Positions 1-42,372 of a DNA stretch of 42,372 nt are shown here, one piece after another; the stretch's first letter is position 1; each line of letters starts with the position of its first letter. The notes below the pieces were generated by a model. The model was given only the letters and a program-made list of their open reading frames with translations, made no database searches and was not told the origin of the DNA. The position numbers and the translations under genes were made by a program. Source of the stretch: Pseudomonadota bacterium (GTDB taxonomy: Bacteria > Desulfobacterota > Desulfobulbia > Desulfobulbales > JAGXFP01); contig JAHJAA010000029.1 in assembly GCA_018814305.1 (NCBI GenBank), forward strand, positions 1 to 42,372, read 5' to 3'.

Positions 1-297
1 ATCAAGTCCGGCAAGAATCTGCCCGTCCGCTTTGACAAACAGGTAATGGGAGTTGATATAGTCTATGCTTTCCTGGTTGAGTTTCGGTAAGATGGTCGAT
101 TGGGTGAGATCTACGGCACGATAGAGCACCTTCGGTGGGGTACCTAATTTTTTGATCGTCCCTGCCGCCAACAGGGATTTCAAATGCCGGTGCACCATTT
201 GAGTGCTGATTCGAAGAGCCCTTGCAATGTCAGATGGGCCGATTGGTCCACGATCAATAACCAGGGTTTGAATATGTTGCTTTGTCTCAGTCTTCAT
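1..297 (-). CDS. Winged-helix HTH protein, N-terminal part (runs off left edge)
   Basis: Reading leftward from an ATG at 295-297 the frame stays open for 99 codons to the window edge. The N-terminus reads MKTETKQHIQTLVIDRGPIG, followed by a helix-turn-helix (SDIARALRISTQMVHRHLKS) and a wing-like LLAAGTIKKLGTPPKVLYRA. This is the arrangement of MarR/ArsR-like winged helices that precede an effector domain. The next segment (YINSHYLFVKADGQILAGL) resembles the linker seen in some HTH-Fic proteins, but that is inference and the effector lies outside the window. TAGTTTA repeats sit directly upstream of the start, which suggests autoregulation. The gene would be a DNA-binding regulator or the DNA-binding part of a toxin/antitoxin-like protein. 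Confidence 0.6.
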   Translation of the reverse strand, partial: MKTETKQHIQTLVIDRGPIGPSDIARALRISTQMVHRHLKSLLAAGTIKKLGTPPKVLYRAVDLTQSTILPKLNQESIDYINSHYLFVKADGQILAGLD

Positions 298-304
298 CGT
301 TTTC

Positions 305-327
305 AGTTTAGTATAAACTATAAACTA
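305..327 (-). promoter_or_regulatory. Candidate operator: TAGTTTA repeats upstream of the HTH gene
   Basis: On the minus strand two head-to-tail TAGTTTA units (321-327 and 314-320) are followed by an inverted half-site, ACTAAACT, reaching 305. This lies 8-30 bp upstream of the HTH start codon. Tandem plus inverted half-sites next to the start of a DNA-binding protein fit an autoregulatory operator overlapping a -10 region. No experimental support is available. Confidence 0.4.
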
Positions 328-401
328 TGTCAAGCAGGGCTGTTAAACACAGAGAGGGAAAGGGACAAATTATCATAGAACTTCCATTCAACTGGAGATG
401 A

Positions 402-617
402 GTCAAGCAAAGACGCGACCCCTTTTATTCTTCTCAGGGCAAATTCCTTTACTACAATCTGCCGTCGCCGCCTATCCGCAACCTACGCAATTTGCTGTCA
501 CTGAAGAAAAAGCTGAAAGCTCATGAGCACAGCACCAGAATGCGGATCAGAAACCATCTGGTGAGCCAATTTTTCCAGGAACTGGAGGGGCCCAGAGGGA
601 CGTTGTTTAATTGTTGA
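402..617 (+). pseudogene. Transposase remnant, possibly IS110-like
   Basis: A short open frame with no plausible start follows an in-frame stop at 399-401 and ends with TGA at 615-617. It contains LPSPPIRNLRNLLSLKKKLK and MRIRNHLVSQFFQELEGP. The pattern 'LRxLLxxKKKLKxxxxxxxMRIRNxL' resembles the central arginine/lysine-rich part of IS110/IS1111-family transposases. The catalytic domains on both sides are missing, so this is a decayed fragment. The family assignment is tentative; that it is a gene remnant is more secure than which element it came from. Confidence 0.35.
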
Positions 618-623
618 ATTAAG

Positions 624-866
624 CTATGAACTCCCAATAATTTCTTCAATCAACCCAGGTGATTCGTCCAATATTTGGGTGCCGCGGCGGACGACGTGGC
701 TGACGGCGGAACGTTGGATATTGAGCAATTTCCCTACCTCTGTACCAGGAATAGCCAGTCTCCGCACGGCTATGGCGCTCAGAATATCTCGGGCTTTTTG
801 GTGGGTATTCTGTTTTTTACTAGGAGGCGCTAATTCAACCCCTAAGGAGAAATACTCATAGTTCCT
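624..866 (-). pseudogene. C-terminal remnant of a REP-associated tyrosine transposase (RAYT)
   Basis: The minus-strand frame is open for 80 codons from an in-frame TAA (867-869) to TAG (624-626). It reads KKQNTHQKARDILSAIAVRR and then GTEVGKLLNIQRSAVSHVVR. This matches the DnaA-like helix-turn-helix tail of RAYT/Y1 transposases, which typically run 'ARD(I/L)L..AVR.L...GTEVG+LL.I.+SAVS..V+RG'. The catalytic HUH and tyrosine part is absent and the fragment begins inside the last codons of the neighbouring TPR gene. It therefore looks like a truncated transposase left by rearrangement, and may relate to the palindromic repeat at 23007-23112. Confidence 0.55.
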
Positions 867-2766
867 TTAGCAAATGCCCCACAACAGACGGATACAAGTG
901 ATTTCCATCAAGATGACATTCGGTCCCAGATCTGTTTTCCTGGTCTCTTGAAAATGCATAAACATCCAGAATTGGAATATTTTCAGATAAGACTTTATTT
1001 TCCACGGCCTGATTGAATAAAGCCAAAACTTTTTCAAACAACTTTCGGTCACTCTCTGCCACATCTTCTTGTTCGACTAACCTCCTTGAAACATTACAAA
1101 TTATTGGCACTATTTCCTTGGAGCCAGCTACGGATAATATATAATCCAGGTATCCCTCCACTAAGGAAATAATTGACTCAGCCAGATCTATTTTATTGTT
1201 TTTATAATGTTTTATTATTCCTTCTTCAATGCGGCAATCGATTTCCCCAAACATAAAAACAACGATAGATCCCGAGGGAATACTCTCTATTGTTTTTTCA
1301 AATTCATATTTATATCTGTTTTTATCATTATTCCCAAGATGCCAGGCCTTACATCCCATTACTAGTTTCGCTTCTGCACGGTAATCAACACCTTTGAATG
1401 TAACTTTTGTATTTGCTGCTGCTAAACAATGACTATCGCCGACAATATAAACGACAGGAAGGTCTTCATCTTTTACATATCGCATCGGGTTCGCTTCTCC
1501 GTACTCAACAAGTTTACTGAGAAACTTTTTATAAGGAACAAAAAATCTTTTATCTTCCCTGGTTAATCTTTCAGCACTAATCGAGATGCGTTTAAGATAT
1601 TTCCGGCAAGCATTGATATCATTGTTAATCCAGGAAATTATCGCCAAATACGTTTGAGCCAATAGATAGTCAGGTCGAAGAACCAATGCCTGGGAAAAAA
1701 TAGTAACAGCTTCGATAATTTTTCCCTGGGCTTTATAAACAAGTCCCAGTTCAATGTGCGTTTTATAGTCTTCAGGTCTTATGATCAGCGCCTGCTGATA
1801 GCTGACAGCTGCCTCATCAAGACACCCAAAGTGAACCAGAGCGAGTCCAAAACTCAAGTGCGAATCCGCACTGTCGGGAGATATCTTGAGCAGTTTACGA
1901 AATATGGAAATTGAATCTTTCTCCATACTTGCGGCAAGAAAGGAATTTCCCAGGCCAATCAAGGCGGTGGGATTATTTGGATCCCTGGCCAAAGCGTTCT
2001 TATAAAAACTAATTGCCTCTTCCAGCGGTTGTCTCGGGGCCAAGTTTAACCCTAACGTGCGACCCAAATTATAGTAAGCTTCAACAAAATCAGGGCGGAT
2101 TTGCAAAGATTTTTTAAACTGTTCTATCGACTGGTCGATATCTCCCGATCTCATCAGAGCGCCGCCAAGGTTGTAGTATGATTCAGCACTCCCCGGGGCT
2201 ACCTTCACAAGTGTCCTGAGGGTAGCAATTGATTCCTCGTATAAGTCGATAGAGAGAAGGGCATTACCCAGACGCGTGAGCAGAAAAGAATTTTCCGGCT
2301 CAAGAGACAGTCCCCTTTTATAATAGCCAATAGCTTCCTGTACTCGTTGGCCTTGCTCCAGATTTAACGCCAAATGGATAATTGTCGGCAAGAAATTGGG
2401 GTTGAGCTCAAGGGCCCTTAGGTGACAAGCCTCAGCAGCATCATGATTTTTCCTGCTAGAATAAATATTCCCCAAGTTCAGATGATAGAAGTAATGATCA
2501 GGGGCAACCGAAATAGCTCTGTTGATACAATCAATGGCATTAAGATCATCCCCTCTTTGATGGTATGACATTCCCAACAGATGCAGGGCATCAGAGTGCT
2601 TTTGATCTAAGTCTAAAATCGTCCGGCAACAAACTTCAGTTTCCTTGAAACGACCGGCCTGATAGTGGGTAAACCCCAGTTGAAACAGGTCTTCGCTTTT
2701 TGGGCTTTTAGAGGGGGGCCTTTTAACTTTATTTTTTTGTTTTTTAAGAATTTTTTTATTAGTCAT
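856..2766 (-). CDS. TPR-repeat protein with C-terminal SGNH/GDSL-like domain
   Basis: This 636-residue protein has a lysine-rich N-terminus (MTNKKILKKQKNKVKR) and then about ten tandem tetratricopeptide repeats over residues ~25-400, with typical units such as 'YYNLGxALxxxGxxxxSIxxFKKALxxxPD'. The C-terminal ~200 residues carry IVGDSHCLAA near the start and LDGNHLYPS near the end. These resemble the GDS block and the DxxH block of SGNH hydrolases, with FMFGEIDCR between them. TPR-SGNH proteins often sit in polysaccharide or sulfotransferase-like loci, but the substrate here cannot be inferred. There is no signal peptide. The gene is visibly more AT-rich than the genes to its right and is flanked by transposase remnants, which suggests horizontal acquisition. 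The start ATG at 2764-2766 has only a weak ribosome binding site. Confidence 0.75.
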   Translation of the reverse strand: MTNKKILKKQKNKVKRPPSKSPKSEDLFQLGFTHYQAGRFKETEVCCRTILDLDQKHSDALHLLGMSYHQRGDDLNAIDCINRAISVAPDHYFYHLNLGNIYSSRKNHDAAEACHLRALELNPNFLPTIIHLALNLEQGQRVQEAIGYYKRGLSLEPENSFLLTRLGNALLSIDLYEESIATLRTLVKVAPGSAESYYNLGGALMRSGDIDQSIEQFKKSLQIRPDFVEAYYNLGRTLGLNLAPRQPLEEAISFYKNALARDPNNPTALIGLGNSFLAASMEKDSISIFRKLLKISPDSADSHLSFGLALVHFGCLDEAAVSYQQALIIRPEDYKTHIELGLVYKAQGKIIEAVTIFSQALVLRPDYLLAQTYLAIISWINNDINACRKYLKRISISAERLTREDKRFFVPYKKFLSKLVEYGEANPMRYVKDEDLPVVYIVGDSHCLAAANTKVTFKGVDYRAEAKLVMGCKAWHLGNNDKNRYKYEFEKTIESIPSGSIVVFMFGEIDCRIEEGIIKHYKNNKIDLAESIISLVEGYLDYILSVAGSKEIVPIICNVSRRLVEQEDVAESDRKLFEKVLALFNQAVENKVLSENIPILDVYAFSRDQENRSGTECHLDGNHLYPSVVGHLLKEL

Positions 2767-3452
2767 TATTACTGCTGTCTCATAAATTCAAGGGGACACT
2801 ACGCTACAAATTCTATGTCCAGGTAAAATCAACTTGCCATACCTTGGAGGGCATGTCGATCAGATCTGTGCCGAGACCTATGCCCTTTTTCTTCTTTGGT
2901 TTTGGCTGTCATCTGAACCAGGCCTGTCTTGAATTCCACAGGTAAGCGTCTACAACGTTTCACATACTAATGAAGATCAGCTCCCACCGTCAAGCAGTTC
3001 TGTTCCAACATGGTCGATCAAGATAAACATACATTTTGGATGGGAGAAATAGTAATCTCAGAGACGGGATATCCCCAAGAGCTATATCAAATAAATAACC
3101 CCATCTTGAAAGGTTGAAAAAGCCCGCCCAATGGGCCCATCCACCACCTTTTCCGAGCCTTCAAAACTGCCCGACCTTCCACAAAAAAAAATAATAAAGA
3201 GTCCATTGAAAAAATATATTTTGTCGAGCTTATATTTTACTTGCATTCCTGAACAAGTGAATCTATAAGGGGTTGTAATAGCATCGATTCAGATTGATAA
3301 TTTAAATCAAGAAATCAATGCGTTAAAAGTTTTATAAATTATAAAAACAGGGAACGTTTTCAGTGGGTCACCACAGGAGACTCCAGTTCCCTGATGAACA
3401 CCATAAACCTTCCGGCGATGATCGGATAAAACGTCCCCTTGAGGAGCATAAA
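2767..3452. other. Long non-coding interval between the TPR gene and kamA
   Basis: No credible gene was found on either strand in this ~690-bp AT-rich interval. A possible promoter for the downstream cluster lies at 3206-3236 (TTGAAA, then TATATT, with a 19-bp spacer, which is longer than optimal). Short minus-strand open stretches around 2820-2960 could be decayed coding sequence but match nothing I recognise. The frame upstream of kamA is open from 3363, but the ribosome binding site favours the start at 3453. Confidence 0.4.
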
Positions 3453-4760
3453 ATGGCCCAAAAACTTGAGACCGCAGAAAAGGAAGAACCCCCATCCTCT
3501 CTTTGTGAAATCAGCGAGACAAACGAGGAACCTCCTGACCTCTCCTCTACGTCAATATCCCTGCCGATTTTTCGTCGTTCCACCCCTGACCGCCCCACCA
3601 TCCTGCCATTTCCGATTCATCGCCGGCATCTTGCCCCAAAAGAATCAAAGAGCAGAGCCTTCCGAAAAAAATTCTACCCTGCCATCAGCAGCAAGGAATG
3701 GAACAGTTGGCACTGGCAGGTGGCCAATCGCATCCGCACTGCCGACCGCTTGCGGTCAATGATTGCCTTAAGTGATGAGGAAGAACGGGCCCTGGCCCAA
3801 TCGGCCATCAAGCTGCCCTTTGCGGTGACCCCTTATTACATGAGCCTGATCCCGGCGGATGACCCTCTGCATCCCATCCGGCGGGCCGTGGTTCCCACCG
3901 AGCATGAATTATTCAAAGGCCCGGGCGAGGAAGACGATCCCCTGGGCGAGGACAATCAGAGCCCGGTGCATGGACTGATCCACCGTTACCCGGACCGGGT
4001 CCTCTTCCTGGTTCATGATTTCTGTTCCACCTATTGCCGCTACTGCACCCGCTCGCGGGTGGTGGGGCATGGCAGCATCAACGCCAGCCAGAGCCGACTG
4101 GAAAAGGCCATCCAATACATCAGCCAGACCCCGACCATCCGGGATGTCCTGCTGTCCGGCGGGGACCCGCTTCTGTTGAGCGACGACAAACTCGAATGGC
4201 TGCTGGCCCGTCTTCGCCTCATCCCCCACGTTGAGGTCATCCGGCTCGGCACCAAGATCCCGGCGGTCCTCCCCCAAAGGGTTACTCCCAAACTGGTCCG
4301 GATGCTCAAGCGCTACCATCCGCTGTGGATGAGTCTCCATTTCATGCATCCTGATGAATGTACCCCGGAAACAACCAAGGCCTGCGCCATGCTGGCCGAT
4401 GCCGGAATCCCCTTGGGTTCCCAGACGGTTCTCTTGAACGGGATCAACGACACTGTTGAGACCATGAAGAGCCTGATGCACGGACTCATGAAGATGCGGG
4501 TCCGGCCCTATTATCTCTACCAATGCGACCCGATCACCGGCTCCTCGCATTTCCGCACCCCGGTCACCAAGGGCCTTGAAATTATCAAGGGTCTGCGCGG
4601 CCATACCACCGGGTATGCCGTTCCAACCTACGTCATCGATGCCCCCGGAGGCGGAGGGAAAATCCCCTTGTTGCCGGAAGGGGTCATCGGCCGCGAAGGC
4701 GATAACCTGCTGCTTCGTAACTTTGAAGGCCGCTGTTTTCGCTATCCAGACCTCCAATAA
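3453..4760 (+). CDS. kamA: Lysine 2,3-aminomutase family radical SAM/PLP enzyme
   Basis: The predicted reaction is L-lysine to L-beta-lysine using S-adenosylmethionine, a [4Fe-4S] cluster and PLP. The protein has 435 residues, near the ~416 of clostridial KamA. The cluster motif is C191-x3-C195-x2-C198 (HDFCSTYCRYCTR). The PLP lysine is K403 in DAPGGGGKIP. D359 (YQCDP) and D396 (IDAPGG) have the same spacing to the PLP lysine as the two aspartates that bind the lysine side-chain amine in clostridial KamA (D293, D330, K337). In glutamate 2,3-aminomutase these positions are changed, so lysine specificity is favoured; that last step is inference. The start was chosen at 3453 because GAGGAG (3441-3446) is well placed; an upstream in-frame ATG at 3363 lacks such a site. 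Genes for two ATP-grasp ligases and an acetyl-group enzyme follow on the same strand. Confidence 0.88.
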   Translation: MAQKLETAEKEEPPSSLCEISETNEEPPDLSSTSISLPIFRRSTPDRPTILPFPIHRRHLAPKESKSRAFRKKFYPAISSKEWNSWHWQVANRIRTADRLRSMIALSDEEERALAQSAIKLPFAVTPYYMSLIPADDPLHPIRRAVVPTEHELFKGPGEEDDPLGEDNQSPVHGLIHRYPDRVLFLVHDFCSTYCRYCTRSRVVGHGSINASQSRLEKAIQYISQTPTIRDVLLSGGDPLLLSDDKLEWLLARLRLIPHVEVIRLGTKIPAVLPQRVTPKLVRMLKRYHPLWMSLHFMHPDECTPETTKACAMLADAGIPLGSQTVLLNGINDTVETMKSLMHGLMKMRVRPYYLYQCDPITGSSHFRTPVTKGLEIIKGLRGHTTGYAVPTYVIDAPGGGGKIPLLPEGVIGREGDNLLLRNFEGRCFRYPDLQ

Positions 4761-4784
4761 AACGTGTACCATTAAATAAGTTCA

Positions 4785-4821
4785 GTTTGCCGGATTGATT
4801 CACTCGATCAATCCGGCAAAC
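4785..4821 (+). terminator. Perfect 15-bp hairpin between kamA and the first ATP-grasp gene
   Basis: The arms GTTTGCCGGATTGAT (4785-4799) and ATCAATCCGGCAAAC (4807-4821) are perfectly complementary around a 7-nt loop. The run after the stem is only mildly T-rich (GTTCCAAATCTCTTTTA). It could be a partial terminator, an attenuator, or an mRNA-stabilising or processing hairpin that sets different expression of kamA and the downstream genes. Confidence 0.5.
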
Positions 4822-4859
4822 GTTCCAAATCTCTTTTAACAGACAGGGTTTTTTATCTA

Positions 4860-5846
4860 ATGAATATCGGCATTACCTACGACCTGCGTTCCGACTACCT
4901 CGCTCTGGGCTTCAGTGAGGATGAAACCGCGGAATTCGACCGCGACGACACCATCGTCGCCATTGAAAAGACCCTTAACCAGCTTGGTCACACCACGGAA
5001 AGAATCGGCCATATCCGTCACCTCACAACCGCGCTGTCGGCGGGGAGACGATGGGACCTGGTCTTCAATATTGCAGAAGGGATGTATGGCATCGGCCGGG
5101 AGGCCCAGGTGCCTGCCTTACTGGACGCCTATCATATCCCCTACACCTTTTCCGACCCCCTGGTGATGAGCCTGACCCTGCATAAGGCGATGACCAAGAT
5201 GGTACTCCGTGATGCCGGCGTGGCCACCAGCGATTTTCTGCTGGCCCAGGAACTGGGTGACACGGAGAAAATCCATTTCGAACCACCCTATTTCATCAAA
5301 CCCCTGGCCGAGGGAACCGGCAAGGGCATCGGCCCGGATTCGATTATCCGGACTACAGAGGACCTTGCCCCAGGGGTGGCCCGGTTGCTCGCAACCTACC
5401 GGCAACCGGTTCTGATCGAACCCTACCTTCCCGGGCGAGAATTTACCGTGGCTCTGCTCGGCACAGGCAGCGAGGCCCGAGCCATCGGCTCCATGGAGGT
5501 CATTCTTTTGGCCCAAGCCGAGCAGGGGGTCTACTCGTACACCAACAAAGAAAACTGCGAAGAACTGGTGGAATACCGGCTGGTCTCCGCCCAGGACGAC
5601 CCGGTGGTGGCCGAGGGGGAACGAATCGCCCTCGCCGCCTGGCGGGTTCTCGGCTGCCGCGACGGGGGGAGAATCGACATCCGTTGCGATGCCGATAACA
5701 AGCCGCAATTTATCGAGGTCAACCCCCTGGCTGGAATCCACCCGGAACACTCCGACCTGCCGATCATCTGCACCAAAATCGGTCTTTCCTATACCGACCT
5801 GATCGATAGCATTGTCACTTCAGCCGCCCAAAGGATCTCCCGGTGA
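4860..5846 (+). CDS. ATP-grasp ligase, D-Ala-D-Ala ligase-like (first of two)
   Basis: This 328-residue enzyme has Ddl-like fold landmarks: an N-terminal Rossmann-like segment (MNIGITYDLRSDYLALGF), then 'FNIAEGMYGIGREAQVPALL' with 'IPYTFSDPLVMSLTLHKAMT', the counterpart of the Ddl 'G.yGEdG..Q..L' region. A central ATP-binding region (FIKPLAEGTGKGIG) follows, and a terminal metal/ATP site in 'RIDIRC...PQFIEVNPLAG'. Such enzymes form an acyl-phosphate from a carboxylate and couple it to an amine or amino acid. It is unlikely to be the cell-wall Ddl, because it sits between kamA and a second ATP-grasp gene instead of among mur genes. The stop overlaps the next start (GTGA), indicating translational coupling. 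Substrates are unknown; beta-lysine is a reasonable candidate from context. Confidence 0.75.
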   Translation: MNIGITYDLRSDYLALGFSEDETAEFDRDDTIVAIEKTLNQLGHTTERIGHIRHLTTALSAGRRWDLVFNIAEGMYGIGREAQVPALLDAYHIPYTFSDPLVMSLTLHKAMTKMVLRDAGVATSDFLLAQELGDTEKIHFEPPYFIKPLAEGTGKGIGPDSIIRTTEDLAPGVARLLATYRQPVLIEPYLPGREFTVALLGTGSEARAIGSMEVILLAQAEQGVYSYTNKENCEELVEYRLVSAQDDPVVAEGERIALAAWRVLGCRDGGRIDIRCDADNKPQFIEVNPLAGIHPEHSDLPIICTKIGLSYTDLIDSIVTSAAQRISR

Positions 5847-6853
5847 TCATCGCCATCGTCCATAATCACGTCAATTTGCAGGCGGCCCCCGATGCCAGGG
5901 ATGTGCTGGCCCAGGCCCAGGCCATAGCCGAGAGTCTGACCCGACTGGGACATACCCCGAGGCTTTTTTCCTGCGACCTGAACCTGGCAGCCGTCAAAAA
6001 GGATCTCCAGACGGCAAAACCGGACCTGGTCTTCAATCTGGTTGAGGACCTTGACGGCCAGGGCCGACTGATCCATCTCTTTCCCTTTCTGCTGGACACC
6101 ATGGGGCTTCGCTATACCGGGAGTCCGGCCGAGGTCCTATTGCTGAGCTCCCATAAGACCATGGCCAAGGAGATCATGGAGCGCAACGCCCTGCCGACCC
6201 CACAATGGAACGGGCCCTGGCCGGGCACCGCACCAGGTGAAAAAGACCTCCCCTCCAGGACCGGGCAAAAACGCTGGATCATCAAATCAGTCTGGGAGCA
6301 TGCCTCCCTTGGATTGGACGGTGATTCCATCGTGACCGTCGATTCTTCCGAACACCTGTGGGCCGAGTTGCGCTCCCGCTGCTCACGGCTGGGCGGGGCC
6401 TGCTTTGCCGAAGAGTTCATCGATGGCCGGGAATTCAATCTCTCCCTGATCGCCACCCAGGATGGAGTCGAGGTCCTCCCGCCGGCAGAAATCGTCTTTA
6501 CCGATTATCCCACCGGGATGGCCAAAATTGTCGATTATCAGGCCAAATGGGCCGAAGAAACCTTTGCCTATCAAAACACCAATCGTCGTTTTGAATTCGG
6601 TGGCGAAGACGACCTGCTGCTGGTCCAGCTCCGCCAAATCGCCCATCGCTGCTGGCAGACCTTCGGCTTATCCGGATACGCCAGGGTCGACTTCCGGGTT
6701 GACCTTTCCGGCAATCCCACTATCCTGGAAGTTAATGCCAATCCCTGTCTCTCCCCCGATGCCGGCTTTATTGCCGCCGCCGAACGGGCGGGACTCGGTT
6801 TTGACCAGGTCATTTCCAGAATTATTGCCGAATCCGACCAGGTCGGTCCATAA
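5843..6853 (+). CDS. ATP-grasp ligase, D-Ala-D-Ala ligase-like (second of two)
   Basis: This 336-residue protein is a diverged relative of its upstream neighbour. Visible features are 'VFNLVEDLDGQGRLIHLFPF', 'YTGSPAEVLLLSSHKTMAKE', a central ATP-grasp region containing IIKSVWEHASLGLDGDS, and the C-terminal metal/ATP site 'ARVDFRVDLSGNPTILEVNA' followed by NPCLSPDAGF. The start is GTG at 5843, overlapping the preceding stop by 4 nt, with AAGGA upstream. Two consecutive non-identical ATP-grasp enzymes suggest two successive amide-bond steps or a heteromeric ligase. No transport or regulatory domain is fused. The specific function is not recognised. Confidence 0.75.
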   Translation: MIIAIVHNHVNLQAAPDARDVLAQAQAIAESLTRLGHTPRLFSCDLNLAAVKKDLQTAKPDLVFNLVEDLDGQGRLIHLFPFLLDTMGLRYTGSPAEVLLLSSHKTMAKEIMERNALPTPQWNGPWPGTAPGEKDLPSRTGQKRWIIKSVWEHASLGLDGDSIVTVDSSEHLWAELRSRCSRLGGACFAEEFIDGREFNLSLIATQDGVEVLPPAEIVFTDYPTGMAKIVDYQAKWAEETFAYQNTNRRFEFGGEDDLLLVQLRQIAHRCWQTFGLSGYARVDFRVDLSGNPTILEVNANPCLSPDAGFIAAAERAGLGFDQVISRIIAESDQVGP

Positions 6854-6866
6854 CCCGGAGTCAAGA

Positions 6867-9149
6867 ATGTTACGCATCCGCCGCATCTATGATGACATCC
6901 TGCCGGTCAACCAGGAAACCCTGGCCCAGGTCAAGGCCATCCTGAAATCCCGGTTCAGCACTGTGTCCGAGGATGACATCGAGTCCATCGGGGAGAAACT
7001 GCGCAACCCCTTCAAGCAACGATTCCGCACTGTCCTGTTTGTTGCCGAAAGCATGAAGGGCAAGGTCCTTGGCTTTGCCATCCTGCTCCATGAACCGATC
7101 ATCGGTTTCGCCTATCTGGACTGGTTGGCCACCGCCACCGGCAGCAGTGGTGGCGGTCTTGGTGGAGCGCTCTACGAACGCATCCGCCAGGAGTCGGTGG
7201 GACTCAAAGTGAAGGGTTTGTTTTTTGAATGCCTGCCCGATGATGAGGCCAATTGCCCGGACAAAGCCCTGCTCAAAGAGAACCGGGCCAGGCTCAGGTT
7301 TTATGAACAGTACGGCGCTCGACCCATTATGAATACCGGCTATGAACTGCCGGTTAAAGAGGACGACACCTGTCTGCCCCATCTGGTTTACGACGGTCTG
7401 CTGGCCAACAAACCACCCCGACGGGTCTTCCTCCGCAAGGTGGTACGGGCCATTCTCGAACGCAAATATGCCGATTTCTGCCCCGCCACCTACGTTACCG
7501 AGGTAATCAAATCAATCAGCGATGACCCGGTCCTCATCCGGGAGTATCGCTATGTCAAGCCGGAGGCGGTGGTCAAAACAGTTGAAAGCAAGTCCTTTGA
7601 ACAGATTGCCCTGATCATCAATGACAAGCATGATATCCACCATGTCCATGACCGCGGGTATGTCGAATCTCCCGTCCGGATCAAGAGCATTCTGAAAGAG
7701 CTTGATAAAAGCGGGCTCTTTGCCACCATCAAACCCCACCCCTTCTCCGACCGCCACCTCCATGAGGTCCATGCTGGGGATTTTATCAGCTATCTCAAGA
7801 GGGCCTGCAACGATATGCCCGAAGGGAAGAGCCAGTACCCCTATGTCTTCCCCATCCGCAACAAGACCAGACCACCCAAGGAGCCCTCGGTCCTGGCCGG
7901 ATATTTCTGCATCGACACCTTCACCCCGATCAACAGAAATGCCTACCCGGCGGCCCGCAGGGCGGTTGACTGCGCCCTGACCGGCGCCCGTGAAGTCTTA
8001 AACGGCCGAAGGGTGGCCTACGCCCTGGTCCGGCCGCCTGGCCACCATGCCGAACATCGATTTTTCGGGGGCTTCTGTTATTTCAACAACAACGCCGTGG
8101 CCGCCCAGTATCTCAGCCAATACGGCAAGGTGGCGATTCTGGATGTTGATTACCATCACGGCAACGGTCAACAGGAGATCTTCTATGGTCGACCGGATGT
8201 ACTGACCATCTCACTCCACGGTCATCCCAGTTTTGCCTATCCCTATTTTTCCGGCTTTCCCGAAGAACAGGGCGAGGATGAAGGAGAGGGGTTTAATCTC
8301 AATCTGGCTTTACCCGAAAAGGTCGATGGCGAGATCTACCGAACCGCCCTGAAAAAGGCCCTGGAAAGAATCGAGACCTTCAATCCGGCCTTTCTGGTGG
8401 TGGCCCTGGGATTCGATACGGCCAAGGGCGATCCCACCGGGACCTGGAGTCTGCAGGCCCGCGATTTCAAGGCCAACGGCGAGGCCATCGGTGCCCTCGG
8501 TCTGCCCACGGTGATTGTCCAGGAGGGCGGCTATCGAACCCGCACCCTGGGCAAGAACGCCGGGGCCTTTTTCAATGGCTTAAGCGAGGCGGTCACTAAA
8601 TGGGCGACAGCCGGACGGAAGCCCAAAAGTCAAATCCACGGACTGGCTTCCAGGCAGGAGGTCGTTCCGGCCGATATCGAGCGCATCGGCAAACTTGTCG
8701 AAATTACCGGATTCTTCCATACCGAAGAGGTTGAGGTCGCCAAGGAATTGGTTGAAGAACGGCTGAACAAGGGTGATGCCAGCGGCTATCATTTTTTACT
8801 CCTCGAACATTACGGTCGCCTGGTGGGCTATACCTGTTTTGGGCTCATACCCTGCACCAGTTCAAGTTTCGACCTTTACTGGATCGTCGTCCATCCCGAT
8901 TATCAAGGCCGTGGGATAGGACAGCAACTCATGAAGGACACCGAACGGAAGATCAGGGCCATGGGGGGAAAACGCATCTATGTGGACACCTCCCAAAAAC
9001 CTCAGTATGCCAGCACCAGATCCTTTTATGAGCGTTGCAGCTACCTCCAGGAAACCCTGCTGGAGGATTTTTACGCCCCCGGTGACGGCAAGGTGATCTA
9101 CTGTAAAAAACTCCAGAGCGGGAGGAGCAAGCACCAAACAAATCCTTAA
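6867..9149 (+). CDS. Trifunctional GNAT / acetylpolyamine-amidohydrolase (HDAC-like) / GNAT fusion
   Basis: This is a 760-residue protein. Residues ~1-170 are GNAT-like ('LFVAESMKGKVLGFAILLHE', 'LDWLATATGSSGGGLGGALY'). Residues ~255-575 are a zinc-dependent deacetylase of the histone-deacetylase/acetylpolyamine amidohydrolase superfamily: general-base histidines H393-H394 in RPPGHHAEH, zinc ligands D428 and H430 in DVDYHHGNGQ and D522 in KGDPTG, and catalytic Y556 in QEGGYR. Residues ~600-750 are a second GNAT with the acetyl-CoA loop 'VVHPDYQGRGIGQQLMKD'. Adding and removing acetyl groups within one polypeptide is unusual. Next to kamA, a plausible role is acetylation and deacetylation of beta-lysine or a derived product, by analogy with the AblB acetyltransferase; this is inference. 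The start at 6867 has GGAG 7 nt upstream. The frame is also open upstream to 6462, but that part overlaps the ATP-grasp gene and lacks domain similarity. Confidence 0.85.
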   Translation: MLRIRRIYDDILPVNQETLAQVKAILKSRFSTVSEDDIESIGEKLRNPFKQRFRTVLFVAESMKGKVLGFAILLHEPIIGFAYLDWLATATGSSGGGLGGALYERIRQESVGLKVKGLFFECLPDDEANCPDKALLKENRARLRFYEQYGARPIMNTGYELPVKEDDTCLPHLVYDGLLANKPPRRVFLRKVVRAILERKYADFCPATYVTEVIKSISDDPVLIREYRYVKPEAVVKTVESKSFEQIALIINDKHDIHHVHDRGYVESPVRIKSILKELDKSGLFATIKPHPFSDRHLHEVHAGDFISYLKRACNDMPEGKSQYPYVFPIRNKTRPPKEPSVLAGYFCIDTFTPINRNAYPAARRAVDCALTGAREVLNGRRVAYALVRPPGHHAEHRFFGGFCYFNNNAVAAQYLSQYGKVAILDVDYHHGNGQQEIFYGRPDVLTISLHGHPSFAYPYFSGFPEEQGEDEGEGFNLNLALPEKVDGEIYRTALKKALERIETFNPAFLVVALGFDTAKGDPTGTWSLQARDFKANGEAIGALGLPTVIVQEGGYRTRTLGKNAGAFFNGLSEAVTKWATAGRKPKSQIHGLASRQEVVPADIERIGKLVEITGFFHTEEVEVAKELVEERLNKGDASGYHFLLLEHYGRLVGYTCFGLIPCTSSSFDLYWIVVHPDYQGRGIGQQLMKDTERKIRAMGGKRIYVDTSQKPQYASTRSFYERCSYLQETLLEDFYAPGDGKVIYCKKLQSGRSKHQTNP

Positions 9150-9423
9150 ACCCTGGGCCCGTTCAAAGGCCGCCGCATTTCTCTGTTATACTGTTTTTTA
9201 AAATTCTCCCCTTGAGGTGACTGCCTGGTCTGTATTGAATTATTGGAAGGACGTTATTTAGGTCCACACCCCGCAAACAGCGCCCAGGTTACACCCCACC
9301 CTTACCCCAATAAACTCCCCAGGCCAGGTCTGCCAACTCCATCCAGGAGCGACCCTGATTCGTGCGTCTAAAGCGCATAATAATCCAGGCCAAGGGAACT
9401 CTCTTATGACACTTTGAGGAACT

Positions 9424-10833
9424 ATGGAATTCTCACAATCCGCCATGCTTGCGGCCAATATGCATGAGTATCAGGATGACTATCAGCGGTTAAATTTCAT
9501 CACCGAAGAAGAAGGACGGGCAGCCACCCTCCTGCGCAGTGAACTTCTGGAAAAATTAGTCGCAACGGGTGCCAGCAGCATCTGCCAGGGCACCAAACTT
9601 CATACCGGGGAGCTCTCCCCGGGTTGCAGATCATGCACCAACGGCCGGTGGAGTTGCCTGTTTATCAATGGTCTGTGCAATGGTCGCTGCTTTTACTGCC
9701 CAACCACCCAGGACTCAAAATCCGAGCCGACCACCAACAATCTCCGCTTTGCCAACCCCCAGGACTATATTGATTATGTCCAACTCTTCGACTTCACCGG
9801 GGTCAGCATCAGCGGCGGAGAACCTTTGATGACCTATGACCGGACCCTGACCTATGTCACCAAGCTAAAGAAACGATTCGGCAACGCCATTCATCTGTGG
9901 ATGTACACCAACGGAATGCTCGCAACCGAAGAAAAAATCCGTTCCCTGGCCGATGCCGGGCTCGACGAGATTCGTTTTGATATCAGTGCCGACCGTTACG
10001 TGCTGGACAAGATCAAATTCGCCACCGGGCGGATTCCATGGATTACCGTAGAAATCCCGGCCATCCCGGAGGACTATCAACAGCTAAGGGCTCTCCTGCC
10101 CGCCCTGGCTGATGCCGGGGTCAACCACCTGAACCTCCATCAGTTGCGTTGCACCCCCCATAATCTGAACAATCTTACGGCCCGAAACTACCGCTTCAGC
10201 CACGGCCCCAGGATCCTGTCAATAGATTCAGAGCTCACCGCCCTGCGTTTGCTGTTCGATGCCGCCACCGGCCGGGCCCCGGCGGTAAATTACTGCTCCT
10301 ATGCCTACAAATATCGTTTTCAGAGCCGAGCCTCCCGACTACGGGTGGCCGCCAGGCTGGCCGACCCCTGTGAGGATATCACTGAAGCAGGCTTTATACG
10401 TCGACTTACTTTGACCGGCAGTGCCAAGCAAATCAGTGAATGCACCGCCCAGATCAACCGAAAAGGAATCACCTCCGGATTACAGCTTGAAAACCCGGGT
10501 CGCCTCAATTTCAACATCTCGCTCTGGCCTCACCTCGATTTTACCGGATGCACACTCCTGGTTAGTTATTACACACCACAGCTCAGGGAAAATGCCTCTT
10601 ACCGGGGTCGTACCTTGAAAGTGCCACTCAACCGCAAGCGCACTTTGATCGCTGAGCGAATCGGAACCGTGAACGGACGAGAAATTCCACCCGAAGAACG
10701 TTTGCTTTTTAAGACCCTCTTCCTGACAGAAAATCACCTGCTGATCCAAGGAGAGCATCCGGAACTCCTTGGCACCCTGGCTGACATCTATGAACTGGAG
10801 CGGTTGCCGGATGGCCTGCATCTTTACCAATAA
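9424..10833 (+). CDS. Radical SAM protein with N-terminal cysteine cluster
   Basis: This 469-residue radical SAM enzyme carries C85-x3-C89-x2-C92 (LCNGRCFYCP) for the SAM-binding [4Fe-4S] cluster and a clear GGEPL motif (SISGGEPLMTYDRT) of the AdoMet site. Four more cysteines lie just before it (C54, C68, C71, C78 in 'CRSCTNGRWSC') and could ligate an auxiliary cluster. The fold resembles pyruvate-formate-lyase-activase-type or peptide-modifying radical SAM proteins, but the C-terminal ~170 residues are not recognised. GAGGA lies 4 nt upstream of the start. It is about 270 bp downstream of the HDAC-fusion gene and 36 bp upstream of a YkgJ-like gene, so it forms a pair with the latter. Membership of the kamA pathway is possible but unproven. 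Confidence 0.75.
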   Translation: MEFSQSAMLAANMHEYQDDYQRLNFITEEEGRAATLLRSELLEKLVATGASSICQGTKLHTGELSPGCRSCTNGRWSCLFINGLCNGRCFYCPTTQDSKSEPTTNNLRFANPQDYIDYVQLFDFTGVSISGGEPLMTYDRTLTYVTKLKKRFGNAIHLWMYTNGMLATEEKIRSLADAGLDEIRFDISADRYVLDKIKFATGRIPWITVEIPAIPEDYQQLRALLPALADAGVNHLNLHQLRCTPHNLNNLTARNYRFSHGPRILSIDSELTALRLLFDAATGRAPAVNYCSYAYKYRFQSRASRLRVAARLADPCEDITEAGFIRRLTLTGSAKQISECTAQINRKGITSGLQLENPGRLNFNISLWPHLDFTGCTLLVSYYTPQLRENASYRGRTLKVPLNRKRTLIAERIGTVNGREIPPEERLLFKTLFLTENHLLIQGEHPELLGTLADIYELERLPDGLHLYQ

Positions 10834-10869
10834 CGAACTTTTTTATAAAAATTATCCTGGAGAATTTCG

Positions 10870-11361
10870 ATGAACTTGTGTGTGTTATGCGCCCAACGAG
10901 GAAATGCCTGCTGTGTCAACCGTGACATCCTGGTCACCAGCGCTGACCAGGAGCGAATCGCCGCTCATGTCGGCGAATCAACCTTTTTTGAATACCGGAA
11001 ACCGGCATCACCGGCATACCTGGATAATGACGATGACCCCAACTGGAATAGTATGACCGTTCAGGTTAACGGAGCAAGATTGGTACTGAAGCGTGGAATG
11101 ACCAAACGGTGTTATTTCCTGACCGGCCGGGGCTGCCGGCTGCCGGCAGCGGTCCGGCCCCTGATCTGCCGCCTGCACCCAGTGGAATATACCGAGACCG
11201 GGATAACCGGGCTCTCAGGAGAATGCCCCATTGAGTTACTTGCCCCTCCCACAAGCCTTCTTGAGAACCTGGGGATGAGTCTTGACCAGGCTGAATCATG
11301 GCGGAGTCAGCTCTACGAAGAACTGCGGCAGGATTTTAAAAAGAGAGAAAAGGTGGCGTGA
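10870..11361 (+). CDS. YkgJ-family cysteine cluster protein
   Basis: This 163-residue cytosolic protein has the cysteine pattern of the YkgJ/UPF0153 family: an N-terminal CVLCAQRGNACC, a central CYFLTGRGC, then ICRLHPVEY and a last cysteine in GECPIE. Family members are thought to bind an Fe-S or zinc centre and their biochemical role is largely unknown. GGAG precedes the ATG by 8 nt. The gene follows the radical SAM gene closely on the same strand, which suggests co-transcription and perhaps a role as an iron-sulfur partner. There is no signal peptide or membrane segment. Confidence 0.75.
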   Translation: MNLCVLCAQRGNACCVNRDILVTSADQERIAAHVGESTFFEYRKPASPAYLDNDDDPNWNSMTVQVNGARLVLKRGMTKRCYFLTGRGCRLPAAVRPLICRLHPVEYTETGITGLSGECPIELLAPPTSLLENLGMSLDQAESWRSQLYEELRQDFKKREKVA

Positions 11362-11464
11362 TCAAAGCTCCAGGCGCCTGACACCCCCCTGTTTGTGCTC
11401 ATTATTTTCGGAAGGTGCAGGCCGAAAAACTTCATCTAGAGAACTTTCCCAGTCAATCATGAGG

Positions 11465-11492
11465 GTTCGGATCAGGAGAACCTGATCCGAAC
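11465..11492. terminator. 12-bp perfect hairpin at the convergent ends of ykgJ-like and FHA genes
   Basis: GTTCGGATCAGG (11465-11476) pairs with CCTGATCCGAAC (11481-11492) around an AGAA loop. The stem covers the last codons and stop of the minus-strand FHA gene and lies ~100 bp after the plus-strand ykgJ-like stop. It may act as a bidirectional terminator, although there is no strong T-run on either side. Confidence 0.4.
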
Positions 11493-12182
11493 GCTGCCGA
11501 CCGTGATGATATCCAAGGGCTTAAGAAGTTTTTCCCGCATCAGTTTCTCCCCGTTCAAACAGGTCTTCCTGAAACCGCTACCGGGAGAGATGAGGTATCC
11601 TTTCTTGCGAAAGACGATGGAGAACTGAATTTTTCCCATCAGAAAACCGGACAGGATGAGGTTACAGGTTGGATCCTTGCCGGCTTTGACGTCTTGCCCA
11701 TGCAAGAGAAGTCTGGCTGGAGAGGCCTTGCCCGCCAGGACCGTTAATTGACGATTCAGGTTGGCCTCTTTTTTTTTGCGCAAATCGGTTTCATTAAAAA
11801 TACCGCTAACATACACGGTCCGATCACCCGCCTCTTCCGCATAATTACGGGCCACGGAAGCGGCCTCTTCCGACTTCTCTTCATCAGACAGGTCATCAGC
11901 CGGTTTCAAGGTAAACTTACCGATATTGAGCCGGTCCATTTTGCTGATTGGGGTGGAAGAACGAATCTTCTTCCGGTTCACCCTGGTGCCGTTCATACTG
12001 AGAAGATCGGCCAGATAGTACTGACCATCCCTCAACTCCAGGGTAGAATGTTTACGGGATACCGCCGTATTGGGGATGATCACGTCCGCCTCATTGTCGC
12101 GACCAATGACCAGACACTGCCCCTCATTGATGGTGAAATGCAGAATTACCCGTTTTTTGAACAAAATCACCCATTCTTCCAT
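11472..12182 (-). CDS. Double FHA-domain protein
   Basis: This 236-residue protein has two forkhead-associated (phosphothreonine-binding) modules. The first spans residues ~20-92 with canonical GR-x(14)-SRKH-x(18)-NGT spacing (IGRDNEADVIIPNTAVSRKH, then LSMNGTRVN). The second, more diverged, spans ~157-236 (AGKDPTCNLILSG, then TCLNGEKLMREKLLKPLDII). The linker (residues ~93-150) is acidic and charged, and contains RTVYVSG, which could be a phosphorylated threonine that the FHA domains recognise. There is no signal peptide. The start at 12182 was chosen because a strong AGGAGG lies 5 nt upstream; an upstream in-frame ATG lacks a site. FHA proteins act with Ser/Thr kinases or type VI secretion, and none is encoded nearby. 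It is divergent from tamB. Confidence 0.85.
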   Translation of the reverse strand: MEEWVILFKKRVILHFTINEGQCLVIGRDNEADVIIPNTAVSRKHSTLELRDGQYYLADLLSMNGTRVNRKKIRSSTPISKMDRLNIGKFTLKPADDLSDEEKSEEAASVARNYAEEAGDRTVYVSGIFNETDLRKKKEANLNRQLTVLAGKASPARLLLHGQDVKAGKDPTCNLILSGFLMGKIQFSIVFRKKGYLISPGSGFRKTCLNGEKLMREKLLKPLDIITVGSVRIRFS

Positions 12183-12457
12183 GGTGCCTCCTATGAACGA
12201 CAATGAGATCTATATTCATAATAGGCACACCAAGACGCTTTCGAGAAGAAATAAACGCAGAATTTCTGGCCCCCTTCTAAATCGGAGAAAACCATTACGA
12301 ATATCCCCAAATAGCGAAAGCACTTCCCGGGAGAGAATGATATGCTGGTGAAGACGCGCTACCCGATAAAATACATCATTGGAATTGACCAACCCGGACT
12401 CAAAAACCAAAGAAACAAAAGACCAGTATCCAGCGCCTGAAAAACAGTTGCCCAATA

Positions 12458-15400
12458 ATGAAAATCAAACTCTCAATTATCATTTTAGGATGTATTCTAG
12501 CGGCGACCGGAAGTATCTTCGGCCTTCGGGATAGAATCCTGCCACCCCTCATCGTCTCTGCAGTCCAGGCCAAACTTGGTATGGAGATCACTGTGGCTGC
12601 GGTGTCGGGTTCCTTTATTCGGGATCTGCGGATATCCGGGCTCCGGACAACCAGACCGGCTCCGGACGGTCCCCTCGTCTCAATTGGGGCCAACACCATC
12701 CAGGCCCGATATTCCCTTCCACTGCTTTTTCATGGCTTCGATTCCTTTCTCAGCGACCTCCGACTCGAACTTGATGGTGCCCGGGTGGAAATGGATTTCG
12801 CCCGAACCCAGGGACAAAACGCCACCCCCCCCTCACCTGCTTCAAACTTTTTGCTACCCATCATCCGGGCACAAAACACGCTCATTGATTTACAAGGACC
12901 GGAATGGTCGGTCTTACTTTCGGGCACCGACCTCACGGTGACATCTGCAAACCCTGGTCAAGGTGGAATCCCGGTAACAGTCCACGCCACCCAATCCAAA
13001 ATCAATATTCCAGCCCTGCATCCTTGGGCCGGGGAACTTTCCGCCATTGGCATTCTGAGCCGTTATGGTGTCGTCATCAACACCCTGACCAGCGACAACC
13101 ATCCGGTTATTTCCAAGGCCCACCTGACATACGGTCCCCAAGAACCATTCGGTTTCAACCTCTCATTTTCCGCCTTTAACGGCCATGGCACGGTCAACGG
13201 GACCCTCGAACCCGGGGACATGACCTTGGGCTGGGATATTCCGACCGTAGACCTCTCTAAAGTAACCCGGAGATTACGCACAACCCAACCGTTGCCCCAG
13301 GGAATTCTCACCAGCAGAGGGACCCTGAAAGGCAATTTTTCCGATCCCGCTTCCCTGAGCGGCGGGATCTCTCTCACCATCAACGAAGGTCTCTTCCGTG
13401 AAATCCCCTTCCAGCGATTCGCCATAACCGGGACTTCGGCGACCGGGATCCTCACGGTGGATTCCTTTGACCTCAAGATTGGAGAGAATAGCTTGACCGC
13501 CTCCAGGCTCTCAACTCCACAAGCAATGCTGGTCCCAGTGGATCTGGCAGGATTGGCTGCAAACAGCACCGGAGATTTCTCTGTTCGGTTGCAGAATCTC
13601 CCATCCCTGTTGCAGCTGCTCGGAATACCAGAAGAGAATCTTCCCGGTGATATCCCGGTCCACCGGATTCTCATCTCCGGGGCCGCCGATCATGGTGTCC
13701 TGCACATTAAGTCCTTATCAGCAACAATGCCCGGAAACGTCCTGTCCGCCTCCGGGGTGGAAACCCCTCTGGCCGCACTGGTCGATGGAAATACTGAGTC
13801 AACCATCGAAAACACCAAGGGCAGCTTCTCGGCCCGCCTGGAAGATATCCCTTCCCTGCTGCGCCTGGCTGGAATGCCTGCCGAACAGCTCCCCTCCGGC
13901 CTCCCCACCCACCGACTGGAGGTTACCGGCCAGGCCTCAAAGGACGGGATTATCCTGAAATCAGGAACCTTCAAGGGAGCTGACGCCACGGTGACCCTGC
14001 AGCGGTGCGAGATAACCCTGCCCAGCACCGGGCCATTACTCAAAGGCCTCGGCCTGATCGTCCGCCTGGTAGCGGATATCCCCGATCTCGACCGAATCGG
14101 GCCGATTATGGGCCTTACCGAAACCGGAGGCAGCCTCAAGGTCGCGATGAACCTGGAAGGAGCCCTTGGTGCCCCCAAGGGCTCCGTGGACATTACCGGC
14201 AACAATCTTCGCTACCGAAAAATCGCGGTCGATACCTTTTCCCTTGCAGCTCGATCCGGCTCAACAGGATGGCAGATCGAAACATTTGAGACGGCCAAGG
14301 GGAAAGACCATCTCTCCGGCCACGGGATCATGACCACAAATCCATTCCGTTTCAAGGATGCAACCCTTGATCTCCAGATTGATGATATCGGTCTCTATGA
14401 TCAGTGGTTCTCCATCGATGATGGACGTGTCCAACGGGGTAGTCTTTCCGCCCATCTGGAGGGAGCCGGAATTCCCTCCGCACTCGAAGGGAGTTTTACA
14501 GTCCACCTCGCCGATGCACTCATCTCCGGAGTTGCAATTTCTCAAGGGGATCTCACCGGCTCTCTGACCGGGGACTCTATTGATATCACATGGTTTTCGG
14601 CTGAAACCTCCGAGGGACAGGTCAGTCTTGCCGGCTCCTTTCTCCACCAGGCGTGGGGACTGCCGGTCAGCGGGACAATCCACCAACTGGACCTGGGTCG
14701 CGAGGGCCTGAAGCTTGTGTTGACAAACCCGGTCCCGGTTCAAATAGAGGGGGCCTCTTCTTGGTCTTTCGGTAAAGCCACCCTGAGGGGCGAGGCCGGG
14801 GAATTGATGATGAGTGGAGTCCTCTCTGCCCAGACAGGATATACGATCTCCGTAGAAGCCCGTGGAGTTGAAAGCGCCCCCCTCAAGCCATTCTTAAAAG
14901 AGCTGCCCATTGAGTTTCATGGACTCAACCTCTCCGGACAGATCTCCGGCAACGTAGATATGCCGGAAATTTCATTGGTCGGCTCGGTGAAGGAACTCCG
15001 GGCCCCCGGCGCCGATATCCCGTTGACCGGTCATCTTGAACTCTCCCTTTCATCTGGAGGTATCCTCCTCAAAACCTTTTCCTGGGAAACCGCCAACGGC
15101 GAACAGATTCTACTCTCCGGCACCCTTCCCTATGACCTTTTTACCAGAAAATTTATTCCGGGCAGCATAGAGCTCCAGAGTACCTTCACCGTTCCGGACC
15201 TGGTCACCTTCACGGCCTTTTTCCCCGAGAGATATCACGTCCCGGGGGCTCTAACCGGCACCGTAAATATCTCTGGAACCGCCGACCACCCTGAAGCGAT
15301 CTTTGATTTTAAAGCCACGAAAATCCGGTTTCCGGCCTGGTCTCCCCTGCACCCTCCCGGGGCAGTAACCATGCATGCCGCAGGATTCCTGAAAAACAAC

Positions 15401-16795
15401 ACCCTGCGTCTTTCGGCCCTGACCGCCGACAGTACCGAATTCAACATCTCCCTGTCCGGCGGCTGGGATGGGTTGGGAACCATACCCAAAAAACTCCCGG
15501 TGGCGGCAGAACTCCCCGGCTCCCTGGCCCTTACGGGAGCCTTTTCGTTCTCAGAACTCGGTTGGCTGGGAAAAAGCACCTCAGCGATCCGTCGACTCGG
15601 CGGCAACCTGGCCGGTACGCTCGCCGTTTCAGGACCGGCCGCCAACCCGGTAATTGCCGCTGAACTTACTCTTACCGATGGCGAACTTCGGCCCGATTCC
15701 TCAATGCCGGCGCTCCGAAATCTTCAAGTTCAAGTCCGCATAGACCACCGACTGGTAACCATCGATCACTTTGCCGGAACCGTCGGCGGCTCACCCTTTA
15801 CCGCCTCCGGTACGGTCAATATCCCGGCCCTGGGCGCTCCGCAAGCCGACCTCCAGATCCAAGGTTCCAATATTCTGCTCTACCGTAGTGAAGCGGTGGG
15901 AATCCGGGCCGATGCCGATATTATGATCCAAGGCACGATCACCGCTCCCGCCATCTCGGGTACAGTTGCCATCACCGATGGCCGCCTCCGCAAAAATATC
16001 AACTGGCTTGCCCCCCTCAAAGAACTGAGTCACGGCAAGCTCCCTCTTCTGGAAACTTCGAACAAGCCAACCACACCGGGAATCGGAATCTCATTTCCCA
16101 ACCCACCCCTACGCGATGCCACCTTCGACATCCATCTGGTGAGCAAAAATCCGTTTGTCGTTAGAAGTAACGTGGCCCGGGGCACCTTGCGACCAGATCT
16201 GAGATTGACTGGAACCGGTGAGATTCCAGTGTTAACCGGGCTTATCTATGTTGATCCCTCTCGAGTCCTCTTGCCGGCGGGAAGACTCAAGATCGAATCC
16301 GGCCTGATTCGTTTCCCTGAAAACGGCTCGGGGCGCCCGGTCTTGGAGATTAACGGATCAAGCCGCATCCTCGGATACGACATTAACCTTTCGGTGGAAG
16401 GACCATACGACGCACCCACCGTCACTCTGTCATCCGCCCCCCCCCTACCTCAGCATGCACTCCTGCTGCTGCTGCTCACCGGCAAAATCCCGGCTGGGGT
16501 TACCGATCAATCCGGGGGATGGCAGGGCGGGATGAAGATCGCCCTCTATGTAAGCAAAGGAATCATTGATGAGTGGTTCGGGGAGGACACTCTCGATGGG
16601 GGGGAATCGATGCTGGAACGACTCGATATCGTGGCCGGTCGAGGCATCAGCCGTCAGGGCAATGAGACCATCGGGGCCCAGTACCTAATGGCTGAGGGAG
16701 TCGTTCTGGAGAGGGATGAGTTATATCTGGTGGCCGAGCGGGATATCTACGATGAATTCAATGCGGGAGTACGGATTGTTTTCCAATTTAAATAA
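12458..16795 (+). CDS. tamB: TamB-like translocation/assembly module (DUF490) protein
   Basis: This 1445-residue protein has an N-terminal membrane anchor (IKLSIIILGCILAATGSIFG) followed by a long periplasmic stretch of beta-rich repeats. It ends in a C-terminal DUF490/TamB domain with the typical 'VRSNVARGTLRPDLRLTGTG' and 'DINLSVEGPYDAPTVTLSSA' segments and a closing aromatic strand ending in phenylalanine-lysine. TamB spans the periplasm and works with the Omp85 protein TamA in outer-membrane protein insertion or phospholipid transport. An internal duplication is visible around residues 370-415 and 453-498. The gene order is tamB then tamA, the reverse of Escherichia coli, and the two coding regions overlap. 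The start lacks a clear ribosome binding site. Confidence 0.88.
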   Translation: MKIKLSIIILGCILAATGSIFGLRDRILPPLIVSAVQAKLGMEITVAAVSGSFIRDLRISGLRTTRPAPDGPLVSIGANTIQARYSLPLLFHGFDSFLSDLRLELDGARVEMDFARTQGQNATPPSPASNFLLPIIRAQNTLIDLQGPEWSVLLSGTDLTVTSANPGQGGIPVTVHATQSKINIPALHPWAGELSAIGILSRYGVVINTLTSDNHPVISKAHLTYGPQEPFGFNLSFSAFNGHGTVNGTLEPGDMTLGWDIPTVDLSKVTRRLRTTQPLPQGILTSRGTLKGNFSDPASLSGGISLTINEGLFREIPFQRFAITGTSATGILTVDSFDLKIGENSLTASRLSTPQAMLVPVDLAGLAANSTGDFSVRLQNLPSLLQLLGIPEENLPGDIPVHRILISGAADHGVLHIKSLSATMPGNVLSASGVETPLAALVDGNTESTIENTKGSFSARLEDIPSLLRLAGMPAEQLPSGLPTHRLEVTGQASKDGIILKSGTFKGADATVTLQRCEITLPSTGPLLKGLGLIVRLVADIPDLDRIGPIMGLTETGGSLKVAMNLEGALGAPKGSVDITGNNLRYRKIAVDTFSLAARSGSTGWQIETFETAKGKDHLSGHGIMTTNPFRFKDATLDLQIDDIGLYDQWFSIDDGRVQRGSLSAHLEGAGIPSALEGSFTVHLADALISGVAISQGDLTGSLTGDSIDITWFSAETSEGQVSLAGSFLHQAWGLPVSGTIHQLDLGREGLKLVLTNPVPVQIEGASSWSFGKATLRGEAGELMMSGVLSAQTGYTISVEARGVESAPLKPFLKELPIEFHGLNLSGQISGNVDMPEISLVGSVKELRAPGADIPLTGHLELSLSSGGILLKTFSWETANGEQILLSGTLPYDLFTRKFIPGSIELQSTFTVPDLVTFTAFFPERYHVPGALTGTVNISGTADHPEAIFDFKATKIRFPAWSPLHPPGAVTMHAAGFLKNNTLRLSALTADSTEFNISLSGGWDGLGTIPKKLPVAAELPGSLALTGAFSFSELGWLGKSTSAIRRLGGNLAGTLAVSGPAANPVIAAELTLTDGELRPDSSMPALRNLQVQVRIDHRLVTIDHFAGTVGGSPFTASGTVNIPALGAPQADLQIQGSNILLYRSEAVGIRADADIMIQGTITAPAISGTVAITDGRLRKNINWLAPLKELSHGKLPLLETSNKPTTPGIGISFPNPPLRDATFDIHLVSKNPFVVRSNVARGTLRPDLRLTGTGEIPVLTGLIYVDPSRVLLPAGRLKIESGLIRFPENGSGRPVLEINGSSRILGYDINLSVEGPYDAPTVTLSSAPPLPQHALLLLLLTGKIPAGVTDQSGGWQGGMKIALYVSKGIIDEWFGEDTLDGGESMLERLDIVAGRGISRQGNETIGAQYLMAEGVVLERDELYLVAERDIYDEFNAGVRIVFQFK

Positions 16796-18989
16796 TACCG
16801 GGGTAGGCGGCAGTGGACCGATCCGTTTATTGCTGGCGTTCTTCATCGCCTGGGGATCAGTATTCTGCCTCCCTGCCATGGCGAAAGCTAAGACCGATGA
16901 GCTGCTGAGTCCCCCGGCTGTGGAACAGCCCTCCCAACCAGCGGATGTCGTTATCATAATCACCGGCAATCACGCCATCACTTCGTCGTTGCTCCGACAA
17001 ACCGCGGCGGAAGAATTGAAGAATTTCCAAACCAAAGGATTCAACCCTTCCGATGCCGATGACGCAGCCTACCAGATGGAAATCGCTTACCGGAAACGTG
17101 GCTTTCGCTTTGCTACCGTTGACTATACCGTTACCCTCCCGGGTCCCAACCCCCAATTGGACTTTATCATCAAAGAGGGCCCCCGGGTCCGGCTCACCGA
17201 GATAATCCTCTCCGGTAATGATACCGTGCCCGAGCAAACCCTACTGGCTTTTTTCACCGACCCGGAAGGCAAAACCATCACCAATGGCTGGTTGGTCGAA
17301 TCAAATCTTACCGCCGGAGTTGATGCCATCCGCACTCATTATGCCATGAATGGTTACCTGCGGTGTGTTGTTGCCGATCCCTTCTTGACCTATAGCGAAG
17401 ACCGCTCGACGGTTACCGTAGAAATTAAAATCACCGAGGGCACCCATTTTCTGGTCCGGGATATTCTCTTCACCGGCCAGATCCGGGAACTCAGTGGAGA
17501 TCTGGCAGACCTCCGCCAGGAGCTCATCGACAGAGCCTACGTTCCCCGGCGCAATACCCTGTTACTGGATGGCCGGATCACCGAACTTTACGGCAATCTC
17601 GGTTATCCGGACACAACTGTCCAGATAACCCGGGTCCCTTCCACCACAGAACCGGAAACCAACGCAAGAACAGAGGAAAAGCCCGAAGGAGATGTAATCC
17701 TTGCCGTCAACATTGACAGTGGTCCGCAGGTCACTATTACGGATCTCACCATCACCGGCAACAACCGAACCAACGAGGATTTCATCACCTCACGACTGGC
17801 GTTGACCACCGGAGATCTTTACAACGTCACGAAAAAAAGAACCAGTTTCAGCAACCTCTATCGAACGGGGCTCTTTTCCCAGGTCCAGATCTCTCTGATG
17901 GAGACAGAACAGCCCTCACACCGGGGGCTCCTGGTCGAAGTGGAAGAACTCCCAGGACGGGAACTTTCCTTCGAGATGGGCTGGGGATCCTACGAACTGC
18001 TCCGGGGAAAAATGGAGCTCCGCAATAAAAACTTTACCGGTAAAGGCAGGATATTAAGCGCCTCGGCAGCGACCTCTATGAAATCAACCGATCTCGGTCT
18101 GGGATTCTCAGATCCCTGGCTCCTGGGCCATGATCTGGCCCTTGATCTTCCTTTCTACTACCGGATACGGTCAGAGCCCTCGTTCGACAAGACGGAAACA
18201 GGAATCTCCACCGTGGTCTCCAAACGGTTTGTCGAGGCCCAGGTCGGCATATCTCTGGCCTATACCCTGCGGCGGACTCAGCAGTCCAATATCTCCGTGG
18301 CGGTAACCGAAGCCGCCGGTAATGATTACGATTTCGCCTCCCTGAAAATCCAGACATACCGGGATACCAGGGATGATCTGTTTTTCCCAAGCGGAGGATA
18401 TCGCAGTGTCTGGGCGGCGGAACTCACCGACCCTTCCCTGGGGAGCACCCTGGCTTTTATACGCTGTACCACGGCCAATCGGTTCTTCTTTGCCCTGGGA
18501 AAACACACCGTCCTCGCCACCCGCTACGACTCAGGTTTTGTGGCCCCGACCACCGAGGACCTGACTTTGCCTCTGGCCGAGCGATTTTTCAATGGCGGAG
18601 CCAGCTCGGTCCGCAGTTTCAGGGAGTCTGAGCTTGGACCAAGGGATCCCGTCACCGGAGATCCCAGCGGCGGTTCGGCCTACAACATATTCTCCATGGA
18701 ACTGCGTCATCGATTCCGCCATAATATCGGCGGCAGCCTCTTTGTAGACTACGGCAACATAGCTCCCACCGGCAATGGAGGTCTCGACCGGTTCACCGAC
18801 CGGAGCGACTTCATTGCCGCAACCTTTAATGATTATTTTTCCGGCTTCCGCCCGGCAATTGGGATCGGCCTCCAATACCTCCTGCCGGTGGGCCCCCTCC
18901 GCATTGATGGGGCATACAACCCAACGGCGGATAAGAACCAAGGAGAGAGCGCCATGATCTTCCACTTTACTGTGGGTATGGCCTTCTGA
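16761..18989 (+). CDS. tamA: TamA-like Omp85 outer membrane protein
   Basis: This ~742-residue outer-membrane protein has a signal peptide (LLLAFFIAWGSVFCLPAMAKA) and several POTRA domains in the N-terminal half ('QMEIAYRKRGFRFATVDYTV', 'VTITDLTITGNNRTNEDFIT'). The C-terminal ~350 residues form an Omp85 barrel with 'GKGRILSASAATSMKSTDLG', 'FFNGGASSVRSF' (the conserved loop region with RxF-like arginine) and 'IGIGLQYLLPVGPLRIDGAY', ending in phenylalanine. It should partner with the upstream TamB. The start is uncertain: ATGs at 16752 and 16761 both lie inside the tamB end and neither has a strong ribosome binding site; translation is probably coupled to tamB. Confidence 0.87.
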   Translation: MREYGLFSNLNNTGVGGSGPIRLLLAFFIAWGSVFCLPAMAKAKTDELLSPPAVEQPSQPADVVIIITGNHAITSSLLRQTAAEELKNFQTKGFNPSDADDAAYQMEIAYRKRGFRFATVDYTVTLPGPNPQLDFIIKEGPRVRLTEIILSGNDTVPEQTLLAFFTDPEGKTITNGWLVESNLTAGVDAIRTHYAMNGYLRCVVADPFLTYSEDRSTVTVEIKITEGTHFLVRDILFTGQIRELSGDLADLRQELIDRAYVPRRNTLLLDGRITELYGNLGYPDTTVQITRVPSTTEPETNARTEEKPEGDVILAVNIDSGPQVTITDLTITGNNRTNEDFITSRLALTTGDLYNVTKKRTSFSNLYRTGLFSQVQISLMETEQPSHRGLLVEVEELPGRELSFEMGWGSYELLRGKMELRNKNFTGKGRILSASAATSMKSTDLGLGFSDPWLLGHDLALDLPFYYRIRSEPSFDKTETGISTVVSKRFVEAQVGISLAYTLRRTQQSNISVAVTEAAGNDYDFASLKIQTYRDTRDDLFFPSGGYRSVWAAELTDPSLGSTLAFIRCTTANRFFFALGKHTVLATRYDSGFVAPTTEDLTLPLAERFFNGGASSVRSFRESELGPRDPVTGDPSGGSAYNIFSMELRHRFRHNIGGSLFVDYGNIAPTGNGGLDRFTDRSDFIAATFNDYFSGFRPAIGIGLQYLLPVGPLRIDGAYNPTADKNQGESAMIFHFTVGMAF

Positions 18990-19167
18990 TCAGATAAGGT
19001 TTCACCAAAGAACTGTAAACCAGTTCAGCAATACAACAACTGACGCCGCACTATTCCCCCAGAACCATTCCGACCTGATGGCGCAACGAATATTTCGTAA
19101 ACCACTGGACAAGCCACTCTAGCTTTCAGTACCCTATTCAAGAGCCCCCAATCACGCAGCGACCTTC

Positions 19168-20148
19168 ATGATCTTCCCGGTCGGAGACAGCTCCCCAGTG
19201 CAGACACTCCACCATATCACCCATTCACGATTCCTGCGGCACGACACCGGCAGCGGGGAGCACCCTGAGACTCCGGCCCGTCTTGAGGTTATCAACCTCG
19301 CCCTGGGTGGTTGCCTTGATCGCCTCCACCTGGAAACCATCGCGCCTAAATCGGCACCCAGGACCAGCCTGCTCAGAATCCACAGTGAAAATTATCTGCT
19401 GCGCTTTGAGGAAACGGCCCTGGCCGGCCACAGTTATTTGAGCCATCCCGACAACCAGTTATGCTATGAAACCTATGAAATCGCCCTGCTCTCAGCTGGG
19501 GCTGGATTGGCTGGCATTACTCTGGCGGAAGAGACAACCGGCCCCATTTTCTGTAGTGTTCGGCCTCCCGGACATCACGCCGAGGTATCCCTGGCCCTGG
19601 GTTTCTGTTTTATCAACAATGTGGCGGTGGCGGCCAGGTACTGGCAGGAACACTACAACCGACGCCGGATTGCCATCATCGATTTCGATGCCCATCACGG
19701 CAACGGCATCCAGACCGCCTTCGAAGAAGATCCAGAGGTCTTCTACATCAGTATCCACGAACATCCGACTTTCAGCTTTCCCGGTACCGGTTTTGCCGAG
19801 GAATTCGGCACCGGACCGGGCTGGGGTGCCACCCTGAACATCCCGCTCCTGCCGGGAAAGGGCGACAATGAAGTCAAGGAGGCCTTTCTCCGCCAGATCA
19901 CCCCGGCCCTGGACCGTTTCCAGCCGGAGGCGCTGCTGGTGGCCGCCGGTTTCGATGGCCACCGCCTGGATGACATGTCCGGCCTGGCCTATACCACTGA
20001 ACTTTTCGGCTGGCTGGGTAGCACCATTGCTGAGTTGGCCCACCGTCACTGCCAAGGACGACTGGTCTCCATCCTCGAAGGCGGCTACCACCTGGAAACT
20101 TTAGGAGCATCGGTGCTGCAATATTGCCAAGGCCTTACAAAAAAATAA
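19168..20148 (+). CDS. acuC: AcuC/HDAC-like zinc-dependent protein deacetylase
   Basis: This 326-residue protein of the arginase/deacetylase superfamily has all the catalytic landmarks: HPETPARL near residues 32-39, H136-H137 in RPPGHHAEV, zinc ligands D174 and H176 in DFDAHHGNG, an acidic ligand around D268 in GFDGHRLDDMSG, and catalytic Y307 in LEGGYHLETL. The family removes acyl groups from lysines or acetylated amines; AcuC of Bacillus deacetylates acetyl-CoA synthetase. An AcuB-like CBS-ACT protein and two acyl-CoA enzymes, one with an acetyltransferase domain, lie immediately downstream, which supports an AcuC-type role. It is distinct from the deacetylase domain encoded at 6867-9149. 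No clear ribosome binding site precedes the ATG. Confidence 0.82.
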   Translation: MIFPVGDSSPVQTLHHITHSRFLRHDTGSGEHPETPARLEVINLALGGCLDRLHLETIAPKSAPRTSLLRIHSENYLLRFEETALAGHSYLSHPDNQLCYETYEIALLSAGAGLAGITLAEETTGPIFCSVRPPGHHAEVSLALGFCFINNVAVAARYWQEHYNRRRIAIIDFDAHHGNGIQTAFEEDPEVFYISIHEHPTFSFPGTGFAEEFGTGPGWGATLNIPLLPGKGDNEVKEAFLRQITPALDRFQPEALLVAAGFDGHRLDDMSGLAYTTELFGWLGSTIAELAHRHCQGRLVSILEGGYHLETLGASVLQYCQGLTKK

Positions 20149-20157
20149 CAAAAAGCA

Positions 20158-20187
20158 CTCAGATGATGGTTGCACCCACCATCTGAG
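20158..20187 (+). terminator. Hairpin after the acuC-like gene
   Basis: CTCAGATGATGG (20158-20169) pairs with CCACCATCTGAG (20176-20187) with a single mismatch and a 6-nt loop. It starts 10 bp after the deacetylase stop. The plus-strand side has no T-run, but A-rich sequence precedes it, so it would be the better terminator for minus-strand transcription. It separates acuC from the 38-bp leader repeat of the next gene. Confidence 0.45.
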
Positions 20188-20200
20188 CGTAATCAACCAC

Positions 20201-20238
20201 AACTTTAGGCACTTATAACTTTAAACTTTAGGCACTTT
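20201..20238 (+). repeat. 38-bp shared leader element, copy A (upstream of acuB-like gene)
   Basis: The element contains two AGGCACTT cores 23 bp apart (20207 and 20230), each preceded by ACTTT or AACTT, with an AT-rich middle (AACTTTAAACTT). It is 36/38 identical to 23162-23199, differing only at positions 15 and 29. It ends 16 bp before the ATG and just upstream of AAGGAG. Its position suggests an operator, a promoter-proximal binding site or a 5'-UTR element common to both genes. Confidence 0.7.
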
Positions 20239-20254
20239 CTTTTTAAGGAGCCCC

Positions 20255-20926
20255 ATGTTCATTGCCAACTTCATGACCACCCCGGCCCGGACCATCACCC
20301 CCGACACCCTGCTCCCCGAAGCCCGGGCGCTGATGTCCCAGGGGCATTTCCGCCACCTGCCGGTGGTTGACGGCGAAGGCCACTTGATCGGCATCGTCAC
20401 CGACCGTGACCTGCGTAGCGCCCTACCCACAGGACTTATGGATGAGCAGAATCATCAGGATTTTCTCAAACGATTCGAGACAATGCCGATCAAGGCAGTA
20501 ATGACCGAGGCGACCGCAAATCTGCCGGCTGAAGCAACTCTGGACGACGCCCTGCTCCTCTTCGACCGTACGAAGGTTGGTGGTCTACCGGTGGTGGACT
20601 GTGAAAGGAAAGTGGTCGGCATCCTTTCGGTTCGTGATCTGCTCACCGCCTATCGACAACTCTTCGGTTTGGATGGCAAAGGCTCGGCCCTTGTCGGAGT
20701 CGTTGATGATGGTAAGCCCGGCGTCCTTACCAGACTCTGCGAGGTGCTCGAAACAAACCAAATCCCGTTTACCCGCCTGCTTCGTACCAACCAAAACGAT
20801 CAGGGCAAGGGCCTGATTTATGTAAGAGTCCATACCTTTAATATCAGCGGGGTTCACCAGACCTTGGCAGCTGCTGGTTTTGTCCCGGCGACCCCAGCCA
20901 TCACAAGGAAAGAAAAAGATGCTTGA
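20255..20926 (+). CDS. acuB: AcuB-like CBS-CBS-ACT domain protein
   Basis: This 223-residue cytosolic protein has two CBS motifs (residues ~1-60: 'FMTTPARTITPDTLLPEARA', 'GHLIGIVTDRDLR'; residues ~72-135: 'IKAVMTEATANLPAEATLDD', 'VVGILSVRDLL') followed by an ACT-like domain (~140-215, 'SALVGVVDDGKPGVLTRLCE'). This is the architecture of Bacillus AcuB. CBS pairs bind adenine nucleotides and ACT domains bind amino acids or other small ligands, so it probably senses energy state and adjusts acetate activation. A strong AAGGAG (20245-20250) precedes the ATG. The last 8 nt overlap the start of the acyl-CoA synthetase gene (ATGCTTGA), showing translational coupling. A 38-bp repeat shared with the CoA-transferase gene lies in the leader. 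Confidence 0.85.
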   Translation: MFIANFMTTPARTITPDTLLPEARALMSQGHFRHLPVVDGEGHLIGIVTDRDLRSALPTGLMDEQNHQDFLKRFETMPIKAVMTEATANLPAEATLDDALLLFDRTKVGGLPVVDCERKVVGILSVRDLLTAYRQLFGLDGKGSALVGVVDDGKPGVLTRLCEVLETNQIPFTRLLRTNQNDQGKGLIYVRVHTFNISGVHQTLAAAGFVPATPAITRKEKDA

Positions 20927-23009
20927 TGAACTGTTCCGTCCTGAGGAAGTTGCAGTGATCGGCGCCTCGCGGACCCCTGGTAAGGTGGGACACGATATCG
21001 TTAAAAATCTCATTGAAGGGGGCTATCAGGGACTGATCCTGCCGGTCAACCCCGGGGCCGATGAGGTCCTGGGGTTGACCTGTCTCAAATCCCTGGCCGA
21101 TCACCACGGCAAAGTCGACCTGGCCATTCTGGCCGTCCCCCGGGCCGCGATCCTCAAAGCGGCGGAAGAGGCCATCAAGGCTGGAGCCCGATCCTTGGTC
21201 GTGATCACCGCCGGCTTCAAGGAAACCGGGCCCGAAGGAGCCGCCATTGAGCAGCAACTGGTCGGCCTCTGCCGCGCCCGCCAAGTCCGGATGCTGGGTC
21301 CCAACTGCCTGGGACTAATCAATACCGCCCACCGGTTGAACGCCTCCTTTGCCGGTCACATTCCCAGGCCCGGGATGATCTCGGTGGTCTCTCAGTCCGG
21401 GGCGCTTTCCACCGCAATCCTTGATCTGGTTGCCGGACGGCGTTTGGGGTTAGCCAAGATGATCTCAATCGGCAACAAGGCAGACCTCTCCGAAATCGAC
21501 TTCTTCCGCGCCCTGGCCCGGGACGAAAAAACCAAGGTGATAGTTGGATATCTCGAAGATATCAGTTCCGGTGATGAATTCGTCAAGGCAGCCGAAGAGG
21601 CCAGTAGCAAAAAGCCGGTGGTAGTCCTGAAATCCGGCACCACCAAGGCCGGTATGCAGGCCGCCTCATCTCACACCGGGGTTCTGGCCGGCAGTGATAC
21701 CGCGTATGGCGCCGCCTTCAAACGATCCGGGGTGATCCGGGCCGACACCTTCGAGGCCCTGTTTGATTATGCCACCGCTTTCGCCATGCAACCCCTGCCC
21801 AAGGGTGACCGGGTACTGATCATTACCAATGCCGGCGGCCCGGGGACCATGGCTGCAGATGCGGTGGAAAAGGCAGGGCTTAAAGTAGCGATCCTTGACC
21901 GCAACACCGCCAGTGCCCTGCGTCAGCATCTGCCCTCCGCCGCCAGCACCGGTAACCCGGTGGATGTACTGGGCGATGCCGACCCGGAGCGCTACGTGAC
22001 CGCCCTGACCACCGCCCAGGATAACGGGGAGGTCGACGCCATCATCATTATCCTCCCCCCCCAGGCCATGACCCGCCCCATGGAAACGGCCCAGGCCATT
22101 GCCGACAATCTTCACGGCAACAAACCGGTGCTGGTCTCGTTCATGGGCGGGGAATCCGTGCTACCGGGACGCGCCGCCCTGGTGGAATCCGGACTGCCCG
22201 ACTACCCCTCGCCGGAACGAGCGGTGGGAGCACTCAAGGCCATGCATGAGTACGCCACCTGGCGCAACCGGCCAACCCGGGTGGTTACCCGCTTCCGAGT
22301 CAACCGCCGCCGGGTGGAAAGGATCATTACCCGGAGGATCCGCAGTGGTCGATTTCAGATCGGTGAAGTCAAGGGCAAGAGCATTCTCCAGGCCTATGGC
22401 TTTCAAATTCCCGATGGCCATTTGGCGGTCACCGTCGACGAGGCAGTGGAGATCGCCGAACGAATCGGGTATCCGGTGGCCATGAAGATAGTCTCCCCGG
22501 ATATTGTCCACAAAACCGATCTGGGTGGAGTCCGCTTGAATGTTACCAACGCCGAGACCGTCCGGGACTATTTTGATCTGATGATGCTCCGCATCCGCCA
22601 ACGGGCACCGGAGGCGCGAATCGAAGGGATATACATGGAAAAAATGTTGAATCCGGGCCTTGAAGTGATCATCGGCATGAGTCGCGATGCCCAGTTCGGT
22701 CCCATGCTGATGTTCGGCTTGGGCGGCATCTTCGTCGAAACCATGAAGGACGTGACCTTCCACCTGGCTCCGATCACCGAAGACGAGGCCCTGCAGATGC
22801 TGAAGGCCACCCGTTCGTACGAGATCCTGCAGGGAAAAAGAGGGCAAAAAGGGGTCGATCTGGGGGCCATCGCCAACGGCCTGCAGCGGATCAGCCAACT
22901 GACCACTGACTTCCCCCAGATCACTGAATTGGATATCAATCCCTTCATCGTCGGAGAGGCCGGGCATGATCCCTGGGTGGCGGATGTCCGCCTCACTTTG
23001 CGGGGGTAA
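20919..23009 (+). CDS. ADP-forming acetyl/acyl-CoA synthetase (fused alpha-beta)
   Basis: This 696-residue NDP-forming acyl-CoA synthetase should catalyse acyl-CoA + ADP + Pi to acid + CoA + ATP, or the reverse. Domains in order are a CoA-binding Rossmann domain (residues ~1-130, 'VAVIGASRTPGKVGHDIVKN', 'PVNPGADEVLG'), a succinyl-CoA-ligase-like flavodoxin domain with the phosphohistidine loop 'AASSHTGVLAGSD', and a C-terminal ATP-grasp domain (~465-690, 'GYPVAMKIVSPDIVHKTDLG', 'LMFGLGGIFVETMKDVTFHL', 'ELDINPFIV'). The start at 20919 was chosen because of AAGGAAAG upstream and the 8-nt overlap with the AcuB gene. Unlike PatZ-type acetyltransferases it has no GNAT domain; a similar GNAT is instead fused to the next gene. 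The stop codon lies in the arm of a 106-bp palindrome. Confidence 0.9.
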   Translation: MLDELFRPEEVAVIGASRTPGKVGHDIVKNLIEGGYQGLILPVNPGADEVLGLTCLKSLADHHGKVDLAILAVPRAAILKAAEEAIKAGARSLVVITAGFKETGPEGAAIEQQLVGLCRARQVRMLGPNCLGLINTAHRLNASFAGHIPRPGMISVVSQSGALSTAILDLVAGRRLGLAKMISIGNKADLSEIDFFRALARDEKTKVIVGYLEDISSGDEFVKAAEEASSKKPVVVLKSGTTKAGMQAASSHTGVLAGSDTAYGAAFKRSGVIRADTFEALFDYATAFAMQPLPKGDRVLIITNAGGPGTMAADAVEKAGLKVAILDRNTASALRQHLPSAASTGNPVDVLGDADPERYVTALTTAQDNGEVDAIIIILPPQAMTRPMETAQAIADNLHGNKPVLVSFMGGESVLPGRAALVESGLPDYPSPERAVGALKAMHEYATWRNRPTRVVTRFRVNRRRVERIITRRIRSGRFQIGEVKGKSILQAYGFQIPDGHLAVTVDEAVEIAERIGYPVAMKIVSPDIVHKTDLGGVRLNVTNAETVRDYFDLMMLRIRQRAPEARIEGIYMEKMLNPGLEVIIGMSRDAQFGPMLMFGLGGIFVETMKDVTFHLAPITEDEALQMLKATRSYEILQGKRGQKGVDLGAIANGLQRISQLTTDFPQITELDINPFIVGEAGHDPWVADVRLTLRG

Positions 23010-23112
23010 ACGCCCGGCAGCACCCAATCTGCACGCGATCAGGCTGACTCGCATAGCGCTGCTATAGCTCGTCAACCTGCTTGCGCACATCTTGGGCACT
23101 GCCGGACGTTTA
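23007..23112. repeat. 106-bp imperfect palindrome (REP/BIME-like)
   Basis: The outer arms TAAACGCCCGGCAGCACCCAA (left, here shortened to its pairing core CCGGCAG..CCCAA) and the reverse complement of the right arm ending in CCGGACGTTTA match at 18 of 21 positions. Inner arms also pair imperfectly, around a central AGCGCT. The left arm includes the acyl-CoA synthetase stop codon. The size and structure fit a REP/BIME-type repeat or a small MITE, possibly related to RAYT activity. It may also work as a long transcript-ending or mRNA-stabilising hairpin. Confidence 0.55.
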
Positions 23113-23161
23113 CCAGATAGACTTGAACGGCAGGAGATCTTTTTCCGATCGTAACAACCGA

Positions 23162-23199
23162 AACTTTAGGCACTTTTAACTTTAAACTTCAGGCACTTT
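23162..23199 (+). repeat. 38-bp shared leader element, copy B (upstream of CoA-transferase gene)
   Basis: Almost identical to 20201-20238 (36/38), including both AGGCACTT cores (23168 and 23191). Similarity extends ~13 bp further upstream (CGTAA..CAACC in both). It ends only 12 bp before the ATG of the CoA-transferase gene, where no good ribosome binding site is visible. That makes a 5'-UTR or start-proximal regulatory role plausible. Confidence 0.7.
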
Positions 23200-23211
23200 T
23201 AGGTACTCCCC

Positions 23212-25089
23212 ATGAGCCCAACCAAGACCAACCATACCGACCCCAACTGGCGGGAGAAATACCACGACATGCTGGCCACTCCGGCCCAGGCCGTCAAGAA
23301 AATCAAACCGGGTCAGCGGGTGTTCATCGGCACGGGTTGCGCCGAACCGGTGCCTCTGGTTCAGGCCTTGACCGACCGGGCCCATGAACTGACCGACGTT
23401 GAAATCATTCAACTCCTGGCCAAGGGAGATGCCCCCTATGCCAACCGGCAGTTGACCGACTGTTTCACGGTCAATAGTTTCTTCATCGGCACCGCCATCC
23501 GTGAGCATATCCAGGAAGGGCTGGGCGATTACACCCCAGTGCTGCTCTCCGACATCCCCCGGTTATTCTCTTCAGGGCAACTACCCCTGGACGTGGTCAT
23601 GATCCAGGTCACCCCACCCGATTCCAGGGGTTTGGTCAGCCTGGGCATTTCAGTGGACATCGTTAAAAGCGCCACCGAGAACGGTTCACTGGTCATCGCC
23701 CAGGTCAATTCCCAGATGCCGCGCACCCTGGGGGACAGCTTCATCGACATCTATGATCTGGACCTGTTGGTGGAGGTGAACATGCCGATCCTGGAACGGG
23801 AACAATCCGAAGCCACTCCAGAAACTCTGCAGATCGGCGAGCATATCGCCTCCTTGGTCGAGGACGGCTCCACTGTGGAATTCGGAATCGGCCGTATCCC
23901 CCATGCCGTGATCGACTTCTTGAAGGACAAAAAGGACCTGGGCATCCACACCGAACTGCTCACCGACTCGATCATTCCTTTAATCGAATCCGGGGCGGTG
24001 AACGGTCGGCGCAAGAGCAGCGACCGGGGCAAGATCGTCGGTACCTTCTGCATGGGCAGTCAGCGTCTGTACGACTTCATCGATGACAATCCGCTGTTCT
24101 GTTTCCGGCCCACCGAGTACGTAAACGACTCACATGTGATCAGCCGCCAGTTCAAAATGGTGGCCATCAACATGGCGCTTGAGGTGGACCTGACCGGCCA
24201 GGTCTGTGCCGATTCCCTGGGCTCTCATTTTTTCTCCGGCATCGGCGGTCAGGTTGATTTTAATCGGGGCGCCGCCCGCAGCACTGGCGGCAAGGCGATA
24301 ATCGCCCTGGAATCAACCGCCAAACACGGTGAGATTTCACGGATCGTCACCCAGCTCACCCCGGGCGCAGGCGTCGTAACAACCAGAGGAGAAGTCCACT
24401 ATATAGTCACCGAATTCGGTATCGCCTACCTCCACGGCAAGTCGGTCCAGGAAAGAGCCATGGCCTTGATCAGCATCGCCCATCCAAAATTCCGAGAGCA
24501 ACTGCTCCGTGAAGCCATCGAGATCCATTATCTACGCAAGGAAATGACCGAGGTGGAAGGACACTTCATGGTCGCCGCCCAGGAGATGAAGACCACGATG
24601 CTCTTAGACGATGGAACCCAGGTGACCTTCCGACCGGTCCATCCAACGGATGAGCACAGCATGCGAGACCTGGTTTACGCCCTGTCCCAGGAGACCCTCT
24701 ACTATCGGTTCATGACCCATAAACCCAAGTTCAGTCACAGCCAGATCCAGAATTTCGTCTACATCGACCATCGCCGGGACGTGGCCATCGTCGGCACCGT
24801 CCCCGAGGCCCACGGCGAGGACATCGTCTCGGTGGGCCGCTACTATCTGGACCCCAAGACCAACCGGGCCGAGGTGGCCTTCGTCATCCGTGACGACTGG
24901 CAGAACCGGGGGATAGGCAAGTTCCTCTTCCGCCACCTGGTTAATCTGGCCAAACGAAGCGGCATCGCTGGCTTCGACGCCGAGGTCTTGAAGGACAACC
25001 GGCGCATGCAGACCATCTTCAACCACTCCGGGTTCCGGGTCAAAAGCCGGCTTGAGGAAGACGTTTACAGCTTTCAAATTGATTTATAA
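23212..25089 (+). CDS. Acetyl-CoA hydrolase/CoA-transferase with C-terminal GNAT domain
   Basis: This 625-residue two-part protein has an acetyl-CoA hydrolase/4-hydroxybutyrate CoA-transferase domain at residues ~15-440 ('FIGTGCAEPVPLVQALTDRA', 'MIQVTPPDSRGLVSLGISVD', 'FFSGIGGQVDFNRGAARSTG', 'YIVTEFGIAYLHGKSVQERA'), which moves CoA between acyl groups and acids. Residues ~465-620 form a GNAT acetyltransferase with the acetyl-CoA loop 'VIRDDWQNRGIGKFLFRHLV'. This GNAT resembles the C-terminal GNAT of PatZ/Pka protein acetyltransferases, which is normally fused to an ADP-forming acyl-CoA synthetase like the one encoded upstream. Together with the AcuC-like deacetylase and AcuB-like sensor, this suggests a protein-acetylation circuit controlling acetyl-CoA enzymes. 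The substrate acyl group is unknown. The leader has copy B of the 38-bp element. Confidence 0.88.
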   Translation: MSPTKTNHTDPNWREKYHDMLATPAQAVKKIKPGQRVFIGTGCAEPVPLVQALTDRAHELTDVEIIQLLAKGDAPYANRQLTDCFTVNSFFIGTAIREHIQEGLGDYTPVLLSDIPRLFSSGQLPLDVVMIQVTPPDSRGLVSLGISVDIVKSATENGSLVIAQVNSQMPRTLGDSFIDIYDLDLLVEVNMPILEREQSEATPETLQIGEHIASLVEDGSTVEFGIGRIPHAVIDFLKDKKDLGIHTELLTDSIIPLIESGAVNGRRKSSDRGKIVGTFCMGSQRLYDFIDDNPLFCFRPTEYVNDSHVISRQFKMVAINMALEVDLTGQVCADSLGSHFFSGIGGQVDFNRGAARSTGGKAIIALESTAKHGEISRIVTQLTPGAGVVTTRGEVHYIVTEFGIAYLHGKSVQERAMALISIAHPKFREQLLREAIEIHYLRKEMTEVEGHFMVAAQEMKTTMLLDDGTQVTFRPVHPTDEHSMRDLVYALSQETLYYRFMTHKPKFSHSQIQNFVYIDHRRDVAIVGTVPEAHGEDIVSVGRYYLDPKTNRAEVAFVIRDDWQNRGIGKFLFRHLVNLAKRSGIAGFDAEVLKDNRRMQTIFNHSGFRVKSRLEEDVYSFQIDL

Positions 25090-25133
25090 TGCAGAGAAAA
25101 ATGAGGTTGAGGCCAACCGGATCATAGCACCAT

Positions 25134-25152
25134 GCTGAAACTTTATTTCAGC
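25134..25152. terminator. Small hairpin at convergent gene ends
   Basis: GCTGAAA (25134-25140) and TTTCAGC (25146-25152) form a 7-bp stem with a CTTTA loop. It overlaps the nfo stop codon and lies 45 bp after the CoA-transferase stop. The two genes converge here, so a bidirectional terminator is plausible but weak. Confidence 0.3.
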
Positions 25153-25994
25153 AAAGACCTTAATCGAGCCAGGTTTTCTCGATCTTCATGAAGATCATCC
25201 GACTTGGGAGTCTCCAAGACCATGGGGTGATCGACAAAACGGGGATCGTTGACCAGATTACGGAACCCCTCCAACCCGATCTCACCCTGACCGATATGGG
25301 TATGACGATCCAGATGACTGCCCAATCCTTTGATGGCATCATTGAGGTGGAAAAATCTGAGCCGGGCCAAACCGATTAGCTGATCGAAGGTTCCCATGGT
25401 TTCTTCATAGGTCTTCGACGTTCTGATATCATATCCGGCAACAAAGGTATGGCAGGTGTCATAGCAGACCCCAAGACGCTCTGGATAGATCGACCGTTCA
25501 ATAATCGTGGCAAGTTCTTCGAAACGACTGCCCAGGTTAGTCCCCTGACCGGCAGTGGTCTCCAGCAGGACCATGACCTGATTCCCGGTGGCGGCCTCAT
25601 TGAAGGCCCGGTCAAGATTGGCGGTAAATCGGCCTAGCCCTGCCTCGATTCCCTCTCCCAGATGAGAACCGGGATGGGCGACCAGGTATTCTACACCCAG
25701 AGCGGCGCACCGCCGCAGCTCCTCGGCGAAGGCGGCAATCGATTTGCTCTCCGCCTCCGGCTTGGGCGAGGCCAGATTGATCAAATAGGAATCGTGGGAG
25801 GCGACCGGCATTGCGTCCTCCTGAAGACGCCTCGCCTTAAAAACCTCGATTTCCTCCGGAGTCGGCTGCCTGGGCTGCCATTGCCGCTGATTGGCGGTAA
25901 AGATCTGCAAAGCCTCGCCAGCAACCTCGGCTAATCGATCAAAGGCCAGGGCAATTCCACCACTGACCGACATATGGGCACCGAACTTAGGCAT
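25143..25994 (-). CDS. nfo: Endonuclease IV (apurinic/apyrimidinic endonuclease)
   Basis: This 283-residue TIM-barrel AP endonuclease acts in base excision repair, cutting 5' to abasic sites. Typical segments are 'FGAHMSVSGGIALAFDRLAE', 'QIFTANQRQW', 'LVAHPGSHLGEG', 'VLLETTAGQGTNLGSRFEEL', 'CYDTCHTFVAGYDI' and the zinc-binding 'FHLNDAIKGLGSHLDRHTHI'. These supply the conserved His, Glu and Asp ligands of the trinuclear zinc site. The length matches the family (~280). It is transcribed alone, convergent with the CoA-transferase gene and upstream (on its strand) of nothing obviously related. Confidence 0.95.
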   Translation of the reverse strand: MPKFGAHMSVSGGIALAFDRLAEVAGEALQIFTANQRQWQPRQPTPEEIEVFKARRLQEDAMPVASHDSYLINLASPKPEAESKSIAAFAEELRRCAALGVEYLVAHPGSHLGEGIEAGLGRFTANLDRAFNEAATGNQVMVLLETTAGQGTNLGSRFEELATIIERSIYPERLGVCYDTCHTFVAGYDIRTSKTYEETMGTFDQLIGLARLRFFHLNDAIKGLGSHLDRHTHIGQGEIGLEGFRNLVNDPRFVDHPMVLETPKSDDLHEDRENLARLRSLLK

Positions 25995-26088
25995 ATTTTA
26001 TTCCCTGTGCCTTTCCGACAGGACCACGATTTATAGGCTGAACATTTTCCGGGCCTAAAAAATAATCCTGTGGCGTCGTAAACCAGGC

Positions 26089-28095
26089 TCAACCAACCAG
26101 TACTTTACGAAGTAATTGTGCAATACCGTTCTTAGTCAAAGGTTTCATGGCAAACTCCTTGATACCGAAAGACTTCGCTGAAACCTCATCAATCAGATTA
26201 CTATAACCGGTGCAAAGGATAATCGGAATGTCGGGTCGAATCTGCAGCATCCTGCGGGCTAAATCCGCGCCAGTCATCCCCGGCATGGTCTGATCGGTTA
26301 TGACGACGTCAAAGTCGGCAGGATTATTCTGAAAGGTGTTCAAAGCCTCAAGACTGTTGTGCCGAACGGTGACGGTATACCCAAGTCGAGTCAACATTTC
26401 CTGGCCCAGGTTGGCCAGTAATTCCTCATCATCAATAAAGAGCACCCGCCCCTTACCCATGGGAATATCTTCATCCTCTTTGTCAACCGGTAGAGCGTTC
26501 TGGTCAATGACCGGAAAAAACACATGGAAGGACGAACCCTTACCGAGTCGACTCTCCACAGTTATGCATCCACCGTAACTGTTGATGATCCCATGGATAA
26601 TTGACAACCCCATACCCGTTCCCTTCCCAAAATCCTTGGTGGTAAAATACGGATCGAAAATTTTATCGATCACATCCGGTCCGATTCCTGAACCGGTGTC
26701 GGTAACAACTAATTCAACATACTCACCAGGTTCAAGATAAATTTCCGCAGGATGATCTCTCGATACATTGTCAAATCTCTTTAACTCAACCGTTAAAACC
26801 CCACCGGACTTTTCCATGGCATGGTTGGCATTGGTGGCAAGATTCATCAAGATCTGATGGACCTGGGTCGGGTCAACCAGAACAACTCCGCATCGAGAGT
26901 CAATATTGTCCCGGATTTCAATGGTGGTCGGCAAGGAGGAGCGCAACATTTTCAAGGTTTCTTTGACCAGCGACTGTAACTGCATAGGTATGCGTTCGAT
27001 CGCCGTCTGCCGGCTAAAAGCAAGAATTTGCTTTACAAGTTCCTTGGCGCGATTCGCCGCCTCCAGGACCTTCTCCAGATCACTGGCTAATTCCGATTTT
27101 TCCGGGGCATTATCCATGGCCATGGCGGTATAGCCAAAAATGACCCCAAGTATATTATTAAAATCATGGGCGATACCTCCCGCCAAGGTTCCGATGGCTT
27201 CCATCTTTTCGGCATGCTGAAGACGCATCTCCAAATTGGCCTTGTCTTCTTCAGACTTTTTAATATCGGTGATATTTCGGGAAATACCGATAAGACCTAT
27301 AATCTTTCCATCCTCATCACGGTAGGGACTTTTATTGGCGAGCCAGATCGATTCACCAGAGGCAGTTTCTAGCCTCTCTTCCACCAACAGAGTCTTCCCG
27401 GACTCAAGAACACTCGAATCAACTTGATTAATAATCTTTGCCGAAGATGATGGAAAAACCTCGCGGTCCTCTTTGCCGATGACTTCCTCTATCGATTTAC
27501 CGATCGCTCCAAGAGTGGCTTTGTTCGCCAGAAGGTATCGACCCTCCAAATCCTTTAAAAATATGGCATCGGTTGTCCCTTCGATAATCGCATTCAACAA
27601 CATATTACTGCCCTGGAGTTGACTCTCAGCAACTTTACGTCTGCTATTTTCAGAAATCAATTCCTGAACTTGTGTTTTCAGTTTTTGGTTTAATACATCT
27701 ATCTCTTGATAAGCCTTTCGAATGCTGGGCAAGGCAAGGAGTTTCGGCATCAATGGAATGATCATAACTGCTGTAATGATCGAAATAATGGCATTAACCG
27801 TTTTGATTACACCCTCCGTCCAATAAGATGGATAATAAACGGTCCAGGCTGCCATGAGATGCGTTGTGCCGCACGACAAAATAAAGAGACCAAACATCAA
27901 AAAAATCCAGAAATAAGGAAGGTCCCGTCGCTTGAAAACAAAATAAAACAGAGTTGCGGATATGAAATAATAGGCTATACCGGTCGCAATATCGGACCCG
28001 ACATGTTCCCAAAGCAATGAAGTATCCCAAACAAGACACTCTCCATGCGCCATATATTCTGTCGATTCATAGAGCTTTTTAAAATAATCAAACAT
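26089..28095 (-). CDS. Hybrid histidine kinase with ETR1-like ethylene-binding membrane domain
   Basis: This 668-residue protein has three N-terminal membrane helices (residues ~33-120) that align without gaps to plant ETR1. D35, Y42, I72, C75 and H79 correspond to ETR1 D25, Y32, I62, C65 and H69, the residues of the copper/ethylene site (SDIATGIAYYF, then LFILSCGTTHLMAAWT). A coiled coil follows (~125-160), then a PAS domain (~165-280), a HisKA domain with phosphorylated H310 (GGIAHDFNN), an ATPase domain (VVTDTGSGIGPD, GKGTGMGLSI) and a C-terminal receiver with D601 (VITDQTMPG). It could sense ethylene or another copper-bound small ligand. The start ATG at 28095 was preferred over an upstream GTG (28104) because AAAGGG lies ~8 nt before it. 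No response regulator is adjacent. Confidence 0.85.
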   Translation of the reverse strand: MFDYFKKLYESTEYMAHGECLVWDTSLLWEHVGSDIATGIAYYFISATLFYFVFKRRDLPYFWIFLMFGLFILSCGTTHLMAAWTVYYPSYWTEGVIKTVNAIISIITAVMIIPLMPKLLALPSIRKAYQEIDVLNQKLKTQVQELISENSRRKVAESQLQGSNMLLNAIIEGTTDAIFLKDLEGRYLLANKATLGAIGKSIEEVIGKEDREVFPSSSAKIINQVDSSVLESGKTLLVEERLETASGESIWLANKSPYRDEDGKIIGLIGISRNITDIKKSEEDKANLEMRLQHAEKMEAIGTLAGGIAHDFNNILGVIFGYTAMAMDNAPEKSELASDLEKVLEAANRAKELVKQILAFSRQTAIERIPMQLQSLVKETLKMLRSSLPTTIEIRDNIDSRCGVVLVDPTQVHQILMNLATNANHAMEKSGGVLTVELKRFDNVSRDHPAEIYLEPGEYVELVVTDTGSGIGPDVIDKIFDPYFTTKDFGKGTGMGLSIIHGIINSYGGCITVESRLGKGSSFHVFFPVIDQNALPVDKEDEDIPMGKGRVLFIDDEELLANLGQEMLTRLGYTVTVRHNSLEALNTFQNNPADFDVVITDQTMPGMTGADLARRMLQIRPDIPIILCTGYSNLIDEVSAKSFGIKEFAMKPLTKNGIAQLLRKVLVG

Positions 28096-28223
28096 TGGAA
28101 GCACCCTTTCCCTAATGATTTAAGGCAACTTTATCTCTCAATGCGCTTCTCTATCCAGCGTACCAAAGTTAGCAGAATACCCTTCGAACATGGTGGAACT
28201 AGAATATAAATAAAAGGAATGAC

Positions 28224-29360
28224 TCAATCCAGGGTCCGGCGGTAACGAGTGAGACCAATGGTCAAGGCGATAACCAGAAAAACCCCAATGGGCCAGAGGT
28301 TGGGCAGGATCTGGGCCAGACCGTTACCCTTTAGCAGGATGCCCCTGACAATCCGGAGAAAATGAGTGAGCGGCAGGGTCTCTCCCACCATCTGGGCCCA
28401 CCCCGGCATCCCCCGGAAAGGAAACATAAAGCCGGACAGCAGAATCGAGGGCAGAAAAAAGAAAAAGGCCATCTGCACCGCTTGCAACTGGTTGCGGGCC
28501 AGGGTAGAGAAGGTCAGTCCCACACCGAGGTTCGCGGCAATAAACAAAAACGATACTGCCAGGAGCAGCCAGAGATTACCGATCATCGGCACCTTAAAGA
28601 GAAAACGGCCGGCCAGCATGATCACCCCCATCTGGACATATCCCACCAGGATATACGGGATGATCTTACCGAGCATCACCTCAAACGGTTTGACCGGGGT
28701 GGAAAGCAGGTTCTCCATGGTGCCCCGCTCACGCTCCCGGGTAATGGCAAGTCCGGTGATAATCACCAGGGTCATGGTCAACACCACCCCCATCAGCCCG
28801 GGAACGATATTATACTGGGTGATCGCCTCCGGGTTATAACTGGGATGGAGGATAACCGACAAGGGGGGAGGACCCCGCTTGAGATGTGCCAGGGGACCTT
28901 GAAAATCACGGACCAAGGCGGCCTCGGCCACCGCCCGAAAGGCCGTCAGGGCATTACTGGTGGCGGAAGGGTCGGTGGCATCGGCGGTGAGTAGCAGGCT
29001 CGGTTGCTCTCCCCGGACCAGACGGCGACTGAACGATTCGGGAATGGTAAGGACAAACTGGATCTCACCCTCTTCGATCAGAAAACTCGCCTCATCCTCG
29101 GTGGCAACTGTCCTGACAATTTTAAAATAACCGCTATTCTCCATGGCCGAAATAATGGTCCGGCTGAACACCGATTGATCGGCGGCCAGGATGGCGGTGG
29201 GCAGATGTTTGGGATCGGAGTTGATGGCGTAGCCAAAGACCACCATCTGGACGATGGGGATACCGATCATCATCGCGAAGGTCACCCGATCCCGCCGCAT
29301 CTGAACGAACTCCTTGACGATGATCGCCAGAAAGCGGTGAAAGGAAAAAAAACCGGTCAT
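28224..29360 (-). CDS. ABC-2 type transporter permease
   Basis: This 378-residue inner-membrane permease belongs to the YhhJ/YadH class. It has one N-terminal helix (FAMMIGIPIVQMVVFGYAIN), a ~150-residue periplasmic domain, then five helices, including 'PGLMGVVLTMTLVIITGLAI' and 'FFFFLPSILLSGFMFPF', with the conserved 'RERERGTMENLLSTPVKPFE' loop. It forms an exporter with the ATPase and HlyD-like protein encoded upstream on the same strand; the ATPase stop is 1 nt before this start. Export of a drug, lipid or small molecule is likely but the substrate is unknown. Confidence 0.9.
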   Translation of the reverse strand: MTGFFSFHRFLAIIVKEFVQMRRDRVTFAMMIGIPIVQMVVFGYAINSDPKHLPTAILAADQSVFSRTIISAMENSGYFKIVRTVATEDEASFLIEEGEIQFVLTIPESFSRRLVRGEQPSLLLTADATDPSATSNALTAFRAVAEAALVRDFQGPLAHLKRGPPPLSVILHPSYNPEAITQYNIVPGLMGVVLTMTLVIITGLAITRERERGTMENLLSTPVKPFEVMLGKIIPYILVGYVQMGVIMLAGRFLFKVPMIGNLWLLLAVSFLFIAANLGVGLTFSTLARNQLQAVQMAFFFFLPSILLSGFMFPFRGMPGWAQMVGETLPLTHFLRIVRGILLKGNGLAQILPNLWPIGVFLVIALTIGLTRYRRTLD

Positions 29361-29361
29361 C

Positions 29362-30285
29362 TCAATGGTCCCTTCGATTGTTTTGCATCAGACTGATAAA
29401 TACATCCTCCAAACTCACCTCGCTCTGCTCATACCGATACTTCCCCCGATCAAGGTTGTCCAGGGCGGCCCCGAGGGCTTCCGGGTCATGGCCGCTGACA
29501 TGCAGGATATTCCCGAACGGGGCCACCTGTTCAACCCCGGTGGTTTTCTTGAGCGTGGCCGACAACAGATGTACATTTTCACCGGTAACCGTCCAGGTAT
29601 GGAGCCCGGAAGCGGCAACCACCTCGGTGGCGGTACCGGCAGCCAGCAGGTTCCCGTAAGCGAGATAGGCCAGGCGATGGCAGCGCTCGGCCTCATCCAT
29701 ATAATGGGTGGAGATCAATGAGGTTACCCCTTCGGCGGCCAGGAGATAAATCTCGTCCCAGAAATCACGCCTGGCCTTGGGATCGACCCCGGCGGTCGGT
29801 TCATCCAGCAGGAGAAGACGAGGTTTATGGAGCAGGCAGGCCGCCAGGGCCAGACGTTGTTTCCAGCCCCCGGAAAGATTGCCCGCCAACTGCCCGGCAA
29901 AACGGGTCAGCCCTAAACGCTCCATGGTCTCATCAACCAGCACCCGAATCTTGGGGAGACCATAGATCCGGGCCATGAACTGCAAATTTTCCCGAACGCT
30001 CAAGTCCTCATAGAGGCTGAAGCGCTGAGCCAGGTAACCGGTCTGCACCTTAATCTGCTCACTTTCCCGGAAGAGATCATACCCCAGACAACTCCCTGAG
30101 CCGGAGTCGGGCCGTAACAACCCGCAGAGCATCCGGATAAAGGTGGTCTTACCACTGCCGTTTGGACCGAGAAAACCATAAATTTCACCGGGCTGGACCT
30201 GAATCGATAACCGATTGACGGCGATATTGGTCCCAAAGGTCTTGGTCAAATCCCGGACGTCTATGACGGGCGCGACCTCCGTCAC
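29362..30285 (-). CDS. ABC transporter ATPase
   Basis: This 307-residue nucleotide-binding subunit has Walker A GPNGSGKTT, a Q-loop (TGYLAQRFSLYEDL), signature LSGGWKQRLALA, Walker B LLLLDEPTAGVDP and the H-loop STHYMDEAERC. The C-terminal ~70 residues are a small extra domain typical of ABC-2 export ATPases. It starts with GTG at 30285, overlapping the HlyD-like gene's stop by 4 nt (GTGA), and runs directly into the permease gene. The three genes form one translationally coupled operon (membrane fusion protein, ATPase, permease). Confidence 0.93.
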   Translation of the reverse strand: MTEVAPVIDVRDLTKTFGTNIAVNRLSIQVQPGEIYGFLGPNGSGKTTFIRMLCGLLRPDSGSGSCLGYDLFRESEQIKVQTGYLAQRFSLYEDLSVRENLQFMARIYGLPKIRVLVDETMERLGLTRFAGQLAGNLSGGWKQRLALAACLLHKPRLLLLDEPTAGVDPKARRDFWDEIYLLAAEGVTSLISTHYMDEAERCHRLAYLAYGNLLAAGTATEVVAASGLHTWTVTGENVHLLSATLKKTTGVEQVAPFGNILHVSGHDPEALGAALDNLDRGKYRYEQSEVSLEDVFISLMQNNRRDH

Positions 30286-31265
30286 GACCTTGGCTCCAGC
30301 CGAACGTCCACCGGTTGACCAGGATGGAGGTCCAATGCCACCGCCGGATCGGGCCTGGCCTCCAACATAAAGACCAGTTTGCTTCTGGCTTCCCGGCTGT
30401 AGATCACCGGCGGGGTGTATTCAGCCTGGGGAGAGATATAGGTGATGGTGGCGTCATAATTCTTGCCGGCGCCATCAAAGGTAAACGTAAGGTGATGCCC
30501 CACCTGGAGGGTTCCCACCACTGTTTCGGGGACAAAGAAACGGATCTTGATCTGTCCCGGCGACAACAGACTGAGCACCGGGTACCCGGCCGGAACAAAT
30601 TCACCGGGGGTGTAATACGTATCGAAAACCAACCCTGACTGGGGGGCGGTCCTACTTTTCTGGTCCTGCTTCCAGCGGGCCTGAAGCAACCGTTCTCCAG
30701 CCGCTCGGACCTCGACCCGGGCGGTCTCAAGAACATCGATCCGGGCTCCAAGTTTTGCCGTCTCCAGATTTGCGGTCAGTTCATCGACTAATGCCGCTGT
30801 CCGCACAAGCTCACTTGCCGCCCGATCATGGGCTTCCTGACTGACCGACTGCTCTCTAACCAATTTTTCCAGGCGATCAAACTCCTTTTGCGCCAGAACC
30901 TGCGCCGCCTCGGCCTGGGCCAGATGTGACTCAAGGGCCTTGAGCTCAGAGGGCCTCTTTCCCTTGGTCAGATCGGTCAATTGGCTGGTGGCCCGGGCCA
31001 CGCCCTGTTCGGCTTCGGCAACCCCGGCGCTTTCCAGAACATGTTCCAGGATAAAGAGCGGATCTCCAGCCGCCACCCTCATCCCCCGGCGAACTGAAAG
31101 AGTTTCCAGTTGTCCGGCCAACGGGGCAGCAATCTGCTGATACTCCCCTTCCACGTAGCCCTGATAATGATCATTCTTCGACTGCCCGCATCCGGTCGAA
31201 AGGGATAATAAAAAAAGAGAGAGTGTTGCCAGCCAAAATCTATCCATGGGAATACCGTTATCCAT
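30282..31265 (-). CDS. HlyD-family membrane fusion lipoprotein
   Basis: This 327-residue periplasmic adaptor has an N-terminal lipoprotein signal (FLLSLSTGCGQS, lipobox LSTGC). A biotinyl-lipoyl half follows (VEGEYQQIAAPLAGQLETLS, RRGMRVAAGDPLFILEH), then a long helical hairpin (residues ~75-190, rich in Ala, Glu, Leu) and the second lipoyl half with 'GLVFDTYYTPGEFVPAGYPV', plus a beta-barrel (KIRFFVPETVVGTLQVG). It links the ABC permease to an outer-membrane channel, probably a TolC-type protein encoded elsewhere. The start could also be the ATG at 31247; neither has a strong ribosome binding site. Confidence 0.88.
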   Translation of the reverse strand: MDNGIPMDRFWLATLSLFLLSLSTGCGQSKNDHYQGYVEGEYQQIAAPLAGQLETLSVRRGMRVAAGDPLFILEHVLESAGVAEAEQGVARATSQLTDLTKGKRPSELKALESHLAQAEAAQVLAQKEFDRLEKLVREQSVSQEAHDRAASELVRTAALVDELTANLETAKLGARIDVLETARVEVRAAGERLLQARWKQDQKSRTAPQSGLVFDTYYTPGEFVPAGYPVLSLLSPGQIKIRFFVPETVVGTLQVGHHLTFTFDGAGKNYDATITYISPQAEYTPPVIYSREARSKLVFMLEARPDPAVALDLHPGQPVDVRLEPRS

Positions 31266-31493
31266 TTAAATAATGATCCAAGGTGCCCCTTTCCAAATCC
31301 CTTCCATATACATAATACAGATAGAAAAAATCTGCGGCAAAGAATTGACTAAACAGGATATATTGGACTACATTAATCCTGTTTAAGCTTGACCTGAGCA
31401 GCCTGATTTTTAAGACATTCAGGGAAATATCGATGGTGCCGGAATCATCCCGCCCATCGTAACAGCAGATAAGAAGAGATGTGGAGCCCAGCC

Positions 31494-31931
31494 ATGCCGT
31501 TTATTGAGTGGAATAATGACTTCAGTGTCAACAACGTAGAAATCGACAATCAGCATAAACACTGGATTTGTATTATAAATAGTCTTCATCAGGTACTGAT
31601 GATCGAGGGCAATGGAAATATAAAGGAAAAGGTGACGGGTGCCCTTGTGGAAATGAATACCTATACCCGGCGCCATTTTGCTTATGAAGAGATGTGCATG
31701 CGCCGGGTGGATTACCCTGGGACCATTGAACATATCAAACTCCATAACGCCTTTGCCGCCCAAATTACCAGGTACCTGTCAAAGATATATTCTGGTGAAC
31801 TGGTCATGGGTACGGAGGTCATGGCCAGGTTGAATTCCTGGCTTCGCGATCACATCCTGATCGAAGACCAGAAGTACTGCTCATACCTCGCTGAAAATAA
31901 AGACAAATTGACTGGCCTCAGCTTTGATTAA
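31494..31931 (+). CDS. Bacteriohemerythrin
   Basis: This 145-residue single-domain, non-heme diiron O2-binding protein has all ligand motifs: H in IDNQHKHW, HF..E in RRHFAYEEM, HIKLH in the third helix, and LRDHILIEDQKY at the C-terminal helix. Such proteins in anaerobes bind oxygen for sensing, scavenging or delivery. The start at 31494 gives the canonical MPFIEWNNDFSV beginning; the in-frame ATG at 31479 would add five residues. GGAG lies 9 nt upstream of 31494. It is monocistronic. Confidence 0.92.
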   Translation: MPFIEWNNDFSVNNVEIDNQHKHWICIINSLHQVLMIEGNGNIKEKVTGALVEMNTYTRRHFAYEEMCMRRVDYPGTIEHIKLHNAFAAQITRYLSKIYSGELVMGTEVMARLNSWLRDHILIEDQKYCSYLAENKDKLTGLSFD

Positions 31932-32111
31932 CAATTCCAGACAGACAGCGACAATTAGATCAGGGTCGCGGCAAGGGCGGAAAACAGTTAGTTTTGGACT
32001 TTTATCGGCCAATTCAGTAAGGTGGGGTGGCTTAATTTAAAATAGGGTTGAATCGAAAACTGTCCAGAGCAGTCCGATCCATCCCTTGAATATTAACCTG
32101 GAACAACCGTT

Positions 32112-32885
32112 ATGCTTCTCGCCGTCGACGTCGGAAACAGCCATACCGTCCTGGGCCTTTTCCGCGAAACCTTACTCGTCACCCATTGGCGAATCCGCAC
32201 CGAATCAGCCATTACCGCCGACGAACTGGCCTCGACCCTCCAGACTCTCTTCACCATAGAGCACGTGACCTTTGCTGAGGTCACGGACATGGTTATTGCC
32301 AGCGTGGTGCCCCAGATTCTGGCAGTCTGGCACGCTCTAGCAAAAATCCGTTTTTCCCTAACCCCCCTTGACATTGATCATCAAACAACCGGCGGGATGA
32401 AGGTCCTGATCGACAACCCGGCCGAGGTCGGGGCTGATCGATTGGTCAATGCAATTGCCGCCTACACCCAGTATAGCCTGCCGTTAATCATCGTCGACTT
32501 CGGCACCGCCATCACCCTGGATTGCGTCTCCGAACAGGGCGATTATCTCGGTGGAGTCATTGCCCCTGGGTCCAGCATCGCCATGGAGGCCTTAGGCCGG
32601 AGAACAGCAAAACTGCCCCGGGTGGATATTTCCATCCCCCCCAACCAGGTGATCGGAAAAAATACAGTGGATGCCATCAAGAGCGGAATACTCTTCGGGT
32701 TCGGCGGTCTGGTCGAAACCCTGATCCAGCAAATCAAACAGGAAATGGCGCCGGCGGAACCCAAGGTCATCGCCACCGGCGGTATGGCCCATTTAATCTC
32801 CCCATACGCCCCATCCATCGAAGCAATCGACCCCATGCTCACCTTGACCGGACTGCGTCTCCTCCATGAACGAAACCATCCGTAA
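32112..32885 (+). CDS. coaX: Type III pantothenate kinase
   Basis: This 257-residue enzyme catalyses the first step of coenzyme A synthesis: pantothenate + ATP to 4'-phosphopantothenate. ASKHA-fold motifs are MLLAVDVGNSHTVLGLF (phosphate 1), 'NPAEVGADRLVNAIAAY', 'IVDFGTAITLDCVS' (phosphate 2) and 'VIATGGMAHLI' (adenosine). The length matches the family (~255). The final 20 nt overlap the start of the S66 peptidase gene in another frame, indicating co-transcription. Confidence 0.95.
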   Translation: MLLAVDVGNSHTVLGLFRETLLVTHWRIRTESAITADELASTLQTLFTIEHVTFAEVTDMVIASVVPQILAVWHALAKIRFSLTPLDIDHQTTGGMKVLIDNPAEVGADRLVNAIAAYTQYSLPLIIVDFGTAITLDCVSEQGDYLGGVIAPGSSIAMEALGRRTAKLPRVDISIPPNQVIGKNTVDAIKSGILFGFGGLVETLIQQIKQEMAPAEPKVIATGGMAHLISPYAPSIEAIDPMLTLTGLRLLHERNHP

Positions 32886-33792
32886 AGGCATCATCCCCCG
32901 CCCTCTTGCCCCGGGGGATGAGATCGGCCTGATTACCCCGGCTGGACCACTGGTCGATCAGGATAAATTCGCCGCAGGGGTTGATCGGTTACGATCGGCC
33001 GGGTACTCAGTACGGTTACCGGAGGGCCTGACCGAGTCCTCCCATTATCTGGCCGCTTCCGACCTGGACCGAGCCGACCAATTGCTGACCGTCTGGCGGG
33101 ATCCTCAGATCAAGGCGATCATCGCCGCCCGCGGCGGTTATGGTTGCCTCCGCCTACTGCCCCACCTCGAACCATATCTACCCGACCTGCCACCAAAGAT
33201 CATCGCCGGGTTCAGCGATGTCACTGTTCTGCTCAATCATATCAGCCAAGTCACCGGCAATGTAACCTATCATAGCCCCATGGTGACCACCCTTTCCGGA
33301 TGCGACCAACCCTCGTTTCAATCGTTTCTGGCCATGTTGAACGGTACCTTACCCGAAAAAATCCGGCCCGATGATCTGAAGATCCTCTCTCCAGGCCAGG
33401 CGACCGGCATCCTCCGGGGGGGTAACCTGGCCTGTCTGGTCCATCTCATCGGGACTCCATATGAGTTAGACTGGCAGAATAGCATCCTGTTTGTAGAAGA
33501 TACCGGGGAGGCCCCCTACCAGGTGGATCGGATGCTGACCCAACTCCATGCCGCCGGCAGGCTTGACCAACTGGCCGGGTTGATCCTCGGCACGTTCAGC
33601 CATGGTGAGGGAAAAGAACGGGATGATGTATCGCTGATCTGGCAGAGGGTTGTTGAACTTACCGATGGCCGCTACCCGGTATGGGCGAATTTTCCGGTTG
33701 GCCATACCGGCAGAAACCAGGTTCTACCCATCGGTCGTCAGGTGACCATGGACTCGGCAAGCAATGAACTTTCCTTCGCAAAGGTCTTTTAA
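32866..33792 (+). CDS. LD-carboxypeptidase-like S66 peptidase
   Basis: This 308-residue protein of the LdcA/MccF family has 'GDEIGLITPAGPL' at the start, 'AARGGYGCLRLLPHL', the nucleophile region 'IAGFSDVTVLLNHI' (Ser near residue 115), Glu in 'LFVEDTGEAPYQVDRML' and His in 'ILGTFSHGEG', giving the Ser-Glu-His triad. It cleaves L,D-peptide bonds of murein tetrapeptides during cell-wall recycling. MccF-type members instead resist microcin C-like compounds; the coaX context argues for a housekeeping role. No signal peptide, so it is cytoplasmic. Confidence 0.9.
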   Translation: MNETIRKGIIPRPLAPGDEIGLITPAGPLVDQDKFAAGVDRLRSAGYSVRLPEGLTESSHYLAASDLDRADQLLTVWRDPQIKAIIAARGGYGCLRLLPHLEPYLPDLPPKIIAGFSDVTVLLNHISQVTGNVTYHSPMVTTLSGCDQPSFQSFLAMLNGTLPEKIRPDDLKILSPGQATGILRGGNLACLVHLIGTPYELDWQNSILFVEDTGEAPYQVDRMLTQLHAAGRLDQLAGLILGTFSHGEGKERDDVSLIWQRVVELTDGRYPVWANFPVGHTGRNQVLPIGRQVTMDSASNELSFAKVF

Positions 33793-33866
33793 TCCAGGCA
33801 GGGGTAACCAGTTTCCATTTTCGGAATGAGGCTTTTTCAAGAAGGTCAAGGGTAACAAGTAGTTGG

Positions 33867-33912
33867 GCGGAGATTCACAAGCAACCGTGTAGTTTGAAGC
33901 GGAGATTCACAA
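33867..33912 (+). repeat. Direct repeat of GCGGAGATTCACAA, 32-bp period
   Basis: The same 14 bp occur at 33867-33880 and 33899-33912, and the 8 bp before each copy are also similar (GTAGTT..). They lie in the ~145-bp convergent gap between the S66 peptidase and plsC genes, near a small hairpin (GTTTCC...GGAAAC, 33921-33936) that overlaps the plsC stop and could help terminate transcription. Function unknown. Confidence 0.5.
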
Positions 33913-33935
33913 AAAAGACCGTTTCCGGATGGAAA

Positions 33936-34658
33936 CTAAAGATGTGCCTCGTTGATCAAGCGCTCCACTTCATCATGGAGACGTTCGGCCAACTCCCCCT
34001 TTTGCTTCGGGTTGAATGAAGCGGTTATCAGAGGTTGTCCGACCCGAATCAATACCGGACCAGGCCGGGCAAAGAACTTCCCCTTGGGCAATATTTCATG
34101 GGTTCCGATAATGGCCACCGGGACCAGGTCCACCCCGGACTGCATGGCCAGATGCATGGCCCCGGCTTTAAATGGCTGGAGTTTTCCGTCCGGACTGCGG
34201 GTCCCTTCCGGAAAAATGATCACCGAAGCCCCGCCGGCAATCCGCCGGGCGGCGGCAACCAGACTCTTCATGGCAGCCCGGCCATGGGAACGGTCTACGG
34301 AAATGTAATCGGCCCGGAGCATGGCCCGACCGAACAGGGGTATCTTAAAAAGTTCCTTTTTGGCCAACCAGCGCAGATCATACTCAAAAAAACCGGACAG
34401 GACGACAATATCAAATTGACTGAGGTGGTTGGCGGCAAAGATGTAGGATTTTCCCGGCCCCAGATTTTCATACCCTTCCACTCGAACCGGCACCCCGGCA
34501 AACCAGGCAATCACCCTTCCCCACAGGCGCGGAAAAGCCTGGACCCGCGTTGCGGGCCATCGCAGAAATACCGCCGTGACCAGGGTCAACACACTGACCA
34601 GAAGGGTCATGAACGGAACGACCACCAGCAAGGAAAGTGAACGAAAGAAATTCAGCAT
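33936..34658 (-). CDS. plsC: 1-acyl-sn-glycerol-3-phosphate acyltransferase
   Basis: This ~240-residue inner-membrane enzyme adds the second acyl chain in phosphatidic acid synthesis. It has an N-terminal membrane helix (LVVVPFMTLLVSVLTLVTAV), the catalytic HX4D motif in ANHLSQFD, the glycerol-phosphate-binding FPEGTRSPDG motif, and a later PVAIIGTHEI block. The ATG at 34658 is preferred; an upstream TTG at 34676 would add six residues. Monocistronic, convergent with the S66 peptidase gene and divergent from the methyltransferase gene. Confidence 0.92.
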   Translation of the reverse strand: MLNFFRSLSLLVVVPFMTLLVSVLTLVTAVFLRWPATRVQAFPRLWGRVIAWFAGVPVRVEGYENLGPGKSYIFAANHLSQFDIVVLSGFFEYDLRWLAKKELFKIPLFGRAMLRADYISVDRSHGRAAMKSLVAAARRIAGGASVIIFPEGTRSPDGKLQPFKAGAMHLAMQSGVDLVPVAIIGTHEILPKGKFFARPGPVLIRVGQPLITASFNPKQKGELAERLHDEVERLINEAHL

Positions 34659-34783
34659 AAGTCTGTATCTGGCCAAGCCAAAATAGGTTTATCATATTGA
34701 TTTCGTTAGGGATTCAAGGTACCATAGCCATTTCCTTCTGGCAAGCGCATAATAAACGACAAAAGAACCACAGGTTTTAACCA

Positions 34784-35635
34784 ATGCTCCAACCACCATA
34801 TACCAAGTATCAACGACTCTATGTCTATCATCTGGATGGCCAAGCCCTACCGGAGGTAAATGACCCGGACCTGATCGGAACCTGGGTTGAAGACGGAACG
34901 CCCATCCTCTTTTTTCACCGCCCCAAGGAACGCTTGATCAAAGAGATCTGCCTCCGGTACGGTTGCAACGTCATCTATGAAGCGGATCTTGACTATGTCG
35001 ACTGGGAGGCCGGGCAGCAGATTGCGTCCTATACCGTTGAAGGAATCACCATTGTCCCGGAATGGGAGGAGGGAGTTGCCGATATCAGACTGGATCCAAG
35101 CGTGATCTTCGGCAGTGGGTTTCACCCCTCGACCCGACTTTGCCTGGAAACCCTGATTAAATACTGCCGGACACCGGAGTTCGCCCCAAGGACCATGCTC
35201 GATCTGGGAACCGGCACCGGCTTACTGGCAATAGCTGCAGCCTGGCTCGGAGTTGAATCAATTACCGCCTTTGACAACAACCCCTTGGCCTGCCGGGTGG
35301 CCGAAAAAAACATCCGGCTGAACAATTTTGAAAAGAGGATTACGGTCGCCGAGGCCGATCTCAGGAAATCAACTCCGGATACCCGGGTGGATCTGGTCGT
35401 GGCCAACCTCTACCATACCTTACTGGCCGGGCTATTCCAGAAGCCTTCTTTCTGGCAGGCGCAACTCTACATCTTCGCGGGATTTATTCCATCCATGGAG
35501 CAGGAACTTCTGGCGTCCCTACCTCCTCATCGAACCCAGATGGTTGAACGTCGACGCATGGATCGCTGGTGTCTTTGGGTGATCAAACCGAAAACCGCAC
35601 CTGGCACTTCTGATTGGCAGGCACTCCGGCCATAG
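34784..35635 (+). CDS. PrmA-like class I SAM methyltransferase
   Basis: This 283-residue protein resembles ribosomal protein L11 methyltransferase. After an ~115-residue N-terminal domain comes 'SVIFGSGFHPSTRLCLETLI', the PrmA-type motif before the Rossmann core. Then the SAM loop 'MLDLGTGTGLLAIAAAWLG', acidic 'ITAFDNNPLACRVAEKNIRL', and 'DLVVANLYHTLLAGL', where canonical PrmA has VANILA. That last difference and a variable N-terminal domain leave open whether the target is L11 or another protein. No clear ribosome binding site. Confidence 0.78.
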   Translation: MLQPPYTKYQRLYVYHLDGQALPEVNDPDLIGTWVEDGTPILFFHRPKERLIKEICLRYGCNVIYEADLDYVDWEAGQQIASYTVEGITIVPEWEEGVADIRLDPSVIFGSGFHPSTRLCLETLIKYCRTPEFAPRTMLDLGTGTGLLAIAAAWLGVESITAFDNNPLACRVAEKNIRLNNFEKRITVAEADLRKSTPDTRVDLVVANLYHTLLAGLFQKPSFWQAQLYIFAGFIPSMEQELLASLPPHRTQMVERRRMDRWCLWVIKPKTAPGTSDWQALRP

Positions 35636-36002
35636 CCGATTTTTTTGTCGTGCAAACTTCTAACTCTGAAAACACATCTCAGTTGAACGAACCCTCGTGG
35701 CTTTCGCCGCACACGGTCACGTTCACGATTCCACCAGGATTACCTTTACAATGGAATCCGTCTCCATCTTTTCTTCCTTCTTAGGGACTCGGAAAATGCT
35801 GATATACCATAACGCATCCCGCCTTCGGGTCATCTTGGGTCGCGCCTCAATCGCAGGTATGCGAGGAATCGAGACTCCGAAATCCTCGCCGTAACAGCGA
35901 CAGCGGTGTCTGCTGCTACGCCTGTGGTTTTACTCAATCGGTGCAATCCAACCTGACCCAAATTCGAGCGCGATCCAGGTACATCAGGATTTTCCGACCC
36001 CC
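35636..36002. other. Intergenic interval, no gene seen
   Basis: This ~370-bp gap separates the methyltransferase gene from the convergent small membrane protein gene. I found no convincing coding frame, tRNA or terminator; short open frames here lack ribosome binding sites and recognisable sequence. Confidence 0.4.
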
Positions 36003-36239
36003 TTATTCCACGGAAGCCGGCTCAGGCTTATCTTTTTGCAACGAGACCAGAGAAAAAACTGCCGGGATAACCGCCACGGCAGAAAACGGGCCGAGGGCCA
36101 TAAATAACAAGAAGGTTACCAGACCCCAGATTATTTCACTGTGGGCCTTAAGACGACTGAGAAGAGTGGTCTGGACCGGGTGGCCCAAAGATACCGTGAT
36201 GCGGTGGGGCTTATTGAGAGTGTGACTTATCGTGCTCAT
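36003..36239 (-). CDS. Small two-helix membrane protein
   Basis: This 78-residue hypothetical protein has a basic N-terminal half (residues 1-33) and a hydrophobic hairpin in the second (IIWGLVTFLLFMALGP, then AVAVIPAVFSLVSL), ending in a charged tail. A strong AGGAGG lies 6 nt before the ATG, so it is likely to be real despite its size. It follows the MerR regulator gene on the same strand by ~77 bp and may be its target or part of the NrfD-MerR transcript. Function unknown. Confidence 0.6.
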   Translation of the reverse strand: MSTISHTLNKPHRITVSLGHPVQTTLLSRLKAHSEIIWGLVTFLLFMALGPFSAVAVIPAVFSLVSLQKDKPEPASVE

Positions 36240-36316
36240 CTTCGCCTCCTCTGTTTTTACCGATCAGATCGCTTAAAAGCCATGATCCATCAATCGGTAC
36301 TGATCGCTTCGCTCCG

Positions 36317-36670
36317 TCAGGCAACCTTGTCGCCTGCGCTTCTCTGAAGAACCAACTTTCGTGGAACCAGGCCATTGGCCATGAAAGCCGTACAGTCTTT
36401 CCTCTGCTCAAAAGGACAATCCGCCACATTCCAACATGGGGTATATTGCAGAAGCTTTTTGATCGCTGCGATACTGATACCCTGCTCATGGATCATATTC
36501 CGCAAGCACTGGATCCATTTGATATCATCCATGGTAAAGTAACGCCATTTGCCCTGTCGGATAGGCCTGATCAGGTCTTCTTTCTCATAGATCCGCAGGG
36601 TTCGCGGATGGACCTCTAACATCTTGGCTGCCGTACCGATGGTGAATATTGCCTTGTCGTCGCCAATCAT
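36317..36670 (-). CDS. MerR-family regulator with C-terminal cysteine motif
   Basis: This 117-residue transcriptional regulator begins with a MerR winged HTH (FTIGTAAKMLEVHPRTLRIY, EKEDLIRPIR, then WRYFTMDDIKWIQCLR). The C-terminal part holds C79, C85 and C93 in 'PCWNVADCPFEQRKDCTAF', a CW...C...C pattern that could bind a metal or Fe-S centre and sense redox state. The start at 36670 is set by GGGAGGGG upstream; the longer open frame to 36898 overlaps the NrfD gene. A GC-rich hairpin separates it from NrfD. Its position suggests control of the respiratory module. Confidence 0.85.
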   Translation of the reverse strand: MIGDDKAIFTIGTAAKMLEVHPRTLRIYEKEDLIRPIRQGKWRYFTMDDIKWIQCLRNMIHEQGISIAAIKKLLQYTPCWNVADCPFEQRKDCTAFMANGLVPRKLVLQRSAGDKVA

Positions 36671-36684
36671 AATCCCCTCCCTGT

Positions 36685-36707
36685 CCCGGGGGCGCGGGGC
36701 CCCCGGG
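36685..36707 (-). terminator. GC-rich hairpin between NrfD gene and merR-like gene
   Basis: CCCGGGGGC (36685-36693) and GCCCCCGGG (36699-36707) pair perfectly around a 5-nt loop. There is no T-run, so it is more likely a processing or stabilising intercistronic hairpin, or a partial terminator, than a full stop. It sits directly upstream of the regulator's ribosome binding site. Confidence 0.5.
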
Positions 36708-36719
36708 AGTGGTTGCATA

Positions 36720-37925
36720 TTAATGACCTGCGGAGTGTCGAAATGCCTTGCCAAAGAACCGCTCGCCGAGCAAGAAACCTGCGCCCATGAGCCCGAAGGC
36801 TCCAAGCAGCACCATAAACTCGGAGGCGGAGGGGATATAGGCCTGATACAAAGGCAGGTTATCCCAACCGTAAAAGTGAGGAACCTGCTGGCCGGCAACC
36901 ACTAAATCATACCGTTGAAAGAAACCACCGACCAGGGCCATCAAGGCAGCACTGGACATGGCCTGAATACTACGGAATCCTGAGAGGACCAGAATAATGA
37001 GAGGCATCACCATCCCGATCGCAACTTCAAAGACCCAGAAGTTGGTGGACAGGGGTCCATCAATAAGACTGCCTGCTGCCAATCGGCCCAACTCCGAACC
37101 GCCGGTGTAGTATGAGATGAACTTCCAGACTGTGGCCACGGCAATCAGGAACAGCACTCCAGCCATGACTTTACCGGCGGCCTGCAGTCCCTGGAATACT
37201 TCACCTTCAACCGGTTGTCGCCGGATAACATGGGCAAAATGGGTAAAGAGAATGATGGCAGCCGCACCGGTCATAAAGGCGGAGGCCAAAAAGTAGACCG
37301 GCAACTGAGAGCCGTACCAGAAAGGATGGGCGGACAGGGTCGAGAAAACAGCACCAAGATTGGTGTTGGCCATGACCTCGGCCAGGGCGCCACCAACCCC
37401 CAGGGCGACGGCCAGCTTAAAGCGACCGGTTAAAATCAGGAAGAATTCAACCAGCATCATACCCACGGCCATCCCGTAAAGGGTACCCATCCACCAGATA
37501 TTCGAGGTGAAATTTGGTGAAATAATATTGTAGATCGCCAGCCTCCAGGGATTCTCCAGCTCCAATCCGATCATGAAGAAGGCCGACAGAATGCTCACGA
37601 TGGATAGAAAAACCATCCGGTTGGCCAAAGGAGCCAGCCGGTTCCCGCCGAAGATGTGACTGAGGGCGGCCAGCAGACAGAGCCCGGTTGAGGTGATGGC
37701 GAAAAAGGCATAGCTTGAGATCAATATACCCCAGGGCATCTCCCGAGTATTGTTGTACGCCACATGATGACCGGCATAAAACGCATAGAGTCCTACGCCG
37801 AGGCCACTCAACAACATGAGCAGAAACACCATGGTTACCTTGTTGATTGCCGGACTCCCCACCCGCGGCTCAGCGGCGGCGGCAATCGAACTAGCCGTAG
37901 CTGCGATTGAAAAATTACTGGCCAT
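36720..37925 (-). CDS. NrfD/PsrC/HybB-type quinol-oxidoreductase membrane subunit
   Basis: This ~401-residue polytopic protein has about ten membrane helices (e.g. 'TMVFLLMLLSGLGVGLYAFY', 'MVFLSIVSILSAFFMIGLEL', 'VLLGAFGLMGAGFLLGERFF'). The family anchors periplasmic FeS and cytochrome subunits and exchanges electrons with menaquinol. Its likely partners are encoded upstream on the same strand (triheme cytochrome and Tat-exported FeS protein), but a strong terminator lies between, so it may have its own promoter. The start at 37925 was chosen for the AAGGAGG upstream; an upstream ATG at 37943 lies before that site. A ~570-bp leader region precedes it. Confidence 0.87.
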   Translation of the reverse strand: MASNFSIAATASSIAAAAEPRVGSPAINKVTMVFLLMLLSGLGVGLYAFYAGHHVAYNNTREMPWGILISSYAFFAITSTGLCLLAALSHIFGGNRLAPLANRMVFLSIVSILSAFFMIGLELENPWRLAIYNIISPNFTSNIWWMGTLYGMAVGMMLVEFFLILTGRFKLAVALGVGGALAEVMANTNLGAVFSTLSAHPFWYGSQLPVYFLASAFMTGAAAIILFTHFAHVIRRQPVEGEVFQGLQAAGKVMAGVLFLIAVATVWKFISYYTGGSELGRLAAGSLIDGPLSTNFWVFEVAIGMVMPLIILVLSGFRSIQAMSSAALMALVGGFFQRYDLVVAGQQVPHFYGWDNLPLYQAYIPSASEFMVLLGAFGLMGAGFLLGERFFGKAFRHSAGH

Positions 37926-38422
37926 TTTTCTTCCTCCTTGCAAAGTTTGTTTTCAGAAACAAAATTCCTTAGATAAACTGTCCCTCCCCGAGGACCTCCC
38001 GGTGCGGGGAATAACGCAACACCATTCATCCCCCTATAGAGCAACCGTCGTGCCAAACCAACCATTCCTCCCGGATGTGCCTTGAAAAATCCAAGCAAAC
38101 CATTGGCACCAAAGCGTCGGTTGGGTATATAAATAATTTCTTCCATCAAAAAATCTGAACTACTATTTCAATTAATTTAGACACGAAGGACGAACCTTGC
38201 GTCATTCACCACCCCGAAAGCGGGCGAAACATGCGTCCTTTTAACGAAAGACTGGGATATGGCAATGGGGTAGTTTTGATGACAAAAAGGGGAAGAACGG
38301 GAACCAGAAAATGAGGAGGGGTCGCCCGGAGATACCAGACGGAATAAGGATAAATTGATCGAAGAAACATTTTGTTTAAGAGACAAAGATCTGACAATGG
38401 TTATTGCCGGATCTTTGTTCCC
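37926..38422. other. Long leader region upstream of the NrfD gene, with a structured element
   Basis: Nothing recognisable is encoded here. An element at 38186-38240 has perfectly complementary 7-bp ends (AAGGACG and CGTCCTT) and an inner CCCG-AAAG-CGGG stem, and may be a structured RNA in the NrfD transcript. A 104-codon minus-strand open frame (37835-38149) overlaps the NrfD start, lacks a ribosome binding site and matches nothing known. Confidence 0.35.
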
Positions 38423-38456
38423 AAAAAAAAAACGGGAAGGCCGAAGCCTTCCCGTT
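38423..38456 (-). terminator. Rho-independent terminator after the triheme cytochrome gene
   Basis: On the minus strand the 11-bp stem AACGGGAAGGC / GCCTTCCCGTT closes on a TTCG tetraloop and is followed by a ten-T run (A10 at 38423-38432 on the plus strand). This is a textbook intrinsic terminator, 57 bp after the cytochrome stop, and it ends the FeS-cytochrome transcript. Confidence 0.9.
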
Positions 38457-38513
38457 AATAAAGGAGTCTGCCAACAGGCAGAACCTTTGACGATTTACCT
38501 GGACCGGGGTCCG

Positions 38514-38921
38514 TTATTCATGGCCCTTTTTTTCTTCCGTGCCGGTCGAGGTCTCCTTGTTATACCCCTTCACCCCGATATGACAGACCGTACAGCGGGT
38601 GTTGGAGGCAAAGGCCGTTTCACCATCATGACAGGCACCACAGTATTTGCCCTCATAGAGTGAGGCCATGGTAAAATCATCGCCGGCCTCGGCGCTACCG
38701 GTTTCCATCTGAAAGATCTCATCATGACAACTTTCGCAATCCAATCCCTGGGCCAGATGGTTGGCATGGTCGAAGACCACCGCCTTCACCGGTTTGGTGA
38801 AAATTATTTTTCCCCCATCTTCATCGCCCTCGCCCATGGCCTGCCCAACCCCAACGGCCATGATGCCGACCAGCGCGACCAGGGCCAGAATCAATTCCAA
38901 ACTGAATATTCTCCGTTTCAT
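38514..38921 (-). CDS. Triheme c-type cytochrome (c7/class III-like)
   Basis: This 135-residue exported protein has a signal peptide (LILALVALVGIMAVGVGQAM) and three CxxCH haem sites: CESCH (62-66), CGACH (94-98) and CTVCH (110-114). Distal histidine candidates lie in VVFDHANH. The size and spacing fit periplasmic multiheme c7-type cytochromes of Desulfobacterota, which carry electrons between quinol oxidoreductases and terminal enzymes. It sits 21 bp downstream of the FeS subunit gene, and a strong terminator follows. Confidence 0.9.
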   Translation of the reverse strand: MKRRIFSLELILALVALVGIMAVGVGQAMGEGDEDGGKIIFTKPVKAVVFDHANHLAQGLDCESCHDEIFQMETGSAEAGDDFTMASLYEGKYCGACHDGETAFASNTRCTVCHIGVKGYNKETSTGTEEKKGHE

Positions 38922-38942
38922 TATCGTCGTTCTCCGCTGATA

Positions 38943-39707
38943 TTAGTCATTCATGTAAAATACATTAGGCAGGGCACCGGTTTCAGGCCTTAAAACCCAA
39001 ACGACCTTTTCCGGGGCGTGAACCAGCTTATACAGTTCACTGCTGTAATCAGTCAGGTCGCCAAAGATCCTGGCCTGGGCCGGACAGGCCGCCGCACAAG
39101 CGGTTTTTGACTCGCCTTTGGAGATACGGGTATCAAAACAGAAATTACATTTATCCACGGCCCTGATGCCCTTCCGCTCGTCAAAATACCGGGCATTATA
39201 GGGACAAGCCGCCATGCAGGTCTTGCAACCGATGCATTTTTTTTGGTTCATCATTACGATGCCATTGGTCTTATCCTTATAGGTCGCCGAGGTCGGACAG
39301 ACCCGAACACACGGAGGACGATTGCAATGGTTGCACAGCACCGGCATAAACACCCGCTCCTTTTCACCCCGGCCCAGATCTTTTTCCAACTCGAGAATGG
39401 TTGTCCGATACCCGAAGGAAGGAACATTGTTGGTCCGGACACAGGCCTCTTTGCACCGCTCACAGTCGATGCAGCGATTCTGTCTGATGACCATACTGTA
39501 ATGAGGTTCGTAAGGGAATTTCCCCGCCGGAGGAACCGGGCCCATCTCACCGAGGGCATTGCGGGTTGAGGTCAGGGATAAAACGGAACCGCCGAGAAAC
39601 ACACCGGTTACACCAAGACCGAATTTAAGGAACTTTCGCCGTTCCTCCGAAGGCAGTGCATCCGGGCCTTCATTTTTTTGCCGCTCCAAATTACTGATCT
39701 TCATCAT
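38943..39707 (-). CDS. Tat-exported 4Fe-4S ferredoxin-type oxidoreductase subunit
   Basis: This 254-residue NrfC/HybA/PsrB-like protein begins with a twin-arginine signal (ERRKFLKFGLGVTGVFLGGS, arginines 23-24). It then carries four cysteine clusters: 'CIDCERCKEAC', 'CNHCNRPPCVRVCP', 'CIGCKTCMAACP' and 'CNFC...CAAACP'. These typically bind up to four [4Fe-4S] clusters and relay electrons between an NrfD quinol subunit and periplasmic cytochromes. It is the first gene of a two-gene operon with the triheme cytochrome gene. GGGAGA lies before the ATG. No catalytic molybdopterin subunit is in the window, so the terminal electron acceptor is unknown. Confidence 0.9.
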   Translation of the reverse strand: MMKISNLERQKNEGPDALPSEERRKFLKFGLGVTGVFLGGSVLSLTSTRNALGEMGPVPPAGKFPYEPHYSMVIRQNRCIDCERCKEACVRTNNVPSFGYRTTILELEKDLGRGEKERVFMPVLCNHCNRPPCVRVCPTSATYKDKTNGIVMMNQKKCIGCKTCMAACPYNARYFDERKGIRAVDKCNFCFDTRISKGESKTACAAACPAQARIFGDLTDYSSELYKLVHAPEKVVWVLRPETGALPNVFYMND

Positions 39708-40200
39708 CTCTCTCCCACTGGTTAAAGTCCTTGGGCCCCGAAGAAGCAGGCTACCCGCCTAACTCGTTAAAGACCATACAGGGTCTCATCTTTCAAGCAA
39801 CAAATATCGAAAGTCCGTTTCCCCCCTGAAACCATGACTCCCAATTTATTTGATTATTGGCGGAGATAAAATATCCGTCATTTTAATTTGGCTCTCCCGC
39901 ATGTCAAGGGAATTCTCCGCACCACCAAACCGAACTATCACATTGTAGTAGTTGTACTTTATTGCCGTGACCGGGGATGTTTCCATTTGACTTTTCCCCT
40001 GCCTTGCATTTAGTGTTCGTTAGTGTCTGTCCACAAATAAAGGTTTTATTTGTAGATCCAGGACTGCGAAGCAAATAAGCACAGGCATATATATGATATC
40101 TATGGCATTATTTTTTGAGCATGACGCAGCGATTCGACGAAAGGACCATGTCTGGACAGACCCTCGTTAATAATGATTATCAAGCAGCCAGGCAGAAAAA
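39708..40200. other. Divergent intergenic region with inverted repeats
   Basis: This ~490-bp gap lies between the FeS subunit gene (minus) and the sigma54 activator gene (plus). It contains a 9-bp hairpin (ACAAATAAA at 40033-40041 and TTTATTTGT at 40045-40053) and a 9-bp inverted pair GTCTGTCCA (40025-40033) / TGGACAGAC (40152-40160) 118 bp apart, resembling small transposon ends. I found no sigma54 (-24/-12) site on either strand. Confidence 0.45.
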
Positions 40201-41898
40201 ATGCAAAACTTTAACGACCAACTAAGCCAAGAACAAACCAACAATATTCTTGATACCCTTACCGAGGGTATCGTAATATTTGATGCAGATCGTAAGATCG
40301 TCTATATCAATGGGGTTGCAGAAAAGCTCATCGGTCAATCAAGGGCCGGAGCCATGGGGATGGAGCTGACCCGCTTCTTCCAACCCGACCCGGAACGGGA
40401 ACTCATTCCCCTTGACCCTTCCGGCCAGGTAATTACCACCAGGTCCCGAATTTTTTCACTCAAAACCGCCTCGATGGACCCCATATCCATGGCGGTTGTC
40501 GTCGCCCCCCTTGAAGGTTCAGGCGGAATCCTCACCCTGAGCGACGTTACAACAACCCTCCAGAACCAAGAGATCCTCGAGTCCGTCCCGGACGGGATCT
40601 TCACCGTAGATCGGCAATGGCGGATCACCTCATTTAACCAGGCGGCTGAGCAGATCACCGGTTGGCCACGGGAAGAGGCCTTGGGAAGGCCCTGCAGTGA
40701 AATATTCCAAGCGGATATCTGCAAGGATCAGTGCACCGTGGCCCATTGCCTTTACACCGGCAAACCGGTGACCGGCAACTCAACCATCCTGCATCGCAAG
40801 GATGGCACCACCCTGCCTTTAAGTATCAGCGCCTCCCCCCTGGTGGATCAGGAAGGCACCATCATCGGAGGGGTTGAGACCTTTCACGACTTAAGCGATG
40901 TCACCATGCTTAATCGACGACCGAACCGCCGTAATTACGGTGAAATCATCAGTAAGAGCCCAGCCATGCAGCGGATTTTCGAAATCCTGCCGGAAATCGC
41001 CGCCAGTGAAAGCAATGTCTTGATCCTTGGAGAGTCGGGAACCGGCAAAGAACTGGTGGCCCGCGCCACCCACCAATCAAGCCCACGATGCAAAGGGCCT
41101 TTTATCACAGTAAACTGCGGGGCTCTTCCGGCAACCCTCCTTGAGTCGGAACTCTTCGGCTACAAGGCCGGCGCCTTTACCGATGCCAAACACGACCGCC
41201 CCGGCCGTTTTGCCGCCGCAGAAAAAGGGACCATTTTTCTCGACGAAATCGGTGACATCCCCGGCTCCCTCCAGGTCAAACTCCTGCGGGTTCTCCAGGA
41301 GCGGGTCTATGAACCCCTGGGGTCAAACCATCCGGTCACCGCCAACGTAAGAATCATCGCCGCAACCAACCGGGACCTGCAGAATCTAGTCCAAGAGGGA
41401 CTCTTCCGAGACGATCTCTATTACCGGCTGAATGTGGTTAAAATCCTGCTCCCCCCCCTCCGTGACCGGCAAGAGGACCTCCCCATGCTCTGCGATCACT
41501 TTGTCAAAAACTTCAGCACCCGGCAGCAAAAGGAGATCGTGGGGATCTCGGAAGAGGCCCTGAATATCCTCACCCAGCACAACTTCCCGGGAAATATCCG
41601 GGAATTGGAAAACATCATCGAATATGCCTTCATCCTCTGCCACGGCGGTTACATCCAACCCGAACATCTGCCCGAACCTTTTGCGCCCAGGAAGAAATCA
41701 GCTGGAGCCAGCTCAGGTACCGGAGCCAAGACCCTGGAAGAAATTGAAAAACAGGCGATCCTCGCCTCCCTGGAACGCAACCAGTGGAAAAGACTGGCCA
41801 CCTGCCGGGAACTGAACATCTCCAAAGACACCCTCCGCCGCAAGATCAGCCGCTACGAGCTGGAAGACGAATCAGATTTCACCACCGACGACGATTGA
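40201..41898 (+). CDS. PAS-domain sigma54-dependent transcriptional activator
   Basis: This 565-residue protein has two PAS domains (residues ~10-115 and ~120-235). The second contains C165, C174, C178 and C183, a cluster that might hold a redox or metal cofactor. The AAA+ sigma54-interaction domain has Walker A GESGTGKE (277-284), a GAFTDA loop (324-329) in place of the usual GAFTGA, Walker B GTIFLDEIGD (343-352) and the 'ATNRDL' sensor region. A Fis-type HTH ends the protein (LEEIEKQAILASLERNQW, then CRELNISKDTLRRKI). It probably activates a respiratory or energy gene set, perhaps the divergent FeS-cytochrome operon, in response to redox or ligand signals. No clear ribosome binding site is visible. 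Confidence 0.88.
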   Translation: MQNFNDQLSQEQTNNILDTLTEGIVIFDADRKIVYINGVAEKLIGQSRAGAMGMELTRFFQPDPERELIPLDPSGQVITTRSRIFSLKTASMDPISMAVVVAPLEGSGGILTLSDVTTTLQNQEILESVPDGIFTVDRQWRITSFNQAAEQITGWPREEALGRPCSEIFQADICKDQCTVAHCLYTGKPVTGNSTILHRKDGTTLPLSISASPLVDQEGTIIGGVETFHDLSDVTMLNRRPNRRNYGEIISKSPAMQRIFEILPEIAASESNVLILGESGTGKELVARATHQSSPRCKGPFITVNCGALPATLLESELFGYKAGAFTDAKHDRPGRFAAAEKGTIFLDEIGDIPGSLQVKLLRVLQERVYEPLGSNHPVTANVRIIAATNRDLQNLVQEGLFRDDLYYRLNVVKILLPPLRDRQEDLPMLCDHFVKNFSTRQQKEIVGISEEALNILTQHNFPGNIRELENIIEYAFILCHGGYIQPEHLPEPFAPRKKSAGASSGTGAKTLEEIEKQAILASLERNQWKRLATCRELNISKDTLRRKISRYELEDESDFTTDDD

Positions 41899-41963
41899 TT
41901 CGAACTATCACTTCATACTTGCTTCATTCAAGCAGTCATGGACGTCGGATACCATATCCGGAT

Positions 41964-42372
41964 TCAGAATAGATCATCAAGCGGACTTTCTACACCGTGA
42001 CCTCCCTGCTGTAATATATGTGTATAGATCATGGTGGTAGCAACATCGGTATGACCGAGCAAGGCTTGAATTGTCCTGATATCCGTCCCCCGCTGCAACA
42101 GATGAGTGGCAAAACTATGACGAAAGGTATGGGCGCTGATCGCCTTGTTGACTCCGACAGTTCTGGCCGCCGTCTTGATTGCCTTGTTAATCACGCTGGG
42201 ATCCACATGGTGACGACGGGTAATCCCGTCCAAAGGATCAACCGCTAAATTACGAGCCGGAAAGACATATTGCCAACCCCACTCTTTTGAGGCGTTTTTG
42301 TATTTTTTACCAAGGGCATTGGGAAGAAAAACAGCTCCATACCCCTCAGCCAGATCACGTTCATGGAAAGTA
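41964..42372 (-). CDS. intI: Integron-type tyrosine recombinase (IntI-like), C-terminal part
   Basis: The minus-strand frame is open from the right edge to TGA at 41964-41966, about 135 residues. It contains the IntI-specific additional segment ([20 protein letters not shown], then [13 protein letters not shown] and [15 protein letters not shown]) that separates integron integrases from XerC/XerD. Catalytic residues visible are [12 protein letters not shown] (His and Arg), LLGHTD (His) and MIYTH (nucleophilic Tyr). The 5' part is outside the window. Integron integrases insert and excise gene cassettes at attI/attC sites, and attI normally lies at the start side of intI, so a cassette array could lie just right of this window. 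It converges with the sigma54 activator gene. Confidence 0.85.

Follow-up and report, generated by a model that had tools for sequence, protein, structure and literature searches.

The window, by which we mean the whole stretch of 42,372 nucleotides of Desulfobulbales DNA that was analysed, encodes a bacterial hybrid histidine kinase whose membrane sensor belongs to the ethylene-receptor family, an assignment that is well supported. On balance, we favour the explanation that this kinase senses a small pi-ligand via Cu(I). Judged from sequence, a lineage-specific change at the position of the pocket residue P36 of Arabidopsis ETR1 is the one unusual point of an otherwise known sensor family.

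The full minus-strand open reading frame covers 26089-28104 and can begin at either of two candidate starts, GTG (28104) or ATG (28095). The alignment with relatives begins at the ATG, which is the favoured start and gives a protein of 668 aa, so that the coordinates 26089-28095 proposed by an earlier sequence-only reading were right. Its proposal of an ETR1-like domain on a bacterial hybrid kinase was borne out as well: the ETR1_N family (PF25487) matched residues 30-125, numbered from the GTG, scoring 118.6 bits where the cut-off is 27 (E 1.5e-34), far beyond chance. Its label of an anaerobe fits the order Desulfobulbales, which is mostly anaerobic. The Pfam search placed PAS, HisKA, HATPase and receiver domains after ETR1_N, and Pfam matches and motifs together revealed the HisKA histidine, the HATPase boxes and the receiver aspartate and lysine of a hybrid histidine kinase (Table 1).

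Table 1. Positions of the kinase gene and its features in the window
Feature	Coordinates	Strand	Basis
Hybrid sensor histidine kinase, 668 aa: ETR1_N membrane domain, PAS, HisKA, HATPase_c, receiver	26089..28095	(-)	ORF, start and Pfam domains
ETR1_N (PF25487), three predicted membrane helices; D35, Y42, I45, I72, C75, H79 and K98 kept; S46 replaces ETR1 P36	27730..28017	(-)	Family match, residue tables, AlphaFold2 model
Codon for S46, position of ETR1 Pro36	27958..27960	(-)	Derived from start 28095 and alignment
HisKA phospho-acceptor motif AHDFNN, residues 309-314 (His310, numbered from ATG)	27154..27171	(-)	Pfam and motif
Receiver domain, phospho-acceptor Asp601 (VITDQT; numbered from ATG)	26110..26445	(-)	Pfam and motif

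An AlphaFold2 monomer model of the sensor, built from 10 sequences (mean pLDDT 78.8, pTM 0.53), contains helices at residues 25-55, 62-87 and 91-120, and then a C-terminal coiled-coil-like helix at 125-159. This arrangement of three N-terminal membrane helices and a signalling coiled coil agrees with the layout of the ETR1 sensor. The copper site in the ETR1 model lies in the dimer interface (PMC6586836), whereas the present model is a monomer. A Foldseek search of this model against the PDB returned nothing at E 0.001, and a PDB sequence search with the window protein returned chance antibody matches only, which left no solved structure of a relative for comparison.

By alignment, D35, Y42, I45, I72, C75, H79 and K98 of the window protein correspond to D25, Y32, I35, I62, C65, H69 and K91 of ETR1. 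The full set of essential ETR1 residues, completed with residues reportedly identified by Wang et al. 2006, we take to be D25, Y32, I35, P36, I62, C65 and H69. I35, P36, I62, C65 and H69 are reported among seven residues essential for ethylene binding by ETR1 (PMC6586836), and the count of seven is given also in PMC11819568, in which K91 is linked to output. The copper ligands Cys65 and His69, with Asp25, are all present, as C75, H79 and D35. The sequence-only reading had placed D35, Y42, I72, C75 and H79 on the ETR1 site without gaps at a constant offset of 10. This holds for the five residues named, but the choice was selective, as two of the essential seven went unmentioned: I35, which is kept as I45, and P36, which is changed to S46. 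Because the window protein possesses six of the seven, it should not be called a proven ethylene receptor.

We read the P36 column in 29 full-length gene copies. In the Desulfobulbales clade formed by the window protein, G012 and nine genomes of the related genus g31 (L010, L011, L013, L014, L015 and L057-L060), proline was found in none of the 11 copies; alanine occupies the position in ten and serine in one, that of the window. Among the 18 other bacterial copies, a small and largely plasmid-borne sample, 17 carry proline (two each from G210 and Rhodovastum, and one each from G458, G654, G647, G387, G539, Kovacikia, Azospirillum, Eleftheria, Acaryochloris, Pseudanabaena, Novosphingobium, Rhizobium and Blastomonas), so that proline is present both in Azospirillum brasilense and in a second Desulfobulbales family (G539, L061). 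The single exception, from Deinococcus, has alanine. The Ala/Ser group was joined in the tree at 99/99, with the long-branched Deinococcus copy drawn inside it at an unreliable placement. The Deinococcus domain with alanine at the P36 position is a distant, ETR1_N-like one at 3001-3276 of L049, a Deinococcus aquaticus plasmid. The L016 match (G086), sub-threshold and covering about half of the profile, was set aside because it is not a full domain. Within the Ala/Ser clade, the six other site residues and K98 are invariant while mean column identity is 79%, indicating that the site is under selection.

For the mechanism, we propose that one Cu(I) per subunit would be held within the three membrane helices by Cys75 and His79, with Asp35 fixing its position. 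The ligand would be a small, uncharged pi-ligand that arrives at the copper through the membrane, with ethylene as the first candidate and acetylene or CO as alternatives. Its binding would alter helix packing, and thereby the coiled coil and the PAS domain, so that autophosphorylation at His310 and transfer to Asp601 would be changed; from Asp601, an unlinked phosphotransfer protein and a regulator would carry the signal onward. The direction of the response and its downstream target we only infer. Copper binding by the domain is, from its residues, quite probable. No full-length relative of the clade shows a change in the Cu(I)-site residues. Ethylene binding, however, is less secure than the sequence-only reading implied, because the clade has lost P36, which is essential in ETR1. 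The hedge in that reading, that the protein could respond to ethylene or to another ligand of Cu(I), was therefore reasonable. With the pocket proline substituted, we lowered this claim, and ethylene as the physiological ligand appears plausible but a little short of an even bet.

The same substitution could mean that Cu(I) is still bound in a pocket retuned by the change of P36 to Ala or Ser, the natural ligand being CO, acetylene, a sulfur compound or copper itself rather than ethylene. We regard this as possible but doubtful. The replacement of P36 in all clade members beside six invariant site residues, its confinement to one clade while another Desulfobulbales family keeps proline, and the reported requirement for P36 in ethylene binding by ETR1 (PMC6586836) are consistent with it. 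However, the essential residues were defined by substitutions in a plant protein, a different sequence background may tolerate Ala or Ser, and the ligands proposed are putative. That loss of the pocket proline has turned the copper site of the ethylene receptor, in this Desulfobulbales clade, to the sensing of a different Cu(I) ligand, for example CO or acetylene, is in our view unlikely; if true, the site would be a naturally occurring variant of the ethylene receptor with altered specificity. Because the clade keeps six of the seven binding residues and has a fixed change at the remaining one, it provides a ready test of the residues that set ethylene affinity rather than copper binding.

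The domain might instead be a membrane anchor only, its ligand function lost and sensing left to the cytoplasmic PAS domain, as the absence of one essential residue and the close kinship of the kinase part to that of a paralogue with a different sensor would allow, but drift would not keep the six copper-site residues and K98 invariant across the clade, which makes this quite unlikely. The paralogue, L002, lies elsewhere in the same genome and is 59% identical to the PAS-kinase-receiver part of the window protein (residues 152-669). Its sensor has, by inspection, a solute-binding-like periplasmic part, a difference that we read as domain shuffling.

To return to the favoured Cu(I)-dependent sensing of a pi-ligand, the genome was searched for a source of ethylene and for copper handling. 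Nitrogenase-like PF00148 gave no match in the window genome while four control genomes were positive. Ethylene made by the cell itself, via nitrogenase (acetylene reduction) or methylthio-alkane reductase, was thus rejected, and any ethylene that is sensed would have to be external or produced in some other way. PF13486, a marker for ethene from reductive dehalogenation, also gave no match in the genome, in a search run without a positive control. Three Cu-type P-ATPases are encoded, indicating that the cell handles copper, although this evidence is weak because every one of the 14 control genomes has such matches. In sulfidic habitats, copper is scarce, which, like the lack of a nitrogenase-like enzyme, speaks against the favoured explanation.

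ETR1_N is present as a single copy in the window's own genome (4.15 Mb, 96.7% complete) and in none of the four other genomes of its family. Counting the window genome, it exceeded the cut-off in 7 of 96 genomes of near relatives, in 12 of 258 from the class and in 4 of 395 drawn evenly from the phylum; for the class to which G210 belongs, a count without the window genome, the figure was 4 of 63. This patchy distribution fits horizontal gain or repeated loss.

Bacterial ethylene receptors are already known, and the functional work that we found covers cyanobacteria and plant-associated bacteria; in the open-access literature, we found no study of an ethylene receptor or ethylene-binding kinase in Deltaproteobacteria, Desulfo- or sulfate-reducing bacteria. 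AzoEtr1 of Azospirillum brasilense, which binds ethylene and signals (PMC11819568), shares with the window protein ETR1_N, PAS and histidine kinase parts and the numbering D35, C75, H79 and K98, and the A. brasilense copies are 45-47% identical to it over the ETR1_N domain. Unlike the window protein, AzoEtr1 has all seven essential residues including the proline, lacks a receiver domain and has proven ethylene binding. The three-helix sensor, the Cys and His of the copper site, the kinase and the receiver are also shared with Arabidopsis ETR1, in which, however, GAF stands in place of PAS, P36 is present and the downstream pathway is eukaryotic. Synechocystis SynEtr1 is likewise a bacterial ethylene-receptor-family protein with histidine kinase signalling, but it is also a light receptor and a proven ethylene binder (PMC11819568). 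The g31 and G012 EBD hybrid kinases (L010-L015, L024-L032 and L057-L060) belong to the same clade and have the same P36 loss; among whole proteins scanned, the EBD-PAS-HK-receiver order is common to the window protein, L017 and L022.

An HlyD, ABC ATPase and ABC-2 permease set lies upstream of the kinase on the same strand, with 128 bases between its end and the ATG; downstream is an endonuclease IV-like gene of the AP-endonuclease-2 family. Neither was found near the kinase in G012 or g31, and a conserved operon with the upstream ABC export genes was rejected, as the relatives did not show that arrangement. No obvious ethylene- or copper-related gene adjoins the window kinase, a further point against the favoured explanation. 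In several g31 genomes the setting differs: at five loci (L022, L026, L027, L028 and L030) a conserved protein follows the ETR1_N kinase on the same strand. In L022, where this neighbourhood covers 8408-16423, it is a PAS-GGDEF-EAL-receiver protein, after which come a histidine kinase, a response regulator and a regulator with receiver and HD domains. Such a partner is absent beside the window gene and has no full-length counterpart in its genome. From the g31 neighbourhoods, a link of ETR1_N sensors to cyclic-di-GMP is possible, and would fit the reported effect of ethylene on biofilms in Synechocystis and Azospirillum (PMC11819568).

Searches for Rfam families and tRNAs found none in the window. 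Just past the ABC export genes, at 31479-31931 (+), lies a gene for a stand-alone protein with a hemerythrin domain (PF01814). Of the proteins encoded at 6462-9149 (+), 19168-20148 (+) and 23212-25089 (+), two belong to the histone-deacetylase family, the first of them carrying a fused GNAT acetyltransferase domain, and one is an acetyl-CoA hydrolase/transferase with a GNAT fusion. Their occurrence together suggests control of protein acetylation.
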